A stretch of DNA of 64,000 bases from Desulfovibrionaceae bacterium (lineage in GTDB: Bacteria; Desulfobacterota; Desulfovibrionia; Desulfovibrionales; Desulfovibrionaceae), in contig JAQXJC010000031.1 in the NCBI GenBank assembly GCA_029008115.1, positions 1-64,000 of the forward strand. Direction: 5' to 3'. The notes under the pieces were generated by a model. The model saw only the letters and a list, made by a program, of their open reading frames with translations. It ran no database searches and was not told the origin of the DNA. This document shows positions 1-64,000 of this stretch, piece by piece. Each line of letters begins with the position of its first letter. Within the stretch, counting starts at the first letter, position 1. The position numbers and the translations under genes are program-made.

Positions 1-65
1 TCCCGGAGGATGGTTCCCTGTATGCTGTGCATCGGCCGCGCAGGGCAGTGCGCCAGCAGACGGCA

Positions 66-105
66 AGAGAGCCCGGAGAAGGGCAGGTTTTTCTCCGGGC
101 TCTCT
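66..105 (-). terminator. hairpin downstream of livF
   Basis: A perfect 15-bp inverted repeat (arms 66-80 and 91-105, 10-nt loop) lies about 100 nt past the livF stop. It reads AGAGAGCCCGGAGAA against its complement. There is no clear U-run on either side, so it could be a weak terminator or a 3' end-stabilising hairpin closing the liv transcript. The rest of positions 1-201 shows no convincing gene. Confidence 0.55.
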
Positions 106-201
106 GTGAAACTCTGTGAGGATTGGATGGAAGGGTCCGGCCTGTGTGCGGGAGGAGCATATCTCTCCGGGCGTATCGGGCCGTGAATGGAACTGCCTTG
201 G

Positions 202-898
202 CTAGCCTCCCAGATAGGCAGCGCGAATTTGCGGGCTTGCCAGAAGCGCCTCGGCGCTGTCCGCAATGGTAATGACGCCGTTTTCCATGACGTAGCCGCG
301 GTGGGCAATACGCAGGGCCTGATTGGCGTTCTGCTCCACAAGGAATACGGTGGTGCCGTCGGCATTGACCTTGCGGATGATGTCGAATATCTGCCGGATG
401 ATAATGGGGGCCAGGCCCAGCGAAGGTTCATCCAGCAGCAGCAGCCTGGGGCGCGCCATGAGCGCGCGGCAGATGGCAAGCATCTGCTGTTCCCCGCCGG
501 AAAGCGTGCCGCCGCTCTGCCTGCGGCGCTCCGCCAGAATGGGGAAGAGCGAGAAGCAGTAGTCCATGTCGCTGGCAATGCCGGCCTTGTCATTGCGCAG
601 AAAGGCCCCCAGATCGAGGTTTTCCTGGACAGACAGCTCGGGGAAGATGAGACGCCCTTCCGGAACCTGCGAGATGCCCAGCTTCACGATGGCGTTGGGC
701 GGCAGGGTATGGATGGGGCTGCCGTTCCACAGCACCTCGCCACTGCGGGGGCGATTGATGCCGCAGATGGTCATCAGCGTGGTGCTTTTTCCCGCGCCGT
801 TGGCCCCGATGAGGGTCACGATCTCTCCGTCGCCCACGGTGAGGTCCACGCCACGCAGAGCCTGGATATTGCCGTAGAAGGTGTTGACGCCTTTCAGC

Positions 899-906
<8 letters not shown>
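202..906 (-). CDS. livF: branched-chain amino acid ABC transporter ATP-binding protein LivF
   Basis: One of two cytoplasmic ATPases that power the Liv importer for leucine, isoleucine and valine. The 234-residue protein has Walker A GANGAGKS at residues 34-41, the ABC signature LSGGEQ at 135-140 and Walker B LLLLDEP at 155-161, all in family position and at normal LivF length. The ATG has a GGAGG ribosome site, and its first 8 nt overlap the end of livG, which suggests translational coupling. It is the last gene of a five-gene operon livK-livH-livM-livG-livF. The substrate class is inferred from the family; related HAAT systems also carry amides, urea or other amino acids. Confidence 0.93.
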
Positions 907-2973
<2,067 letters not shown>

Positions 2974-2984
2974 ATGCCGCCCCC

Positions 2985-3893
2985 CTACACCTTCTGTACC
3001 GTGGCCTTGCCCAGAATGCCGTCAGGGCGGAAGATCAGGATGAGGATCAGAATGCCAAAGGCCAGCACATCCTCATAGTTGCCGGAAAGATAGCCCGTGG
3101 TGAAGCTCTCGCACAGGCCCAGCACAAGGCCGCCCACCATGGCGCCCGGGATGGAGCCGATGCCGCCCAGCACGGCGGCGGTAAAGGCCTTCATGCCGGC
3201 AAGAAAACCGATGTTGAAGTTCACCTGCCCCATGTGCGAGGCGATGAGGACGCCGCCCACGGCGGCAAGCGCCGAACCGATGATGAAGGTCAGGGAAATG
3301 ATGCGATCGGCGTCTATGCCCAGCAGCATGGCCATTTTGCGGTTTTGCGCCGTGGCGCGCATGGCCTTGCCCATGCGGGTATAGTGGATGAACAGAGTCA
3401 GGGCAATCATGGTGCAGGTGCTGGTCACGAGAATGACGAGATCGCTCGGCCCCATGATATAGTCGATGTATTCCAGAAAGTCGAATTCGGGAATGAGGCG
3501 AGGGAAGGGAACAAAGTCCGAAGTCTGCGCCAGAATGACATAGTTCTGGAGGAAGATGGACATGCCGATGGCCGAAATGAGCGGGGACAGGCGCGGCGCA
3601 CCGCGCAGCGGCTTGTAGGCAACCTTCTCCAGCGTATAGCCGTAGGCGGCGCACCAGACCACGGCCACCAGCGCGGCTACCAGCAGGATGCCCACGGCCG
3701 GAAAGCCGGTGAATCCCAGAATGCCCGCCACGATGAGCGCCGTGAATGCGCCGAGCATGTAGACTTCGCCATGCGCGAAGTTGATGAGCTGAATGATGCC
3801 GTACACCAGCGTATAGCCCAGTGCAATGAGGGCATAGATGCTGCCGCGCGTCAGTCCGCCGAAAAATAATTCAAGAAAGTATTGAAAATCCAT
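2985..3893 (-). CDS. livH: branched-chain amino acid ABC transporter permease LivH
   Basis: Partner permease to LivM, 302 residues, the normal family length. It opens with QYFLELFFGGLTRGSIYALI and contains the LivH hallmarks GYTLVYGIIQLINFAHGE and RATAQNRKMAMLLGID. About eight membrane segments can be read. A hairpin in the 67-nt gap separates it from the binding-protein gene livK. That fits the common pattern in which the binding protein is made in excess over the membrane subunits. Confidence 0.93.
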   Translation of the reverse strand: MDFQYFLELFFGGLTRGSIYALIALGYTLVYGIIQLINFAHGEVYMLGAFTALIVAGILGFTGFPAVGILLVAALVAVVWCAAYGYTLEKVAYKPLRGAPRLSPLISAIGMSIFLQNYVILAQTSDFVPFPRLIPEFDFLEYIDYIMGPSDLVILVTSTCTMIALTLFIHYTRMGKAMRATAQNRKMAMLLGIDADRIISLTFIIGSALAAVGGVLIASHMGQVNFNIGFLAGMKAFTAAVLGGIGSIPGAMVGGLVLGLCESFTTGYLSGNYEDVLAFGILILILIFRPDGILGKATVQKV

Positions 3894-3910
3894 GGCCGCC
3901 TGCCAGCAAA

Positions 3911-3946
3911 AGACGCGGCGGACCGGTCTCCCGACCCGCCGCGAAG
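3911..3946 (-). promoter_or_regulatory. attenuator-like hairpin between livK and livH
   Basis: Between the livK stop and the livH start an 8-bp GC-only stem (3914-3921 with 3936-3943) forms on the minus-strand transcript and is followed by TCTTTTG. It looks like a partial terminator or RNA-stabilising hairpin that would lower expression of the downstream permease and ATPase genes relative to livK. Confidence 0.6.
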
Positions 3947-3960
3947 GGTTCGGAGGTTAG

Positions 3961-5091
3961 CTAGTTCAGCGTGATGCTGTGACCCACTTCAACATATTTG
4001 CCGTTCCGGATCTGATAGATGGACAGGCCCACGCCGGTGGGATCGCCCTTGGCATTGAACTTGATGGTGCCGACGGGAGTTTCCACGGATTCCGAGCGCA
4101 GGGCTTCCATGATCTTCACCGTGTCCGTGCTCTGCGCCTTGTCGATGGCGTTCAGGAGGGCCTGCGTAGCCGCATAGGCATTGGGGAAGAAGGAGCCGGG
4201 CTGGGTGCCGAACATCTTCACGTGCTGCTCGACGGCCTTGGTGTAGGCGGGCAGGTTGGACGTATCCGAGGGATAGGAGGTGTAGATGCCTTCCGCGTCC
4301 TTGCCGGCCATCTTGATGAAGGCTTCATCCTTCAGGCCGTCGGGGCCGATGATCGGCACGTTCACATGGTCGCGGCGCATCTGCTGCACCAGCTTGGAGG
4401 CGGTGGGCTGGTAGCCGCCGAAGAACAGGGCGTCGGGCTTGGCGCGGCGCAGCTTGCGCACCACGGAGGAGAAGTCCACGGCGTCAGGATTGATGGCTTC
4501 AAAGAGTACGGTTTCCACGCCGGCCTTCTCAAGCTGGACGCGGTTGTTTTCCACAAAGCCCTTGCCGTATTCGCCGTTGTCATGCAGATAGACGACCTTC
4601 TTCACCTGAAGCTTCTTCAGGGCGAAGTCGGCAGTCAGCGTGGCCTGATCGTCGTCATTGGCGATGGTGCGGAAGAAGTAGGGGTTCTCGCCGCTCTTGG
4701 TCAGCGCGGGGGTGGTGGCGGAAGGCGAAATGGAAACCACCTTGGCGTCATTGTAGATAGGCAGCGCGGCCTTGGTGGCGCCGGAGCAGATGTGGCCCAT
4801 GACGGCGGCCACCTTGTCGGAAAGCAGCTTGGTGGCGGCGTTGCTGGCCAGCTCGGGCTTGCACTGGTCATCCTGCGGGACAATTTCGATCTGACGGCCC
4901 ATGATGCCGCCGCGGGCGTTGTATTCGGCGGCGACAATCTTGGCTGCGTTCAGGCTGGGCACGCCGTAGGAGGCGAGGTCGCCGGAATGTGCGCCGGGCA
5001 CGCCAATTTTGATGGGGTCGGCCGCCTGAGCGGAGCCGGCAAGCAGCGCCACAAGGGCGGCTCCGGCCAGCAGGGAAATGCCTTTTTTCAT
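3961..5091 (-). CDS. livK: periplasmic branched-chain amino acid binding protein LivK
   Basis: High-affinity solute receptor that delivers ligand to LivHM in the periplasm. It has 376 residues with an N-terminal signal peptide: MKKG, a hydrophobic core and a likely cut after SAQA at residue 23. The mature part starts ADPIKIGVPGAHSGDLASYG, the standard type I periplasmic binding fold, with the usual SPSATTPAL ligand-loop motif. The start has a strong GGGAGGA ribosome site. It is the first and probably most expressed gene of the liv operon. The promoter just upstream is crowded with inverted and direct repeats, described separately. The exact ligand cannot be read from sequence. Confidence 0.93.
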   Translation of the reverse strand: MKKGISLLAGAALVALLAGSAQAADPIKIGVPGAHSGDLASYGVPSLNAAKIVAAEYNARGGIMGRQIEIVPQDDQCKPELASNAATKLLSDKVAAVMGHICSGATKAALPIYNDAKVVSISPSATTPALTKSGENPYFFRTIANDDDQATLTADFALKKLQVKKVVYLHDNGEYGKGFVENNRVQLEKAGVETVLFEAINPDAVDFSSVVRKLRRAKPDALFFGGYQPTASKLVQQMRRDHVNVPIIGPDGLKDEAFIKMAGKDAEGIYTSYPSDTSNLPAYTKAVEQHVKMFGTQPGSFFPNAYAATQALLNAIDKAQSTDTVKIMEALRSESVETPVGTIKFNAKGDPTGVGLSIYQIRNGKYVEVGHSITLN

Positions 5092-5151
5092 AACTCTTCC
5101 TCCCTTTTGTATTGGCGCCCTTGCCGTGGCACGGACGCCTGTGAAAAAATG

Positions 5152-5229
5152 TTACAGGATTCTGCCTGTAATACAGGATGCTGTCAAACGGTTAATCGAC
5201 ATTTTTGTCGCAGAAAATACAAAAATGTC
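5152..5229 (-). promoter_or_regulatory. livK promoter with embedded operator and upstream palindrome
   Basis: On the minus strand a sigma70-type promoter is visible: -35 TTGACA (5182-5187), a 17-nt spacer, and -10 CAGAAT (5159-5164), which puts the start near 5152 and leaves a leader of about 60 nt. A perfect inverted repeat TTACAGG-N6-CCTGTAA (5152-5171) covers the -10. The direct repeat ACAGGATTCTG / ACAGGATGCTG (5154-5164, 5173-5183; 19-nt spacing) overlaps it. A second palindrome with 11-bp arms, GACATTTTTGT and its complement (5198-5208, 5219-5229), is centred about 61 nt upstream of the start, a typical activator position. Which regulators bind is unknown. Confidence 0.6.
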
Positions 5230-5292
5230 TTTTTCCGTCCTGCCGTGCGCGCCTGTGGTGTGGCGCTGTCCGGCAAGGCGGCCTTTGCGGGA

Positions 5293-6657
5293 CTATTTTT
5301 CTCTTTTCTTATGCGTAGAGCGGAAGCGGACGCGCATGGGGGCGTGCGTGATGCCGAATATCTTGCGCAGGGCGCGCTCCAGATAGCGCGCATAGGTTTC
5401 CGGGATGCGATCCGCATCACTGACAAAGAACACGAACGTCGGCGGATTCACCTCGGCCTGCGTCAGATAATAGAACTTCGCACGCACGCGCTTGACTACC
5501 GGCGGCTGGTGCCGGGTGATGACCTCTTCCATGGCGCGGTTCAGCTGGCCTGTGCCGATGCGGACGGCGCATTCCTCATGAATGCGGCGCGCCAGCGGAA
5601 GAATTCTGGCAATACCGCTGGCAGTCAGGGCGGAAGTCAGCAGCACGGGCACATGCGGACAGAAGGCAAGCATTTCTTCCAGATTCTTCTGGAGCTGCTT
5701 CAGGGAATCGCGGGGCACCAGATCGGACTTGTTCACAATGACGATGAAGGGCGTCTTGCGTTCGTCCAGCATGTCCATAAGCCGCTTGTCCTGCTGGCTG
5801 GCGCCGGCGGTGGCGTCGATGACGAGCAGGGTCACATCAGCCTTGGTGGAGGATTTGATGGAGGAATTCACCGAGAATTTTTCCACCGAGTCCGTAATCT
5901 TGGTGCGGCGGCGGATACCGGCCGTGTCCACAAAGACATAGCGTTCGCCCTCCAGCTCGAAGCTGACGTCCACGCTGTCGCGCGTGGTGCCGGCAATGTC
6001 GGAAACGATCATGCGCTGCTGCCCGGAAATGGCGTTGACCAGCGAGGATTTTCCGGCATTGGGGCGGCCCAGCATGGCCAGGCGCAACGCGGCCTCCTGC
6101 TCCGGCTCATGTTCCCAGTCAGCGGGAATGAGGTCGGCGAGCGTTTCTTCCAGCAGGCGGATGTTGGCGCCGTGCTCGGCGGAAACAGCCATGAGCGGAA
6201 AGCCGAGCCCGTGGAATTCCGCCGTCATGGCGTCTTCCTTCTCCAGCCCGTCCACCTTGTTGACGACCAGGATCGTGGGCTTGTTCATGCGGCGCACGCG
6301 CGAGGCCAGAAATTCATCCATGGGCAGCAGGCCGTCGCGCCCGTCCACCACAAAGGCCACGGCCACGGCCTCCTGCATGGCGGCTTCGGCCTGCTGGAGA
6401 ATCTCCTGCTCGAAGCCCCGGATACCCGCCGGCCCTTCCGTAATGGCGGAGGTGCCGTCCAGCGTGATGCCGCCGGTGTCCACGATGCCGAAGGCGGGGC
6501 CGGACTTGCGGCGCACCACGCCTTCCATGCGGTCGCGGGTGACGCCGGGGCGGTCATGCGTGATGGCGCGGTTGCTGCGGATGAGGCGGTTGAAAAGCGT
6601 GGACTTGCCCACGTTGGGCCGTCCTATCAGCACGATTTGGGGCAGTTGTGATGCCAT
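5293..6657 (-). CDS. der: ribosome-assembly GTPase Der (EngA)
   Basis: Essential GTPase that acts in 50S ribosomal subunit assembly. The 454-residue protein has the defining tandem G domains: GRPNVGKST near residue 12 with NKVD further on, and GRPNAGKSS near residue 193 with NKSD. A KH-like C-terminal domain ends in a basic KKREK tail. Length is normal for Der. The ATG overlaps the stop of the upstream pseudouridine synthase by one base (TAATG), so the two are probably cotranscribed and coupled. Both genes serve ribosome maturation. Confidence 0.96.
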   Translation of the reverse strand: MASQLPQIVLIGRPNVGKSTLFNRLIRSNRAITHDRPGVTRDRMEGVVRRKSGPAFGIVDTGGITLDGTSAITEGPAGIRGFEQEILQQAEAAMQEAVAVAFVVDGRDGLLPMDEFLASRVRRMNKPTILVVNKVDGLEKEDAMTAEFHGLGFPLMAVSAEHGANIRLLEETLADLIPADWEHEPEQEAALRLAMLGRPNAGKSSLVNAISGQQRMIVSDIAGTTRDSVDVSFELEGERYVFVDTAGIRRRTKITDSVEKFSVNSSIKSSTKADVTLLVIDATAGASQQDKRLMDMLDERKTPFIVIVNKSDLVPRDSLKQLQKNLEEMLAFCPHVPVLLTSALTASGIARILPLARRIHEECAVRIGTGQLNRAMEEVITRHQPPVVKRVRAKFYYLTQAEVNPPTFVFFVSDADRIPETYARYLERALRKIFGITHAPMRVRFRSTHKKREK

Positions 6658-7700
6658 TATTGTGTCCTTGAAGTAAGAAATTCGGCTATCATGTCCTGAC
6701 AGGACGCATCTGTCAAGGATGGAGGAAGCTCGCCCAGAGCCCGGCCTCCCGTCCAGGGAGGAGGGGTTTCAAAGGTGGCTGTGCCTCCGTCCGGCAGGGC
6801 ATTCGGCAGGATGAGGCGGCAGGCATGCAGCAGAAAGCCCTGGTTCGAGGCGGCGCCGTATTTGCCGTCGCCCATGAGCGGGTGGCCGCAGGCGGAGAGC
6901 TGGACGCGTATCTGATGCGTGCGTCCGGTAATCAGGCGCACATGAAGCAGGCTGCCGCGTTCTCCGCGCAGCAGGGGGGAAACGATGCAGCAGGCATCCC
7001 TGCCCGCTCCTGTCTCCACCCGCTCAAAATAGCCGGAGTATTTTTTAGCCATCTGATGGCACAGGAGCCGGGGAGCTTCATGCTCCCAGCGTCCTTCCAC
7101 CCAGGCCAGATATTCCTTGACCATGCCGTGGCTGCGGAAGGCGTCCTGAAGCAGGCGCAGCGCGCCGTAGCTGGCGCCGACCAGCAGAACGCCGGAGGTA
7201 TCCATGTCCAGCCTGTGGGCGGGGGTGGGCAGGAACGGAGCGCCGCTGAAGGCGGCCGCCAGCCGCGTGGCCATGCTGTCAGCATGGCCCGTGCCGGGCT
7301 GCACCGGCAGGCCAGCCGGTTTGTCATAGGCCCAGATGTCTCCCTGCCGGGCAATGAGCGGCGGCAGGGCAAGATCGGTGGGCAGCGAGGCGCGTTTCCC
7401 GAAGCGTCCCCGGCGCAGAAAGGCGGGCAGGCGCGGGCCCTCGGCGGGGGCGGCAGGAGCGCCGGCTTGGGCGGAGGCCGCCATTTTCAGCGCAAAGGGC
7501 GGCAGGCGAACCTGATCGCCGTCGGCAATGCGGAGAAAGGGCTTGCCCCGGCCGCCGTTGACGCGGATTTGTCCGGTGCGTATCCAGCGATGCAGCATGC
7601 TCTGGGACAGGCCAAGGCGCCGGACAAGATATTGCAGAAGTTTCTGGCCGCTTTCCGCGGCGGAGACAACAAGAGTATGCTCTGGCTCTGGTGAGGGCAT
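6657..7700 (-). CDS. RluC/RluD-family 23S rRNA pseudouridine synthase
   Basis: Isomerises specific uridines of large-subunit rRNA to pseudouridine. It reads as 347 residues from the ATG at 7698-7700. An S4-like RNA-binding domain lies at the N-terminus (GQKLLQYLVRRLGLSQS to RVNGGRGKPF), followed by the catalytic domain with HRLDMDTSGVLLVG; the second Asp of this motif is the nucleophile. GRTHQIRVQLSACGHPLMGD is the usual C-terminal motif. A longer open frame would run into tRNA-Pro, so the start at MPSPEP was chosen although its ribosome site is poor. The target uridines cannot be named; RluC (955/2504/2580) is the closest style. Confidence 0.88.
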   Translation of the reverse strand: MPSPEPEHTLVVSAAESGQKLLQYLVRRLGLSQSMLHRWIRTGQIRVNGGRGKPFLRIADGDQVRLPPFALKMAASAQAGAPAAPAEGPRLPAFLRRGRFGKRASLPTDLALPPLIARQGDIWAYDKPAGLPVQPGTGHADSMATRLAAAFSGAPFLPTPAHRLDMDTSGVLLVGASYGALRLLQDAFRSHGMVKEYLAWVEGRWEHEAPRLLCHQMAKKYSGYFERVETGAGRDACCIVSPLLRGERGSLLHVRLITGRTHQIRVQLSACGHPLMGDGKYGAASNQGFLLHACRLILPNALPDGGTATFETPPPWTGGRALGELPPSLTDASCQDMIAEFLTSRTQ

Positions 7701-7828
7701 GTCACGTGGCGGGTTGAGGTTGGGCGTGCGCCGGCCGCGCTGCGCATATCCAACAGTATACCGCAGGAGAGGCAGGCATTCAAGTGGGAAGTTTTTTTCG
7801 GCGGCTGAAAAAAAGTTGAAAAAATTTG

Positions 7829-7857
7829 TTGACAGGAAAGGCGTATCCGCGTAGTTA
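7829..7857 (+). promoter_or_regulatory. tRNA-Pro promoter
   Basis: A consensus -35 TTGACA (7829-7834) follows an A/T-rich tract that could act as an UP element. The best -10 at 17-nt spacing, TAGTTA (7852-7857), is weak. Transcription would start a few bases before the mature tRNA 5' end. Confidence 0.5.
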
Positions 7858-7869
7858 CTCTCCCGTCGT

Positions 7870-7946
7870 CGGGATGTAGCGCAGTCTGGGAGCGCACTTG
7901 AATGGGGTTCAAGGGGTCGAAGGTTCAAATCCTTTCATCCCGACCA
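7870..7946 (+). tRNA. tRNA-Pro (anticodon GGG)
   Basis: A 77-nt tRNA with a 7-bp acceptor stem CGGGATG/CATCCCG, T-arm GTTCAAATC and encoded 3' CCA. The anticodon stem is CTTGA/TCAAG with loop ATGGGGT, giving anticodon GGG, which reads CCC and CCU. It stands alone, with its own promoter upstream and a hairpin terminator downstream. Confidence 0.97.
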
Positions 7947-7982
7947 TTAAAAAATCCGTAAGGATTTCCACGAGATGACCCC

Positions 7983-8018
7983 AAGGGGAGCATGTTGCAA
8001 GGCATGTTCCCCTTTCTC
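7983..8018 (+). terminator. terminator after tRNA-Pro
   Basis: A 12-bp stem with one G-T pair (AAGGGGAGCATG, 7983-7994, with 8003-8014) is followed by a short T-rich stretch. It lies about 37 nt past the tRNA 3' end. Confidence 0.7.
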
Positions 8019-8144
8019 GTTTCCGGAGGACTGTCCTTCCTTATGAAAGGAACAGCCCGATGCGATAAACAGGAAACGCCCCCGGCGGGGACGTTCCGTA
8101 CAGATGCTGTGGCTGCGGGACAGCGGCGGCAGGACGTGCTCCCA

Positions 8145-8546
8145 TCAGCCGTTCTGTGCCGCCTTTTTTCCCAGCCAGGCTACGGCTTCCACTTCCAGCA
8201 GGGCTCCCTTGGGCAGGGCGGCCACCTGCACGCAGGAGCGCGCCGGGCAGGCTCCCGTGAAAAAGCCCGCATAGACCTCATTGATTTCCTGAAAATGGGC
8301 GAGGTCCTGCACAAAGACCGTCGTTTTTACCACGTGGGAAAAGTCCGCGCCGGCGGCGGCCAGTACCGCGCCGAGGTTGGTCATGGCCTGGCGCATCTGT
8401 GCCGCCGCTCCCTGCGCCAGTGCGCCGCGTTCGGGATCGGCTCCCAGCATGCCGGAGGTATAGAGAAATTCGCCGCAGACAATGCCCTGGGAATAGGGCC
8501 CTATGGCTGCGGGGGCATGCGGCGAGGAAATGGCGTGTGCATTCAT
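8145..8546 (-). CDS. ridA: RidA/YjgF-family enamine/imine deaminase
   Basis: Hydrolyses reactive enamine/imine intermediates released by PLP enzymes and so protects other PLP enzymes. The protein has 133 residues, the usual RidA length. It contains SPHAPAAIGPYSQGI near the N-terminus and the conserved C-terminal stretch PARSCVQVAALPKGALLEVEAVAWL; the Arg in PARSC is the expected carboxylate-binding residue. The ATG at 8544-8546 has an AGGAGA site at good spacing, and an upstream in-frame TTG is less likely. It diverges from the hydroxy-acid oxidase gene, with a 19-bp palindrome in the shared region. Confidence 0.92.
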   Translation of the reverse strand: MNAHAISSPHAPAAIGPYSQGIVCGEFLYTSGMLGADPERGALAQGAAAQMRQAMTNLGAVLAAAGADFSHVVKTTVFVQDLAHFQEINEVYAGFFTGACPARSCVQVAALPKGALLEVEAVAWLGKKAAQNG

Positions 8547-8693
8547 GATGGCATCTCCTGTATGAATTTTTGTGATGGCTGGCATGGCTTTTTTTCCGCC
8601 ATGCGCTTCCTGCCGGCCCAGCATAGGCACTCCTGTGCGGGAAGACAAGGGAGGCAGAGGCCCTTCATGGGATGACAGAACGCCGTTTTTGCG

Positions 8694-8712
8694 GTATGTC
8701 TGTCAGACATAC
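8694..8712. promoter_or_regulatory. 19-bp palindromic operator candidate
   Basis: GTATGTCTG-T-CAGACATAC is a perfect palindrome with 9-bp arms and a single central base. It sits between the divergent ridA and alpha-hydroxy-acid oxidase genes, about 50 nt before the latter. The core TGTCTG/CAGACA resembles sites of FadR/LldR-type GntR repressors, but that assignment is inference. Confidence 0.55.
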
Positions 8713-8760
8713 GGTGCCTTCCGTTGATTTCTACCGCCGTTGGCGTTGAAGGAGCAAATT

Positions 8761-9792
8761 ATGGATATGAAAGAAGTCCGCACTGTGGCACGGGAACGCA
8801 TGAAGGGATTCTGCCGCGTCTGCGCGGTATGCGACGGGCGCGCCTGCGCCGGGGAAACCCCCGGCATGGGCGGCTGCGGCACCGGGGCCGCGTTCCGTAA
8901 CAATATTGCGGCATTGCAGAATGTTCGCCTGAACATGCGCCTGGTGCATGACGTGAAGGCCCCCGGCACAGCCACCACGGTGCTGGGCATGGAATTGCAG
9001 CTGCCCGTGCTGGCGGCGCCCATTGGCGGCGTGTCGTTCAATATGGGCGGCGCACTGACGGAAGAGCAGTACATCAACGCCATTGTGGACGGCTGCAAGG
9101 CTGCCGGCACCATTGGCTGCACGGGTGACGGGGTGCCTCCCTTCATTCACGAATCCGGCTTTGCCGCCATCAAAAATGCGGGCGGGCACGGCATTCCCTT
9201 CATCAAGCCGTGGGACAGCGCCGAGCTGGAGGAAAAGCTGGACAAGGCCGCGGCGACAGGCTGTTCCGTCATCGGCATGGATATTGACGCCGCCGGCCTG
9301 ATTACGCTGGCCAAGATGGGCCGTCCCGTATCTCCCAAGGGGCCTGCCGAACTTGCCGCCGTGGTGCAGCGCGTGCATGGCATGGGGCTGAAGTTCATCC
9401 TCAAGGGCGTGATGACTGTGGAAGACGCGGTGGCTGCCGCCGCTGCCGGCTGTGACGCCATTGTGGTTTCGAATCATGGCGGCCGCGTGCTCGATCACAC
9501 CCCCGGCGTGGCGGAAGTGCTGCCCGGCATTGCCGCCAGCGTCAAGGGTCGCATGGACATCCTGGCCGACGGCGGCGTGCGCGACGGCGTGGATGTGCTG
9601 AAGCTGCTGGCTCTGGGGGCGGACGCGGTGATGATTGGCCGTCCGTACAGCGTGGCGGCCCTGGGTGGCGAGGCCGAAGGCGTCGAACTCTATACCAATA
9701 CGCTGCGCAGCCAGCTCACGGCAGCTATGGTTCTGACCGGCTGTCCTTCCGTGCAGGCCGCCGGCATGCATCTGGTGAACATCGCGCGCTAG
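8761..9792 (+). CDS. FMN-dependent alpha-hydroxy-acid oxidizing protein
   Basis: TIM-barrel flavoprotein of the lactate/glycolate oxidase-dehydrogenase family that oxidises an L-2-hydroxy acid to a 2-oxo acid. The 343-residue protein carries the family core: VLAAPIGGVSFN, the catalytic-base motif SNHGGRVLD, and the phosphate-binding ADGGVRDGVDVLK...GADAVMIGRPY. The N-terminus is cysteine-rich (FCRVCAVCDGRAC, then GGCGTG), as in homologs from strict anaerobes; whether the cysteines bind metal is unknown. Start is the ATG with GAAGGAG six bases upstream. The substrate cannot be told from sequence; lactate is possible given the physiology of this group. Confidence 0.85.
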   Translation: MDMKEVRTVARERMKGFCRVCAVCDGRACAGETPGMGGCGTGAAFRNNIAALQNVRLNMRLVHDVKAPGTATTVLGMELQLPVLAAPIGGVSFNMGGALTEEQYINAIVDGCKAAGTIGCTGDGVPPFIHESGFAAIKNAGGHGIPFIKPWDSAELEEKLDKAAATGCSVIGMDIDAAGLITLAKMGRPVSPKGPAELAAVVQRVHGMGLKFILKGVMTVEDAVAAAAAGCDAIVVSNHGGRVLDHTPGVAEVLPGIAASVKGRMDILADGGVRDGVDVLKLLALGADAVMIGRPYSVAALGGEAEGVELYTNTLRSQLTAAMVLTGCPSVQAAGMHLVNIAR

Positions 9793-9878
9793 GCCAGCCT
9801 GGCAGCCATCTGCGCATCCGGCAGGGCGTGTTGCGCCTTCTGCCGGCAATGCGCGGGAAAGAGGCAAGACATCTTGAA

Positions 9879-9914
9879 AAAGGGCGATCTCCCGCGGGAG
9901 GTCGCCCTTTTGCC
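9879..9914. terminator. bidirectional terminator
   Basis: A long GC-rich hairpin (AGGGCGATCTCCC paired with GGGAGGTCGCCCT, tetraloop region GCGG) is flanked by A-run and T-run. It lies between the convergent hydroxy-acid oxidase and ferredoxin genes and can serve both strands. Confidence 0.8.
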
Positions 9915-9944
9915 GTCGTGTCAGGCTGAACAGAAATGCGGCAG

Positions 9945-10472
9945 CTATGCGTCCGGCTGGCCGGCGGGGCCGGCATGCCGCCGGGTAAAGGCGCGGATGC
10001 TGTCCCTGAAGGCTGTTTGCCAGCTTTCCCTGCCGCCGGTGAGGGAAAGGGCGCCGGAAGGGCAGCCTGCCACACAGGCGGGGAGTTCTCCCGCCGCGCG
10101 GCGGTCAGCACAGAGATCGCATTTCACGGCTGTGCCGGAGGTGGGATCGACAAAGGGTATGCGGGTGGGACAGGCCCGGGCGCAGGCGCCGCAGCCCGTG
10201 CAGGCATCCGCAGAGATGCGGGCAAGTCCATCCGCGTCCAGAGAGATGGCGCCGTGCGGGCAGGCACGCAGGCAGGGCGGATGCTGGCAATGCATGCAGG
10301 TAAAAAAACGTGTCTCCAGCAGTATGCGACCGCCTTCCCCACCGCGGGGAAGGCCGCCGGCATGCCTGCCCAGCGGCTGTTCGCGGCGGTGCCAGACGGC
10401 GCAGTGAATTTCGCAGGCCTTGCAGTTAATGCAGCGGCCCGGGTCGAAGGTGATGCAGTCCCACACGCTCAT
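9945..10472 (-). CDS. four-cluster ferredoxin subunit of a molybdopterin oxidoreductase (DmsB/PhsB type)
   Basis: Electron-transfer subunit for the molybdoenzyme encoded just upstream. The 175-residue protein has four cysteine groups: CINCKACEIHC, CMHCQHPPCLRACPHG, CTGCGACARACP, and KCDLCADRRAAGELPACVAGCP. This is the pattern for four [4Fe-4S] clusters in DmsB-like subunits. The ATG follows the catalytic-subunit stop by one base (TGATATG), so the pair is coupled. No membrane anchor gene follows, so the complex is probably soluble or uses an anchor encoded elsewhere. The C-terminal tail is hydrophilic. Confidence 0.9.
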   Translation of the reverse strand: MSVWDCITFDPGRCINCKACEIHCAVWHRREQPLGRHAGGLPRGGEGGRILLETRFFTCMHCQHPPCLRACPHGAISLDADGLARISADACTGCGACARACPTRIPFVDPTSGTAVKCDLCADRRAAGELPACVAGCPSGALSLTGGRESWQTAFRDSIRAFTRRHAGPAGQPDA

Positions 10473-10473
10473 A

Positions 10474-12597
10474 TCATCCCCTCCCGTTGCGCGCAGCGCA
10501 TGGGGCCACGGTGACGAAATGCTCCTGAAGGGCAATGCCTCCCGAGGCGGCGTCCGCTGTGGCAAGCCCGCCGGGCATGAATTCCTGATCGGCAAGCCCG
10601 CGCCCGGCAGCCAGATGTTCCATGGGCAGGCGATGGCCGAAGCCGTGCAGCATGAAGAGTGCGTCCGGGTGCATGCCCTCCGTGCGGCGAACAGCTATTT
10701 CGCCGCTGTGGCCGTTGGCAGCGGTGATGCGGATACGATCCCCGTCTCTGATGCCGAGGGCGTCGGCACGTTCAGCCGCGATCCATGCGCAGTTTTCCGG
10801 CAGGACACGATGCAGCTGGGCATTGTTCTGCGTGCGGGCCTGCGTGTGCCGCACATCCCGCCCCGTGAGCAGGCGGAACAGATTGCCCGAGGGGCGGCGC
10901 ACAGGCATATAGGGCATGAGCGAGCGGATGCCCCCGGCCTCCCACGCATCGCAGATGACCTCGATTCGCCCGGAAGGCGTGGGAAAGCGCGGCCGTTGCG
11001 CCATGCCGCCGTCTCCGCCAGCCCGGGCCTGCGCAGGTGAAGGTGTCTGCCGCGTATCAGCCACTGCGGCGCCGCCGCTGTCCGCAAAGTCGCTGATGGT
11101 AAGTCCTGTTCCCTGAAGCTGGAAATTCCAGAGTTCCTCAGCGGAGGCAAAGGAGAGGCGGCTGTGGCCCAGACGGCGGGCAAGTTCGCCAAATATCCAC
11201 CAGTCCGGCCTGGTATTATGGCGCGGCGGAACGGCGGCGCGCTGCATGAGCAGGGCCGGCCGCGCTCCTTGCCGTGCTATGATGGGGGCGTCCTGCTCCA
11301 GCCAGATATGCGCAGGCAGAATGACATCGCTGTGCCATGCCGTGGCAGACCACACGGGAGTGACGGCCACCAGCAGATCCACAGCGGCCAGCAGGTTCCG
11401 CTGGGTCTCCGGGTCGGGCAGGGCGGTGAGGGGATCATGCGCCGTGGCGATATATGCTTTGATCGGATAGGGCACGCCGGACGCCGCTGCCAGGAGGCAT
11501 TCCTGAAGCAGACCGGAGTCCCCGGCGAGAGAAGGCCGTCTCCAGCCCGTACCGTCGGCACGTTTGACGGCGGGACGGGGATACAATGCGGCCAGCGTGC
11601 GCAGGGATGGCTGCGGCGCGTCATTGAACAGCAGTCCGCCTGCGGCGCCATAGGAGCCAAGAAGCGCATTGATAAGCAGGGCCGAGCGTGCCGTCATGAA
11701 GGACTGGGTATAGCGCGCCGTCATCCAGCCGCCATGCCAGATGACATGCGGTGCGGCATCGGCAAGGCGCTCCGCCAGCGCGATAATGGTTTCTGCCGGA
11801 ACATCGCACTCTCCGGCGGCCCATGCCGGGGAACAGGGCCGCACAAAGTCGCGCAGGGCGTCGAAGTCCCGCACGCAGTCATGCACAAAGGCGGCGTCAT
11901 ACAGTTCCTTTGCAATGAGCGTGTGCAGAATGGCCAGGTTGAAGGCATAGTCGGTGCCGGGGCGGATGGTGATGCTTTCATCCGCATGGGCGCCGGTGAC
12001 TGTGGGGCGCACATCAATGCAGACAAGCCGGCAGCCGGCATCCCTGGCATTCAGAATGCTGCGGGCCTCGCCCGTATTCATGGCTTCCAGCGCGTTGCGT
12101 CCCTGAAGCACCAGCAGGGCGCAGTGCGCGTAGTCATAGCGCAGCTTGCCGCGGCCGCAGCCGGTGAGCGTGAAGGATGCCTGATTGGCATTATGCGCGC
12201 AGGAGGTATCGTGCGTGCAGTGATTGGGCGAGCCGATGGCCCGCATGAAGGCGCGCGCCATGTCGCTGCACGGCCCCGGATGTTCCGACAGCAGCACGCT
12301 TTCACTGCCGTGGCGGGCCATGATATGGCGCAGACGTTCGGCAACATAGTCCAGCGCCTCGTCCCAGTCCGCCTCCCGCCAGCTTCCGCCGCCCCGGCGG
12401 CCGGTACGGATAAGAGGCCCGCGCAGGCGGGCGCTGTCATGATACAGGGCAGGGGAGGCCGCGCCGCGTGGGCACAGCCCCTGGCTGCCAGTCAGCTTGC
12501 GGTTGCCGCATACCCAGCGCGGTTCGCCGTTCTCGCAGTGGACTTCCACCGGACAGCGCGCGCCGCACATGCCGCATAGCGAATAGGTCATTGTGTT
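10474..12597 (-). CDS. molybdopterin-dependent oxidoreductase catalytic subunit, cytoplasmic
   Basis: DMSO-reductase-family enzyme using bis-MGD. From the GTG at 12595-12597, which has GGGAGAA upstream, it has 707 residues; ATGs at 12618 or 12591 are alternatives. An N-terminal [4Fe-4S] site is clear: CGMCGARC at residues 8-15 plus a fourth Cys in WVCGN. The Cys in THDTSCAHN (about 133) is in the position of the Mo ligand of the PsrA/PhsA/arsenate-reductase branch. The C-terminal MopB domain (RLLTGRDVRHTQARTQNNAQL) is intact. There is no twin-arginine signal, so it should act in the cytoplasm. Substrate unknown: thiosulfate/polysulfide, formate-like or other oxyanions cannot be separated by eye. 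Confidence 0.85.
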   Translation of the reverse strand, partial: NTMTYSLCGMCGARCPVEVHCENGEPRWVCGNRKLTGSQGLCPRGAASPALYHDSARLRGPLIRTGRRGGGSWREADWDEALDYVAERLRHIMARHGSESVLLSEHPGPCSDMARAFMRAIGSPNHCTHDTSCAHNANQASFTLTGCGRGKLRYDYAHCALLVLQGRNALEAMNTGEARSILNARDAGCRLVCIDVRPTVTGAHADESITIRPGTDYAFNLAILHTLIAKELYDAAFVHDCVRDFDALRDFVRPCSPAWAAGECDVPAETIIALAERLADAAPHVIWHGGWMTARYTQSFMTARSALLINALLGSYGAAGGLLFNDAPQPSLRTLAALYPRPAVKRADGTGWRRPSLAGDSGLLQECLLAAASGVPYPIKAYIATAHDPLTALPDPETQRNLLAAVDLLVAVTPVWSATAWHSDVILPAHIWLEQDAPIIARQGARPALLMQRAAVPPRHNTRPDWWIFGELARRLGHSRLSFASAEELWNFQLQGTGLTISDFADSGGAAVADTRQTPSPAQARAGGDGGMAQRPRFPTPSGRIEVICDAWEAGGIRSLMPYMPVRRPSGNLFRLLTGRDVRHTQARTQNNAQLHRVLPENCAWIAAERADALGIRDGDRIRITAANGHSGEIAVRRTEGMHPDALFMLHGFGHRLPMEHLAAGRGLADQEFMPGGLATADAASGGIALQEHFVTVAPCAARNGRG

Positions 12598-12711
12598 CAC
12601 GGCAGGTTCTCCCGTCATATTGGCATGGGCCATGTAGCGGAGCGGCGCATTGCATGCCAGGGGCATCGGCATGCCGGCCTGCCGAAGATCATGCTGCGCA
12701 CGCGCATGGCG

Positions 12712-14496
12712 CTACAGACCCTGCGCGCCGCTGGCACGCCGTCCGCCGGAACGACCGGGACGCTGCGGCGAGGCACTGGACGGCCGGCGACGCGCACCCG
12801 GGGCATGCGGCTTGCGGGGCGGGGGCGCGGCAAGCCAGGGTTCGGCGGTAATCTTGGTGCCGCAGACAAAGACGCCGGCATTGAGGATGGCCAGCACCTC
12901 TTCCGCCACGGACGAGGCCACTTCCACCACGCTGAAGCGGGGGGCTATGTCAATGGCGCCCACCAGGCCGCCGGGGATGCCGCATTCGCCCGCAATGGCG
13001 CCCACCAGCATGCCGGGCTTGACGCTGTGCGCACGCCCCACGCTGATCCTGATGCGCGTCATGGGAGTATCGCTGTGCCGCCGGGGCGGTCGCCGGGCGG
13101 TGTCGCTGCCAGATTCCCGACGTTCCTCCGCGCGCGGGGCGCGGCGGGGCGCTTCGGCCAGCGGATCGTGGCCGGGATCAATATCCTGCCCGCCGAAGTC
13201 CCTGCGTACCAGCAGCTTCAGCAGGGCGGCGGCCACGTCGCGGCTGGCAATCCGCCCTTCAGGGAAATGCGTGCCGAGAAATTCCTCCACCAGGGCAATC
13301 CAGCGTTCCTGCGGCCCGGCGGCCAGCGTTTCCAGCACTTCGTCCATCACCTTGGCGGTGCGGAGATGATGCAGATCGTGCAGGGTGGGAAGCTGGTGCC
13401 GGGAAATGCTGGCCTTGGTGCAGCGCATGATGTCGCGCAGGCGGAAATGCTCGCGGGCCGTGACAAAGGTAAAGGCCCGGCCCTCGCGCCCGGCGCGCCC
13501 GGTGCGGCCAATGCGGTGCACATAGCTTTCCACGTCGTGCGGAATATCATAGTTGATGACGGCGTCCACGTCGTCCACGTCAATGCCCCGGGCTGCCACG
13601 TCCGTAGCCACCAGCACGTCCAGACCCTCTTCGCGGAAACGCCCCATGACGCGGTCGCGCTGACCCTGGCTCAGATTGCCATGCAATCCGTCGGCCTGAT
13701 AGCCGCGCCGCTGAAGCTGGAGCGTCACGTCATCGACGCCCCGCTTGGTGGAGCAGAATACCAGCGCCTTGCGAAAGTTCTGCGCATCCAGCAGGCGGCA
13801 GAGGGCCTCCCCCTTCTGGTGCTGCCGCACTTCATAGTAGACCTGCTCAATGGCGGGCGCTGTCTGCGTCCTGTGCGGCACGGCCAGCACCTCGGGGTCG
13901 CGCAGGAAGCGGTCGGCCAGAGCGCGGATGGCCGGCGGCATGGTGGCGGAAAACAGTACCCGCTGGCAGTTTTCCGGCGTTTTTTCCAGAATTTCCTCGA
14001 TGTCCTCGCGGAAGCCCATGTCCAGCATCTCGTCGGCCTCGTCCAGCACGGCCACGGCGGTCTCTTCCAGATGAAGCGTGCCCCGGTGCAGGTGATCGAT
14101 GATACGGCCGGGCGTGCCCACGATGACCTGCGGGCCCTGCGCCAGGGCGCGGAACTGGCGTTCAATGGACTGCCCGCCGTAGACGGGCAGGACGCGGAGG
14201 TCCTTCCTGTGAACGGCCAGCCTGCCCAGCTCCTCGGCGACCTGTATGGCCAGCTCGCGCGTGGGGCAGAGGACGATGCCCTGTGTACGGCGCTCCGGCC
14301 CCATGCGTTCCAGCAGAGGCAGGCCAAAGGCGGCTGTCTTGCCCGTGCCCGTCTGGGCCTGCCCCACGGCATCGCGCCCTGCGAGCAGGGCGGGCACGGC
14401 CAGCGTCTGAATGGGGGAGGGCTCTTCAAAGCCGAGGTCTTCAATTCCCTGAAGAAGGGCCGGAGAAAGGCCCAGGGCGGCAAAGCTCGTCGTCAT
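12712..14496 (-). CDS. DEAD-box ATP-dependent RNA helicase (DeaD/CsdA/DbpA type)
   Basis: RNA helicase likely acting in ribosome assembly and mRNA turnover, especially in the cold. The 594-residue protein has the Q motif (FEEPSPIQ), AQTGTGKT, PTRELA, TPGR, VLDEADEMLDMGF, SAT and HRIGRTGRAGR in order. A DbpA-like RNA-binding domain follows near the C-terminus (RISVGRAHSVKPGMLVGAI...GAIDIAPRFSVVEVA), then a basic Arg/Pro/Ser tail of about 40 residues. The start ATG has AAGGAT at normal distance. The long upstream gap (456 nt) would allow a long 5' leader, as is usual for cold-shock helicases. Confidence 0.92.
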   Translation of the reverse strand: MTTSFAALGLSPALLQGIEDLGFEEPSPIQTLAVPALLAGRDAVGQAQTGTGKTAAFGLPLLERMGPERRTQGIVLCPTRELAIQVAEELGRLAVHRKDLRVLPVYGGQSIERQFRALAQGPQVIVGTPGRIIDHLHRGTLHLEETAVAVLDEADEMLDMGFREDIEEILEKTPENCQRVLFSATMPPAIRALADRFLRDPEVLAVPHRTQTAPAIEQVYYEVRQHQKGEALCRLLDAQNFRKALVFCSTKRGVDDVTLQLQRRGYQADGLHGNLSQGQRDRVMGRFREEGLDVLVATDVAARGIDVDDVDAVINYDIPHDVESYVHRIGRTGRAGREGRAFTFVTAREHFRLRDIMRCTKASISRHQLPTLHDLHHLRTAKVMDEVLETLAAGPQERWIALVEEFLGTHFPEGRIASRDVAAALLKLLVRRDFGGQDIDPGHDPLAEAPRRAPRAEERRESGSDTARRPPRRHSDTPMTRIRISVGRAHSVKPGMLVGAIAGECGIPGGLVGAIDIAPRFSVVEVASSVAEEVLAILNAGVFVCGTKITAEPWLAAPPPRKPHAPGARRRPSSASPQRPGRSGGRRASGAQGL

Positions 14497-14952
14497 ACGT
14501 ATCCTTAGGATTAGAGGGACTGCCGGCGCATGGGCGGTCGGCAGGACGTGCCAGTCCGGGCGCATGCTGCCGCGGCGTATGCGCAGGAGGGAGCGTGTGC
14601 GGGGCGGGATAGCCGTACATGACCCGGCAGGAACAGGCGCGGAGAAGGGGGACTGTCTGGAAAAACATAGAGAAATGCGTCGCGGCTGGCAAGAGAAATC
14701 CGCCGGGGCGCGCCGCAGGGCATTCCTTTCCCGGGAGCATGGTACGGACACTGGCCTTTTGCATTTTGCCTTTCCGAAGCTTGTATGCTAACAGGAGAAG
14801 CGGCGGCATGGCATGCCGCGCCGGGCTGTGAAGCGATGCAAGGGATTTTCGCCGGAGGCGTCCTGGCCCATGCGCCCGGGGACGCATGGAAGCGGCGAAG
14901 CTCACTGCGCGCATGGCCTGTGAAAAAAATATAGCATTAAAATGGGTCAGAT
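14497..14952. other. long intergenic region between helicase gene and prmA
   Basis: A 456-nt divergent region with no convincing gene. It contains a perfect 17-bp palindrome (GCGGCATG-G-CATGCCGC, 14803-14819) and a looser inverted repeat CCATGCG-N8-CGCATGG (14868-14889). An A/T-rich patch at 14924-14941 just before prmA has TATA-like hexamers on both strands. Promoters for both flanking genes must lie here, but no -35/-10 pair stands out. Confidence 0.5.
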
Positions 14953-15801
14953 ATGGATAACACGCTTGTTCGACTTGACATACTTGCGTCCGAAGAGGCG
15001 GCGGAGGACGTTGTCGGCGTCCTGGCCATGCTGGCGGAGGATGGCTGGGAAGAAGATGACCTGCCCACCGGCGAAACGCGCTTCCGTGTCCACAGTGAGG
15101 ACAGCGCCTTTGCTGAGCGGCTGGAAGGAGCGCTGCGCAGCCTGCCCGGGGATGTGCAGATAGAGCGTTCCGCCATCGCGCGGCAGGACTGGACCAGCAC
15201 ATGGCGGCAGTTCTTCACGCCCGTTGTCTGCGGGGATTTCGTGGTGCTGCCTCCGTGGCTGTCGCACTGCGAGGAGGCCCGGGGCAGAAAGCCCATTGTC
15301 ATTGAGCCGAAGTCCGCTTTCGGCACGGGGCACCATGCCACCACGGCCCTCTGTCTGGGCGCTATCTCCTCCCTGCTGGAGCAGGGCCGCTTGCGGGCTG
15401 GACAGTCCTTTCTGGACCTGGGAACGGGCTCCGGCGTGCTGGGCATAGGCTGCTGCCTGTCCGGCCTTCGCGGCGTAGGGACGGATATTGATGCGCTGGC
15501 TGTGGAAAATGCGCGGGAGAATGCCGCGCTGAATCACGTTTCCGGTCTGGAAATCCTGCCGGGCAGCACGGAAGCGGTACGTGGCAGAACCTTTGATCTG
15601 GTGGTGGCCAATATTCTGGCCCAGCCGCTCATGGCGCTGGCAGCGGATATTGTGGCCCTGCGTGGCGAGCATGGCGCGCTGGTGCTTTCCGGCCTGCTGG
15701 AAATTCAGGCGGACGGCGTGGAAGCGGCCTATGCCGCACAGGGCATGCCGCCGGCCCGCCGGCTGGTGAACGGCGAATGGTGCGCCCTGGTCTGGGCATA
15801 G
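14953..15801 (+). CDS. prmA: ribosomal protein L11 methyltransferase PrmA
   Basis: SAM-dependent enzyme that trimethylates ribosomal protein L11. The 282-residue protein has the PrmA N-terminal domain (WRQFFTPVVCGDFVVLPPW), the joining motif FGTGHHATTALCL, and a class I Rossmann core with FLDLGTGSGVLGIG and VVANILAQPL, the PrmA version of motif IV. The ribosome site before the ATG is weak. tpx follows 81 nt downstream on the same strand. Confidence 0.93.
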   Translation: MDNTLVRLDILASEEAAEDVVGVLAMLAEDGWEEDDLPTGETRFRVHSEDSAFAERLEGALRSLPGDVQIERSAIARQDWTSTWRQFFTPVVCGDFVVLPPWLSHCEEARGRKPIVIEPKSAFGTGHHATTALCLGAISSLLEQGRLRAGQSFLDLGTGSGVLGIGCCLSGLRGVGTDIDALAVENARENAALNHVSGLEILPGSTEAVRGRTFDLVVANILAQPLMALAADIVALRGEHGALVLSGLLEIQADGVEAAYAAQGMPPARRLVNGEWCALVWA

Positions 15802-15882
15802 GGCGCACGGCTCTGCGGAATACGGACGGCGGACTTGTGCCCGCCGCGCTTCATAAACATACTTTTACGTAAGGAGCATGTC

Positions 15883-16389
15883 ATGGCTACTGTCACATTC
15901 ATGGGGAATGAGCTGCATCTGGAAGGCAGCCTGCCTGCCGTGGGCGCGCCCGCGCCTGATTTCACCGCGCTGGCTAACGATCTCTCCCCCCGCGGCCTGA
16001 AGGATTTTGCCGGCAAGGTGCTGGTGCTGGTGTCCGTGCCTTCTCTGGATACTCCCGTGTGCGACATGGAAATCCGCCGCTTTAACAGGGAGGCCGCCGC
16101 GCTTTCCGACAAGGTGCGCATTGTGGCCGTGAGCTGCGACCTGCCCTTCGCGCAGGCCCGCTGGTGCGGCGCGGCCGGCGTGGAGGCGGTTTCCAGCCTG
16201 TCCGATCATAAGGATGTGTCTTTTGGCCAGGCCTACGGCGTGCTGATTCAGGAACTGCGTCTGCTGGCCCGCGCCATCTTCGTGGTGGATGCCGCCGGCA
16301 AGCTGGCCTACAGCCAGCTTGTCCCCGAAGTGACGCACGAGCCGGACTATGATGCCGTGCTGGAGGCTGTGCGCAAGGTCTGCGCCTAG
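15883..16389 (+). CDS. tpx: thiol peroxidase Tpx (peroxiredoxin)
   Basis: Reduces hydrogen peroxide and organic peroxides with thioredoxin as electron donor. The 168-residue protein is normal length. The peroxidatic Cys is in PSLDTPVCDMEIRRFN and the resolving Cys in CDLPFAQARWCGA, the spacing expected for Tpx. The ATG is preceded by a strong AAGGAG. An oxidant-defence enzyme fits an anaerobe that must survive oxygen exposure. A strong terminator follows. Confidence 0.95.
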   Translation: MATVTFMGNELHLEGSLPAVGAPAPDFTALANDLSPRGLKDFAGKVLVLVSVPSLDTPVCDMEIRRFNREAAALSDKVRIVAVSCDLPFAQARWCGAAGVEAVSSLSDHKDVSFGQAYGVLIQELRLLARAIFVVDAAGKLAYSQLVPEVTHEPDYDAVLEAVRKVCA

Positions 16390-16409
16390 CCGCCGCACAG
16401 AAAAGAGGT

Positions 16410-16440
16410 ATCCCGCCGGACTGCTCCGGCGGGATTTCCG
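16410..16440. terminator. terminator between tpx and grpE
   Basis: A perfect 11-bp stem ATCCCGCCGGA/TCCGGCGGGAT with tetraloop CTGC (arms 16410-16420 and 16425-16435) is followed by TTCC. It sits between convergent tpx and grpE. Confidence 0.75.
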
Positions 16441-16503
16441 TTGATGGCAGGTGGGAGGGAAGCGGATCGCGGCAGGACCGGCGGCATGAAGAGCGCGCCG
16501 GAG

Positions 16504-17073
16504 CTATGCCTTGTGGATCATGACCTTGGCAGGACGCAGCAGGCGATCCTTCAGCTTGTATCCGCGCTGCATGACGCGGCTCACGCTGTCGTTTTCAAAG
16601 CCTTCGCGGCAGTCCACGCCCAGCGCCTCGTGCAGCTCGGGGGTGAAGGCCTCGCCTTCCGCGCCCACAGGCTCCAGACCATGCTTCATGAGCGCGTCCA
16701 GCATCAGCTTGCGGGTCATTTCCACGCCCATGAGCATGTCGCGGCAGGCATCGTTCTTGCTGCCGTATTGCAGGGCAAGATCAAGGTTGTCCAGCGTGGG
16801 CAGCAGATCGCCCAGGATTTTTTCCGCCGTAAAGCGCATCTGTTCCTCGTGCTCGCGGGACAGCCGTTTCTTGAAGTTGTCCATTTCAGCCATGGCGCGC
16901 AGGCGGACATCGTCGGCCTCTTTCTGCACCGTGCAGGCAGGACAGATTTTTTCCTTGCAGAGACGGGCCAGCTCCTCCACGGAGCAGCAGGGCTGTGCGG
17001 CGTCCGCCGCTTCTTCCGCGACGCCCTCGCACTCGGCGGCGGGCTGTTCAAACAGGTCTTCGTTCTTGGGCAT
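16504..17073 (-). CDS. grpE: nucleotide exchange factor GrpE
   Basis: Co-chaperone that releases ADP from DnaK. The 189-residue protein has an acidic N-terminus and a long helical region. A conserved core reads MAEMDNFKKRLSREHEEQMRFTAEKILGDLLPTLDNL in pieces, and a beta domain ends VMQRGYKLKDRLLRPAKVMI, the standard GrpE finish. The cysteine-rich insert CKEKICPACTVQ before the coiled coil is unusual. The ATG has GGAGG. dnaK is not in the window. A TTGACA hexamer at 17184-17189 on the minus strand is a possible -35. Confidence 0.95.
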   Translation of the reverse strand: MPKNEDLFEQPAAECEGVAEEAADAAQPCCSVEELARLCKEKICPACTVQKEADDVRLRAMAEMDNFKKRLSREHEEQMRFTAEKILGDLLPTLDNLDLALQYGSKNDACRDMLMGVEMTRKLMLDALMKHGLEPVGAEGEAFTPELHEALGVDCREGFENDSVSRVMQRGYKLKDRLLRPAKVMIHKA

Positions 17074-17305
17074 GTCATCCTCCGTGGCATGTGCGGCGCA
17101 CGGCAAGGCGGGCCGGAATGCTCCTGCCCGCCGTTGTGCCGCCGTATTCTCTGACCATAATGAGTAAGTAACAAGCGCCCACCTGTCAAGCGTCGAATTT
17201 TTTTTGCGATTCCTGCTGTGAAAGGCGTCGCCCCTGGCGACAGGCCGCTCGACTTTTGCCGCGGGAACGGCTAGAATGCCCGAACTAACGAGAGGTATCC
17301 TGACG

Positions 17306-18619
17306 ATGACGAAATGTCGTTTGCTTGAAGTGCAGAGTGAGAAGGAATGGCCGGCCCTGCTGGAATGGCTGCAAGGACGCGCCAATCCTGACAATTCCGT
17401 GGAAGAAAAAGTGCGGGGCATTCTGGATGACGTCCGTGCGCGCGGCGATGCCGCCCTGCTGGACTATACGCGGCGCTTTGACTGCCCTGGTCTGGAAGAG
17501 CTGCGCGTGTCTCCGCGGGAAATTGCGGCAGCCGCCGCTGCTGTGGCGGAGGAGGATCGCGCGATCATTGCGGAGGCCGCCGCGAACATCCGGGCCTTCC
17601 ATGAGGCGCAGGTGGAAAAGTCATGGTTCCTGACCCATGAGGACGGCACGGTGCTGGGCCAGAAGGTGACGCCCGTGGATCGCGTGGGCCTGTATGTGCC
17701 CGGCGGCAAGGGCGGAGAAACGCCGCTCATTTCCAGCATGCTGATGAACGCCATTCCCGCGCGTGTGGCCGGGGTGCGGCAGATTGCCGTGGTCACGCCG
17801 CCCCGCGCCGATGGCTCCGTCAGTCCCTACATTCTTGCGGCTGCGCACCTGCTGGGCATTGAGGAAGTGTACCGCACCGGCAGCGCATGGGCCGTGGCGG
17901 CACTGGCCTATGGCACGGAGAGCATTGCGCCGGTGGATGTCATCGCCGGACCGGGAAATATCTTCGTCACCACGGCCAAGCGCCTGGTGCAGGGCCGCGT
18001 GGGCATAGACATGATCGCCGGCCCCAGCGAGGTGCTGATTCTGGCAGATGCCCAGGCTAATCCGCACTGGATTGCGGCGGACCTGCTGTCGCAGGCCGAG
18101 CATGATCCGCTGGCGTCCGCCATCTGCATTACGGACAGCCGTGCGCAGGCGGAGGCCATCCTGCGGGAACTGGGGCCGCAGTGCGATGCCCTGCCGCGCG
18201 CCTCGCTGGCGGGGGCCGCGCTGGAAAACTGGAGCGCCGTGATCGTCGTGCCGGACATGGACGCCGGGATTGCGCTTGCCAACCGCATCGCGCCGGAGCA
18301 TATGGAGCTGAGCGTGGCCGATCCGTGGGCAATGCTGCCCAGGGTGCGCCATGCGGGCGCGGTATTCATGGGGCATAACAGCCCCGAGCCGGTGGGCGAT
18401 TATTTCGCCGGGCCGAACCACGTGCTGCCCACGCTGGGCACGGCACGTTTTTCCTCCGCGCTTTCCGTGCAGACATTCTGCAAGAAAACGAGTATTATTG
18501 CCGCCTCTTCCCGGTTTGTTCAGCGCAGCGCGCAGTCCATCGCCCGTCTGGCCCGTCTGGAAGGGCTGGAGGCGCATGCCCGTTCCGTGGAATGTCGCCT
18601 TCCGAAATGCCACCAATAA
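17306..18619 (+). CDS. hisD: histidinol dehydrogenase HisD
   Basis: Zinc enzyme catalysing the last two NAD-linked oxidations from L-histidinol to L-histidine. The 437-residue protein carries GLYVPGGKGG, AGPGNIFVTTAKR, GIDMIAGPSEVLI, the QAEHD motif with Zn-binding Gln and His, IAPEHMEL, and the C-terminal GPNHVLPT. The start MTKCRLLEV was chosen (AGAGG upstream); an ATG 30 nt earlier is possible. It heads a tight run hisD-purC-fabI. Confidence 0.95.
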   Translation: MTKCRLLEVQSEKEWPALLEWLQGRANPDNSVEEKVRGILDDVRARGDAALLDYTRRFDCPGLEELRVSPREIAAAAAAVAEEDRAIIAEAAANIRAFHEAQVEKSWFLTHEDGTVLGQKVTPVDRVGLYVPGGKGGETPLISSMLMNAIPARVAGVRQIAVVTPPRADGSVSPYILAAAHLLGIEEVYRTGSAWAVAALAYGTESIAPVDVIAGPGNIFVTTAKRLVQGRVGIDMIAGPSEVLILADAQANPHWIAADLLSQAEHDPLASAICITDSRAQAEAILRELGPQCDALPRASLAGAALENWSAVIVVPDMDAGIALANRIAPEHMELSVADPWAMLPRVRHAGAVFMGHNSPEPVGDYFAGPNHVLPTLGTARFSSALSVQTFCKKTSIIAASSRFVQRSAQSIARLARLEGLEAHARSVECRLPKCHQ

Positions 18620-18628
18620 GGAGCATCC

Positions 18629-19525
18629 ATGAAAGTTACCACCCGTACGGAAATCAGCACCTTCCCGCTGCTCTCGCGCGGCAAGGTGCGTGATATCTAT
18701 GACATTGATGAAAAGACGCTGCTCATCGTCACGACCGACCGCATGTCGGCCTTTGACGTGATCATGAACGAGCCTGTGCCGTACAAGGGCGTCATTCTGA
18801 ACCAGATTACCCTGTTCTGGATGGACAAGTTCAAGGATATTATTCCGAACCATCTGGTGGAAAGCGATGTGAACAGGTTCCCTGCCGAGCTCCTGCCCTG
18901 GAAGGACGAGCTGGAAGGGCGCTCCGTGCTGGTGCGCAAGGCCAGTCCCCTGCCGGTGGAGTGCATCGTGCGCGGCTACATTACCGGCTCCGGCTGGAAG
19001 GACTATCAGGAAAACGGCACTTTGCAGGGATACAATCTGCCTGCCGGCCTGCGCGAGTCGGACAAGCTGGAGCCTGCCCTGTTCACGCCGTCCACCAAGG
19101 CCGAGCTGGGCGAGCATGATATGAACATCTCTCCCGCACAGGCGGCGGAAATTCTGGGGGCGGAGCTGGCCGCCAAGGTTGAGGAAACCTCGCTGGCCAT
19201 GTACGAGGCCGGTCGGGCCTATGCCGCCGGCCGGGGCATCCTCGTGGCGGATACCAAGTTCGAATTCGGCATTGTCGACGGCGAGCTGCGCCTCATCGAC
19301 GAAGTGCTCACCCCGGACAGCTCCCGCTTCTGGCCCGCGGACTTGTACCAGCCCGGTCACGGCCAGCCCAGCTTTGACAAGCAGTACCTCCGCGACTGGC
19401 TCAAGAAGCAGCCCTGGAACATGCAGCCCCCGCCGCCGGCGCTGCCGCAGGAAGTCATCGAGGCCACAGCCCAGCGCTACCGCGACGCATATACCATTCT
19501 GACGGGCAAGCCTTTTGAAATCTAG
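18629..19525 (+). CDS. purC: phosphoribosylaminoimidazole-succinocarboxamide synthase PurC
   Basis: ATP-dependent ligase of purine synthesis joining CAIR and aspartate to give SAICAR. The 298-residue protein follows the longer yeast-Ade1-like form. It shows LLSRGKVRDIYDI, TDRMSAFDVIM, VECIVRGYITGSGWKDY, and DEVLTPDSSRFWPADLY. The ATG has AAGGAG and lies 9 nt after hisD, so the two are cotranscribed. Confidence 0.95.
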   Translation: MKVTTRTEISTFPLLSRGKVRDIYDIDEKTLLIVTTDRMSAFDVIMNEPVPYKGVILNQITLFWMDKFKDIIPNHLVESDVNRFPAELLPWKDELEGRSVLVRKASPLPVECIVRGYITGSGWKDYQENGTLQGYNLPAGLRESDKLEPALFTPSTKAELGEHDMNISPAQAAEILGAELAAKVEETSLAMYEAGRAYAAGRGILVADTKFEFGIVDGELRLIDEVLTPDSSRFWPADLYQPGHGQPSFDKQYLRDWLKKQPWNMQPPPPALPQEVIEATAQRYRDAYTILTGKPFEI

Positions 19526-19537
19526 GGAGGAACAATA

Positions 19538-20302
19538 ATGCTGCTGCAAGGAAAACGCGCCCTGATTCTGGGCCTGGCCAACAACAAGAGCATAGCCTAC
19601 GGCATTGCCTCCGCCTTCAAGGCGCAGGGCGCCCGTCTGGCATTCAACTACGTGGGGGACGCCATCAAGAAGCGTGTGGAACCCCTGAGCGAGGAGCTGG
19701 GCGGGGAATTTACCTTCCAGTGCGACGTGTGCGAAGATCAGCAGATTGCGGACGCCGCGTCGCTGGTGCAGGAAAAATGGGGCGGCGTGGATATTCTCGT
19801 GCACTCCATCGCCTTTGCCAACCGCGAGGATTTGAACGGTCGCTTCATCGACACGTCCCGCGAAGGCTTTGCGCTGACGCTGAACATCTCCGCCTATTCA
19901 CTGACCGGCATCTGCCGCGCCTTTGAACCGCTGCTGGCGCCCGGCTCTTCCGTCATGGCCATGACCTACCACGGCTCCACGGAAGTCATCCCCGGCTATA
20001 ACGTCATGGGCGTGGCCAAGGCCGCTCTGGAATGCTCCATGCGCTATCTGGCCTATGACATGGGCGCCAAGGGCGTGCGTGTCAATGCCATCAGCTCCGG
20101 CCCCATCAAGACGCTGGCGGCCTCCGCCGTGGGCGGCCTCAAGGGCATCTTCTCGGAAATCGAGGAGAAGGCTCCGCTGCGCCGCAACGTGACCACGCAG
20201 GATGTGGGCGGCCTTGCCACCTTCCTCGCCTCCGATCTGGCCAGCGCCGTGACGGGCGAAGTCATCTATGTGGACAGCGGCTTCAGCCACATGGGCATTT
20301 AA
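19538..20302 (+). CDS. fabI: enoyl-[acyl-carrier-protein] reductase FabI
   Basis: NADH-dependent reductase of the last step of each fatty-acid elongation cycle. The 254-residue short-chain dehydrogenase fold starts LLQGKRALILGLANNKSIAYGIA. It has the FabI-type active site Y-x6-K (YNVMGVAK) with a further Tyr seven residues in front of STEVIPG, and ends with the usual VTGEVIYVDSGFSHMG. A GGGAGGA site precedes the ATG, 12 nt after purC. A strong terminator follows. Confidence 0.95.
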   Translation: MLLQGKRALILGLANNKSIAYGIASAFKAQGARLAFNYVGDAIKKRVEPLSEELGGEFTFQCDVCEDQQIADAASLVQEKWGGVDILVHSIAFANREDLNGRFIDTSREGFALTLNISAYSLTGICRAFEPLLAPGSSVMAMTYHGSTEVIPGYNVMGVAKAALECSMRYLAYDMGAKGVRVNAISSGPIKTLAASAVGGLKGIFSEIEEKAPLRRNVTTQDVGGLATFLASDLASAVTGEVIYVDSGFSHMGI

Positions 20303-20327
20303 GCCGGTCTTCTTCTGACGTACCGCG

Positions 20328-20357
20328 AGGGCGGAATCTGCGGATTCCGCCCTTTTC
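20328..20357 (+). terminator. terminator after fabI
   Basis: An 11-bp perfect stem AGGGCGGAATC/GATTCCGCCCT (20328-20338, 20343-20353) with loop TGCG ends in TTTT. It closes the hisD-purC-fabI unit 25 nt after the stop codon. Confidence 0.85.
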
Positions 20358-20519
20358 GCGCCGGGACTATTGTTTCCCGGCCATGCGCCGCCGTCTTCCC
20401 GCGCGGACATGCTGGCGGCGCCCTGAATCGCCGCGCGCAGACCGGAGCCGGAGAGCGGCAATGCGCGCCATGCGGTGCCGGTGTGCGGGATGCCGTCTTT
20501 TTTGCAGGGAGAGCTGGTC

Positions 20520-21179
20520 ATGGCATGCCATGTTTTATTTGATCACGGTCGTGCGGCGCGCATCGGTCTGCCGGAGGCGGTATTCTGCGAAGGCAAGTCC
20601 GTTGAGGCGCTGCTTGACCTGATGAAGCGGTTCGGGCGCGGTTCGGGACATCCCGTGCTGTTCACCCGCCTGGCGGCGGAGATATTTGCCCGCATGCCCC
20701 GAACTGTGCGGGAAGGATATGACTATCATCCATTGTCCCGCACCGCCTTTGGCGACAGGCTGCCGCCGCGGGAGCGCGGCCGCGTGGCCGTTGTTTCCGC
20801 AGGCACGGCGGACGGCCCTGTGGCATGGGAGGCCGCGCGCACGCTGGAATATCTGGGCGTGCGGCATGCGCTGTTCGAGGACTGCGGTGTGGCGGGGCTG
20901 TGGCGGCTGACGGAACGGCTGGATGACATCAACAGCTGCGATGCGCTCATCGTGATTGCCGGTCTGGATGCCGCACTGGCCAGCGTGCTCGGAGGGCTGA
21001 CGCCCAGACCCGTGTTTGCCGTGCCCACATCCGTGGGATATGGTGTGGCTGCCGGCGGCCATGCGGCCCTTTCCAGCATGCTTTCCAGCTGTGCGCCCGG
21101 CATAGGCGTCATGAATATTGATAACGGCTATGGTGCGGCCTGTGCCGCCGCACGAGTGATACATGCGCTTTACCCCTGA
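20520..21179 (+). CDS. larB: LarB-like nickel pincer cofactor biosynthesis protein
   Basis: LarB carboxylates and hydrolyses nicotinic acid adenine dinucleotide, the first step to the nickel pincer cofactor of lactate racemase-type enzymes. The 219-residue protein has the AIR-carboxylase-like core: RVAVVSAGTADGPVAWEA, then FEDCGVAGLWRL, DALIVIAGLDAALASVLGGL, and VPTSVGYGVAAGGHAALSSML. The ATG at 20520 has AGGGAG upstream. It is followed by larC with 13 nt between the two genes. Confidence 0.88.
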   Translation: MACHVLFDHGRAARIGLPEAVFCEGKSVEALLDLMKRFGRGSGHPVLFTRLAAEIFARMPRTVREGYDYHPLSRTAFGDRLPPRERGRVAVVSAGTADGPVAWEAARTLEYLGVRHALFEDCGVAGLWRLTERLDDINSCDALIVIAGLDAALASVLGGLTPRPVFAVPTSVGYGVAAGGHAALSSMLSSCAPGIGVMNIDNGYGAACAAARVIHALYP

Positions 21180-21192
21180 TGCAGGAGACATG

Positions 21193-22143
21193 ATGCAGAC
21201 GATGCAGCGGCCGCAGCATGCGGCCATTCCCGACGCTCCGTCCACCGCGGGCCCGGGCGGTCACGGGGCCCATGAACAGGACAGGCATACAGGCCCATGC
21301 GCACATGAGAGCCTGCATATGCCGGACACCGCACCGGAGGCGGAACAGCATGGTGCATCCGGCGGAACAGGACACGTGCTGACCATACGCATGTGTTCGG
21401 GGCTGTCCGGCGACATGTTTCTGGCGGGCCTGCTGCGCCTGACGGATATGAACGAGGACGAGCTGGACAGAAGACTGTCCGCTGTCATGCCGGAGCTGGC
21501 AGGAACGGTGCGGCTGATGCGGCGGGAGGTGCACCATATTGGCGGCTGGCATGCGGAGGTGCGCCTGCCGCATGAACACAGGCACCGCACGCTGGAGGAT
21601 ATTACCGCCCTGATTGCCCGCAGCGGCATGGACGGACGGGCCCGGGAGCTGGCCGTGCGGACATTTGCGCGTCTGGCCGGCGCGGAGGCGGCAGTGCATG
21701 GCGTAGCGCCGGAGGACGTGCGCTTCCACGAGGTGGGGGCGCTGGACAGTATTCTGGATATTTGCCTGACGTGCGAGCTGTTCACCGTGCTGGGCCTGCC
21801 GCGCCTGCTGGCCAGCCCGTTGCCGCTGGCCGATGGCGAAGTGCGGTGCGCGCATGGCGTCATTCCCGTGCCCGCGCCTGCCGTGCTGGAAATGCTGGCC
21901 GGGCTGCCCGTGCGTCCCTTTGCCGGTCGGGGAGAAACGGTAACGCCCACGGCCGTTGCCCTCCTGCTGTCCCTGGGGGCGGAGTTCGGCCCGTGGCCGG
22001 CCATGCGCGTGGAGCGGAGCGCTCTGGTCTATGGCACAACCGTATTTCCCGGCGCGGCCAACGGTGCGGTATTTGCGCTGGGCACAGAGGATGGCGCGGC
22101 TTCTGGCGCGAAACACCGGAAGATTCTTCATCCGGTACTGTAA
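21193..22143 (+). CDS. larC: LarC-like nickel insertion protein, N-terminal (LarC1) part only
   Basis: LarC inserts nickel into the pincer cofactor using CTP. This protein has 316 residues. Its first 60 are rich in His, Gly and Pro, as expected for metal binding; then comes the LarC core (CSGLSGDMFLAGLL, VRFHEVGALDSILDI, GRGETVTPTAVALLLSLGAEFGP). It stops where LarC1 ends in two-part lar systems. The LarC2 half is not found in any frame before nifS. Start is taken at the second of two adjacent ATGs, 5 nt after AGGAG. larE and a lactate racemase gene are not in the window. Confidence 0.8.
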   Translation: MQTMQRPQHAAIPDAPSTAGPGGHGAHEQDRHTGPCAHESLHMPDTAPEAEQHGASGGTGHVLTIRMCSGLSGDMFLAGLLRLTDMNEDELDRRLSAVMPELAGTVRLMRREVHHIGGWHAEVRLPHEHRHRTLEDITALIARSGMDGRARELAVRTFARLAGAEAAVHGVAPEDVRFHEVGALDSILDICLTCELFTVLGLPRLLASPLPLADGEVRCAHGVIPVPAPAVLEMLAGLPVRPFAGRGETVTPTAVALLLSLGAEFGPWPAMRVERSALVYGTTVFPGAANGAVFALGTEDGAASGAKHRKILHPVL

Positions 22144-22164
22144 GAAAAAATCAGGCATGGACTG

Positions 22165-22203
22165 GGCCGCGCCGGCAGGGGGGAATCCTTTCCGGCGCGG
22201 CCG
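22165..22203. terminator. hairpin between larC and nifS
   Basis: An 11-bp perfect GC-rich inverted repeat GGCCGCGCCGG/CCGGCGCGGCC (22165-22175, 22192-22202) lies in the gap between convergent larC and nifS. The U-run is poor on both strands, so strength is uncertain. Confidence 0.6.
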
Positions 22204-22208
22204 TTGCA

Positions 22209-23360
22209 TTATTTGAAGGGGGAGATGGCGCGCAGCTGCGCAATGACGCCGGGGAATTCCCTGACGACGTAGTCCACTTCCTCCCGCGTTGTGTAGCGGG
22301 AAAGGGAGAGCCGCACGGAGCCGTGGGCATAGTTGAAGGGAACGCCCATGGCACGCAGCACGTGGGAGGGCTCAAGACTGCCGGACGTACAGGCTGAGCC
22401 GGAGCTGGCGCAGATGCCGAGGCGATCAAGCAGCAGCAGAATGGCTTCGCCTTCCACATTCCTGAAGGCGATGTTGGACGTGTTGGGCAGGCGGTTTTCC
22501 ACGTCGCCGTTGACCATGCAGTCAGGCACGGCGGCCAGCAGGCCCTGTTCCAGACGGTCGCGCAGGGCGGCTACCTCCACCTGTTCGCACTGCATGTTGC
22601 GCCGCGCCAGCTGGGCGGCGACGCCCAGGCCGACGATGTAGGGCACGTTTTCCGTGCCTGCGCGCCGGCCGCGTTCCTGATGTCCGCCCCGCAGGAAGGG
22701 ACGGAAGCGCACTCCCTTGCGGATGTACAGCGCGCCGATGCCCTTGGGGGCGTGCAGCTTGTGGCCGGACAGGGAGAGAAAGTCCACGGGCATGTCATGC
22801 AGGCGCATGTCCACCTTGCCCACGGCCTGCACGGCGTCCGTGTGGAAAAGCGCGCCTTTTTCCCGGGCCATTTCAGCCAGCTTTGCAATGGGATAGATAT
22901 TTCCCGTCTCATTGTTGGCCGTCATTACGGAGACAATGGCCGTGTCGTCATCCAGAGCCTCGGCGTACTCATCCAGATTCAGCCGTCCCCTGCTGTCCAC
23001 GCCCAGATAGGTCACGCGGTATCCTTCCCGCTCCAGGTTCTGACAGGGGGCGAGGATGGCGGGATGTTCCACGCGGGTCGTGATGATGTGGCGTTTTTCG
23101 GGCTGGCTCCGCACGGCGGAGAGCAGCGCCGTATTGTCGCTTTCCGAGCCGCAGGATGTGAACAGAATCTCATCGGGGGAGGCGCCCAGCAGCTCCGCGA
23201 GCTGTTCCCGCCCCTCGGCCACGGACTGCGCCACCTGACCGCCGAAGGTGTGCATGCTGGAAGGATTGCCGTACAGATCGCGGAAATAGGGGAGCATGGC
23301 CTCCAGCACTTCCGGCGCCACCTGCGAGGTGGCATTGTTGTCCAGATAGACGGTCTTCAT
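22209..23360 (-). CDS. nifS: cysteine desulfurase NifS/IscS
   Basis: PLP enzyme that takes sulfur from cysteine and passes it to the scaffold NifU. The 383-residue protein has YLDNNATSQVAPEV at the start, the PLP-lysine motif SGHKLHAPKGIGALY, and the active-site Cys loop CASSGSACTSGSLEPSHVL. The ATG at 23358-23360 has GGAGG. It lies 2 nt after nifU, so the pair is one translational unit for Fe-S cluster assembly. Confidence 0.95.
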   Translation of the reverse strand: MKTVYLDNNATSQVAPEVLEAMLPYFRDLYGNPSSMHTFGGQVAQSVAEGREQLAELLGASPDEILFTSCGSESDNTALLSAVRSQPEKRHIITTRVEHPAILAPCQNLEREGYRVTYLGVDSRGRLNLDEYAEALDDDTAIVSVMTANNETGNIYPIAKLAEMAREKGALFHTDAVQAVGKVDMRLHDMPVDFLSLSGHKLHAPKGIGALYIRKGVRFRPFLRGGHQERGRRAGTENVPYIVGLGVAAQLARRNMQCEQVEVAALRDRLEQGLLAAVPDCMVNGDVENRLPNTSNIAFRNVEGEAILLLLDRLGICASSGSACTSGSLEPSHVLRAMGVPFNYAHGSVRLSLSRYTTREEVDYVVREFPGVIAQLRAISPFK

Positions 23361-23362
23361 GA

Positions 23363-24202
23363 TTAGGCCTCCTCCACGATGATGTCCGGCGAGACATGTT
23401 CGCGCAGCTGTTTTTCCACAAGGTCCTTGATGGTGACATGGCTGGAGCGGCACTGCGAGCAGCGCCCGCGCAGCGCGACCACCACGCGGGGGCCGTCCAC
23501 ATCCACCAGCTCGATATCGCCGCCATCGGTGGCCAGGCGGGGACGAATCTCCTCGTCAATGGCACGCATGACCAGCTGCATGCGCTGAACATTGGTCATG
23601 CGCCGGGGAGCGGGGCGGAGCTCCTGCCGCGGCGTTTTCCCCAGCTCGCCGGCCAGTATCTCCGCGATCTGATCCAGACAGTCTCCACAGGCGCCGCCGG
23701 CCTTGGTGTACTGCGTTACTTCTTCCAGCGTCTTCAGACCGTTTTCCCGGATGGTGCGGATGATCTGCTGATCCGTTACGCCGAAGCACTTGCAGACCAG
23801 CCGGCCCTCCTCATGGGCATGAGACATGGCGGGCTCGCCCTTCCAGTTGCGGATAGCGGCTTCCAGCGCTTCCTGCCCCATGACCGAGCAGTGCATTTTT
23901 TCCTTGGGCAGGCCGCCCAGGGCCTCGGCAATCTGCCTGTTGGTGATTTTCAGGGCCTCGTCCACATGCATGCCCAGCACCAGATCAGTCAGCACGGAAC
24001 TGGAGGCAATGGCGCTGGCACAGCCGAATGTCTCGAATCCGGCTTTTTGAATGACACCCTCGTCACTGATCTTCAGGTACAGCTTCAGGGCGTCGCCGCA
24101 TGCCAGGCTGCCCACCTCGCCTATGGCATTGGCGTCTTCCAGGGCTCCGGCATTGTGGGGGGAAAGAAAATGTTCATGCACTTTTTGCGTATAGTTCCAC
24201 AT
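23363..24202 (-). CDS. nifU: Fe-S cluster scaffold NifU (three-domain)
   Basis: Scaffold on which [2Fe-2S] and [4Fe-4S] clusters are built. The 279 residues show the full NifU layout. An IscU-like N-terminal domain carries CGDALKLYL, GCASAIASSS and MHCSVMG. A central ferredoxin-like domain has VCKCFGVTDQQI and GGACGDCLDQI. The C-terminal Nfu domain has RCSQCRSSHVTIKDL. Full-length NifU outside nif clusters is common in sulfate reducers as the general Fe-S scaffold. A GAGGT site precedes the ATG, and a degenerate copy of the metA palindrome lies just upstream. Confidence 0.95.
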   Translation of the reverse strand: MWNYTQKVHEHFLSPHNAGALEDANAIGEVGSLACGDALKLYLKISDEGVIQKAGFETFGCASAIASSSVLTDLVLGMHVDEALKITNRQIAEALGGLPKEKMHCSVMGQEALEAAIRNWKGEPAMSHAHEEGRLVCKCFGVTDQQIIRTIRENGLKTLEEVTQYTKAGGACGDCLDQIAEILAGELGKTPRQELRPAPRRMTNVQRMQLVMRAIDEEIRPRLATDGGDIELVDVDGPRVVVALRGRCSQCRSSHVTIKDLVEKQLREHVSPDIIVEEA

Positions 24203-24209
24203 GGCTACC

Positions 24210-24238
24210 TCGAAGCATATTGAAATGCTATGTTTTTG
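24210..24238 (-). promoter_or_regulatory. palindromic operator candidate before nifU
   Basis: Arms 24210-24220 and 24228-24238 with a 7-nt spacer match the perfect palindrome at the metA promoter. The right arm CTATGTTTTTG differs at the last two of 11 positions, and the left arm matches at 7 of 11. It lies 8-36 nt before the nifU start codon, so a bound repressor would block transcription into nifU. Confidence 0.5.
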
Positions 24239-24261
24239 ATCCGTAAAAAAGCGCAGCCGGC

Positions 24262-24687
24262 TTACAGTCCGGCCCGGCCGTTTTCGTCAGGAATGAACTG
24301 CTGCAACGTGACACCCCGCAGGAAAAGACGCACATGTTCGTCCAGATTGCGCCAGAACGTGCGCGTGGAGCAGCAGTTCTGCCGTTTGCAGGGATTGCCT
24401 TCCTCCAGGCAGGTGACAGGAGAGATGTCTCCTTCCAGATGGAGGAAGATATCTTCCAGATTAATCTCTTCCGGCGATTTGGCAAGGGAGTATCCTCCCC
24501 CGGCGCCACGCACTGCCCGCAGGATTCCCAGCGGCTTCAGCGCGCGGACTATCTGCTCCAGATAGCCGGGAGAAATGTTTTCCTCGCGGGCCACCTGCGC
24601 CAGCTGGAGCCGTGCCCCTCTGGGCTGTTCCGCCAGTCTGATGAGAAAGCGCAGGCCGTAGCGCGTGCGGGTGGAAAAACGCATCAT
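24262..24687 (-). CDS. Rrf2-family Fe-S transcriptional regulator (IscR/CymR-like)
   Basis: Winged-helix regulator, 141 residues. The N-terminus MRFSTRTRYGLRFLIRLAEQ and the middle VRALKPLGILRAVRGAGGGYSLAKSPEEI are classic Rrf2. Three spaced cysteines in TCLEEGNPCKRQNCCST (C-x6-C-x4-C) can hold an Fe-S cluster, which favours an IscR-like sensor over CymR. It sits between metA and nifU on the same strand. Palindromes before metA and nifU are the obvious candidate operators. Start is either of two tandem ATGs. Confidence 0.9.
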   Translation of the reverse strand: MMRFSTRTRYGLRFLIRLAEQPRGARLQLAQVAREENISPGYLEQIVRALKPLGILRAVRGAGGGYSLAKSPEEINLEDIFLHLEGDISPVTCLEEGNPCKRQNCCSTRTFWRNLDEHVRLFLRGVTLQQFIPDENGRAGL

Positions 24688-24741
24688 GGTACCTCTCTGA
24701 ATCGGCCGCCCGCAGGGAGCGGGCAGCCGGAAAACAGGGCG

Positions 24742-25662
24742 TTAGCCGCCGATATGCTGAATCTGGAAGGGAGTTTCCTGATAGACGTAGTAGTTCAGCC
24801 AGTTGGAGTAGAACAGGTGGGCGGCCGCGCGCCACGTCATCAGCGGCGTGAGGGTGGGGTCGTCCTCGGGGAAGTAGTGCGCGGGCACTTCGGGATTGAG
24901 CCCCCGGCCAAGATCGCGCTCATATTCCAGCTTCAGGGTATCCCGGTCATATTCCAGATGACCGGTCACAAAGACCTGCTTGTGATCGGCGCTTTCCACC
25001 ACGGCCAGCCCGGCTTCGTCGGATTCCGCAAGGATGTTCAGGCCGGAGATGCGCGCCACATCCTCGGAATGCACGGCCGTATGGCGGGAATGCGGCGCCA
25101 TGAACATGTCATCGAAGCCGCGGAAGAGGCGGCAGCCCTGCTGCGTGACGCGATGGCGGAAGATGCCGGAACATTTTTCCGGCAGATCATACTTTGGGAT
25201 GCCATGAAAATGGTACAGCGCGGCCTGCGCGGCCCAGCAGATGTACAGCGTGGAGTAGACGTGCTTCTGGGCAAAGCTCATGATGGTCAGCAGCTCGTTC
25301 CAGTAGTCCACCTCCTCGAACGGCAGGTGCTCCACCGGTGCGCCAGTGACAATCATGCCGTCAAAGGAGCGCTCCCGGACATTGCTGAACGTCTGGTAGA
25401 AGCGTTCCAGATGATGCAGCGGCGTATTTTTGGATTCATGCTCGGCTGTACGGATCAGGGTGATGTTCACCTGAAGAGGGGAATTGCCCAGCAGGCGCAG
25501 CAGCTGCGTTTCCGTGGCAATCTTGGTGGGCATGAGATTGACGATGGCAATTTCCAGCGGGCGGATGTCCTGCCGGCTGGCGCGTTCGTCCGTCATGACA
25601 AAAATGTTTTCTTCTTCCAGCGCCTTGACGGCGGGCAGACTGGAGGGAACTTTGATGGGCAT
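24742..25662 (-). CDS. metA: homoserine O-acyltransferase MetA (MetAA family)
   Basis: Acylates L-homoserine in the first committed step of methionine synthesis; the family uses acetyl-CoA or succinyl-CoA and the donor is not obvious here. The 306-residue protein starts [11 protein letters not shown] and has [17 protein letters not shown], the nucleophile region [16 protein letters not shown] with its Cys, and the His/Glu region FVTGHLEYD. An AAGGAT site lies before the ATG. rrf2, nifU and nifS follow at 54, 59 and 2 nt, so readthrough is plausible. Confidence 0.93.
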
Positions 25663-25704
25663 GCTGTGCAATCCTTGAAAACTGGTGTTCAGCCGATGTC
25701 GTCT

Positions 25705-25742
25705 GCACAAAACATAGCGTATGACTATGTTTTGTCAAGTCC
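25705..25742 (-). promoter_or_regulatory. metA promoter overlapped by a perfect palindrome
   Basis: On the minus strand TTGACA and TATGTT, 16 nt apart, form a good sigma70-type promoter. A perfect inverted repeat ACAAAACATAG-N7-CTATGTTTTGT (25707-25717 and 25725-25735) covers the spacer, the -10 and part of the -35. This geometry fits repression. The 29-bp size fits an Rrf2-family site, and the rrf2 gene is the next one downstream. Confidence 0.65.
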
Positions 25743-25799
25743 TTCATGAGAAAAAGACATGCCGGCTCCGGCAGACCGATGGCGAATTTTGATAATATA

Positions 25800-26474
25800 T
25801 CAGTCTATGCCAATGATTTCAACATGTACGGGGATGTCCAGACCGGATTCCTTCAGCGCCGCCGCCGTCAGCCGTTCCAGTCCGCCGCAGCAGGGCACGC
25901 TCATGCGCAGGATGGTGATGGCGTCGGGGCGCGCCCGGCGGCAGATTTCAGCCAGTTTGGCGCCGGCAGATTGAACATCGTCCAGCTTGGGACAGGCAAT
26001 GAGCAGTTCCCTGCCTGCCAGCAGGCCGTTCAGGCCCGGGGCGGCGAATCCGGCGCAATCAGCGGCCAGCAGCAGGTGTGCGCCACGCAGGAAGGGGGCG
26101 TCCGCCGGCATCAGGCGCAGCTGTATGGGCCAGTGCCGCAGAGGGGAGCCGGCCTGCCGGGCGAATGGCGCTGCGCGGCGTTCTCCCAGAGGCTGCAAGG
26201 GGCGGGGCTGGCTGCCGGGGCAGCTCCGCGCCTCTCCTGTTTCGGCATGGGCGGGAATGCTGGCGGCGTCAAAGGCCGCGGCCTCCCGCCGCACGATGGT
26301 CAGCGCCCCTTCGGGGCAGGCCCCCAGACAGGCGCCCAGCCCGTCGCAGTAGGTATCCTTCACCAGACGGGCCTTCCCATTCACAATGGACAGCGCGTTT
26401 TCCGCGCAGTTGGCCAGGCAGGCGCCGCAGCCGGTACATTTTGCCTCGTCAATGCAGATGATGTCGCGCAACAT
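25800..26474 (-). CDS. dicluster 4Fe-4S protein with C-terminal cysteine-rich domain
   Basis: A 224-residue protein. The N-terminal ferredoxin domain has CTGCGACLANC and CDGLGACLGACPEGA, enough for two [4Fe-4S] clusters. A variable Pro/Arg-rich linker (about 70-110) leads to a C-terminal domain of about 110 residues with ACPKLDD and SVPCCGGL motifs that I know from anaerobe ferredoxin-like proteins without an assigned reaction. The ATG has AGGAGG. It is separated from metA by the metA promoter and is not clearly part of an operon. Role: cytoplasmic electron carrier or redox sensor, not decided. Confidence 0.75.
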   Translation of the reverse strand: MLRDIICIDEAKCTGCGACLANCAENALSIVNGKARLVKDTYCDGLGACLGACPEGALTIVRREAAAFDAASIPAHAETGEARSCPGSQPRPLQPLGERRAAPFARQAGSPLRHWPIQLRLMPADAPFLRGAHLLLAADCAGFAAPGLNGLLAGRELLIACPKLDDVQSAGAKLAEICRRARPDAITILRMSVPCCGGLERLTAAALKESGLDIPVHVEIIGID

Positions 26475-26555
26475 GATAGCCTCCTGAAAAATGTACGCAC
26501 TCTATGCGGGAAGAAAGCAGCCCGCTGTGACCGGCGTCACACTGCCGCCGCATTT

Positions 26556-27212
26556 TTATGCTTCCCGGATCAGGGCAAGAAGCTCGCGGGCCTCATCCAC
26601 GATGCGCCACGGATGCAGAGCAGCCAGCTCCGGGCGGCTGCTGAAGCCCCAGCTTACGCTGACGACGCGCATGCCGGCATGGTGCGCCGTCTGGATGTCC
26701 ACATGGCTGTCTCCCACATAGAGACAGTCTTCCGGCGCCAGATCCATGACGTGGAGCATATCCAGCACGGCGGCGGGGTCCGGCTTCAGCGGCACGCCGG
26801 GGAGCCCGCCGCGCACTGCCGCAAAGGGAATGTCACCGAAGAAATGCGCAATGATGGGCTTTGTCCACGGATCGGGCTTGTTGGAAAGTACGCCGAGGCG
26901 CATGCCGTTTTTGCATAATTCTGTAAGAACTTCATGAATAAAAGGATAGGGGTTGCTTTTATGTAAAAATTTTTTATCATATTCCAACCGGGCCTTGCTC
27001 ACAAGCTCTTCCAGCTGTCCGGGATCGCTGACAGCCTGTGCCGGCAGCGCCTTCCTGACCAGCGTCGTGAATCCGTTCCCGACGAATTTCCTGTATGCAG
27101 CCGTGCTGTGTGTGGGGAATCCCTCCTTCTCCAGCATGGCATTGCACGCTGCGGCGATGTCCTCCAGCGTGTCGACCAGCGTACCGTCCAGATCAAAAAT
27201 CAGTCCTTTCAC
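26556..27212 (-). CDS. gph: HAD-family phosphoglycolate phosphatase-like hydrolase
   Basis: The 218-residue HAD hydrolase has motif I DLDGTLVDT at residues 6-14, motif II SNKP, motif III lysine in LKPDPA and motif IV CLYVGDSHVDIQTA. The helical cap between motifs I and II is of the Gph/PpaX type. The likely substrate is 2-phosphoglycolate, but related members take other small phosphates. An AGGAGG site precedes the ATG. A short A/T-rich patch at 26935-26985 inside the gene departs from local composition. It diverges from the LysR gene. Confidence 0.85.
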   Translation of the reverse strand: MKGLIFDLDGTLVDTLEDIAAACNAMLEKEGFPTHSTAAYRKFVGNGFTTLVRKALPAQAVSDPGQLEELVSKARLEYDKKFLHKSNPYPFIHEVLTELCKNGMRLGVLSNKPDPWTKPIIAHFFGDIPFAAVRGGLPGVPLKPDPAAVLDMLHVMDLAPEDCLYVGDSHVDIQTAHHAGMRVVSVSWGFSSRPELAALHPWRIVDEARELLALIREA

Positions 27213-27359
27213 ATCTGCCTCCTGTGCGTCATGCCGTCTGCATACGCTGAAGCGTGCAGGAAGATCAAGTCTGCTCCCCGGGTCCAGGCATGCGACTGTC
27301 CGGCTGTCCGTGTCTTTCCGTCTTCATCGGTAACCCTCATACAAAAGGTAGTTGCGTCC

Positions 27360-28253
27360 ATGAACATACGAATGTTGCAGATGTTCATCGAAGTTGTGCG
27401 GCAGGGGTCTTTTTCCGCCGCCGCACGCAAGCTGCATGCGTCACAGCCCGCAGTCAGCAAGGCCGTGCAGGCCTTGGAAGACGGTTGCGGCATGCGTCTG
27501 CTGGATCGACAATATCTGGGCGTCCAGCTTACGGATCATGGATCGTTCATTCATGCCAGGGCTCTGCGCATTATGGCGGAAGTTGAGACGCTGGAGTCGG
27601 AAATTGCGGCTGTGCATGGTCTGGAAAAGGGGACGCTGCATCTTGGCATTCCTTCCGTGGGAGGGCTGCATGTCTTTGCCGCCCATCTGGCTGCCTTCAG
27701 GGAGCTGTATCCCGGCATTCATGTGGATATATGCGAGGACAGCTGCGCCGCGCTGGAGAGGCAGGTGCTTTCGGGCGAGCTGGAAATAGGGTTCACGCTG
27801 CTGCCCGCCAGCGGAGAGTTTGAATGCGTTGAAGTGGTGGATGAACCCGTTCTGGCGCTGATGCCGCCGCGTTTTCCGCTGGAAGGGCGCACGGCGGTGA
27901 AGCTGGAGGAGCTGGCCGCGGAGCCGCTTCTGCTGGGCGGAGCGGACGCGCTGCTGGGAAGGCGCATTGAATGTCTGGCACGGCAGCGCCGTCTGGAATG
28001 CCGGGAAGGCACGCGGGGCGGCAGGGCCGGCTCCATTATCATGATGGTGGCCGCTGGGCTCGGCGTGGGCCTGCTGCCAAGGCCGGAGGTGCAGGGCGGC
28101 CTCCCCGCCACGGTGCAGACGGCGCTGCTGGATGAAGAAGAGCTACGCTGGCGGGGGGCGTTCATCTGGCGCAGTGGCGCATCGCTGTCGCCGGCAGCCC
28201 GGGCCTGGATTTCCCTGGCGCGGAACAGCGTTGCAGACAGGGAGAACGGCTGA
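27360..28253 (+). CDS. LysR-family transcriptional regulator
   Basis: The 297-residue protein has the N-terminal helix-turn-helix MLQMFIEVVRQGSFSAAARKLHASQPAVSKAVQALED and a substrate-binding-like effector domain (GTLHLGIPSVGGLHVFAAHLAAF onward). The ribosome site before the ATG is weak. It lies upstream of the OTCase-like gene on the same strand but a terminator separates them. Target and ligand unknown. Confidence 0.9.
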   Translation: MNIRMLQMFIEVVRQGSFSAAARKLHASQPAVSKAVQALEDGCGMRLLDRQYLGVQLTDHGSFIHARALRIMAEVETLESEIAAVHGLEKGTLHLGIPSVGGLHVFAAHLAAFRELYPGIHVDICEDSCAALERQVLSGELEIGFTLLPASGEFECVEVVDEPVLALMPPRFPLEGRTAVKLEELAAEPLLLGGADALLGRRIECLARQRRLECREGTRGGRAGSIIMMVAAGLGVGLLPRPEVQGGLPATVQTALLDEEELRWRGAFIWRSGASLSPAARAWISLARNSVADRENG

Positions 28254-28279
28254 TCCCGGCATGTCCTTGCCGCCTCCGT

Positions 28280-28318
28280 CCCCCGGTTCTGGACATGACC
28301 GGGGGGCTTTGCTATTTT
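28280..28318 (+). terminator. terminator between the LysR gene and the OTCase-like gene
   Basis: Stem CCCCCGGT/ACCGGGGG (28280-28287, 28298-28305) with an 10-nt loop is followed by GCTTTGCTATTTT. It ends the lysR transcript, so the next gene should have its own promoter or depend on readthrough. Confidence 0.65.
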
Positions 28319-28388
28319 ATGGCATCGAAGGAAACGGCTGGGCCGCCGCGCCTTCCGCGTGGGGCCAGTCCGGACACAGGAGGCGAAC

Positions 28389-29282
28389 ATGGTGAGAAGA
28401 GTATTCACCTTGCAGGATTTGGGTCAGGCTGGGACGTGGCTGCTCATGCAGCAGGCCAATGGCATCCCCGATCCCCGGGGACGTTCCTCCTTTATGGCGG
28501 GGCGGACGGCTCTGCTGATGTTTGCGGAAGATGGACTGGCGGATCGCCTGTGCGTGACCGCCGCCGTCCGGCAGATGGGCGGGCAGGTCGTCTACGTGTC
28601 GCAGGGGCGCTGGCTGGAGGATATGCGCCGTTTTCCCATCGAGCTTTCTCCCATCTATGACTACTATGTGGACTGCGCCTATATCATGGGCCTGAGTATC
28701 AGGAGCGCGCAGGAAAAGGAAAAATACCTTTCCCGCATTCCCACCATCAATATTTCCAGCCTGGAGGCGTCTCCGGCGCATGCCATTGCGAACCTGGCCT
28801 GCATGCTGCGCTTCTCCGGTCGCCTTGAAGGCGTGCGGGTTGCGTGGATGGGCGCGCCCAACGGCACCCTGTATTCGCTGATGCAGGCAGCCGCCTATTT
28901 TCCGTTCTCCCTGCGCATGGCCCTGCCGGATACATCCCGCCTGGACAGAAATCTTTTTGACGCGCTGATTCGGGATGGCGCGCGCCTTGAGGTGGTGGAG
29001 CAGGCTGTGGAGGCCGTGAGCGGGGCGGATTATGTCTGCGTTGGCTGCGGCGAGGGGCTGACAACGGCGCAGCTTTCCCAGTGGCAGATGGACGGCTCCC
29101 TGCTGGAGCATGCCCCCGGCGCCTACGTCATGATCACATCGCGCAACATCGCGGAAACGCTTCCCGTACTGCCGCAGATACTGGAAGGCCCGCGCAGTCT
29201 CGTGCTTTTGCAGTCGGAAAATCTTCTGCGCGTGCACAAGCGCATGCTTCACTGGGTATTTGAGGAAAACGGCGAGGACTGA
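28389..29282 (+). CDS. ornithine carbamoyltransferase-fold protein lacking catalytic motifs
   Basis: A 297-residue protein with the full-length layout of an ornithine/aspartate carbamoyltransferase: N-terminal FTLQDLGQAGTWLL, VAWMGAPNGTLYSLMQAA in place of the GDGNNVANSL motif, ADYVCVGCGEG, and the C-terminal helix LLQSENLLRVHKRML in place of DQAENRLHAQ. Catalytic motifs are gone: the carbamoyl-phosphate loop STRTR reads AEDGLADRL, HPxQ reads SPAH, and HCLP reads ITSR. It is probably a pseudoenzyme. It is a close paralog of the product at 42107-42997. AGGAGG precedes the ATG. The cellular role is unknown. Confidence 0.7.
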   Translation: MVRRVFTLQDLGQAGTWLLMQQANGIPDPRGRSSFMAGRTALLMFAEDGLADRLCVTAAVRQMGGQVVYVSQGRWLEDMRRFPIELSPIYDYYVDCAYIMGLSIRSAQEKEKYLSRIPTINISSLEASPAHAIANLACMLRFSGRLEGVRVAWMGAPNGTLYSLMQAAAYFPFSLRMALPDTSRLDRNLFDALIRDGARLEVVEQAVEAVSGADYVCVGCGEGLTTAQLSQWQMDGSLLEHAPGAYVMITSRNIAETLPVLPQILEGPRSLVLLQSENLLRVHKRMLHWVFEENGED

Positions 29283-29361
29283 CGGTCGTGCGCCGGCTGA
29301 CCGCGGATACGGCCGGCCGGCGCTTCAGTGACTGCCGCGGGCATGCCGCCGGGAACGGATG

Positions 29362-29895
29362 CTATTCCATGGCGATGTCGTACTGTTCCAGCTTGTCCAG
29401 AACGGCGGCGAGGGCCATGGCCATGGTGCCCGCAATGGCAGCCGCGCAGGCGGCCGGCACATCCGGCAGGTCTTTGTGCATAAGGCGCTGGAAGAAGAGG
29501 CGGGGACATTCCTGCTGCTTTTCCAGCGCTATCTGTTCCATATAGGCGGCAAAAGGCCCGTCGATGAAGGCGTCGGCCTCCGCTTCATTCATGCCGCCGC
29601 GCGCCTGCAAGAGGGCTTTTGTCTGGCGGAGATAGGCCACAAGCACGCTGTTGGGCGCATTGCGCATCAGACCGCTGGTGACAACGGCATGGATGAAGGC
29701 GGTCCATTCCTCCAGCATGCGCCGCTGCCCTTCGCCGTACAGGTATTCTTCGGGCATGCCGGCGGCGATGGCCAGGCGCAGTACGCCCGTGGTATCGGTA
29801 TTCAGCGCGAACAGAATGCAGGCGGCTTCCACGCCCTGGCTGAAGGAAAGCGGTTTCTTTGCGGCTTCCGCCGCTTCAGGCGTTGCGGTGCTCAT
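29362..29895 (-). CDS. conserved-looking protein of unknown function, coupled to queC
   Basis: A 177-residue, mostly helical, acidic protein with no signal peptide or membrane segment. I do not recognise a family. Its ATG overlaps the queC stop (ATGA), so it is translated with queC, and it ends a three-gene unit nuclease-queC-this gene. Codon use matches its neighbours, which argues that it is a real gene. Confidence 0.75.
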
Positions 29896-30632
29896 GCGTT
29901 GCTCCTTTCCGGCGCGTGCCGGGACGGGGAGGGACCCTGCTCCAGATAGGCGGCATAGCCTGCGGCGCGCAGACGACAGGCGGGACACTGGCCGCAGCCG
30001 TAGCCCCACACGTGCCGCTTGCTGCGGTCCCCCAGATAGCAGGTGTGACTTTCTTCCAGTATTACTTCCACCAGGGCCTGACCGCCCAGTGCATGGGCAA
30101 GCTGCCATGTGGCGGCCTTGTCTATCCACATGAGCGGCGTGTGTATGACAAAGTCCGCCGCCATGCCGATATTTAACGCTACCTGCATGGCTTTCATGGC
30201 ATCGTCGCGGCAGTCTGGGTAGCCGGAGGAGTCTGTTTCGCAGACGCCAGTGACGAGATGGCGTATGCCCCTGTCATAGGCCCAGGCCGCGGCCATGGTC
30301 AGGAAGAGCAGATTGCGGCCCGGCACAAAGGTATTGGGCAGGCCGTCCTCCCGATCCGCAATGGCCATCTGCGAAGTCAGGGACGTGTTATGCAGCTGGG
30401 CAAAGAGGCCGATGTCCAGCAGGCTGTCCCCCGCAAGGCGCGCATCCCAGGCAGGATTCAGGCGGCGTATGGCTGTGCGCACCCGCTGGCGGCAGTCCAG
30501 CTCCACTTCATGCCGCTGGCCGTAGCGGTAGCCCAGCGTGGATACGGACTGGAAGTGTTCCAGCGCCCATGCCAGGCAGGTTGCGGAATCCTGGCCGCCG
30601 GAAAAGACGACGAGAGCTGCGGCATTGTCCAT
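29892..30632 (-). CDS. queC: 7-cyano-7-deazaguanine synthase QueC
   Basis: ATP-dependent enzyme converting 7-carboxy-7-deazaguanine to preQ0, on the way to queuosine in tRNA or deazapurines in DNA. The 246-residue protein has the PP-loop [33 protein letters not shown], and the zinc site with one Cys in HTCYLGD plus [17 protein letters not shown] precedes the ATG. No other queuosine genes are in the window. Confidence 0.94.
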
Positions 30633-30640
30633 AAGGTCTC

Positions 30641-31396
30641 CTAACGGTCGCCCGCATCCGGCCAGAACGGACAGATGCGCGCCGGAGCGAAGCCTGCCTC
30701 AAAGGCTGCCCCCAGCGAATCGAAGGTCACGCGGTTGCGGGGATTGATGTTTCCGGCGGCGGCACAGCCTTCCGGGAAGAAGCGGTGGGAATTCCTGTTG
30801 CCCACATAGCGCGCCCGCCAGGCAGGCATGGTCTTCAGCGGCCCCCACATGCCGCGCCCCGCCTGCATGGCCTCGCGCTGAAGCTGGAGCAGGGTACGGA
30901 CATAGTCGGGATCGTTGTCCTTGTGCATGTAGACAAAGGCCGCGCCTTCCCGCACCATGAGCTGGTTCACAGAGGAACCATCCTCCAGCCGTACATCGGC
31001 CAGCAGGCGCTTGTAGTGGTCGCGATCCTGCCCGCCGGCGGCACGCAGGGAAAGTTCCCGCCCCCGCACTGTCTGCTGGAGCAGGGCGGTGGCTTCGGCG
31101 GCATAGAACTGCGCGGGGCTGTCTCCGTGCGCAACTTCGGGAGTGTCAATGCCGAGCAGGCGCACCTTCCGCCCGTCGGCCAGTTTCAGTGTATCGCCAT
31201 CATAGCAGTGCACCGCGCGGCCGCGCGGGGATTCCCCGGCCTGAGGCGTGGCGCAGGGAATGGCAGGGATGCAGAGCAGCGCAGCCAGCAGCATGGTGCG
31301 GCAGAACCGTCCCATCCGGGAACGCAGGGAAAAGGTTCCGGGCACGTTCCGGGGCTGCACCGGAACCGGGCGGGCGGATAGCAGGGGAATGCGCAT
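30641..31396 (-). CDS. secreted thermonuclease-family (SNase) nuclease with C-terminal Cys/His extension
   Basis: A 251-residue exported nuclease. The hydrophobic stretch [19 protein letters not shown] after a basic lead is a signal peptide, preceded by an unusually long n-region if the strong AGGAGG-linked ATG at 31396 is used. The SNase domain has [24 protein letters not shown], the Arg in YKRLLADV and [11 protein letters not shown]. The last 55 residues ([15 protein letters not shown] to [23 protein letters not shown]) resemble the small Ada-like metal-binding motif found at the end of other bacterial nucleases. It is followed by queC after 8 nt. Confidence 0.85.
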
Positions 31397-31445
31397 GCGG
31401 GCCTCCTGCCGGAGCAGGCGGCGCCGCGCCCTTTTGCCACGTGGG

Positions 31446-31475
31446 AAAAAAAGCGACGGCGCCGCAGGCGGCATA
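31446..31475 (-). terminator. rpoD terminator
   Basis: On the minus strand, right after the rpoD stop, a short GC-rich stem (GCGGC-GCC-GTCGC) leads into seven T residues (31446-31452). The stem is small but the U-run is good. Confidence 0.5.
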
Positions 31476-33245
31476 TCAGTTTTCGTAATAGGAGCGGAGG
31501 GGCTGGCTGCGAACGGGATGGCGCAGCTTGCGCAGGGCCTTGGCCTCAATCTGGCGGATGCGTTCACGGGTGACGTTGAACAGCCGGCCCACTTCTTCCA
31601 GCGTGTGATCGGACTTTTCGCCGATGCCGAAGCGCTTGCGGAGCACCTGTTCCTCGCGCGGGGTGAGGTCGGCCAGCACACTGGCCAGCTGTTCGGACAG
31701 CTTGGTGTTGATGACTTCTTCCGCAGGTGCCACAGCCTTCTTGTCCTCGATGAAGTCCCCGAGGCTGGAGTCTTCCTCGTCCCCGATGGGCGTTTCCAGC
31801 GAGATGGGCTCCTTGGCGATTTTCAGCACCTTCTTCACCTTGTCCACGGGATAGTCCATGCGCTCCGCAATTTCCTCCGGCGTGGGATCGCGCCCCAGCT
31901 CCTGCACCAGATAGCGGGAGGTGCGGATGAGCTTGTTGATGGTTTCGATCATGTGCACGGGGATGCGGATGGTGCGCGCCTGATCCGCGATGGCGCGGGT
32001 AATGGCCTGCCGTATCCACCACGTGGCGTAGGTGGAGAACTTGTAGCCGCGCTGGTATTCAAACTTGTCCACGGCCTTCATCAGGCCGATATTGCCTTCC
32101 TGGATGAGATCAAGGAACTGGAGCCCGCGGTTGGTGTACTTCTTGGCAATGGACACCACAAGGCGCAGGTTTGAGCGGATGAGCTCCTGCTTGGCGCGCA
32201 TGGCGGCGTTGTTGCCGCGCTTGATGCGCCACAGCACTTCTTCCAGGTCGTTTACCTGATGGCAGCATTTTTCCTGGAGCCGGCGCAGGATTTCGATCTT
32301 GCCGATGATCATTTCCTTGAAGGAGAACAGCTCGTCTACCGTAAGATGCAGTTCCCTGGCCGCCTCCGCCGGGGGAATCTCGCGATTTTCAAGGCCGTCG
32401 AACAGGGCCTGTATTTCCGCCTGCGTCTTGCCGGTGGAAAGAATGTAGGCGGAAAGGTCGCGCTGGCAGTTGTGCATCTGGCGCACATAGTCCTCAACGG
32501 TCTCGATGATGCGATCGATGAGCGTTTTTTCCAGCTTGATGTCGCGCAGGCGCACCACGATCTCTTCCTTGAAGGCCATGATTTCTTTCTGCACAACGGT
32601 GACGCGGCGCTCCAGCGTGTTGCACTCGTCCAGCTTCTTGTAGATTTTCTTCTTTTTCTTGAAGACCTGCTTGATCTCGTCCAGCAGCAGGATGACGCGC
32701 GAACGCTGGTTCATTTCGTCTTCGCTGGGGTCGTCTTCCTCAATGGTCTTGACCACGTCCTTCAGCTTGATGCGGTTCAGGCGCAGGTCTTCTCCAACAT
32801 TGATCAGCTCCTCGACAGCCACGGGGACTTCCACCAGGGCGTACAGCACGTCCTGCTCCCCCATTTCGATCTTCTTGGCGATGACCACTTCGCCATCCCT
32901 GTCCAGCAGGGGAACGGCGCCCATTTCGCGCAGATACATGCGGACGGGGTCTGTGCTGCGCGAGGAATAGTCGGCGGATTCCTCTTCCTCGGTGAGTTCG
33001 AGCGTCTCTTCGGCAATGTCGTCATCGGTTTCGCCCGGGCTGGTGGAAACGCGCTTGCCATCCTTTTCGGACTCAACAATGGCGATTTCCATCTGCTCGA
33101 AAATGCCGATGATCTCTTCGAATTGCTCGGGGGAGCTCATCTCCACAGGCAGGGCCTTGTTCACCTCGTCGAAGGTGAGGAAGCCGGTGCCCTTGCCCTT
33201 GGCGATGAGAGTTTTGATCTGCTGTATGTCTTTAAGATTGCCCAT
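31476..33245 (-). CDS. rpoD: primary RNA polymerase sigma factor RpoD (sigma70)
   Basis: Housekeeping sigma factor, 589 residues. Region 1.1 spans about 1-80, followed by an acidic stretch. Region 1.2 contains [11 protein letters not shown] and regions 2.1-2.4 contain [29 protein letters not shown] and [14 protein letters not shown]. Region 3 and region 4 have [15 protein letters not shown] and the helix-turn-helix [27 protein letters not shown]. Its ATG lies inside the last codons of dnaG (14-nt overlap) with GGGAGAGG, so the two genes are tightly coupled in the macromolecular synthesis operon. Confidence 0.97.
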
Positions 33246-34965
33246 TACGCCTCTCCCAATTTTCCTGCAATGCGCGTAGGTAGTCCCGTTCCGCGTTGAA
33301 GTCGCCGCTGCGCGCGTTTTCCCGCAGCGCGGCCAGAAGCGAGGAAGTTTGCGACACTGAATAGAATTTGTCCAGACTTTTCACCAGGGCGTCCAGCTCC
33401 CTGTCGCCGGAATCCCGCGGAGGGGCCTCCCCCGCGCGGCATTTCGTCCAGAAGGCCTTTTCCCGTTCATCCAGATGGTAGACCGCCTCTTCCGGGCCGT
33501 ACTCCTCAAGTTTTTCCCACAGGGCGCGGGCGATGGCTGAGGTGAGCACCATATCGGCGCCGCACTGGCGCAAATCCTCCAGCCGGTGAGGATAGCGCAC
33601 CGCATACATGAGTATTTCACGGTCGCGCATGTTTGTGCGCGCTCTGGCGGAGAGCAGAGTCTGTCCGGCGTTCGTTTTACTGCGCTCTTTGAGCTCGGCC
33701 ACCCCCTGCCGCAGCACAGCCTCGGACAGGCCGAGGTGCTGGGAGAGGCGTGAGGCATACGGACTGAACAGTTCCGGCACTTCTACCTTCGTCAGAAAAT
33801 TTCTCGCCCATTCCACACCTTCGCGCGGGGCCAGCTCCCGCAGCACGTGGACGCAGAATTCCAGCCCGTCCGGCGCCCGGCGCTGCAATTCCTCGAAGGC
33901 TTCGGGGCCGGCCGTGCGCAGCAGGCTGTCTATGTCCTCGCCCTCGGGCATGAGCACCACGCGGCAGCCCAGACCGCGCGTCAGCAGCATTTCGCTGGAG
34001 CGGAGGGCGGCCTTGCGTCCGGCGCGGTCGCCGTCAAACAGCAGTATCAGCGAGGAGGTGAAGCCCGACAGGCGCTTGATCTGCTCCGGCGTCAGGGCTG
34101 TGCCCAGCACGCCCACGGCATGGTCGTAGCCGTACTGGTGCAGGGTCAGCACATCCATATATCCTTCCGTCAGGAGCGCGCATCCTCTGGCGGAGATGCC
34201 GCGCCGCGCCTGCGCCAGTCCGTACAGCTGATCGCCCTTCTTGTAGATGGGGCTGTCCGCGCTGTTGATGTACTTGGCCTCGTCCTCGTCCGCAATGATA
34301 CGGCCGCCAAAGGCGATAATCTGATTGGACAGGTTCCTGATGGGAAAAATCATGCGCCCGCGGAAGCGATCGTACGCACGGCCGCTGCGGTCGCTGCGCC
34401 CCAGCAGGCCGGCCTCCACAGCCATGCGCTGATCAAAGCCGGCACGGTGCAGCACCGCGCTCAGCGCGCTCCATTCCCGCCGCGCCCAGCCCAGACCGAA
34501 GCGTTCCACAATGGCCGGAGAAAGCCCGCGCCGTTCAATGTAGTCCCGGCATTCCCCGCCGCAGTCCTCCGTCAGATTCTGCGCAAAATGGCTGGCGGCC
34601 AGCTCGTACATGCGCAGCATCTGCTGACGCACGCCGCGTTCCCTGCGGGCCTGCCCGGCATCCCGGCCGCCGTTCCGGCTGTCCAGCGTGACGCCTGCCT
34701 CGGCGGCCAGCTGCTCCAGAGCTTCGCGGAACTCCAGCCCGTTGATGCGCGCATAGAAGTCAAAGACGTCCCCGGAGGCCTGGCAGCCAAAACAGTAGAA
34801 CATGCCCTCCTCCTCATTGACGCTGAAGGAGGGCTTGGTTTCCTGATGAAAGGGGCAGGGAGCCGTCCAGCGCGGGCCGTTACGCTTCAGCTCAACGTAG
34901 CGGCGCACGATGTCGGCAATATTCAGCCTTTCCTTGATGGTGCGGATTGCTTGCTTTCGATCCAT
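33232..34965 (-). CDS. dnaG: DNA primase DnaG
   Basis: Makes RNA primers at the replication fork. The 577-residue protein has the N-terminal zinc finger [25 protein letters not shown] (pieces CPFH and CFGC), the catalytic TOPRIM core with [16 protein letters not shown] and [13 protein letters not shown], and a C-terminal helicase-interacting region. The start [14 protein letters not shown] is preferred; an upstream in-frame start overlapping mutS2 would add 19 residues rich in Ala. It follows mutS2 by 40 nt and overlaps rpoD. Confidence 0.95.
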
Positions 34966-35005
34966 GATTCCCCGGAGTGGAGGCGCAGCGGCGGCGGCAG
35001 AGGCG

Positions 35006-37342
35006 TCAGCGGAAGGTGACAACAGTCATGCCGTCACCCCCTCTGTCTTCGGGGGCGAGACTGAATTCCCTGATTGCGGGAAAGCTCCGCAGGAAGTTGT
35101 GTATCTCTTTGCGCAGGATGCCCGTGCCTCGGCCGTGGACAATTTCAACCCCTTCAAAGCCTGCCAGCAGCGCCTTGTCCAGAAATTGTTCCACTTCGCG
35201 TATAGCTACATCAGCACGTTTGCCGCGCAAGTCAAGTGTCAATGCAGTATGCCCGTCTCCGGCAACGCGGGCCGGCGCCTGCCGCTGCGCGGGAGCAACG
35301 GCCGTAACAGGCTCGATATCCTGGATATTTGCCCACAGGCACACGCCGTTCATGTCAAGGCGGACTTTTTTGCGGCGGCCATCGATTTCCATGATGTTTC
35401 CGCGCTTGCCAAAGGGGCGGTACAGAACCTGCTGTCCCAGCGCAAGGTCGGAAGCCTGCACGGGCGGGGCGGTCACCTCCGCTGCGGGAGCCTTGGGGGC
35501 CAGCTCCGCCCGCAGGCGGGACATTTCCTTCAGAGCCTGCCTGTGCGTGGCCTTGCCTTCCTTCCACGCGCGCATGAGCTCTCCGGCCTTCTGGCGCACT
35601 TCCTCATGCAGCCTGCTGCGTTCGCGCTCAAAGCGTTCCTGCAGCTGCGCCTTTTGCCGGCGCTGCTTTTCCAGTTCCCCGTGCAGGGCGGCCAGTTCCT
35701 TTTCGCGGGCCACGGCCAGCTCGTTGAGGCGGGTCATGACGGCGCTGGCATCCTGTCCGTCCAGCAGCAGATACTGCTCGGCACGCCGCAGCACGCTTTC
35801 CGGCATGCCATGCTCGCGGGCCACATCCAGAGCCTGGCTCGCGCCGACCTGATCATAGGCCAGCCTGAACAGGGGCTTTCTGGTACCGGGATCGAAAAGC
35901 ACGGAGGCCGCGCGCGCCTTTTCACGGGTGAGGGCATAGGCCTTCAGCGCCGGGAAGTGAGTAGCCGCCAGCACATAGGCGTCATTGTCCAGCAGTTCGT
36001 CCAGCAGGGCCTGCGCCAGCGCCGCTCCCTGTGCCGGGTCGGTACCGGCGCCGAACTCGTCCAGCAGTACCAGCGTACCGCTGTCCATGTATTTCCACGA
36101 TTTGGCAAGATGCTGTATCTGGGCGGTGAAGGTGGAAACATGGTCGTCCAGGCTCTGCTCATCGCCAATAAAGGCGTCAATGCGCTGCCAGCAGGGCAGA
36201 TGGGAGCCTCTGGCCGCAGGTACGGGCAGCCCGGCCAGCGTCATGGCGGCCGCGAGCCCCAGCGTCTTCAGGCAGACGGTCTTTCCGCCGGCATTGCCGC
36301 CGGAGATAATCAGGCCCCGTTCGCCGGGACGCAGGAGAATGTCCAGCGGATGCACGGCGTCAAGGGCCCTGCGCGCGGAACCGGCGGCCAGAGCCAGCAG
36401 AGGATGGCGGGCCTGGAGCAGTTCCACCGTGCCGTCGCCTTCCGTCACGGTCACGCAATGCCCGTCATAGCGTTCACCAAGGCGAACCCTGGCAAAGAGC
36501 ACGTCCAGATCGCGGAGAAGCTCTCCGGCGGCGCGCATGCCCGGCATTTCCGCGCGAAGCAGATCCGCCAGATATTGCAGAACCCTGTTTTCTTCCTCGC
36601 GTTCCTGCCGCTTGAGCTCCTGAAGCCTGTTATTGATCTCCACCAGAAACATGGGCTCAAAATAGCAGGTTTCGCCCGTTTGCGACCAGTCGTGGATGAT
36701 ACCCTGCATGCGGCCCTTGAAGTTGGCCTTGAGCGGCAGAACATAGCGATCGGAGGCCAGCGTCATGAACTCGTCCTGTAGATAGGCGAGCATGTTGTAC
36801 TGGATGGCATAGTCCTTGACCTTGCGCATGCAGCTCTGGTGCAGGCGGCGCAGCTCCGTGCGCACCAGATACAGCTCCGGCGAGCTTTCGTCCTTCAGGA
36901 AGCCATCGTCGGAAAGGCAGCGTTCCAGCGCGGGGGCAAGCTGCTGCGGCAGCGTGCAGCCTTCCGCCAGCGCCAGCAGGTCGGGCCACTGGCGGGGGGC
37001 ATCGCCCTGCCGCAGGGAATCGACAGCCCGCCTGGCCAGCCGCAGGACTTCCCGCAGCGCCCAGAAGGCGTCTAAATCCAGGCGCGGACGGGCCGCTCCG
37101 GCTTCCTGAAGCACGCCGCGCACATCTGGAAAGGCGCTCATGCGGAAGGCGGCATCCCCGCCGGCTCCCGCCCAGGTGCGACACTGCTCATAAAGGCGCG
37201 CCGCATGGTGCACATCCTCAATGCGCGTGAAGGGACGCAGGCGCATGGCGGCCTCCCGCCCGGTTTCGGAAACGCAGTAGCCGGCGAGACAGTCGATGAC
37301 CTTGGTATATTCGAGGGCCTGAAGCGTGCGCTCGTGGATCAT
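35006..37342 (-). CDS. mutS2: endonuclease MutS2
   Basis: MutS-family ATPase with a C-terminal Smr nuclease domain; known members suppress homologous recombination or act on collided ribosomes. The 778-residue protein has the core domain, Walker A SGGNAGGKTVCLK, Walker B LVLLDEFGAGTDP, a long coiled coil rich in Glu/Arg/Gln (about 510-600), and the Smr domain with LDLRGKRAD and HGRGTGIL. It has AAGGG before the ATG. It is inserted between yqeY and dnaG in this operon. Confidence 0.95.
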   Translation of the reverse strand: MIHERTLQALEYTKVIDCLAGYCVSETGREAAMRLRPFTRIEDVHHAARLYEQCRTWAGAGGDAAFRMSAFPDVRGVLQEAGAARPRLDLDAFWALREVLRLARRAVDSLRQGDAPRQWPDLLALAEGCTLPQQLAPALERCLSDDGFLKDESSPELYLVRTELRRLHQSCMRKVKDYAIQYNMLAYLQDEFMTLASDRYVLPLKANFKGRMQGIIHDWSQTGETCYFEPMFLVEINNRLQELKRQEREEENRVLQYLADLLRAEMPGMRAAGELLRDLDVLFARVRLGERYDGHCVTVTEGDGTVELLQARHPLLALAAGSARRALDAVHPLDILLRPGERGLIISGGNAGGKTVCLKTLGLAAAMTLAGLPVPAARGSHLPCWQRIDAFIGDEQSLDDHVSTFTAQIQHLAKSWKYMDSGTLVLLDEFGAGTDPAQGAALAQALLDELLDNDAYVLAATHFPALKAYALTREKARAASVLFDPGTRKPLFRLAYDQVGASQALDVAREHGMPESVLRRAEQYLLLDGQDASAVMTRLNELAVAREKELAALHGELEKQRRQKAQLQERFERERSRLHEEVRQKAGELMRAWKEGKATHRQALKEMSRLRAELAPKAPAAEVTAPPVQASDLALGQQVLYRPFGKRGNIMEIDGRRKKVRLDMNGVCLWANIQDIEPVTAVAPAQRQAPARVAGDGHTALTLDLRGKRADVAIREVEQFLDKALLAGFEGVEIVHGRGTGILRKEIHNFLRSFPAIREFSLAPEDRGGDGMTVVTFR

Positions 37343-37362
37343 GTGTTGCCCTTGGAAGCTGT

Positions 37363-37818
37363 TTAGCGGGACAGGCGCTGGCGGACGGCGGCGGAAAGGG
37401 CCTTGCCGTCTACGCGGCCGGTGTAGGCGCCCATAATGGCGCTCATGACCTTGCCCATGTCCTTGGGAGAGGAGGCGCCGGTGCCGCGCACGGCCTCCTC
37501 AATGGCGGCGGCCAGTTCATCCTCCGTCAGCGGTTTGGGCAGGTAGCTCTGGAGAATGGACAGCTCGGCAGCTTCCTTTTCCGCCAGATCGGGCCGGCCG
37601 GCGGCATTGTACTGTTCGATGGAATCCTGACGCTGCTTGCCCTGCTTGATGATGACGGCCATCATTTCGGCATCGTCCAGCATGCCGCCATTGCGGCGCA
37701 GTTCGACAAGCTGATTCTTGGCCGCCGTTTTCAGCAGACGCAGGACGCTCAGGCGCACGGCGTCCTTGGCCTTGTAGGCCTTCACATAGTCCTGATCAAT
37801 CAGTTCGGAAAGAGTCAT
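37363..37818 (-). CDS. yqeY: GatB/YqeY domain protein
   Basis: The 151-residue helical protein is related to the tail domain of amidotransferase GatB and is often encoded beside rpsU and dnaG. It has LRLLKTAAKNQLVE, LPKPLTEDEL, KDMGKVMSAIMGAYTGRVDGKALSAAVRQRL, the family hallmark. The ATG follows AAGG at 8 nt. A direct role in tRNA-dependent amidation is proposed from homology only. Confidence 0.92.
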   Translation of the reverse strand: MTLSELIDQDYVKAYKAKDAVRLSVLRLLKTAAKNQLVELRRNGGMLDDAEMMAVIIKQGKQRQDSIEQYNAAGRPDLAEKEAAELSILQSYLPKPLTEDELAAAIEEAVRGTGASSPKDMGKVMSAIMGAYTGRVDGKALSAAVRQRLSR

Positions 37819-37905
37819 GGCGGTGCCTTGGTACTGGGTTGAAAGAGTATGCGGCTGACAGAGGCCGCCGTGCCGGCGCAGCCTCCGGCGGACGCGGAAG
37901 CCACG

Positions 37906-37943
37906 AAAAAATGCGGGAAACCCATGCAGCATGAGTTCCCCGC
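37906..37943 (-). terminator. terminator/attenuator after rpsU
   Basis: The minus-strand transcript past rpsU folds GCGGGGAACTCAT with ATGGGTTTCCCGC and runs into ATTTTTTCG. It lies between rpsU and yqeY and would let rpsU be made in excess over yqeY-mutS2-dnaG-rpoD. Confidence 0.7.
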
Positions 37944-37964
37944 TGAAAGCCTTGACAAGCAGAA

Positions 37965-38168
37965 CTAGGCGACGTTCATCTTGCGAATCTTTTTCATCAG
38001 ACGCTTGCGAGCGGCGGCCTTCTTCTTTTTGCGCATCACGCTCGGCTTTTCATAGCTCTGACGCTTCTTCATTTCGGAAAGAACGCCGGCCTTTTCCACC
38101 TGCTTCTTGAAGCGGCGGAGCGCGATGTCGAAGTTGTAATCTTCTTCATTCAAAAATACACCGGGCAA
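37965..38168 (-). CDS. rpsU: 30S ribosomal protein S21
   Basis: Small basic ribosomal protein, 67 residues, starting (M)[19 protein letters not shown]. The middle is the S21 signature ([24 protein letters not shown]), followed by the basic tail [18 protein letters not shown]. The only sensible start is TTG at 38166-38168, which has an almost perfect Shine-Dalgarno AAGGGGGTGA. It heads the macromolecular synthesis operon, and its 5' leader folds into two abutting hairpins (separate entry). Confidence 0.93.
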
Positions 38169-38194
38169 AAAAATCACCCCCTTTTGCCGTCGGT

Positions 38195-38229
38195 ACTTCC
38201 CCGCAGGGAAGTCTCCTGCATTGCAGGAG
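38195..38229 (-). promoter_or_regulatory. tandem hairpins in the rpsU leader
   Basis: In the minus-strand leader, CTCCTGC-AAT-GCAGGAG (38229-38213) is followed with no gap by ACTTCCC-TGCG-GGGAAGT (38212-38195). Both stems are perfect 7-bp helices and can stack end to end. They lie 27-61 nt before the TTG start, just upstream of the Shine-Dalgarno. Ribosomal protein leaders often bind their own product; that is inference here. Confidence 0.6.
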
Positions 38230-38326
38230 AGAAACATTCATAGCTCAGCTCCCTCATTTTGGCAAGCAGAAATCCTTCCTTCCGGAAAAATTTTCTGACG
38301 CACCTGTCCCGTGCCGGGAAATTCCG

Positions 38327-39139
38327 TCAGCGCGGCATCTCCGCCGTCCCTGTTCTTGCTGAAGGGAGCAGGGCCGCCATCTGCTGAAACTGTACGGGCG
38401 TCAGATTTTCGGGGCGGAGGCAGGGATCGATGCCCAGCTCTGGCAGTCGCGCCACAAGCGCTTCCAGCTGGCTGCGGCGGAAAATGGAGCCCAGCTGCTT
38501 GCGGCGCTGCTGAAAGCATATCTTCAGCATGCGGGCCAGCTTTTCCGGGCTGGCGGGGCGGACTTCCCGCGGCAGGGGCTCGAACGAAAGCACGGCGGAA
38601 TCCACCCTGGGCGGCGGAGAAAAGGCGCCCGGCCCCACGGTGAAGCCCCTGATGGGCCGCACAAAGCTTTTTGTCCAGACGGTCAGGGCGCCGTAGTCCT
38701 TGCAGCCCGGATCGGCGGCAAGGCGGTCACCGACTTCCTTCTGCACCATGAAGACCGCGCGGATGAGGCCGGTGCAGAGGTGGAATATATCCCACATGAG
38801 CGGCGAGGCCACGTTATACGGCAGATTGCCGATGATTTTCCACGGATTTTCCGGCGTAATGCGTTGCCAGTCAAAGGTCAGGGCGTCCGTCAGCACGGCC
38901 TGCGTGGCCTGCGTGGCCGTCTTCTGGCGATCCCGCGCCCAGTAGTCGTCCTTTTCCAGCAGGACAAGCCGGCGCGGGCCGGCGGCCTGGAGGACATTGG
39001 TCAGGGCGCCGGGGCCGGGGCCGATTTCTATGATGCGATCTTCCGGCGTCACGCGCAGCAGGCCGACAATGCGCTCGCAGATGTCGCGGCGGTGCAGGAA
39101 GTGCTGACCAAGGCTCTTCTTGGCTCTGGGCTGGGGCAT
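38327..39139 (-). CDS. rsmA: 16S rRNA dimethyladenosine transferase RsmA (KsgA)
   Basis: Dimethylates two adjacent adenines near the 3' end of 16S rRNA during 30S maturation. The 270-residue protein has KKSLGQHFLHRRDICERI, the SAM-binding IIEIGPGPGALT, and motif IV IGNLPYNVASPL, followed by SFVRPIRGFTVGPGAFSPPPRVDSAVL. AGGAGA precedes the ATG. It follows the EF-G gene by 12 nt on the same strand. Confidence 0.95.
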   Translation of the reverse strand: MPQPRAKKSLGQHFLHRRDICERIVGLLRVTPEDRIIEIGPGPGALTNVLQAAGPRRLVLLEKDDYWARDRQKTATQATQAVLTDALTFDWQRITPENPWKIIGNLPYNVASPLMWDIFHLCTGLIRAVFMVQKEVGDRLAADPGCKDYGALTVWTKSFVRPIRGFTVGPGAFSPPPRVDSAVLSFEPLPREVRPASPEKLARMLKICFQQRRKQLGSIFRRSQLEALVARLPELGIDPCLRPENLTPVQFQQMAALLPSARTGTAEMPR

Positions 39140-39151
39140 GGAAGCAGTCTC

Positions 39152-41194
39152 CTAGGAAACGTCAAATCGGTCGAAAGTCATGGACAGGCCGGCGCGGCCC
39201 TGCGTGGCGGAACGCAGGGAGGTGGCAAAGCCGAAGAGCTGGCGCAGGGGCGCCATGCCCTGCATGGCCTTCTGCCCGGCGTGATCCAGCAGGCTGAGCA
39301 CCTTGCCGCCGCAGGAGGCGAACAGGTTCAGGGCGGCGCCCAGCTGCGCTTCGGGAACGGAAATTTCCACGCGCATGATCGGTTCCAGGGCAACGGGATC
39401 GGCATGCTGTGCCGCATTCCTCAGGGCCAGAGCCGCCGCCATGCGGCAGCCGACTGCCGACGTCTCGTTTCTGCGGTATTCCATGCCGGTGATGACAACG
39501 GCGACATCTTCCATAGGATAGCCGGTGAGGATGCCGCTCTGGAGCGCATCGCCTACGCCCTCCAGCGCCGCCTGCACCAGCGCGGCAGGAATGATCCTGG
39601 CTGCTTCCTGCGGGTCCTCCGGCAGAAAATCCCCCAGAGAGATTGTATTCCCCCGCGTGCGTTCGCGCGGCTCCAGACGCAGGCTGACACAGCCCACATG
39701 GCGTTCCCTGCCCAGTTCGCGATCAAATTCTCCCCGGCCCTCCGCCATGCCGCGAACGGTTTCGCGCAGCACAGCCTGCGGGCGTCCGGCCCGGGGGCGG
39801 ATGCCGTATTCGCGCCGCATGCGCTCAAGGACAACATCCAGGTGCAGCTCGCCCATGCCGGAAAGCATGCGCGATCCGGACTCCTCGTCCACGCGCAGGG
39901 TCAGCGTGGGGTCTTCCTCCGCATAGCGGGCGAGGGCCTCGTCCAGCGTCTTTCCCTCATCGGCATTGAGCGGCTCCAGCGCCAGCGTGATCACCGGGGC
40001 GCAGGTGCGGATAGGCTCCATGAGGACGGGATGAGCGCGGCTGGCGTAGGTTTCTCCCGTATGCGCGGAGCGCAGTCCCGTGACGGCAACGATTTCGCCG
40101 GCCACGGCCTCGTCTATCTGCTCGCGGCGGTCGGCATGCAGGCGGTAGATATGTCCCACGCGATCTTCCCTGCCGCTGTTCACATGCAGGATTGACGCGC
40201 CGCTGGCAATACTGCCGGCATACAGGCGAATGAAGGAAAATTTCTGCCCATGCTCAACCATGACTTTAAAGACAAGCGCGGCAAGCGGTGCTTCGGCCCC
40301 TGTGTCCACAAGCAGCTCTTCGCCGTTCAGGTCATGTCCCACAGGCGCGGAGGCGTCCGCAGGGGAGGGGAGCAGGGCGCAGATGGCGTCCAGTACGGGC
40401 TGGATGCCGATATTGCGGAGCGCCGAACCGCAGAGCACGGGAGTACCGCGCCGTGACAGCGTGATGCGGCGCAGGGCGGCCATGATCCCCTCTTCCGAAA
40501 CATCGCCGCCAAGGTACTGTTCCATAAAAAGGTCGTCCAGATCGGCAACCGCTTCCAGCAGTTCCTCCCGCCAGCGGGCGGCCATCTCCGCCTCGGCGCC
40601 CTCCAGCGGCAGGCGCGTACAGGTACGGCCCTGATCCTCCTGCGAGAAGACGAGCTTTTCCTGCCGGACGAGATCGATGACGCCGGAAAAACTGTCGCCC
40701 TCTCCCGCAGGGATATGCAGGGGCAGCGGGCGGGCGTCCAGCCTGTCGCGCATCTGGCCCAGCACGCCTTCAAAGCTGGCGCCGGCCCTGTCCATCTTGT
40801 TGATGAAGGCCAGCTTGGGCACGCCGAAGTTTTCGGACTGGCGCCACACGGTCTCGGACTGCGGCTCTACGCCGCCCACGGCACAGAACACCCCCACCGC
40901 GCCGTCCAGCACCCGCAGGGCCCGCTCCACCTCAATGGTGAAGTCCACATGCCCGGGCGTGTCGATAAGGTTGATGGTGGTGTCGTGCCAGGTGCAGGTT
41001 GTGCCGGCAGAGGCTATGGTAATGCCGCGTTCCTGCTCTTCCGGCATGAAGTCCATGGTGGCAGTGCCGTCGTGAACCTCGCCCATGCGATGAATTTTTC
41101 TGGTATAGAAAAGAATGCGTTCGCTCAGCGTGGTCTTGCCCGCGTCAATGTGCGCGATAATGCCGATATTGCGGATGCTATTCAGCGCCTTCAT
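39152..41194 (-). CDS. elongation factor G-type GTPase (probable second EF-G)
   Basis: Translational GTPase, 680 residues, with all EF-G domains. Motifs are AHIDAGKTT, the switch [17 protein letters not shown], domain II, the [18 protein letters not shown] signature and domain IV/V. It is not in a str operon (no rpsL, rpsG or tuf nearby) and lies between two unusual genes and rsmA. That suggests a paralog (EF-G2/FusB type) rather than the main elongation factor. Start [12 protein letters not shown] has GGAGG; it overlaps the end of the HisD-like gene by 17 nt. Confidence 0.85.
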
Positions 41195-42086
41195 ACCCGC
41201 CTCCGCCAAAGAAGTCCGTTGCCGGCAGGTGAAGGCCGGCAGTGCGTGCACGGTTTCGAAAAAAATCCGGGTGCAGATGCGGATGCAGCCAGCATCCTTC
41301 CATATCCGGGCCCAGTATCAGCGGCAGGCCGGCGGACAGCCAGCCAAGGTGCTCCGGTGCGGCGAAGCACGCATCGCAGGCAGGCAGCTCTTCGGCAGCG
41401 GAGAATGTCCGAGCCTGTTCGCCGGCATCGCCATGCGCGAAGATCAGAGCATTGCTGTCCACCTCTGCGGCCGCATCCAGAGCCAGTCGCGGCGGGGCCG
41501 CCTCTTCCATGCAGGGAATGCCAAGCGCTGCGGCGGCGAGGCGCAGCGAGGCCAGGGCGTTTCCGTCGTGGAGCAGGCAAAGGCGTCCTGCCGCCGGCGT
41601 CTCCTGCCGGCCCTGCTGCGCCTGCAATTCGCGGAGCAGGGTGTCAGCCTGATCCACAGAGACAATGAAGCTGTCTTCCACGCCTGCCAGCTCCAGCACG
41701 GCGCGCACGCTTTCATGAGGCATGCCGCCGAGGCAGAGCAGGGCAATCCGCGGCACGCGGGCCAGTATGGCCGGCATGATGGCCGCGGCCAGCCGGGCGG
41801 GCGCACGGTAGGCCGGCGTTACGGCAAACAGAGCCCAGGGGGCGGCGCTTTCGCGCAGGACATGCCAGAAGCCCTGTCCGCTGTGCGCGGTGGCGTGCAG
41901 AAGGTCTTCCGGCGATTCACCGTACACGCTCTGACAGAGGGCGAGGCATTGCTTGATACCGGCGCGGTACGGCATGGGCGTGCGGTCGTAGGCATCGGCC
42001 AGGGCGCTGTCCTCCACGCGGCAGGTATCCAGCCAGAGGGGCCAGCCGGCGGATGATGGAGGCGGAGGGGGAAAGTGTGGCAGCAT
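41178..42086 (-). CDS. degenerate histidinol dehydrogenase-like protein
   Basis: A 302-residue protein with no assigned function. Residues 95-150 ([19 protein letters not shown] to [16 protein letters not shown]) align by eye with HisD around its NAIPARVAGVRQIAVV region. Residues 189-223 follow the GIDMIAGPSEVLILAD block. APEHL at 243-247 matches the HisD APEHM. The zinc/catalytic QAEHD motif reads FAHGD and the C-terminal GPNHVLPT part is missing, so histidinol oxidation is unlikely. AGGAG precedes the ATG. It lies 20 nt after the OTCase-like gene and overlaps the EF-G gene by 17 nt. Confidence 0.6.
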
Positions 42087-42106
42087 GAGGGCTCCTGTGG
42101 ACAGTA

Positions 42107-42997
42107 TCAGAGGGCCGCCGGGTGCAGCAGCGTGCGGAGCAGAAGGGCCTGCATGTGCTGGCGCATGCGCAGGCGACGTGTCCAGACCGGCATGGCGGCT
42201 TCCAGCAGACGATCATCCGCGCGGCAGGCCGGAGAGAGTGTTTCCGCGGTGAGCACCTCCGCCCCCGGGCAGGAGAGTGCCAGCGCGTCCGCCGCAAGGC
42301 GCATGGAGGCGCGCAGCGGGGCGCCGTCCTCCGCACGCGGGCCTGCACCGCAATAGACAACGTCCGCCTCGTCCAGGACGAGATGCGGCTCCCGGCTGAG
42401 GAATATTCTGGCGCCGGCACGCAGAGCCAGATCGAGCAGGTCCCGATCCGGCATGCTCCATTCGGGCAGGGCCATGAAGAGCTCAAAAGGCACGTACATG
42501 GCGGCTTCCATCAGGGAGAAGCCCAGCCCGTTGAGACCTCCCACCCAGGCAATGCGCAGCGTGGACAGGTCTTCTGTTCGCTGGTGCATCAGGGCCAAAT
42601 CCGCCAGAGCCAGCGCGGGATGTCCCGCCTCGTTCCCCATGTTCAGCAGGGGCACCGGACAGTTGGCGGCAAATGCGGCCAGACGGCGCGGTTCCCACTC
42701 CTGCGCCAGTATCACGTCTGCGCAGGAGGCATACAGCGGCGTCTGGAGGGTCAGCGCATCCGTGCTGTGCAGCCATTCCTCCGGCGCAATTTCCCGCAGC
42801 ATGCCGCCCTGCGTCCGTAGCGTCTCCGCGAAGGAGAGCCGGTCTTCCAGCGTGCGGGGAGAAGCATGGGCCGTGAGGCAAAGCGCGCGGCAGCCGGAAA
42901 GCGCGCCGGACGGCTCCGGCTGGCTGCGGACGGCATCCAGCAGACGCCAGATGCCCTCCTGTCCCAAATCACGCAAACATAGACACTGTGCGGTCAT
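42107..42997 (-). CDS. ornithine carbamoyltransferase-fold protein lacking catalytic motifs
   Basis: The 296-residue paralog of the product at 28389-29282: over the segment beginning at residue 149 (AWVGGLNG) 23 of 41 positions are identical by eye. OTCase landmarks remain (HPALALADLALM for HPxQALADL, ADVVYCGAG), but STRTR has become a stretch with SPRTLEDRL and the HCLP motif is lost. It sits next to argH, where an intact argF would be expected, yet cannot be a normal carbamoyltransferase. AGGAG precedes the ATG. It forms a pair with the HisD-like gene downstream. Confidence 0.7.
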   Translation of the reverse strand: MTAQCLCLRDLGQEGIWRLLDAVRSQPEPSGALSGCRALCLTAHASPRTLEDRLSFAETLRTQGGMLREIAPEEWLHSTDALTLQTPLYASCADVILAQEWEPRRLAAFAANCPVPLLNMGNEAGHPALALADLALMHQRTEDLSTLRIAWVGGLNGLGFSLMEAAMYVPFELFMALPEWSMPDRDLLDLALRAGARIFLSREPHLVLDEADVVYCGAGPRAEDGAPLRASMRLAADALALSCPGAEVLTAETLSPACRADDRLLEAAMPVWTRRLRMRQHMQALLLRTLLHPAAL

Positions 42998-43107
42998 GAT
43001 TCTGCTCCTGAAGTAAGGCCGGAAAAGCTGATGTGTCAGATGAAGGATACTATTGCGGAAGGGCGCGGCACAGATATTCCAGCAGTGGCGCGCCCTCCGT
43101 CATATCT

Positions 43108-44496
43108 CTAGTCCTGCGCGGCGATCCATGCTCGCAGGTCCGCAATCTGGCGGGCCACGGAGCACGGTCCGGTGCCGCCTCTGGTCTCGCGGCGGCGCAC
43201 GGCTGCCTCATAGTCCAGCACGGCGTACACGTCTTCATCAATACGGTCGCACATGGCGCGCAGTTCCTCCAGCGCGAGGTCTTCCAGGCCCTTGCCCTGG
43301 CGCTCGGCCTCCGCCACGGCGGCGCCCGTAATGTGGTGTGCTTCGCGGAAAGGAATGCCCTTGCCCACAAGGTAGTCTGCCAGCTCGGTGGCATTGAGGA
43401 AGCCGGCCTTGCAGGCGGAGCGCATGCGGACGGTATTGAATGCCAGCTCGCCCATCATGCCCTCCATGATCTGGAGGGAGGTGCTGAGGGTGCGGTCGGC
43501 ATCAAGGAAGGGCTCCTTGTCTTCCTGAAGATCGCGGTTGTAGGTGAGGGGAAGTCCCTTCATGATGGTCATCATGGCGGCCAGACTGCCATAGACGCGG
43601 CCGACCTTGCCGCGCATGAGCTCCGCCACGTCGGGGTTCTTCTTCTGCGGCATGATGGACGATCCGGTGGCGTAGCCGTCCGGCAGGCGCACGAAGCCGA
43701 AGGCCGGATTGGCCCAGATGATGATCTCCTCGCAGCAGCGGGAGAGGTGCATCATGGTGCAGGACGCCACAAACAGGGCCTCCATGACAAAATCGCGGTC
43801 TGCCACGGCGTCCATGGAGTTGCTGAACGTGCCGTTCATGCCGAGGTCGGCGGCAACGGATTCCGGATCAAGGGGATAGGTGGTGCCGGCCAGAGCGGCG
43901 GCGCCCAGGGGAGAGACGCGCACGCGCCGCTCGCAGTCGGCCATGCGCTCGGCATCGCGCTTGAGCATCCATGCGTAGGCCAGCAGGTGGTGCGCAAGGC
44001 TGACGGGCTGGGCCGGCTGCATGTGCGTGCATCCGGGCAGGATGTCTCCCTGATGCGATTCCGCGCGGGACACGTACATGGCGGCCAGCTTCACGGCAAG
44101 TTCGCGCCATGCGCGCAGGCGGTCTGCCATGAAGAGGCGGAAGCTCAGACATACCTGATCATTGCGGCTGCGGCCGGTGTGGAGCTTCTTGCCCACGTTG
44201 CCTACCAGCTCGGTGAGGCGCGCCTCAATGTTCATGTGTACGTCTTCCAGATCGGCCTTCCAGACGAAGCTGCCATCCTCGATTTCTGCCTTGACGCGCT
44301 CCAGACCGTCCACCAGCGTTGCCGCCTCGTCGGGAGTGATGACTCCCTGACGACCGAGCATGCGTGCGTGGGCCTGGGAGCCGCGGATGTCGTGGGCGTA
44401 GAGGGCGCGGTCGAAGGATTCGGATTCCGTGTAGGCCGCCACGGCCTCTTCCGGGCCTTTGGCAAAGCGTCCGCCCCATGAAATATTCTTGCTCAT
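43108..44496 (-). CDS. argH: argininosuccinate lyase ArgH
   Basis: Cleaves argininosuccinate to arginine and fumarate. The 462-residue protein of the fumarase/aspartase superfamily begins [20 protein letters not shown]. It has [10 protein letters not shown] and the signature [20 protein letters not shown], with the catalytic Ser in that loop. The ribosome site before its ATG is weak. It follows argG by 124 nt on the same strand, with a GC-rich hairpin between them. Confidence 0.95.
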
Positions 44497-44575
44497 ATAT
44501 GCGTGTCCGTGGAATGCGCCGGCGCGGCGCGGGCGGTGCGGGGAGCGCGTCCGCCTTCAGTGGTGGGAAGGAGAG

Positions 44576-44606
44576 GGGGCGGGCGGCCTTCCGCATCGCC
44601 CGCCCC
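44576..44606 (-). promoter_or_regulatory. GC-rich hairpin between argG and argH
   Basis: A perfect 10-bp inverted repeat GGGGCGGGCG/CGCCCGCCCC (44576-44585, 44597-44606) follows the argG stop codon on the transcript. No U-run follows, so it more likely stabilises the argG message or attenuates argH than terminates fully. Confidence 0.5.
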
Positions 44607-44620
44607 GGCCAGACATGGGA

Positions 44621-45829
<1,209 letters not shown>

Positions 45830-45959
45830 GTGTTCCTCTCAAATTGGATATGCGCCGCGCGGAGTGGGCGGGCGGCGCGTCCGCGCTTGACCCACGCGCC
45901 ATGACGGCATAAGCAGGAAGGCGGGCCGGCACGCGGGCACTTCAGTACGGCTGTTTTTC

Positions 45960-45988
45960 ATGGTACAATGATTTGCGGCGAATGTTAA
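45960..45988 (-). promoter_or_regulatory. argG promoter
   Basis: On the minus strand: -35 TTAACA (45983-45988), 17-nt spacer, -10 TACCAT (45960-45965), about 130 nt before the argG ATG. No clear ArgR box was recognised in the argG-carB gap. Confidence 0.5.
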
Positions 45989-46111
45989 GCCTCTGTTTGT
46001 CCCTGCGTTCCGGCCGCGGCGGCGGAAGGTTCCGGCTGCTCCGCGCCATTCCGGAAAGGCCGCCCGTCTGCCGAACGCATGCGGGCCTGTGCGCATGTCC
46101 CGCCGGCCCTG

Positions 46112-46140
46112 TTGACTGCTGCGTGGATTTCACATAAACT
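46112..46140 (+). promoter_or_regulatory. carB promoter
   Basis: On the plus strand: -35 TTGACT (46112-46117), 17-nt spacer, -10 TAAACT (46135-46140), giving a leader of roughly 58 nt before carB. It lies about 125 nt from the divergent argG promoter. Confidence 0.55.
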
Positions 46141-46204
46141 TGATCGATTTGACGCCGTCACAGCGTTGGTCGCCTTCGTTAATCTCAAATCCAAGAAAAC
46201 TACC

Positions 46205-49200
46205 ATGCCCAAACGTACAGATTTGAAGCGGATTATGGTTATTGGCGCGGGCCCGATCGTCATCGGCCAGGGCTGCGAATTTGACTATTCCGGTTCCCAG
46301 GCGGTCAAGGCCCTGAAGGAGGAAGGCTACGAGGTCGTGCTGGTGAATTCCAACCCGGCCACGATCATGACTGACCCTCACCTTGCCGATGCCACCTATG
46401 TGGAGCCCATTGAGCACGATACGCTGGCTGCCATCCTGCGCAAGGAGCGCCCCGATGCCGTGCTGCCCACGCTGGGCGGCCAGACGGCGCTGAACGTGGC
46501 GTTGCAGCTGGCCAAATCCGGCGTGCTGGAGGAATGCGGCGTGGAGCTCATCGGTGCGCGCGCCGAGGTGATTGAGAAGGCTGAAAGCCGCGAGCTGTTC
46601 CGCGAGGCTATGGAGGCCATCGGCCTGAAGGTGCCCGCCAGCGGCATTGCCCACACCATGGAGGAAGTGGCCCAGCTGGGCGCAAGCCTTCCCTTCCCCC
46701 TGATTGTCCGCCCCGCCTTCACGCTGGGCGGCACGGGCGGCGGCGTGGCCTACAACATGGAGGATCTTGAGGCCATTGCCGGGCGCGGTCTGGCCGCCAG
46801 CCCCGTGTCCGAGGTGATGATTGAGCAGTCCGTGCTGGGATGGAAGGAAATCGAAATGGAGGTCATGCGGGACAAGAAGGACAACTGCGTGATCATCTGC
46901 TCCATTGAAAACATGGATGCCATGGGCGTGCATACCGGGGACTCCGTGACCGTAGCACCGGTGCAGACGCTGACGGACGTGGAATACCAGCGCATCCGCG
47001 ATGCCTCCATTGCCGTCATGCGGGAAATCGGTGTGGAGACCGGCGGTTCCAACGTGCAGTTCGCGCTGAACCCCAGGAACGGCGATCTGGTGGTCATTGA
47101 AATGAACCCCCGTGTGTCCCGTTCCTCGGCGCTGGCGTCCAAGGCCACGGGCTTCCCCATTGCCAAGATTGCCGCAAAGCTGGCCGTGGGCTACACGCTG
47201 GACGAGCTGAAGAACGACATCACCCGCGAGACGGTGGCGTCCTTTGAACCGGCCATTGACTACTGCGTGCTGAAGATTCCCCGCTTTACCTTTGAAAAAT
47301 TCCCCGGCGCCAGGGACGAGCTGACCACGTCCATGAAGAGCGTGGGCGAAGCCATGAGCATTGGCCGCACCTTCAAGGAAGCGCTTCAGAAGGGGCTGCG
47401 CTCCATGGAAATCGGCGCCACAGGGCTGGGATTCAACTTTGGCAGGAAGCTCCCCAGCCGTGACGAGGTCATGCGCTCCCTGCGCGTACCCAATTCCCGC
47501 CGTCTCTTCGCCCTGCGCGACGCTATCATGCTGGGCATCAGCGAAGAGGAGATTTACGAGGCATCCTTCTTTGACCCCTGGTTCATCCGCCAGTTCAGGG
47601 ATGTCATCGACATGGAGAGCCGCATCAAGGATTTCGGGCTGGCCAACGACATGACGGCGCAGAACCCCGAGCTGGCCGCCGTGCTGCGCGAGGCCAAGGA
47701 ATACGGCTTTTCCGACCGCCAGCTGGCAGAAATGTGGAAACGTCCTGAAGGCGACATTCGCCGCCTGCGCGAAGAGGTGGGCGTAAAGCCGACCTACTAT
47801 CTGGTGGATACCTGCGCCGCCGAATTCGAGGCATACACGCCCTATTTCTACTCCACCTACGAGACGGGGCAGGAAATTGAGGTGCCCAATCGCCGCAAGG
47901 TCATGATTCTTGGCGGCGGCCCCAACCGCATCGGGCAGGGCATTGAATTTGACTACTGCTGCTGTCATGCCTCCTTTGCGCTGAAGGACGCCGGCGTCAT
48001 GGCCATCATGGTCAATTCCAACCCGGAAACCGTGTCCACCGACTATGATACGTCCGACCGTCTGTACTTCGAGCCGCTGACCTTTGAAGATGTGATGAAC
48101 ATTGTGGAGGCGGAAAAGCCCGACGGCGTCATCGTGCAGTTTGGCGGGCAGACGCCGCTGAACCTTGCCGTGCCGCTGATGCGCGCGGGGGTGCCCATTC
48201 TCGGCACCAGCCCCGATGCCATTGACCGCGCGGAAGACCGCGAGCGCTTCCAGGCCCTGATCCAGAAGCTGGACCTGCTCCAGCCGCCCAACGGCATTGC
48301 CATGAATCTGGCGCAGGCACTGGATATTGCGGCGAAGATTACCTACCCCATCGTGGTGCGTCCCAGCTACGTGCTGGGCGGTCGCGCCATGGCCGTGGTC
48401 TATGACGACGACGAGCTGCGCGCCTACTTCGCCGAGCATGTGCCGGAAAAGCTGGAGCATCCCATCCTCATCGACAAGTTCCTGGAACAGGCCATTGAGG
48501 TGGACGTGGACGCGCTTTCCGACGGGAAGGAAGTGTATGTGGCCGGCATCATGGAGCACATTGAGGAAGCCGGCATTCATTCCGGCGACTCTGCCTGCGC
48601 GCTGCCCTCGTACTCGCTTTCCTACGATATTGTCGCCAACATTGCCGACCAGACGGAACGCCTGGCCCGCGAGCTGCGCGTGGTGGGCCTGATGAACATC
48701 CAGTTCGCCATCAAGGGTGACGACATATACATTCTGGAAGTGAACCCGCGTGCCTCCCGTACCGCGCCCTTCGTCTCCAAGGCCACGGGCGTGCCGCTGC
48801 CCTATCTGGCTACCCAGGTCATGCTGGGCAAGACGCTGGAAGAGCTGGACCCGTGGAGCATGCGCCGCGGCGGCTTCTACTGCGTAAAGGAAGCCGTGCT
48901 GCCCTTCAACCGCTTCCCCGGCGTGGACATCGTGCTCGGCCCCGAGATGCACTCCACCGGCGAGGTTATGGGCATGGGCGCGACCTTCGAGGACGCCTTC
49001 ATGAAGAGCCAGCTTGCTTCCGGCATGCGCCTGCCGCAGGGGGGAAAGGTCTTCCTTTCCGTCAATGACCGCGACAAGCCCTTCCTGCCGGATGTGGCCA
49101 GAATGTACGCGGAACTGGGCTTTGAACTGCTGGCCACCGAGGGCACTGCCCGCCTGCTGCGCGAGCACGGTCTGAAGGTGGAGCGCGTGTTCAAGGTGTA

Positions 49201-49453
49201 CGAAGGACGTCCCAATATCGTGGACCTGCTGAAAAACGGTGAAGTGGCTCTGGTGGTGAATACGGCCAGCGGCAAGCGCACCGTGCAGGATTCCAAGGAC
49301 ATCCGTCGCACCACGCTGACCTACGGCGTGTCGTACTTCACCACACTGGCGGGGGCCCGCGCCGCCGCCCGTGCCATCGGGGCCACCCGCTCCGGGGAAA
49401 CCACGGTGGAGAGCTTGCAGGAATACTACGCCCGCGAAGGCGTGCAACACTAA
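46205..49453 (+). CDS. carB: carbamoyl phosphate synthetase large subunit CarB
   Basis: Makes carbamoyl phosphate from bicarbonate, ATP and the ammonia delivered by CarA, for arginine and pyrimidines. The 1082-residue protein has two homologous halves: [19 protein letters not shown] near the start and [19 protein letters not shown] near 570. Each is followed by an ATP-grasp fold, with the C-terminal MGS-like allosteric domain after about 940. Start at [10 protein letters not shown]; the ribosome site is poor. carA follows 10 nt later, the reverse of the usual carA-carB order. Confidence 0.96.
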
Positions 49454-49463
49454 GGGCATCACT

Positions 49464-50597
<1,134 letters not shown>

Positions 50598-50923
50598 CGG
50601 GGGCCGTTCTTCGGTCACGGACATCACGGCCGTCCTCCTGCGGGAGGGCGGCCTGTTCTGTCTGCGCGTGTGGAAGCGGGAGTCCTTTCCACGGGGCGTG
50701 CGGTTCCCTGCCGGCACGGAGTGCGAAGCCATGCATGGCTTGCAGGTAGCGCATATATTTGCTATTGAAGCAACATGATATGACGATTCCTGCCGGCGAT
50801 GGGAACGTGGACGGGCGGAACGCACTGTTTTTTCATCTATATTCACATGATGCAGGGCTGTGCCAGCAGCCCCATGCCGCAAGGAGTGCAAAGGGAGGGG
50901 AGGTAGAGAAGAAAGGCCCGAAT
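50598..50923 (+). other. intergenic region after carA with terminator-like hairpin
   Basis: A stem GGCCGTCCTCC/GGAGGGCGGCC with loop TGCG (50628-50638, 50643-50653) followed by TGTTCTGTC is a likely carA terminator. The remaining 270 nt show short open frames without recognisable content. Confidence 0.55.
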
Positions 50924-51295
50924 ATGCTGGAACACGTTTTTCCCCCTGAAATGATGCTGCGCAGGGAAGAAATGCTGATAAAAGCGCTCTCTGCCTGCGC
51001 CGGGGCGTACTATGACTTTAATGTCACGTAGGATCGCATCCTCGGTCCTCCCATCCAATTTGTGGACGGCAAGGAATATTCCATTCATGATATCGTGAAC
51101 CTCCCACCGCACTGCCCTTACATGCAGGTCATCAACTTCTGGGGGAGCAAGCTCGCCGCCACACCCATCCTTGCCATGACGGCCAATGCCTTCGCCGAAG
51201 ATGCAGAGCGCTGCCTGAACGCGGGAATGAATGGCCACATCGGGAAAACAATTGACATTTGCCAGCTGAAAAAGGCAATCCAGACGCTGCTATAG
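50924..51295 (+). pseudogene. remnant of a hybrid sensor kinase / receiver protein
   Basis: One reading frame runs from ATG 50924 (AAAGG upstream) to 51295 with a single in-frame TAG at 51029-51031. The first part (MLEHVFPPEMMLRREEML to GAYYDFNVT, then DRILGPPIQFVDGKEYSIHDIV after the stop) looks like the N-terminus of a sensor protein. The last part (TPILAMTANAFAEDAERCL to LKKAIQTLL) is the end of a response-regulator receiver domain, with the usual Lys-Pro changed to KT. The joint at about 51155 implies an in-frame deletion of the whole kinase core. It is probably non-functional. Confidence 0.75.
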
Positions 51296-51876
51296 CCTTG
51301 CCACCGCTGTATTTTCATCCGGCAAGTGTAGGCGCTCCTACTTCCTATATGGCGCGGTGTAGAGGTATCATATTCTTACGTGCGCATAAAGGCCATGCGG
51401 AAAAATCTGCATGGTCTTTACTATACTGTGCGTTATACGACTAGTCCATGAGTGCCAGATACCCATTCTGGCAGAAGGCAACGCCGTATGTAATGATTGT
51501 TCAGGTGGCAGGATGAATCTGATGGAAAATGTTTTGTGTTTGCTACTGATGTAAGAGCAGAATATGTCTTTGTATCAATAATTCATGAATCGAAATGCTC
51601 TTTCTCATTTTATGGAGAATCACTTGTCGTTCTATTTTTGTATTATTTGATAGGTTTAGATGTGACATAATGTCAAAGATGGAATTATTTAAATAAAATG
51701 CGATAAAAATATTTATTAATTACACTGTATTATCGAAAATGATCTCGTGGATATTATATGATGGTGTTGACAAAATTGTAAGAGAATGTATAAATATGTA
51801 TCATTTATAGTAGATTTATGAGTATGATATATGGACATTTAGCTCAGCGTATTTACATAACACATGTAGACACTGC
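51296..51876. other. AT-rich non-coding stretch
   Basis: About 580 nt far lower in GC than the flanking genes, with no convincing gene on either strand. A hairpin CCATGC-N10-GCATGG (51393-51414) followed by TCTTTACTATA may be a terminator for the pseudogene. No insertion-sequence ends or attachment-site repeats were recognised. Confidence 0.55.
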
Positions 51877-52557
51877 CTAGCCTTCTTCCTGTTTGCCGAT
51901 GGTAGCTTTTTTACGAAGGGCAGTCAGTACCTCTCCATGATAGGAAAAGTAGCGAGGTCCACGGTATATTCCGGATTTGTTCCGCATACGTTCTGGGATA
52001 TGCGTACAGGTAAAGGCCGTTAACGTGTATAATCTACCTTCATATTCTATCATCCTGTCGTTAGCAATTTTCACTATTGCACCAGTGGGTACAAAAATCA
52101 GCTCTTCACCAACCTGTGCTCCAATCATGCTAAACAGAAAATGTTTCTGCCGCTTTGAATTATTATCAGAAACTGATGAAGTTTTTGAATGTATTTGTTC
52201 AGTATCTCTTTGAGAGAGCGGAACATTATTTTTATAGATAGTAATTTCTGCATCATCAATAGCTCTGGCAATATCTCTGAAGATATCGAGAGCAACCTGT
52301 GGGCTAATATTGAAGAATTCTCTATTCTGGCGAACACGTAAATCACTGAGGCGATCGATTGTTTTGTGGACGAGTTTTTCAACTTCATTATATTTTACTG
52401 TTTTCATGGTTGCGTAGATTGTGAACGGGAGAGGTACGGCTGTATTATCAAGTTCTTTCGAACGTATATCAACAGGCCGCCAGCTCTTTCCGATTTTGAT
52501 CCAGTCTTCTCGGAAACTCTCATTGGTAAGAATATAGACATAGCCGGATTGACTCAT
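51877..52557 (-). CDS. GIY-YIG-superfamily (T5orf172/Mug113-type) protein with extra C-terminal domain
   Basis: A 226-residue protein. Residues 5-98 (GYVYILTNESFREDWIKIGK to EFFNISPQVALDIFRDIA) match the T5orf172 branch of GIY-YIG nuclease-like domains, with VYIL and IKIGKS as the fold markers. A polar linker follows. Residues 137-220 (FSMIGAQVGEELIFVPTG to YFSYHGEVLTALRK) look like the RAMA/DUF4357 type of domain found with restriction-modification and phage-related proteins. Base composition is much more AT-rich than the neighbours, which suggests transfer. AAGG lies 8 nt before the ATG. The function is not known; a defence or mobile-element role is a guess. Confidence 0.65.
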   Translation of the reverse strand: MSQSGYVYILTNESFREDWIKIGKSWRPVDIRSKELDNTAVPLPFTIYATMKTVKYNEVEKLVHKTIDRLSDLRVRQNREFFNISPQVALDIFRDIARAIDDAEITIYKNNVPLSQRDTEQIHSKTSSVSDNNSKRQKHFLFSMIGAQVGEELIFVPTGAIVKIANDRMIEYEGRLYTLTAFTCTHIPERMRNKSGIYRGPRYFSYHGEVLTALRKKATIGKQEEG

Positions 52558-52763
52558 AGTGCTACCTTCGATAAATATAACTGCTAACGATTTTCGTGAA
52601 TTTTTAAATTGTTAAGGGATGTTTAGTTATATATCCTGCCGCTTCATACTATTGACATCGGAAAATACCTCATACATGTTTTGAAGAATAGGGAAATGAC
52701 CGTGCAGCTCTCTTTGGTATGTCATTTCTAGCAATGTATCTGTTAGGTAATGACCTACATTTT

Positions 52764-54053
52764 CTACCTGTTTGTGCGGACTCGGGAAGTTATTCTGCCG
52801 CCTCCCATGTCCATTCGTATGACCACCTCCACATGATCCGTATGGGGAAACATATCCACAGGCTGGATTTGCTGCACGTGATAGCCGCCAGATGTCAGTG
52901 TTCGCAAGTCGCGGGCCAGTGTTTCTGGATTGCAGGAAATATACACGATGCGCCGGGGATGCATGCGGCGTACGGCAGCGAGAAATTTTGCATCGCTGCC
53001 GGAACGGGGAGGGTCCATGAACAGTACGTCAGGAGTACGGCCTTCCGCGGCGGTTCGGGTCAAAAAACGTCCGGCGTCATCACAGATGAAGCGGCAGTTG
53101 CGGGCGGCATTGCAGCGGGCATTGGCAATGGCATCCCGCACGGCGTCGCGGTTCAGTTCCACGCCGAGCACTGAGCCGGCGGCCGCGCTGGCCGCAATGC
53201 CGATGGTTCCCGTACCGCAATAGGCGTCCAGAACATGCTCCCGGCCGGTCAGCGCCGCAAAGTCTATGGCGGTGCGGTACAGTTTTTCCGTCTGGAGCGG
53301 GTTGACCTGATAGAAGCTGCCTGCGGAAATTCTGAAGCGGCAGCCGCACAGCTCATCTTCAATGAATCCCCTGCCGTACAGCACTGTTTCCCGCGTACCG
53401 AGCACCATGGACGTGCGTCTGTCATTATGGTTTAGCACGATGGTAGTGATGTCGGGGTGGCGGCGGAGCAGGGCAGCGGCAAAGGCCTTTTGCATCCTGA
53501 ATGCCGGGACGGTGAGCACCAGTACCACCATGATCTCATCGGTGGCGAAGCCCCGGCGCACCAGCACATGCCGCAGCATGCCCCGCTCCCTTCGTTCGTC
53601 GTATGCCGTCAGACGAAATTCTCGCAGCATGTCGTAAATGTCAGCAATGATAGCATCGGCAACGGCATCTTCCAGCAGACAGTCCGTGATGGGAACAATG
53701 ACGTGGCTGTATGGCTGATATTTGCCGCATACTGTGCGGCCGCCGGCATCCGTGCCAAAGGCTGCCTCCACCTTGTTGCGGTAGCGGTAGGGCGATTCCA
53801 TGCCCAGAATGGGAGCGACGTGACCGAAAGGCGACAGAAGCCGCTCCACCTGCCATTGCTTCAGGGCAAGCTGCTGGGGATAGGGGAGGGGGAGCATGGT
53901 GCACCCGCCGCATTTGCCGACGACGGGGCAAGAAGGTGTCGCAGCCTGCCGTGGCGGTGCGGGACGGCTGCACTCAGAGTTGCTGTCCGGGGCTGGCCCG
54001 GGAGGGGTGACAGTGGTGCGCCGCGTGCGGGCGGCGTGACTGGGCTGCTGCAT
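52764..54053 (-). CDS. 23S rRNA (uracil-5-)-methyltransferase, RumA/RlmD family
   Basis: SAM-dependent m5U methyltransferase, 429 residues. It has an N-terminal Cys cluster for a [4Fe-4S] centre (CPVVGKCGGCTMLPLPYPQQL, with a further Cys in PITDCLLED), the SAM motif VLDAYCGTGTIGIAA, the base FMDPPRSG, and the nucleophile Cys in YISCNPETLARDL. The N-terminal TRAM domain of RlmD is missing, which makes it closer to the RlmCD-like short form; the target uridine is not certain. AGGAGG precedes the ATG. Confidence 0.88.
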   Translation of the reverse strand: MQQPSHAARTRRTTVTPPGPAPDSNSECSRPAPPRQAATPSCPVVGKCGGCTMLPLPYPQQLALKQWQVERLLSPFGHVAPILGMESPYRYRNKVEAAFGTDAGGRTVCGKYQPYSHVIVPITDCLLEDAVADAIIADIYDMLREFRLTAYDERRERGMLRHVLVRRGFATDEIMVVLVLTVPAFRMQKAFAAALLRRHPDITTIVLNHNDRRTSMVLGTRETVLYGRGFIEDELCGCRFRISAGSFYQVNPLQTEKLYRTAIDFAALTGREHVLDAYCGTGTIGIAASAAAGSVLGVELNRDAVRDAIANARCNAARNCRFICDDAGRFLTRTAAEGRTPDVLFMDPPRSGSDAKFLAAVRRMHPRRIVYISCNPETLARDLRTLTSGGYHVQQIQPVDMFPHTDHVEVVIRMDMGGGRITSRVRTNR

Positions 54054-54155
54054 GCGGAGCCTCCTGTGCCGGCCGTGGACTGCTCAAGTCTCCGCCGGGC
54101 CTGCGGCAGGGTCATGAGCGCTGCTTTGCCATGCACCCTGCCGCAGCGGATTCTG

Positions 54156-55352
54156 TTAGGCGGACGTATCCGCGTTCGGTTCAAGGTGTTTGTCGCGGTT
54201 GAAAATACCTTCCAGCATGAGCGCGAGCGCACCGTCGCCGGTGACATTGCAGGCTGTGCCGAAACTGTCCTGAAGAGCAAAGATGGCAAGCAGCAGGGCC
54301 ACGCCGGCGGGGTCGAAACCGATGACGCTGGTCACGAGTCCCAGCGAAGCCATGACAGTGCCGCCGGGGACGCCGGGCGCGCCTACGGCAAAAATGCCGA
54401 ACAGGAAGATGAACAGGATCATGGTGCCCACCGACGGCAGCGCGCCGTAGAGCATCAGGCTGATGGTCATGATGAAGAATGTCTCCGTCAGGACCGAGCC
54501 GCACAGATGCACCGTGGCGCCAAGCGGAATCATAAATTCCGTGATGGGCTTGCTCAGGGCCGGAGAGCGGCGCGCACAGGACAGGGAGACGGGCAGCGTG
54601 GCGGCGCTGGACATGGTGCCGATGGCCGTCAGATAGGCGGGCATGTAGTGCCGCAGGACGTCCATGGGATTGCGTCCGGAAAGCAGACCGGCGATGGAGT
54701 ACAGCACTGCCAGCCAGATATAGTGCCCCACGATGACGATGCCGATGACCATCAGGAAGATGGGCATTTGCAGAGTGAGGCGGCCTTCATAGGAAAGTTC
54801 GCAGAACGTGGCCCCGACAAAGAAGGGGAGCAGGGGAATGATAACCCGCGTCACAATGCTGGTCATGATGTTTTCCAGCTCGCGCAGGAACTTGTTGATG
54901 GTTTCCGCGCGCGTCCAGCTGGCGGCCAGACCGATGAGCAGGGCGGTGACCAGCGCCGTCATGACGGACATGAGCGGCGGAATGTCCAGCACAAACGAGG
55001 GCTTGGGCAGGGGAAGCAGATTTTCTACCGTGGTGGGCACGGAAAGATGCGGAATGAGGAGATAGCCGGAAACAGCAGCGAACGCGGCCGCACAGATGGA
55101 GGACATATAGGCCAGGGAAACGGCCGTGAGGAGCATTTTGCTGGCGCTCATGCCCAGCCGGGCTATGGCAGGCGTGATGAAGCCCACAATGACGAGCGGC
55201 ACGGCATAAAAGATAATCTGTCCCAGCACGTGCTTGATGGAGACCACGGCATCCATCACCTGCACGCTGGCCACGCCACCCAGCAGCGCCCCAGCCGCAA
55301 TGGCGGCCAGCAGCTTGACAATCAATCCGAATTCACCCTTTTTTCCAGACAT
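54156..55352 (-). CDS. dicarboxylate/amino acid:cation symporter (DAACS family)
   Basis: Inner-membrane sodium- or proton-coupled carrier for C4-dicarboxylates, glutamate/aspartate or serine/threonine. The 398-residue protein has about eight membrane segments and two hairpin loops: SSAATLPVSL for the serine-rich motif, and GAPGVPGGTVMA with LQDSFGTACNVTGDGALAL near the C-terminus. The NMDGT motif reads NVTGDG, so substrate choice may differ. The start MSGKKGEF with AGGAG was chosen over one six codons upstream. Confidence 0.88.
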   Translation of the reverse strand: MSGKKGEFGLIVKLLAAIAAGALLGGVASVQVMDAVVSIKHVLGQIIFYAVPLVIVGFITPAIARLGMSASKMLLTAVSLAYMSSICAAAFAAVSGYLLIPHLSVPTTVENLLPLPKPSFVLDIPPLMSVMTALVTALLIGLAASWTRAETINKFLRELENIMTSIVTRVIIPLLPFFVGATFCELSYEGRLTLQMPIFLMVIGIVIVGHYIWLAVLYSIAGLLSGRNPMDVLRHYMPAYLTAIGTMSSAATLPVSLSCARRSPALSKPITEFMIPLGATVHLCGSVLTETFFIMTISLMLYGALPSVGTMILFIFLFGIFAVGAPGVPGGTVMASLGLVTSVIGFDPAGVALLLAIFALQDSFGTACNVTGDGALALMLEGIFNRDKHLEPNADTSA

Positions 55353-55478
55353 TCTGAACTCCTCTCGCAAAAATTACCGCGCCCGGCGTGTGCCGGGGAT
55401 GCTGGCGGCGCAATCCGCCATGCACTTCGCGCATGGGACGGAGCATACGAAAATCCTTGCGTAAAAACAAGCCGTAAC

Positions 55479-55508
55479 AAAAAAAGCTCCCGCCGTGCGG
55501 GCGGGAGC
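55479..55508 (-). terminator. rho terminator
   Basis: After the rho stop the minus-strand transcript forms a perfect 9-bp stem GGCTCCCGCC-type hairpin (arms 55486-55494, 55500-55508) followed by seven T residues. This is a textbook intrinsic terminator. Confidence 0.88.
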
Positions 55509-55529
55509 CGGATGCTGCGAGAGCATGAA

Positions 55530-56822
55530 CTATTTGCTCATGGCACCCATGAAATCGCGGTTGCTCTTGGTGCCGCGCATCTTGTCCAGCAGGAATTCCA
55601 TACTGTCGATGGATGACATGGGAGCAAGAATCTTGCGGAGTATCCAGACGCGGTTGAGCACCTCCTCGGAGAGGAGCAGGTCTTCCTTGCGGGTGCCGGT
55701 GCGGTTGATATCGATGGCGGGGAAGACGCGCTTTTCCGAAAGATGGCGATCCAGATAGATTTCCATGTTGCCGGTGCCCTTGAACTCTTCAAAGATCACC
55801 TCGTCCATGCGGGAGCCGGTGTCGATAAGCGCAGTGGCGATAATGGTGAGGCTGCCGCCTTCCTCAATGTTGCGGGCGGCGCCAAAGAAGCGCTTGGGGC
55901 GTTGCAGGGCATTGGCATCCAGGCCGCCGGAAAGCACGCGCCCGGAGGAGGGCGTCACCGCGTTGTAGGCACGGCCAAGGCGGGTGATGGAGTCCAGCAG
56001 AATGACGACATCGCGCTTGCGCTCCACCAGGCGTTTGGCTTTTTCCAGCACCATTTCACAGACCTGCACATGCCGCTGCGGGGGCTCGTCAAATGTGGAG
56101 CTGACCACTTCGGCATGCTTGACCGTGCGCTCCATGTCGGTAACTTCTTCGGGGCGTTCGTCAATAAGCAGGACGATGAGATAGACGTCGGGGGCATTGG
56201 CGTTGATGGCATTGGCCAGGGATTGTAGCAGGACGGTCTTCCCTGTGCGGGGCGGAGCGACGATGAGGCCGCGCTGGCCGAGGCCGATGGGGGCCATGAT
56301 GTCGATGACGCGGTTGGCGAGGTTCTGCTCGCCGTTTTCCATGACGAGCTGTCGATCGGGATAGATGGGCGTGAGATTATCAAAAAGGACAAGATTCTTG
56401 GCATGTTCCGGTGGCTCGAAGCCGATTTCCGTCACCTTCAGCAGGGCGAAGTAGCGTTCGCCCTCCTTGGGCGGGCGAATCTGGCCGGAAACCACATCCC
56501 CCTTGCGCAGGCCAAATCTGCGTATCTGCGAGGGCGAGACGTAGATGTCGTCCGGGCCGGGCATGTAGCTGCACAGAGGGGAGCGCAGGAAGCCGAAGCC
56601 GTCCGGCAGTATCTCCAGCACGCCGTCCCCGTAGATGGCCCCATTTTGCGATGCGCAGGACTGGAGCAGCGCGAAGATGAGTTCCTGTTTCCGCATGGAG
56701 CTTGCATTTTCCACGTGGTACGTGTCTGCGAGCTCCATCAGCTCCTGCATGCTGCGGTTCTTGAGCTCCGTCAGGCTCATGCCGTTTTCCGATAAGGCCG
56801 GCGCGGTTTTCTTTTTACGCAT
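55530..56822 (-). CDS. rho: transcription termination factor Rho
   Basis: Hexameric RNA translocase ending transcription at untranslated RNA, 430 residues. The N-terminal Rho domain ([20 protein letters not shown]) leads to the cold-shock-like RNA-binding domain ([34 protein letters not shown]). The ATPase core has [39 protein letters not shown] and the Q/R loops. The ATG at 56822 has only a weak GGA site; Met15 is an alternative. The 290-nt leader contains several inverted repeats. Confidence 0.95.
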
Positions 56823-56890
56823 ACGTATCCATGAATAGAGAGAAAGGTCCAGGGACCGGAAGAGGTTGCGGGGAGGGGAGAAAGAGCGGA

Positions 56891-56955
56891 GGCAGGCATC
56901 TGCCACATGCCTGCCCGGATATTTCAGGTGGCCCGGCCACGAGATTCTTGAATCT
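56891..56955 (-). promoter_or_regulatory. inverted repeats in the rho leader
   Basis: Within 65 nt of the region between carD and rho lie three inverted repeats: GGCAGGCAT-N7-ATGCCTGCC (56891-56915), GTGGCC-C-GGCCAC (56928-56940) and AGATTC-TT-GAATCT (56942-56955). The first could end carD transcription or fold in the rho leader; a C/T-rich tract follows it toward rho. rho is known to control its own leader in other bacteria. Confidence 0.45.
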
Positions 56956-57112
56956 ATCCCATTCTGCCGCGCATCAAGGCACAGCGAGGCAACAAAAATA
57001 CACTCCTGCCAGGACATGCTGGCGGATACGGCAAACCGTTGCCTGTGGCACGGCAAAAATAAAAAGGATGTATTACATGTAACACTGTTATCAGAAGAAA
57101 GCAAGCAACAAG

Positions 57113-57646
57113 TTAGGAAGTGGCTGCACCGGCGTTGCTTTCTGGCGTATGCGCGGCGATGATCTGTTCCCTGATGGTCGCCTCTTCCATCTGCAATACC
57201 TGCGCCAGCTCGCCGCACACCAGTCCCATGGCCTGTTCCTGCAAGCGCTTTTCACCAAAGGAAAGTTCCTTGACCTGCCCTATGGACAGCAGTTCCTTGA
57301 GGACGGAGGCCACCTGATGCAGGTCGGGACTCTGGAGCTTGTCGGAATATTCGCGGAAACGGCGGTTCCAGTTCTGTCCTGTGCAGACGTTCTTTGCGGC
57401 GGCAGTGCGCAGAAAGGCGAGAACCTCCTCCGCTTCTTCCGGAGAAACCAGATGGCGCAGACCCACACGCCCGGCGGAATGCAAGGGCACCATGAGGGTG
57501 ACATTGCTGGCGATGATGCGGACAATAAAGAAATCGCATGTCATTCCGCCCACCTGCTGACTGTCAATACGTTCAATGGTACCTACGCCTTGCGCAGGGT
57601 AGACCACGAGTTCCGCAGGATGGAAAACTGAAGGGGTAGCGTTCAT
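57113..57646 (-). CDS. CarD/CdnL-family transcriptional regulator
   Basis: RNA polymerase-binding protein that stabilises open complexes at promoters, many of them for ribosomal RNA. The 177-residue protein has the N-terminal RNAP-interaction domain ([34 protein letters not shown]) and a helical C-terminal domain ([44 protein letters not shown]). Start [12 protein letters not shown]; the site before it is weak. It lies 290 nt upstream of rho on the same strand. Confidence 0.9.
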
Positions 57647-57813
57647 GGTGAAAAACCTGTGCTGTATGAAGGGGACGCGCTGTTGCTGCCGAAAAATCCT
57701 CCTGAAAGGATAACATGCAAGCCATTCTTGAATAATAGACAAAGACGCGGAATAAGTCCAGTGTACGGGAGAATTTTTACCGGCTCATCCGTGAACGGCA
57801 TTATGCGTTGAGT

Positions 57814-58413
57814 TTATTGTGTTTTTTGGAAAAGGGCGTATTGCGCGGCGCGTTGGACGCCATCACGCAGAAAAATACGGATGACTTCTTCCCCGAGCGT
57901 GAAGGCCTTCTCCTGAAGCTCGCGGTCCGCCGCGTCCGGCTTTCCCAGCACCCAGTTGGTGACATCGCCCTTGAAAGGTGGACGCCCTATGCCGATGCGC
58001 AGACGGCAGAACTCCGGCGAGCCCAGCAGCTGCGTGATGGATTTCAGGCCGTTGTGTCCGGCATTGCCGCCGCCGCGCTTGAAGCGCAGGGCACCGGCCG
58101 GAATGTCCAGCTCATCGTGCACGACCACCAGCGTTTCCAGAGGCATCTTGTGCCATGCAAGCAGGGGCTGCACGCATTCGCCGCTGAGATTCATGAAGGT
58201 CTGCGGCTTGGCGGCCAGCCATGCGCCCCAGCCGGGCAGCTGAAAGCGCCACAGCTCGCATTTGAACTTGCCGCCGGAAAGCTGGGAGCAGCCGCCTTCA
58301 CGATCTGCACGGGCCAGCAGCATGTCCACGAAGTCGAAGCCCATGTTATGCCGGGTGCCGGCATATTCTCTGCCGGGATTGCCCAGCCCTACGAGAACAC
58401 CACGGTATTCCAT
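57814..58413 (-). CDS. pth: peptidyl-tRNA hydrolase Pth
   Basis: Frees tRNA from dropped peptidyl-tRNA. The 199-residue protein starts YRGVLVGLGNPGREYAGTRHNMGF, with the catalytic His in TRHNMG, then KPQTFMNLSGECV, VVHDELDIPAG and KRGGGNAGHNGLKSI. AGGAAAT precedes the ATG. It follows rplY by 70 nt with a hairpin in the gap. Confidence 0.95.
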   Translation of the reverse strand: MEYRGVLVGLGNPGREYAGTRHNMGFDFVDMLLARADREGGCSQLSGGKFKCELWRFQLPGWGAWLAAKPQTFMNLSGECVQPLLAWHKMPLETLVVVHDELDIPAGALRFKRGGGNAGHNGLKSITQLLGSPEFCRLRIGIGRPPFKGDVTNWVLGKPDAADRELQEKAFTLGEEVIRIFLRDGVQRAAQYALFQKTQ

Positions 58414-58427
58414 ACTGTATTTCCTAC

Positions 58428-58462
58428 AAAACAGGCCGGCCTCCTCCACGGAAGCCGGCCTG
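58428..58462 (-). promoter_or_regulatory. attenuator-like hairpin between rplY and pth
   Basis: The minus-strand transcript forms a 9-bp stem CAGGCCGGC/GCCGGCCTG (58432-58440, 58454-58462) followed by TTTTG, about 15 nt before the pth start codon. It may partly stop transcription so that L25 is made in excess over Pth. Confidence 0.6.
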
Positions 58463-58483
58463 AAACATTGATGCGCGACAGAC

Positions 58484-59077
58484 CTAGGCTTCTTCAGCCT
58501 CGCCGGCGTTCTTGTCGGCGGAGATGACGCTGACAAGGGCGAAGTTGCGATCGTACACGGCGGAAACATTGGCGGGCAGAACCACGTCGGCCACCATGAT
58601 GGTGGAGTTCAGGCCCATGTCGCTCACGTCAACGGTGACCTTCTGAGGCATGTCGAGGGGCTTGCTCTTCAGAACCAGCACTTCACGGTAGGTTTCCATG
58701 CTGCCGCCGAGCTTCACGCCCTTGGAGACGCCCACAAATTCGACGGGCACCTTCACCTTGATTTCCTTTTCCAGGTCCACGCCGAAGAAGTCCACATGGG
58801 TGTAGGCATTCTTGTAGGGATGCTTCTGGGTCTGCCAGAACATGGCGGGATAGGTGGTCTTGGCGCCGTTGTCGTCAATTTCGAGGTTGAAGACGCCGGT
58901 GGTGCTCATTTCGCCGATCATCTTTTCCAGCGGCAGCTTTTCAACCTGCACGGCGATGTTGTCGCCGGCGGCGGAGTAGAAGACGCCGGGCACGGCGCCG
59001 GTGGCGCGCAGGCGATGGTTGGCGCCCTTGCCCAGGCCCTGACGTTTCACAACAGACAAAGTCTTTTCAATGCTCAT
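58484..59077 (-). CDS. rplY: 50S ribosomal protein L25 (Ctc form)
   Basis: 5S rRNA-binding ribosomal protein. The 197-residue length shows the long TL5/Ctc form: an L25 domain (RQGLGKGANHRLRATGAVPGV) plus a beta-rich C-terminal domain (VPVEFVGVSKGVKLGG, VTVDVSDMGLNSTIMVADV). AAGGAGAGG precedes the ATG. It follows prs by 42 nt. The prs-rplY-pth order is widely conserved in proteobacteria. Confidence 0.95.
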   Translation of the reverse strand: MSIEKTLSVVKRQGLGKGANHRLRATGAVPGVFYSAAGDNIAVQVEKLPLEKMIGEMSTTGVFNLEIDDNGAKTTYPAMFWQTQKHPYKNAYTHVDFFGVDLEKEIKVKVPVEFVGVSKGVKLGGSMETYREVLVLKSKPLDMPQKVTVDVSDMGLNSTIMVADVVLPANVSAVYDRNFALVSVISADKNAGEAEEA

Positions 59078-59119
59078 GATCCTCTCCTTGGAGCTGCCGC
59101 GTGTGCAGCGAAAAATAAA

Positions 59120-60067
59120 CTAGACAAAAAGAACGCTGACGGAAGAACCCGTATGAATGTTGTGGATGGTCTTGCCGAGCAGCGATGCGACGGAGGCCAC
59201 CTTCAGCTTGGGACAGCGATTCAGCTTGTCGCCCTGCGGAATGGTGTCGGTAATGAGGACTTCGCTCAAGGACTCCGTTGCATTGATGCGGTCGATAGCC
59301 GGGCCGGAAAGCACGCCGTGGGCGGCGCAGGCGATAATCTGGCGGGCGCCGTACTTCATCAGCACATCGGCGGCGGCACACAGCGTGCCCGCGGTGTCAA
59401 TCATGTCGTCCACGATGATGGCGATTTTGCCGGCCACATCGCCGATGACGTGCATGGCCTGGGCCTGGTTGGGCTTGTCGCGACGCTTGTCGACAATGGC
59501 CAGCGCCGCGCCCATACGCTTGGCGAAAGCGCGGGCCCGCTCCACCCCCCCCGCATCGGGGGAGACGATGACGATGTCTTCGTTGGCCAGGCTGCGGAAA
59601 TGATCCAGCATGACAGGCACGGAATACAGATTGTCCACAGGACAGTCGAAGAAGCCCTGAATCTGTCCGGCGTGCACATCAATGGTAACGACGCGCTGTG
59701 CGCCGGCCGTGCTGATGAAGTCCGCGATCATCTTGGCGCTGATGGGGGCACGGGGGCACACCTTGCGGTCCTGGCGTGCATAGCCGAAATAGGGAATGAC
59801 AGCGGTGATGCGGGCCGCGCTGGCGCGCTTGAGCGCATCCAGCATGAGGCAGAGCTGAATCACATTGGTATTGACATTGGGAGGACAGGTGGGCTGCACG
59901 ACGAATACGTCGTCGCCGCGCACATTGTCGCCGATTTCAATACGCAGTTCGCCGTCACTGAACGTCGTCGCGAGGGTGGGGGTGAGCTGACAACCGAGAT
60001 GGTCGCAGATTGCCTTAGCCAGTTCCTGATTGGAAGACCCTGTCACGATCTTCAGATCGCTGAACAT
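59120..60067 (-). CDS. prs: ribose-phosphate pyrophosphokinase Prs
   Basis: Makes PRPP for purine, pyrimidine, histidine and NAD synthesis. The 315-residue protein starts FSDLKIVTGSSNQELAKAI and has YFGYARQDRK, IDVHAGQIQGFFD and the PRPP-binding VIIVDDMIDTAGTL-type signature (AIIVDDMIDTAGT). GAGG precedes the ATG. tRNA-Gln lies 50 nt upstream, so the tRNA is probably cut from the ispE-prs transcript. Confidence 0.96.
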   Translation of the reverse strand: MFSDLKIVTGSSNQELAKAICDHLGCQLTPTLATTFSDGELRIEIGDNVRGDDVFVVQPTCPPNVNTNVIQLCLMLDALKRASAARITAVIPYFGYARQDRKVCPRAPISAKMIADFISTAGAQRVVTIDVHAGQIQGFFDCPVDNLYSVPVMLDHFRSLANEDIVIVSPDAGGVERARAFAKRMGAALAIVDKRRDKPNQAQAMHVIGDVAGKIAIIVDDMIDTAGTLCAAADVLMKYGARQIIACAAHGVLSGPAIDRINATESLSEVLITDTIPQGDKLNRCPKLKVASVASLLGKTIHNIHTGSSVSVLFV

Positions 60068-60117
60068 TGTACGCCTCGCTTCTATAGCGGCTGTGCTGAG
60101 AACCGATTGAATGAAAA

Positions 60118-60192
60118 TGGCTGGGGTGGAAGGACTTGAACCTTCGAATGACGGAACCAAAACCCGTTGCCTTACCGCTTGGCGACACCCCA
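60118..60192 (-). tRNA. tRNA-Gln (anticodon TTG)
   Basis: A 75-nt tRNA on the minus strand with acceptor stem TGGGGTG/CACCCCA, discriminator G and encoded CCA (60118-60120). The anticodon stem closes a TTTTGGT loop, giving anticodon TTG. It sits between ispE (5-nt gap) and prs in the same direction. Confidence 0.97.
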
Positions 60193-60197
60193 ACAAA

Positions 60198-61055
60198 TCA
60201 TAGCTGCTGCACATGACGGACGCTGACTGCGTCCGCGAAGGACATGGAGGCCAGCGCCGCATCCTCAGGCGTTCTGAAAATACCAACGATGCTGGAACCG
60301 CTGCCGCTCATGACCGCCGCTGCCGCACCCCTTTCCAGAAGCTGTCCCTTCAGTTGCCGCAACAGTGGATATGCGGGAAAAACCGCAGCTTCAAGGTCAT
60401 TATGCAACCACGTCCCGCAAGAGCTAGTCTTCCTACACGCAAGCAGTGCGGATGTCAAGTCTCCGGGCGCTTTTTCCGCTGCGGGAAGGGCATCCCAGGC
60501 CCTGTAGGCCCAAGGGGTAGACACGCGCACGGAAGGACATAGCAGAAGAAGGGCGTATCCTGCAAGCCAATTTTCCGGAAAAGGCTCGATGACCTCCCCT
60601 ATGCCGCGCACACGGCAGGGACGGGCATGCAGAAAAAAGGGCACGTCCGCACCGACGCCTGCCGCCAGTGCGTTCAATGCCTCTGGCGGCAGAGGGCGGG
60701 GGGCATGCTCATTCAGCCAGCGCAGCAGAGAGGCTGCGTCGCTGCTGCCGCCGCCCAGGCCGGCGCCGTGCGGAATGTGCTTTTCCAGCCGGAGGGAAAG
60801 GGCGGGAGCCCAGCCCGTCGCCTCCCTGAACAGGGTGTAGGCCCTGGTCAGGGTATTGGAGGCGCAGTCAATGTCCGGCTCGGAACATGTCATGGACAGG
60901 CCCGGCCCGGCGCCGGCGGCAAGATGCAGCAGGTCGCAGGGCGAGTCCAGCGGCCAGAAGATGGAGTCCAGCTCATGGTAGCCGTTGGGGCGCATGCCCG
61001 TGATGTGCAGGGCGAGGTTGACCTTGGCCGGTGCGATCAGCGTGACGGGTCTCAT
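60198..61055 (-). CDS. ispE: 4-diphosphocytidyl-2-C-methyl-D-erythritol kinase IspE
   Basis: GHMP kinase of the non-mevalonate isoprenoid pathway. The 285-residue protein has [24 protein letters not shown], the ATP loop [19 protein letters not shown], and the C-terminal [13 protein letters not shown]. Its ATG overlaps the hslV stop (ATGA). Confidence 0.95.
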
Positions 61056-61591
61056 TCCAGCACTTCCAGCGAAAGATGGTCATTGGTGAAGACGCAGATT
61101 TCAGAGGCTATGCGCATGGCCTGCCGGACAATGGCTTCGGCGTCCATGTCCGTATTGCGGGCAAGGGCGCGGGCTGCCGCCAGCGCATAGGGGCCGCCGC
61201 TGCCAATGGCCGCCACGTTGTCGTCCGGCTCAATGACATCGCCCGTGCCGGAAAGCAGCAGGATGTGCTCCCTGTCCGCCAGCAGGAGCATAGCCTCCAG
61301 CTTGCGGAGATATTTGTCCTTGCGCCATTCCTTGGCCAGGTCCACGGCGGCCTGCACCAGATTGCCGCGCTTGGCCTCCAGCTTGGCCTCGAAAAGCTCG
61401 AACAGGGTGAATGCGTCGGCCGTGGCGCCGGCGAAGCCCGCCAGTATCTGTCCCTTGTGCAGCCGGCGCAGTTTGCGTGCGCCATGCTTCATGATCATGC
61501 TCTGGCCGAGCGTGACCTGTCCGTCGCCGCCAATGGCGACCTTGTTGGCAGTCCTGACGGCAAGAATTGTCGTGGCGTGCAGTTCCATCAT
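61052..61591 (-). CDS. hslV: ATP-dependent protease subunit HslV (ClpQ)
   Basis: Proteasome-like peptidase that works with the HslU ATPase. The 179-residue protein has [45 protein letters not shown] and [20 protein letters not shown]. The catalytic Thr pair is preceded by MMELHA, so the N-terminal Thr must be exposed by removing about six residues, or the enzyme behaves like the Bacillus ClpQ form. hslU is not adjacent and not in the window. A GGAGG site precedes the tandem ATGs; the first overlaps the stop of the peptidase gene. Confidence 0.93.
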
Positions 61592-63012
61592 CAGCTGGCC
61601 TCCCAGATTTCTTTGCGTTCCGCGTACTGCTGTTCAAAGGTTGCCAGCTGGCGGCGCTGTTCGGGGGTTGCCGCCAGGCTTCTGGCACGTTCGGCGAAAC
61701 GCTGTGTTTTTCTTTTGTCATTGGCGTACAGGCCGCTGTAGGCCAGGTGCAGATGCGCCAGAAAATTCTGTCCCTGCTGGCCCAGCGCACGGGCGTAGTA
61801 GTCATGCACCTCCGCATCGCCGGGCACATGGCGCAGCACTTCGCGGTAGCGGTGTACGGCTTCGGTAGTGCGTCCTGTATCCGCCAGAAGGCGGGCGTAG
61901 AAGAAGTGCGCCATATAGTCGTGCGGATCCAGCGTCAGTGCACGCCGCAGCAGCGCCTCGGCCCTGGCTGTATCACCATACATGTACTGGAATGCGCCGC
62001 ATTCCCGCAGCACCAGACTGTCCTGCGGGGCGGCCTGCTCCGCCGCGGCAAAAGCCGTGCCGGCAGCGGAAATGTCATGCCGGCGCGCCAGCAATATGCC
62101 CTTGCCCATAAGCGCCAGACCCGTATTCCCGGCCCTGCTGAAGCGCTGCATGGCGGCCTGCGTGTCGCCGTAGCGGGCCCAGAGCAGGGTCTGCACCCGC
62201 TGGAAGCGCCGCTCGTCTCTTTGCCTGTATTTTTTTGCCTCAGGCAGAGTGCGGATGCGCGCCTCAATCCCGCTGATGCGCGACCCCAGCTCCGGGTGCG
62301 TGGAAAGATAGGCGGGCACTTCCGTGCCGCTCATCCAGCTCTTCTGGCGGATTTTCGAAAATCCTTCCACCATGCCCTGCGGGGGATAGCCCGCGGCCAG
62401 GAGATACTGGAATCCCTGATGATCAGCCTCGTTTTCATCAATGCGGCTGTAGTTGAGCATGGCGGACTGCCCGGCGCCCAGCGCGCCTGCCACCGCCCCC
62501 GCGCCGCCGCCCAGGACGGCACCGGCCACGGCCACCAGCAGGGAGCCCAGCGTGACATACTGGGCTTTTTCAATGCGCGAGGCAATATGCCGCTGGGTGA
62601 CATGCGCCATTTCATGCGCCATGATGCCGGCAAGCCCTGCTTCGGAATCCAGCTCCATGAGCAGGCCGGTAAATACGAAGACATTCCCGCCGGGCACGGC
62701 AAAGGCGTTCAGGGCATTGTGCCGGACGACCCCGGCACGGAAGGGAAAGGGCTGCGGCGGCATGCCGCCGGCCAGCCTGTCCACCACGCTCTGCACATAG
62801 TGCGTCACTTCGGGGTCTTCCACCAGAGGGAGACGGGAGCGCACCATCACTTCAAACTTGCGCCCCATCTCCTTCTCGTCCTTGATGCCGACACCGCCAA
62901 ACAGGGCGGCCTGTGCCGCCCCTGTCCAGCAGAGCATACACAGCAGCAGCGCGATGCAGCAGCGCGCGAGCGCACGCATGCCGGACAGGGGGAAAAGGAT
63001 GTTCTTCCTCAT
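61591..63012 (-). CDS. periplasmic M48-family metallopeptidase with TPR repeats (BepA-like)
   Basis: The 473-residue exported zinc protease has a signal peptide in the first 35 residues ([24 protein letters not shown], cut after AQA). The M48 domain has the zinc motif [10 protein letters not shown] and a downstream Glu ([11 protein letters not shown]). The C-terminal half carries about four TPR-type helices. BepA/YfgC homologs act in outer-membrane protein (LptD) folding and degradation; that role is inferred. AGAGGGAG precedes the ATG. It lies 23 nt after cysS. Confidence 0.9.
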
Positions 63013-63035
63013 GCTCCCTCTAGGGATAGGAATGC

Positions 63036-64000
63036 TCAGGCAATATCCCAGACAGCGCCTGCGGGGGTGTCGCGCACGGCGACGCCCAGCCGCTGGAGTT
63101 CGTCGCGGATGGCGTCGGAGCGGGCGAAGTCCCTGGCATTGCGTGCTTCCAGACGCTGGTGCATCAGCGCCTCCACATGGCTGACGTCAATGCCCTTGCG
63201 CGTGGCCTGTTGCACGCGCAGGTCATGCAGGAAGGCTTCCGGCTCCCGGGCGAAGAGCCCCAGCACGTCCGCCCAGTGCGCGGCGGCCGCGCGGAAGCCG
63301 GCCAGCAGGTCGCGCGTTCCTTCGGCGGCGCGCAGGCCCTTGTCTTCCAGCAGGCGGTTGACAAGCCGCACCATGCCGAAGATGTGCCCCAGGGCGGAGG
63401 CCGTGTTCACATCATCGGCCAGGGCTTCGTCAACAGCCTTTTCCAGAGCGGCAAATTCTTCCAGAACCTGCTGCGGCAGGGCGGTTTTTTTCCACTTGCC
63501 GCGCTGTCCGGCTTTTTCCGCTTCCAGCAGGCATTCATAGACCCGCTTCTGCGCCTTTTCCGCTTCGTCCATGCTGCCGTCCGTAAAGTCGATGGGACTG
63601 CGGTAGTGCTTGCCCAGCAGGAAGAAGCGCAGCGTTTCCGGCAGATAGTTTTGCAGGATGTCGCGAATCGTTTTGAAGTTGCCCAGAGACTTGGACATTT
63701 TTTCCGAGTTTACCTGCACGAAGCCATTGTGCACCCAGAAGCGGGCCAGTTCCCTGCCCGTGGCGGCCTCGGTCTGGGCGATCTCGTTTTCATGGTGGGG
63801 GAAGGTCAGGTCAAGCCCGCCGCCGTGAATATCCAGCGGCAGGAAAGGCTCGCTCATGGCCGAGCATTCGATGTGCCAGCCGGGACGACCCTGTCCCCAG
63901 GGGCTTTCCCAGAATGGTTCGCCGGGTTTGGCGGCCTTCCACAGGGCAAAGTCCAGCGGGTCCCGCTTTTCCTCGCCGGGGGCCACGCGCGCGCCGGCCT
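63036..64000 (-). CDS. cysS: cysteinyl-tRNA synthetase CysS (5' part outside window)
   Basis: Charges tRNA-Cys. About 320 C-terminal residues are present; the start and the HIGH motif lie beyond the right edge. The visible part has zinc ligands in WHIECSAM and FPHHENE, the ATP-binding EKMSKSLGN, and the DALR-type helical anticodon-recognition region. It heads the run cysS-M48 peptidase-hslV-ispE-tRNA-Gln-prs-rplY-pth. Confidence 0.95.

Follow-up and report, generated by a model that had tools for sequence, protein, structure and literature searches.

The window, by which we mean the whole stretch of 64,000 nucleotides analysed here, is contig C31 of a Desulfovibrionaceae genome of 1.88 Mb (99.9% complete, in 52 contigs). 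It carries a larB gene followed by a larC gene reduced to the part that encodes the LarC1 domain, and this pair is bordered by a convergent gene that we take, from its own sequence, to encode a NifS-type cysteine desulfurase (Table 1). The larB frame is open from a GTG at 20475, the ATG given in the table being the likelier start on reading the sequence; the larC frame extends from 21163 to 22143 on the forward strand when counted from its first ATG, and its likely starts are the ATGs at 21190 or 21193, preceded by GGAG.

Table 1. Features of the larB-larC1 unit and of its boundary (positions in the window)
Feature	Position	Strand	Basis or remark
larB	20520..21179	+	NCBIfam LarB NF033503, E 2.2e-74, 249.7 bits (cut-off 175)
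larC1 (LarC reduced to the LarC1 domain)	21193..22143	+	PF01969, TIGR00299, AlphaFold2
His-rich N-terminal extension of larC1	21193..21372	+	His count; residues 1-66 with pLDDT <50, predicted to be disordered
G+C-rich hairpin between the convergent ends of larC1 and nifS	22165..22202	.	possible two-way terminator
nifS-type cysteine desulfurase gene, bordering the larBC1 unit	22209..23366	-	open frame 22209-23453

A first-pass annotation of this DNA had noted that the larC product stops where LarC1 ends, that it has a His-rich N-terminal extension, and that a hairpin and a convergent nifS follow directly. All three observations hold. PF01969 matches the product with an E-value of 3.8e-60 but covers only profile positions 3-234 of 375; TIGR00299, the LarC1 model of NCBIfam, matches it at 7.8e-49 (165.6 bits against a cut-off of 90), and NF052512, the separate LarC2 model of the same collection, which was shown to work on other proteins, has no match in it. 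Seven His are found among the first 70 residues (numbered from 21163), an extension that proved typical of the subfamily described below, and the hairpin is a strong one (-36.1 kcal/mol, z -3.61, with none of 200 shuffles equally good). The structure prediction of LarC1 alone that the annotation had proposed gave a confident domain, the AlphaFold2 block means being 82-98 over residues 71-310 in the same numbering. LarC is the CTP-dependent nickel insertase (cyclometallase), acting on P2TMN, in the synthesis of the nickel-pincer nucleotide (NPN), a rare cofactor derived from vitamin B3. The larC of L. plantarum is read as LarC1 plus LarC2, and the LarC of PDB entry 12bi (414 residues) aligns to residues 77-307 of the window protein with an E-value of 1.9e-40. 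In a Foldseek search with the LarC1 model nothing was retrieved at E 0.001, and the LarC entries 12bi-12bl were absent among the matches listed (database to April 2026).

Had LarC2 been lost from view by a frameshift, or moved elsewhere in the genome? A six-frame search of the whole genome, reading through stops, found PF01969 only once, and a LarC2-only profile found no match in the window genome (14 first-look stretches, 13 of them scored). We therefore see neither a frameshifted nor a detached LarC2. The earlier statement that no frame encodes LarC2 is thus confirmed downstream of larC and, by two profiles, throughout a nearly complete genome; no longer frame appears near 22140, where a frameshift had been suspected, and there is no full-length LarC elsewhere, since no second PF01969 gene is present. 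The suggestion that another gene supplies LarC2 fails for this genome, and yet it is true for 22 of 81 relatives whose LarC1 is of the same type. Because LarC2 has no match in either the protein or the genome, we file the window product, judging from sequence, as a LarC1-only variant and not as a standard LarC; the missing half is a natural state of this protein.

The other parts of the pathway were also looked for, as the first-pass annotation had advised. The larE gene is present on another contig than larB-larC1 (G000:C9; 162 bits against a cut-off of 150), just downstream of genes that, by their sequence, are presumably hisH and hisF. No LarA is recognisable in the window genome: the sole match to PF09861 is partial (24.2 bits) and belongs to a DUF362 protein on contig C21 that carries two ferredoxin clusters. 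A second and different DUF362 gene lies on C43. The lar parts are thus scattered in this genome, and neither DUF362 gene is near larBC1. The system resembles the standard one in having an adjoining LarB and a LarE in the genome, and it differs from it in lacking LarC2 and LarA and in its His-rich tail.

The short protein is by no means isolated. When the window protein was searched against 288 genomes of the family, 85 rows in 84 genomes scored at least 143 bits, the next row scoring 129, and the LarC1-only rows above this threshold define what we call subfamily S. Leaving aside three pieces that lie at contig ends, we retrieved 82 of these 85 loci and set them against 37 loci with a full-length LarC and 20 with a short LarC of another kind; an S profile scores the 82 at 288-481, and none of the 57 other LarC loci of the family that were examined exceeds 180. 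The protein ends at most 19 residues past the LarC1 match in 76 of the 82 loci, the longest tail being 102 residues. This recurrence of the same short form in 85 rows, with so many ending alike, means that the short larC is not a matter of chance. The gene adjoins larB in 55 of the 82 loci, and conservation of the LarC1 motifs extends across S. Within the 37 residues that precede the domain, at least six His occur in 44 of 76 S rows, in none of 33 full-length rows and in none of 19 other short rows (five, four and one rows, respectively, had no anchor motif and were left out). Values of dN/dS for larC1 are 0.12-0.39 in the 14 closest pairs, indicating purifying selection (about 0.21 for the window and its congener); over 1018 wider pairs the median is 0.41, higher than the 0.28 of LarB (446 pairs). 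We consider it almost certain that the larC1 of the window is a real and conserved stand-alone gene.

Beyond the family, the S form was met in Parasutterella, Duodenibacillus, Adiutrix and a deltaproteobacterial MAG. It was not encountered on plasmids: a search with the window LarC1 returned 97 records, all below 60% identity, and we count no S relatives among them because the three regions that were opened hold full-length LarCs (394-418 residues by their annotated lengths) beside LarA-type genes. Within the family, PF01969 is found in 260 of 288 genomes and LarC2 in 146, so that at least 114 genomes have a LarC without LarC2, a common condition, and short and full forms interchange at least seven times on the tree.

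Where did LarC2 go in the S relatives? Among the 81 S genomes placed on the tree, 22 have LarC2 in another gene, and none was found in 59, including the window genome, a count that takes in incomplete genomes, so that any single absence is uncertain. Four of the 22 have a second, full LarC (G001, G018, G143 and G223). From the other 18, 14 carriers were read: six are stand-alone LarC2 proteins, and eight are LarCs that have kept LarC2 and whose LarC1 half lacks the HEVGA motif. The separate carriers thus range from stand-alone proteins of 153-207 residues up to LarCs in which the LarC1 half is degenerate; one of the latter reaches 53 bits with the LarC1 model, whose cut-off is 90, and 95 with the LarC2 model, whose cut-off is 50. 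These carriers indicate that the two parts of LarC can be encoded separately, and neither type is present in the window genome. On the S tree no fewer than 11 changes in the state of LarC2 are required (five on the starred branches alone), which suggests that the two halves were split by gene duplication and that LarC2 was then lost repeatedly. A mirror image of the LarC1-only form was observed in G050 and G110 (L250 2242-3342 and L251 3712-4821), where the protein that carries LarC2 cannot be recognised as LarC1 in its first half, LarB is present, and the search with the window LarC1 found no match.

LarA is present in 21 of the 59 LarC2-less S genomes (in one, G113, as two fragments only), the S-type larC1 being their only PF01969 gene, and among S genomes LarC2 and LarA show no association (Fisher p 0.45). 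As LarA is the known NPN user, LarC1 without LarC2 probably still makes NPN in such genomes, and for the same reason a LarC1 that works without LarC2 fits better than either reading offered by the first-pass annotation (LarC2 coming from another gene, or a different job for LarB-LarC1). On balance we favour, with some reservation, the view that the larC1 of the window acts in the synthesis of NPN or an NPN-like compound without LarC2. LarB from the next gene, LarE from the other contig and LarC1 would together complete a nickel-pincer-type cofactor without the CTP-binding LarC2; LarC1 alone would insert the nickel, which the His-rich tail may hold, and activation by CTP would be either dispensed with or carried out by an unrelated protein. 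Against nickel insertion without LarC2 stands the fact that the characterised LarC needs CTP (PMC11796402). If LarC1 alone does suffice, the CTP step held to be necessary for nickel insertion would be optional, and its role could be tested with natural enzymes.

In the window genome, which has no LarA, the likeliest user of such a cofactor would be one or both of the DUF362 proteins. A DUF362 gene lies within 8 kb of larC1 in 16 of the 82 S loci (14 of them within 2.5 kb), compared with one of 37 full-length and none of 20 other short loci; the neighbours were labelled with profiles built in this analysis, and the adjacency comes mostly from one clade. This clade is the Mailhella group (g32), where larB-larC1 is near DUF362 in 12 of 16 loci, mostly together with larE, for example as a Tat-DUF362 gene divergent from larB-larC1-larE-DUF362-ferredoxin or, in one genome, as larB-larC1-DUF362-larE. 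In this group LarA occurs once among the 12 genomes where DUF362 is close by and three times among the other four (p 0.027, ignoring kinship). In the congener G001 and in genera g6 and g8 a Tat-DUF362 gene stands just upstream of larB-larC1 or larC1, and one independent case of adjacency comes from L198, a locus in a different genus whose LarC is full-length, in the order DUF362-larC-larE-larB.

DUF362 and LarA (DUF2088) belong to the same Pfam clan, CL0471, according to PMC11770544 (which uses DUF362 as a tree outgroup only) and, for the clan name, PMC7955657. In a comparison of profiles by hhalign the two align with a probability of 84.6 (E 6.8e-6), and H158, K168 and H184 of DUF362 face H172, K182 and H198 of LarA without gaps. 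None of these three residues varies in the 17 rows of the DUF362 alignment (A2), and their spacing of 10 and 16 is that of His174, Lys184 and His200 in L. plantarum. The lysine of LarA binds NPN covalently and a histidine completes the nickel ligands (residues numbered Lys183 and His199 in one LarA; PMC12611868), and the roles of the catalytic His108 and His174 are treated in PMC11770544. DUF362 thus appears, by alignment, to have the positions of the covalent-link lysine, of the nickel histidine 16 residues on, and of the catalytic histidine 10 before. Only the stretch 140-187 of DUF362 reaches the Pfam cut-off for LarA, and barely so (23.6 against 23.3 bits). The structural comparison starts from a Mailhella DUF362 model of low confidence (mean pLDDT 47.9); with this model, Foldseek ranks 1-12 are all of the LarA family, and in a second aligner (VIA) 12 entries reach Z-scores of 12.1-13.4, the following one 5.7. 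Among these 12 is 4nar, which does not bear the name of a racemase but does match the LarA profile. The predicted fold of DUF362 is, by this model, that of LarA. When the DUF362 profile was searched against PDB sequences, no match was found at E up to 1. Unlike LarA, DUF362 proteins carry ferredoxin clusters or a Tat signal, and they have no known substrate or cofactor.

It is the adjacency, the match to LarA by profile and by model, and the conservation of the cofactor positions that make DUF362 a candidate user. Its mere presence says little, since 276 of the 288 family genomes have it. Of the 12 family genomes without DUF362, nine are also without LarC; among high-quality genomes, DUF362 is missing in three of five without LarC and in two of 200 with LarC (Fisher p 7e-5, a value that ignores kinship and assembly gaps). 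This co-occurrence of LarC and DUF362 within the family is broken by G070 and G142, where DUF362 is present and neither LarB nor LarC scores above PurE-like levels; G142 (99% complete) has LarA and four DUF362 matches without LarB or LarC, which is either an assembly gap or a case of enzymes without a cofactor pathway. In a set of 14 control genomes, LarC and DUF362 occur without LarA in Synechococcus elongatus and Haloferax volcanii, as a DUF362 user would predict; Corynebacterium glutamicum and Methanocaldococcus jannaschii have LarC and neither LarA nor DUF362; and Bacteroides ihuae, with DUF362 but no LarC, speaks against the idea (p 0.09 for the co-occurrence of LarC and DUF362 over the 14). 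Also against it are DUF362 proteins that bear the triad and are encoded on Selenomonas, Roseburia and Parabacteroides plasmids, where the annotation shows no lar gene within 8 kb (gene tables incomplete, plasmids only). The one on plasmid pSRC1 of Selenomonas ruminantium (L247 7800-8933) is 54.8% identical to the Mailhella Tat-type protein and lies between two flavodoxin genes, which hints at a redox role.

We thus put forward DUF362 as the NPN user of the window genome as a testable proposal, not a finding, and one whose chances we place a little below even. The explanation taken as a whole (a functional stand-alone LarC1, NPN-type synthesis without LarC2, and DUF362 as the likeliest user) could, in our estimation, prove right or wrong with equal ease. 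About 15% of genomes have larB, larC and larE but no larA, and their user was expected to be of a different fold (PMC11796402); a DUF362 protein beside larB-larC1-larE, with a LarA-like predicted fold and cofactor residues, would be a concrete candidate for it. A broader reading, speculative and rather unlikely, is that there exists a LarC2-free and CTP-independent branch of pincer-nucleotide synthesis built on a His-tailed LarC1, with DUF362 proteins as clients that are perhaps redox enzymes and not racemases; if it were true, DUF362 proteins, some fused to ferredoxin and some exported by Tat, would be the long-sought non-racemase users of the nickel pincer. In a literature search of partial coverage we found neither a description of a LarC1-only LarC nor a proposal of DUF362 as an NPN user.

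The strongest competitor is that NPN is made but serves some protein other than LarA and DUF362. The genomes G216 and G276, which have LarC and lack both LarA and DUF362, are in its favour, as is the different-fold user expected for genomes without larA; the adjacency, fold and residues of DUF362, and its frequent absence from high-quality genomes without LarC, argue against it, and we regard it as unlikely. The alternative carried over from the first-pass annotation, that LarB and LarC1 do a different job and make no NPN (they might, for instance, store or deliver nickel, or yield a pyridinium product free of nickel), is slightly less probable still. It would account for the lack of LarA and for the lack of the half that binds CTP in characterised LarC, and the His-rich tail would suit nickel binding; re-use of the module is moreover plausible, because in another LarC1-only group the gene has larB on one side and a DUF3431 gene on the other, and genes for a MacB-like permease and a MATE protein are close by. 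However, larE is retained in the window genome, the S proteins keep the LarC1 motifs, and an S-type larC1 is the sole PF01969 gene of the 21 genomes with LarA and stands beside larA in Parasutterella muris. A LarC2 that was missed, being too divergent or lying in the gaps between the 52 contigs, is improbable: the separate LarC2 of 22 relatives lends it some weight, but the genome is almost complete, the LarC2 profile finds detached copies at E 1e-38 or better and finds nothing here, and the 16 Mailhella-group genomes with an S-type LarC1 all lack LarC2 as well. That larC1 is a decaying remnant or an assembly frameshift of an ordinary full-length gene we reject as very improbable, nothing but a domain shorter than the Pfam model speaking for it, and the shared end of the S proteins, the purifying selection in close pairs, the lack of LarC2 signal downstream in any frame and the hairpin directly after the gene speaking against it. 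The function that we prefer for LarC1, nickel insertion without LarC2, is inferred, as are all the functions assigned here.

Some further loci deserve mention. In Parasutterella muris (L106 7012-10731) a unit larB-larC1-larE, whose larC1 is of S type with a very His-rich tail, is convergent with larA, and one PF01969 match is found. LarC1-only proteins of other kinds (for example those of L049 and L052) are like that of the window in consisting of LarC1 only and in being near larB and larE, but they fall outside the S clade and have no His-rich tail. This type was seen in L047-L053, L056-L058, L064 and L065, in the order larE-larB-larC1; in L052, DUF3431 and a MacB/FtsX-like permease gene come after larC1 and a MATE gene lies upstream, and the product that loci of this type serve is possibly secreted or exported. 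L059-L063 form yet another LarC1-only group in which larB is close to larC1, and in L063 larA lies 154 bases from larC1, although the genome concerned (G265) has a full LarC elsewhere.

Follow-up and report, generated by a model that had tools for sequence, protein, structure and literature searches.

A catalytically degenerate ornithine carbamoyltransferase-fold protein under purifying selection in a group of Desulfovibrionaceae

The P1 gene, its locus and its distribution

We analysed a 64,000-nucleotide stretch of DNA from a Desulfovibrionaceae bacterium (contig JAQXJC010000031.1 of assembly GCA_029008115.1; the window), focusing on the gene at 28389-29282 (+ strand). The gene encodes a 297-residue non-catalytic protein with the ornithine carbamoyltransferase (OTCase) fold (P1), identified by full-length two-domain OTCase homology, loss of the four catalytic motifs and orthologs in three genera: g1 (the genus of the window), g4 and g40 (g35, g39 and g42, used below, are likewise codes for other genera). 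The open reading frame is real. It starts with ATG, runs for 297 codons and is preceded by a Shine-Dalgarno sequence, AGGAGG (28378-28383, + strand; read from the sequence), 5 bases before the ATG, and the start codon agrees with the ortholog alignment, in which the orthologs of P1 begin at the same residue.

Both domains of the transcarbamylase fold superfamily, OTCace_N and OTCace, are recognised in P1 by their Pfam profiles (31.9 and 35.5 bits, both above the curated gathering cut-offs). The scores of P1 against the OTCase family profiles are far below the respective cut-offs (TIGR00658, 71.9 against 280.85; NF001986, 89.5 against 306). A profile of 17 P1 orthologs matched solved OTCases with an E value of 1e-33 over residues 3-294. 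An AF2 monomer model of P1 made from three sequences was of low confidence (mean pLDDT 49.9), and the cleft positions discussed below were placed by alignment to the solved OTCases alone.

The usual P1 locus has a divergent gph gene on one side and queC, a nuclease gene, rpoD and dnaG on the other. In the window the gph-type HAD phosphatase gene lies at 26556-27212 (- strand); most genomes that retain an intact locus have it transcribed divergently from P1. A gene for a LysR-type regulator, recognised by profiles and matched at no other locus of the comparison, stands between gph and P1 (27360-28253, + strand); its product is closest to CidR (188 bits, below the cut-off of 415). Because a terminator-like hairpin following the LysR gene (28278-28307) and an overlapping promoter-like site (28290-28318) precede P1 on the + strand (28278-28318 together), these pattern matches, which lie near the expectation from shuffled sequence, weakly suggest that P1 may be transcribed on its own. 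Between P1 and queC lies a gene (29362-30051, - strand) whose product has no Pfam match and which occupies the same place in g1, g4 and g40. P1 has no general operon partner: only gph, divergently transcribed, is widely conserved, and an operon-based function for P1 was rejected on that ground. In a minority of the 58 loci, all from g40 and not including the window, a split ThrE exporter (N- and C-terminal parts encoded by two genes) lies directly downstream of P1 (L102:9220-10628, L103, L104, L105, L107, L112, L180-L182, L204, L217 and others).

Among 348 genomes of the order, P1 was found in 69 genomes of g40, in 3/3 of g1 and in the one genome of g4; the matches listed contained none from elsewhere in the order. 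The scores leave a wide gap between P1 (at least 334 bits for the first full-length copies) and native ArgF, the anabolic OTCase of the PRK00779/NF001986 type (at most 191 bits). A phylum-level sample (395 genomes from 246 genera) contained no further P1, two scans of viral contigs returned zero relatives, and P1 was described nowhere in the papers found by literature searches. P1 is missing from at least 10 g40 genomes, some of them incomplete and one complete at 1.4 Mb (G322); many genomes are drafts, in which a single absence carries little weight. Since these g40 genomes, including the complete one, are without P1, its role is not essential everywhere. Two g40 genomes, drafts with 3% contamination, each carry two different P1-like genes (G279, L214 and L215; G272, L211 and L216), one of which sits in each case at the usual locus in reversed orientation.

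The former active site and selection on P1

Three motifs, FxxxSxRT, HPxQ and HxLP, are the hallmark of the transcarbamylase family, and OTCases have DxxxSMG in addition (PMC4581275). All four motifs are absent in 58/58 P1 sequences, and all four are kept by each of the 15 native ArgF and 8 ArgF2 sequences in the comparison, ArgF2 being the intact ArgF of the genome analysed here. In the P1 of the window, FAEDGLAD stands for FEKxSTRT, SPAH for HPxQ, GCGEGLT for DVWxSMG and TSRN for HCLP. Across P1, the Arg and Thr of the SxRT site are missing from the common states, and Glu or Asp replaces the phosphate-binding Thr in 57/58 sequences. Most orthologs have HPAH at the HPxQ site; at the HxLP site they have LSAS or similar, and the motif is unrecognisable. 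The Asp of DxxxSMG has become Gly in 58/58.

Several former active-site positions are fixed to new residues in the 58 P1 sequences (E52, 97%; W75, 95%; G159, 100%; G219, 100%), the Gln of the 80s loop being replaced by Trp in 95%, and R221 is a further position of the former cleft that has been re-fixed. Since these positions are fixed to new residues, the former cleft of P1 seems, from the alignments, to have been remodelled rather than abandoned. The P1 of the window is among the more diverged copies, with Leu for R279 (ENL for ENR) and Ser for H128.

In informative close pairs, dN/dS of P1 is mostly 0.02-0.13, and in 8 of the 9 close pairs in which both genes were measured it is lower than that of gph; the ninth pair has hardly any changes. 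P1 is thus a working protein under tight constraint. An earlier note on this DNA had proposed that P1 is a pseudoenzyme with a retained function, and the strong purifying selection bears out the retained function.

P2 and the origin of P1

The genome contains four genes of the OTC fold: P1, a second non-catalytic paralog (P2), the intact ArgF2, which lies upstream of argB on contig C24, and an intact PyrB on contig C44. ArgF2 scores above the curated cut-offs of both NF003286 and TIGR00658 and is only ~20% identical to P1. With this intact ArgF2 present, P1 is dispensable for arginine in this genome. A strict link between P1 and arginine biosynthesis was also rejected: G322 has argF2 and argH without P1, and G268 (a draft) has P1 without a clear argH.

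P2 (42107-42997, - strand; 296 residues), characterised by BLASTP, domain and family profiles and the tree, lies downstream of argH. The argG (44621-45829) and argH (43108-44496) genes, identified from their translations, are transcribed towards P2 (43108-45829 together, - strand) and belong to the cluster (c10/c7) common to argF-argG-argH operons. P1 and P2 are identical at 72/226 positions in BLASTP (32%; 95 bits, E 3e-27). The earlier note had counted 23 of 41 identical residues by eye in the central domain, which matches the 23/43 in the alignment of residues 146-188. It had also held that the two proteins lost the same active-site motifs, and all four (SxRT, HPxQ, DxxxSMG and HxLP) are indeed missing in both, the corresponding sites of P2 reading TAHRTLED, HPAL, GAGPRAE and TAET.

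The proposed paralogy of P1 and P2 was confirmed by phylogenetic analysis. In the final tree the two are sister clades (support 98/97*), and together with a third degenerate form (X) they make up one starred clade (100/95*) placed inside the native ArgF of Desulfovibrionaceae. Trees in which P1 or P2 was pulled away from the other were rejected by AU tests (p = 0.0025 and 0.0008), so that the outcome named in the earlier note as refuting its reading, a phylogeny with the two proteins in separate OTCase clades, did not occur. A grouping of P1 with ArgF2 was likewise rejected (p = 0.003); the tree and this test rule out an origin of P1 by recent duplication of ArgF2. A tree in which native ArgF was held together was not rejected (p 0.23), and P1, P2 and X may therefore lie inside or beside native ArgF.

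In the tree, native ArgF is the clade closest to P1, P2 and X, and its family is also the one that each of them matches best. P1 has the same length as native ArgF and is homologous to it over both domains, whereas P1 and P2 are without all four motifs and score ~60-106 bits against the family cut-off of 306. Three g42 genomes carry X immediately before argG-argH and on the same strand; in other genera this position is occupied by native argF, as the first gene of argF-argG-argH operons. P1, P2 and X have in common three derived states at the former active site, W75, G123 and G159 in P1 numbering, which replace Gln, Leu and Asn, respectively. Across 29 Desulfovibrionaceae genomes, native ArgF (NF001986 type) and ArgF2 are mutually exclusive, and P1 and P2 occur only alongside ArgF2. 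In the other families of the order, P1 relatives have scores like those of native ArgF, so that the native type is probably ancestral.

Because X sits in the argF slot and the three degenerate forms have both a clade and a set of replacements in common, it appears that ArgF2 displaced the native argF, which died in place once and then duplicated; we infer the displacement, its direction and its cause. The most economical history has a single displacement, a single loss of catalysis and a later duplication. In an ancestor of these genera, a foreign-type ArgF2 would have taken over citrulline synthesis, and the native argF, within its argF-argG-argH operon, would then have lost its catalytic residues in place. 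The dead gene would have duplicated in the ancestor of g1, g4 and g40, one copy moving next to gph (P1) and the other staying near argG-argH (P2).

A degenerate HisD-like protein (family c19) is encoded between P2 and a second EF-G gene (41178-42086, - strand). The product itself has no Pfam match, and its ortholog in G008 has a sub-threshold match to Pfam HisD (24.4 bits, E 1.9e-5). The earlier note had considered this protein as a possible partner in a complex with the two paralogs. Family c19, often located before an EF-G gene, is present in 16/16 Desulfovibrionaceae genomes tested, whatever their P1 or P2 status, and is thus a family-wide feature with no specific tie to P1 or P2. The HisD-like protein may be a second displaced or degenerate enzyme. 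A genuine HisD is encoded in the same window at 17384-18601 (+ strand).

Possible functions of P1

We put at roughly 60% the probability that P1 is a dead native OTCase kept for a putative non-catalytic binding role, as a sensor or as a regulatory or scaffold trimer, with a remodelled cleft. P1 would most likely still fold as a two-domain OTC trimer, as expected from homology, and would act by binding rather than catalysis, either as a small-molecule sensor or as a regulatory or scaffold subunit. A ligand could be bound in the remodelled cleft between subunits, where Trp replaces the 80s-loop Gln that normally reaches the neighbouring site, Glu stands at the phosphate-binding Thr, and glycines stand at the ornithine-binding Asn and Asp. 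We favour a binding role with modest confidence because the cleft seems remodelled. The broader proposal, that a transcarbamylase fold has been turned into a dedicated metabolite-sensing or scaffold protein and so into a new non-catalytic family specific to one bacterial group, is tentative, and we consider it possible rather than probable.

The re-fixed rather than variable cleft positions (E52, W75, H131 and R221) would also be expected if P1 were a novel enzyme, a transcarbamylase or a lyase, acting on another substrate in the old cleft by means of other catalytic residues, and most P1 sequences keep the His and Pro of HPxQ. We nevertheless regard a new enzyme as quite unlikely, as P1 has lost, all together, HPxQ, HxLP, the SxRT residues Arg and Thr and the Arg corresponding to native R104 (which we take to be the equivalent of E. 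coli R106). Every characterised member of the family has the carbamoyl-phosphate site that these elements form, although known members do differ widely at the site of the second substrate (PMC4581275). A Glu or Asp at the phosphate-binding Thr should, moreover, repel phosphate. Slow decay of a pseudogene would account for the lost catalytic motifs and for the divergence of the window copy (R279 to L, H128 to S), but it is ruled out for practical purposes by the low dN/dS with gph as control, and intact reading frames in ~70 genomes, the conserved position and the fixed new residues argue against it as well.

Two further alternatives give P1 a protein partner. P1 could form mixed trimers with an active transcarbamylase, either ArgF2 or PyrB, and regulate or stabilise it: the fold is the same, P1 is found only in ArgF2 genomes among those compared, and activation of an enzyme by a dead paralog is a known theme, for example in the deoxyhypusine synthase of trypanosomatids (PMC3663545). 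Such a role is improbable, since ArgF2 works without P1 in g39, g35 and g42 genomes, the complete P1-less g40 genome G322 has ArgF2 and argH, and P1 descends from native ArgF and not from ArgF2. The other partner would be P2, and the earlier note had suggested that the two paralogs act as hetero-oligomer partners. They are sister paralogs, and every P2 genome in the set also has P1. The range of P2 is narrower, however (g1, g4 and one g40 genome), and P1 is kept and conserved without P2 in 14 of the 15 g40 genomes tested; P1 therefore cannot need P2 in general, and this part of the earlier interpretation falls, while the paralogous pseudoenzyme with a retained function stands. P2 also evolves faster (dN/dS 0.19 within g1) and has lost the C-terminal helix motif ENRLxxxK, which P1 keeps. 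An obligate pairing of P1 with P2 is accordingly very improbable.

A non-catalytic binding role of P1 would have parallels in other conserved, catalytically dead paralogs of metabolic enzymes, such as the deoxyhypusine synthase paralog (PMC3663545) and the ornithine decarboxylase antizyme inhibitor (PMC10762828). Those proteins have other folds and share an active partner or a ligand with a close paralog, whereas P1 is related only distantly to the active ArgF2. Transcarbamylase-like sequences without the essential motifs occur in many genomes, and they were left unnamed and read as possible new enzymes (PMC4581275); for P1, in contrast, an origin from a displaced native argF has been traced and selection has been measured. 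The birth of this pseudoenzyme is unusually traceable, in that related genomes still show native ArgF as the ancestor, ArgF2 as its replacement, X as an intermediate in the old slot, and the two later copies. Homology-based annotation of Desulfovibrio genomes is likely to label P1 an ornithine carbamoyltransferase, and metabolic models would be misled by such a label.

The knotted transcarbamylase YgeW, whose reaction is unknown (PMC11326118, PMC4581275), has the same fold as P1, but P1 at 297 residues has no room for the knot insertions, and the YgeW profiles TIGR03316 and NF005538 gave no match to P1 at E values up to 10. An extra transcarbamylase that is possibly YgeW-like occurs in a few g40 genomes (G189, L131; G296; G269; G322), scoring ~86 bits against OTCace_N.
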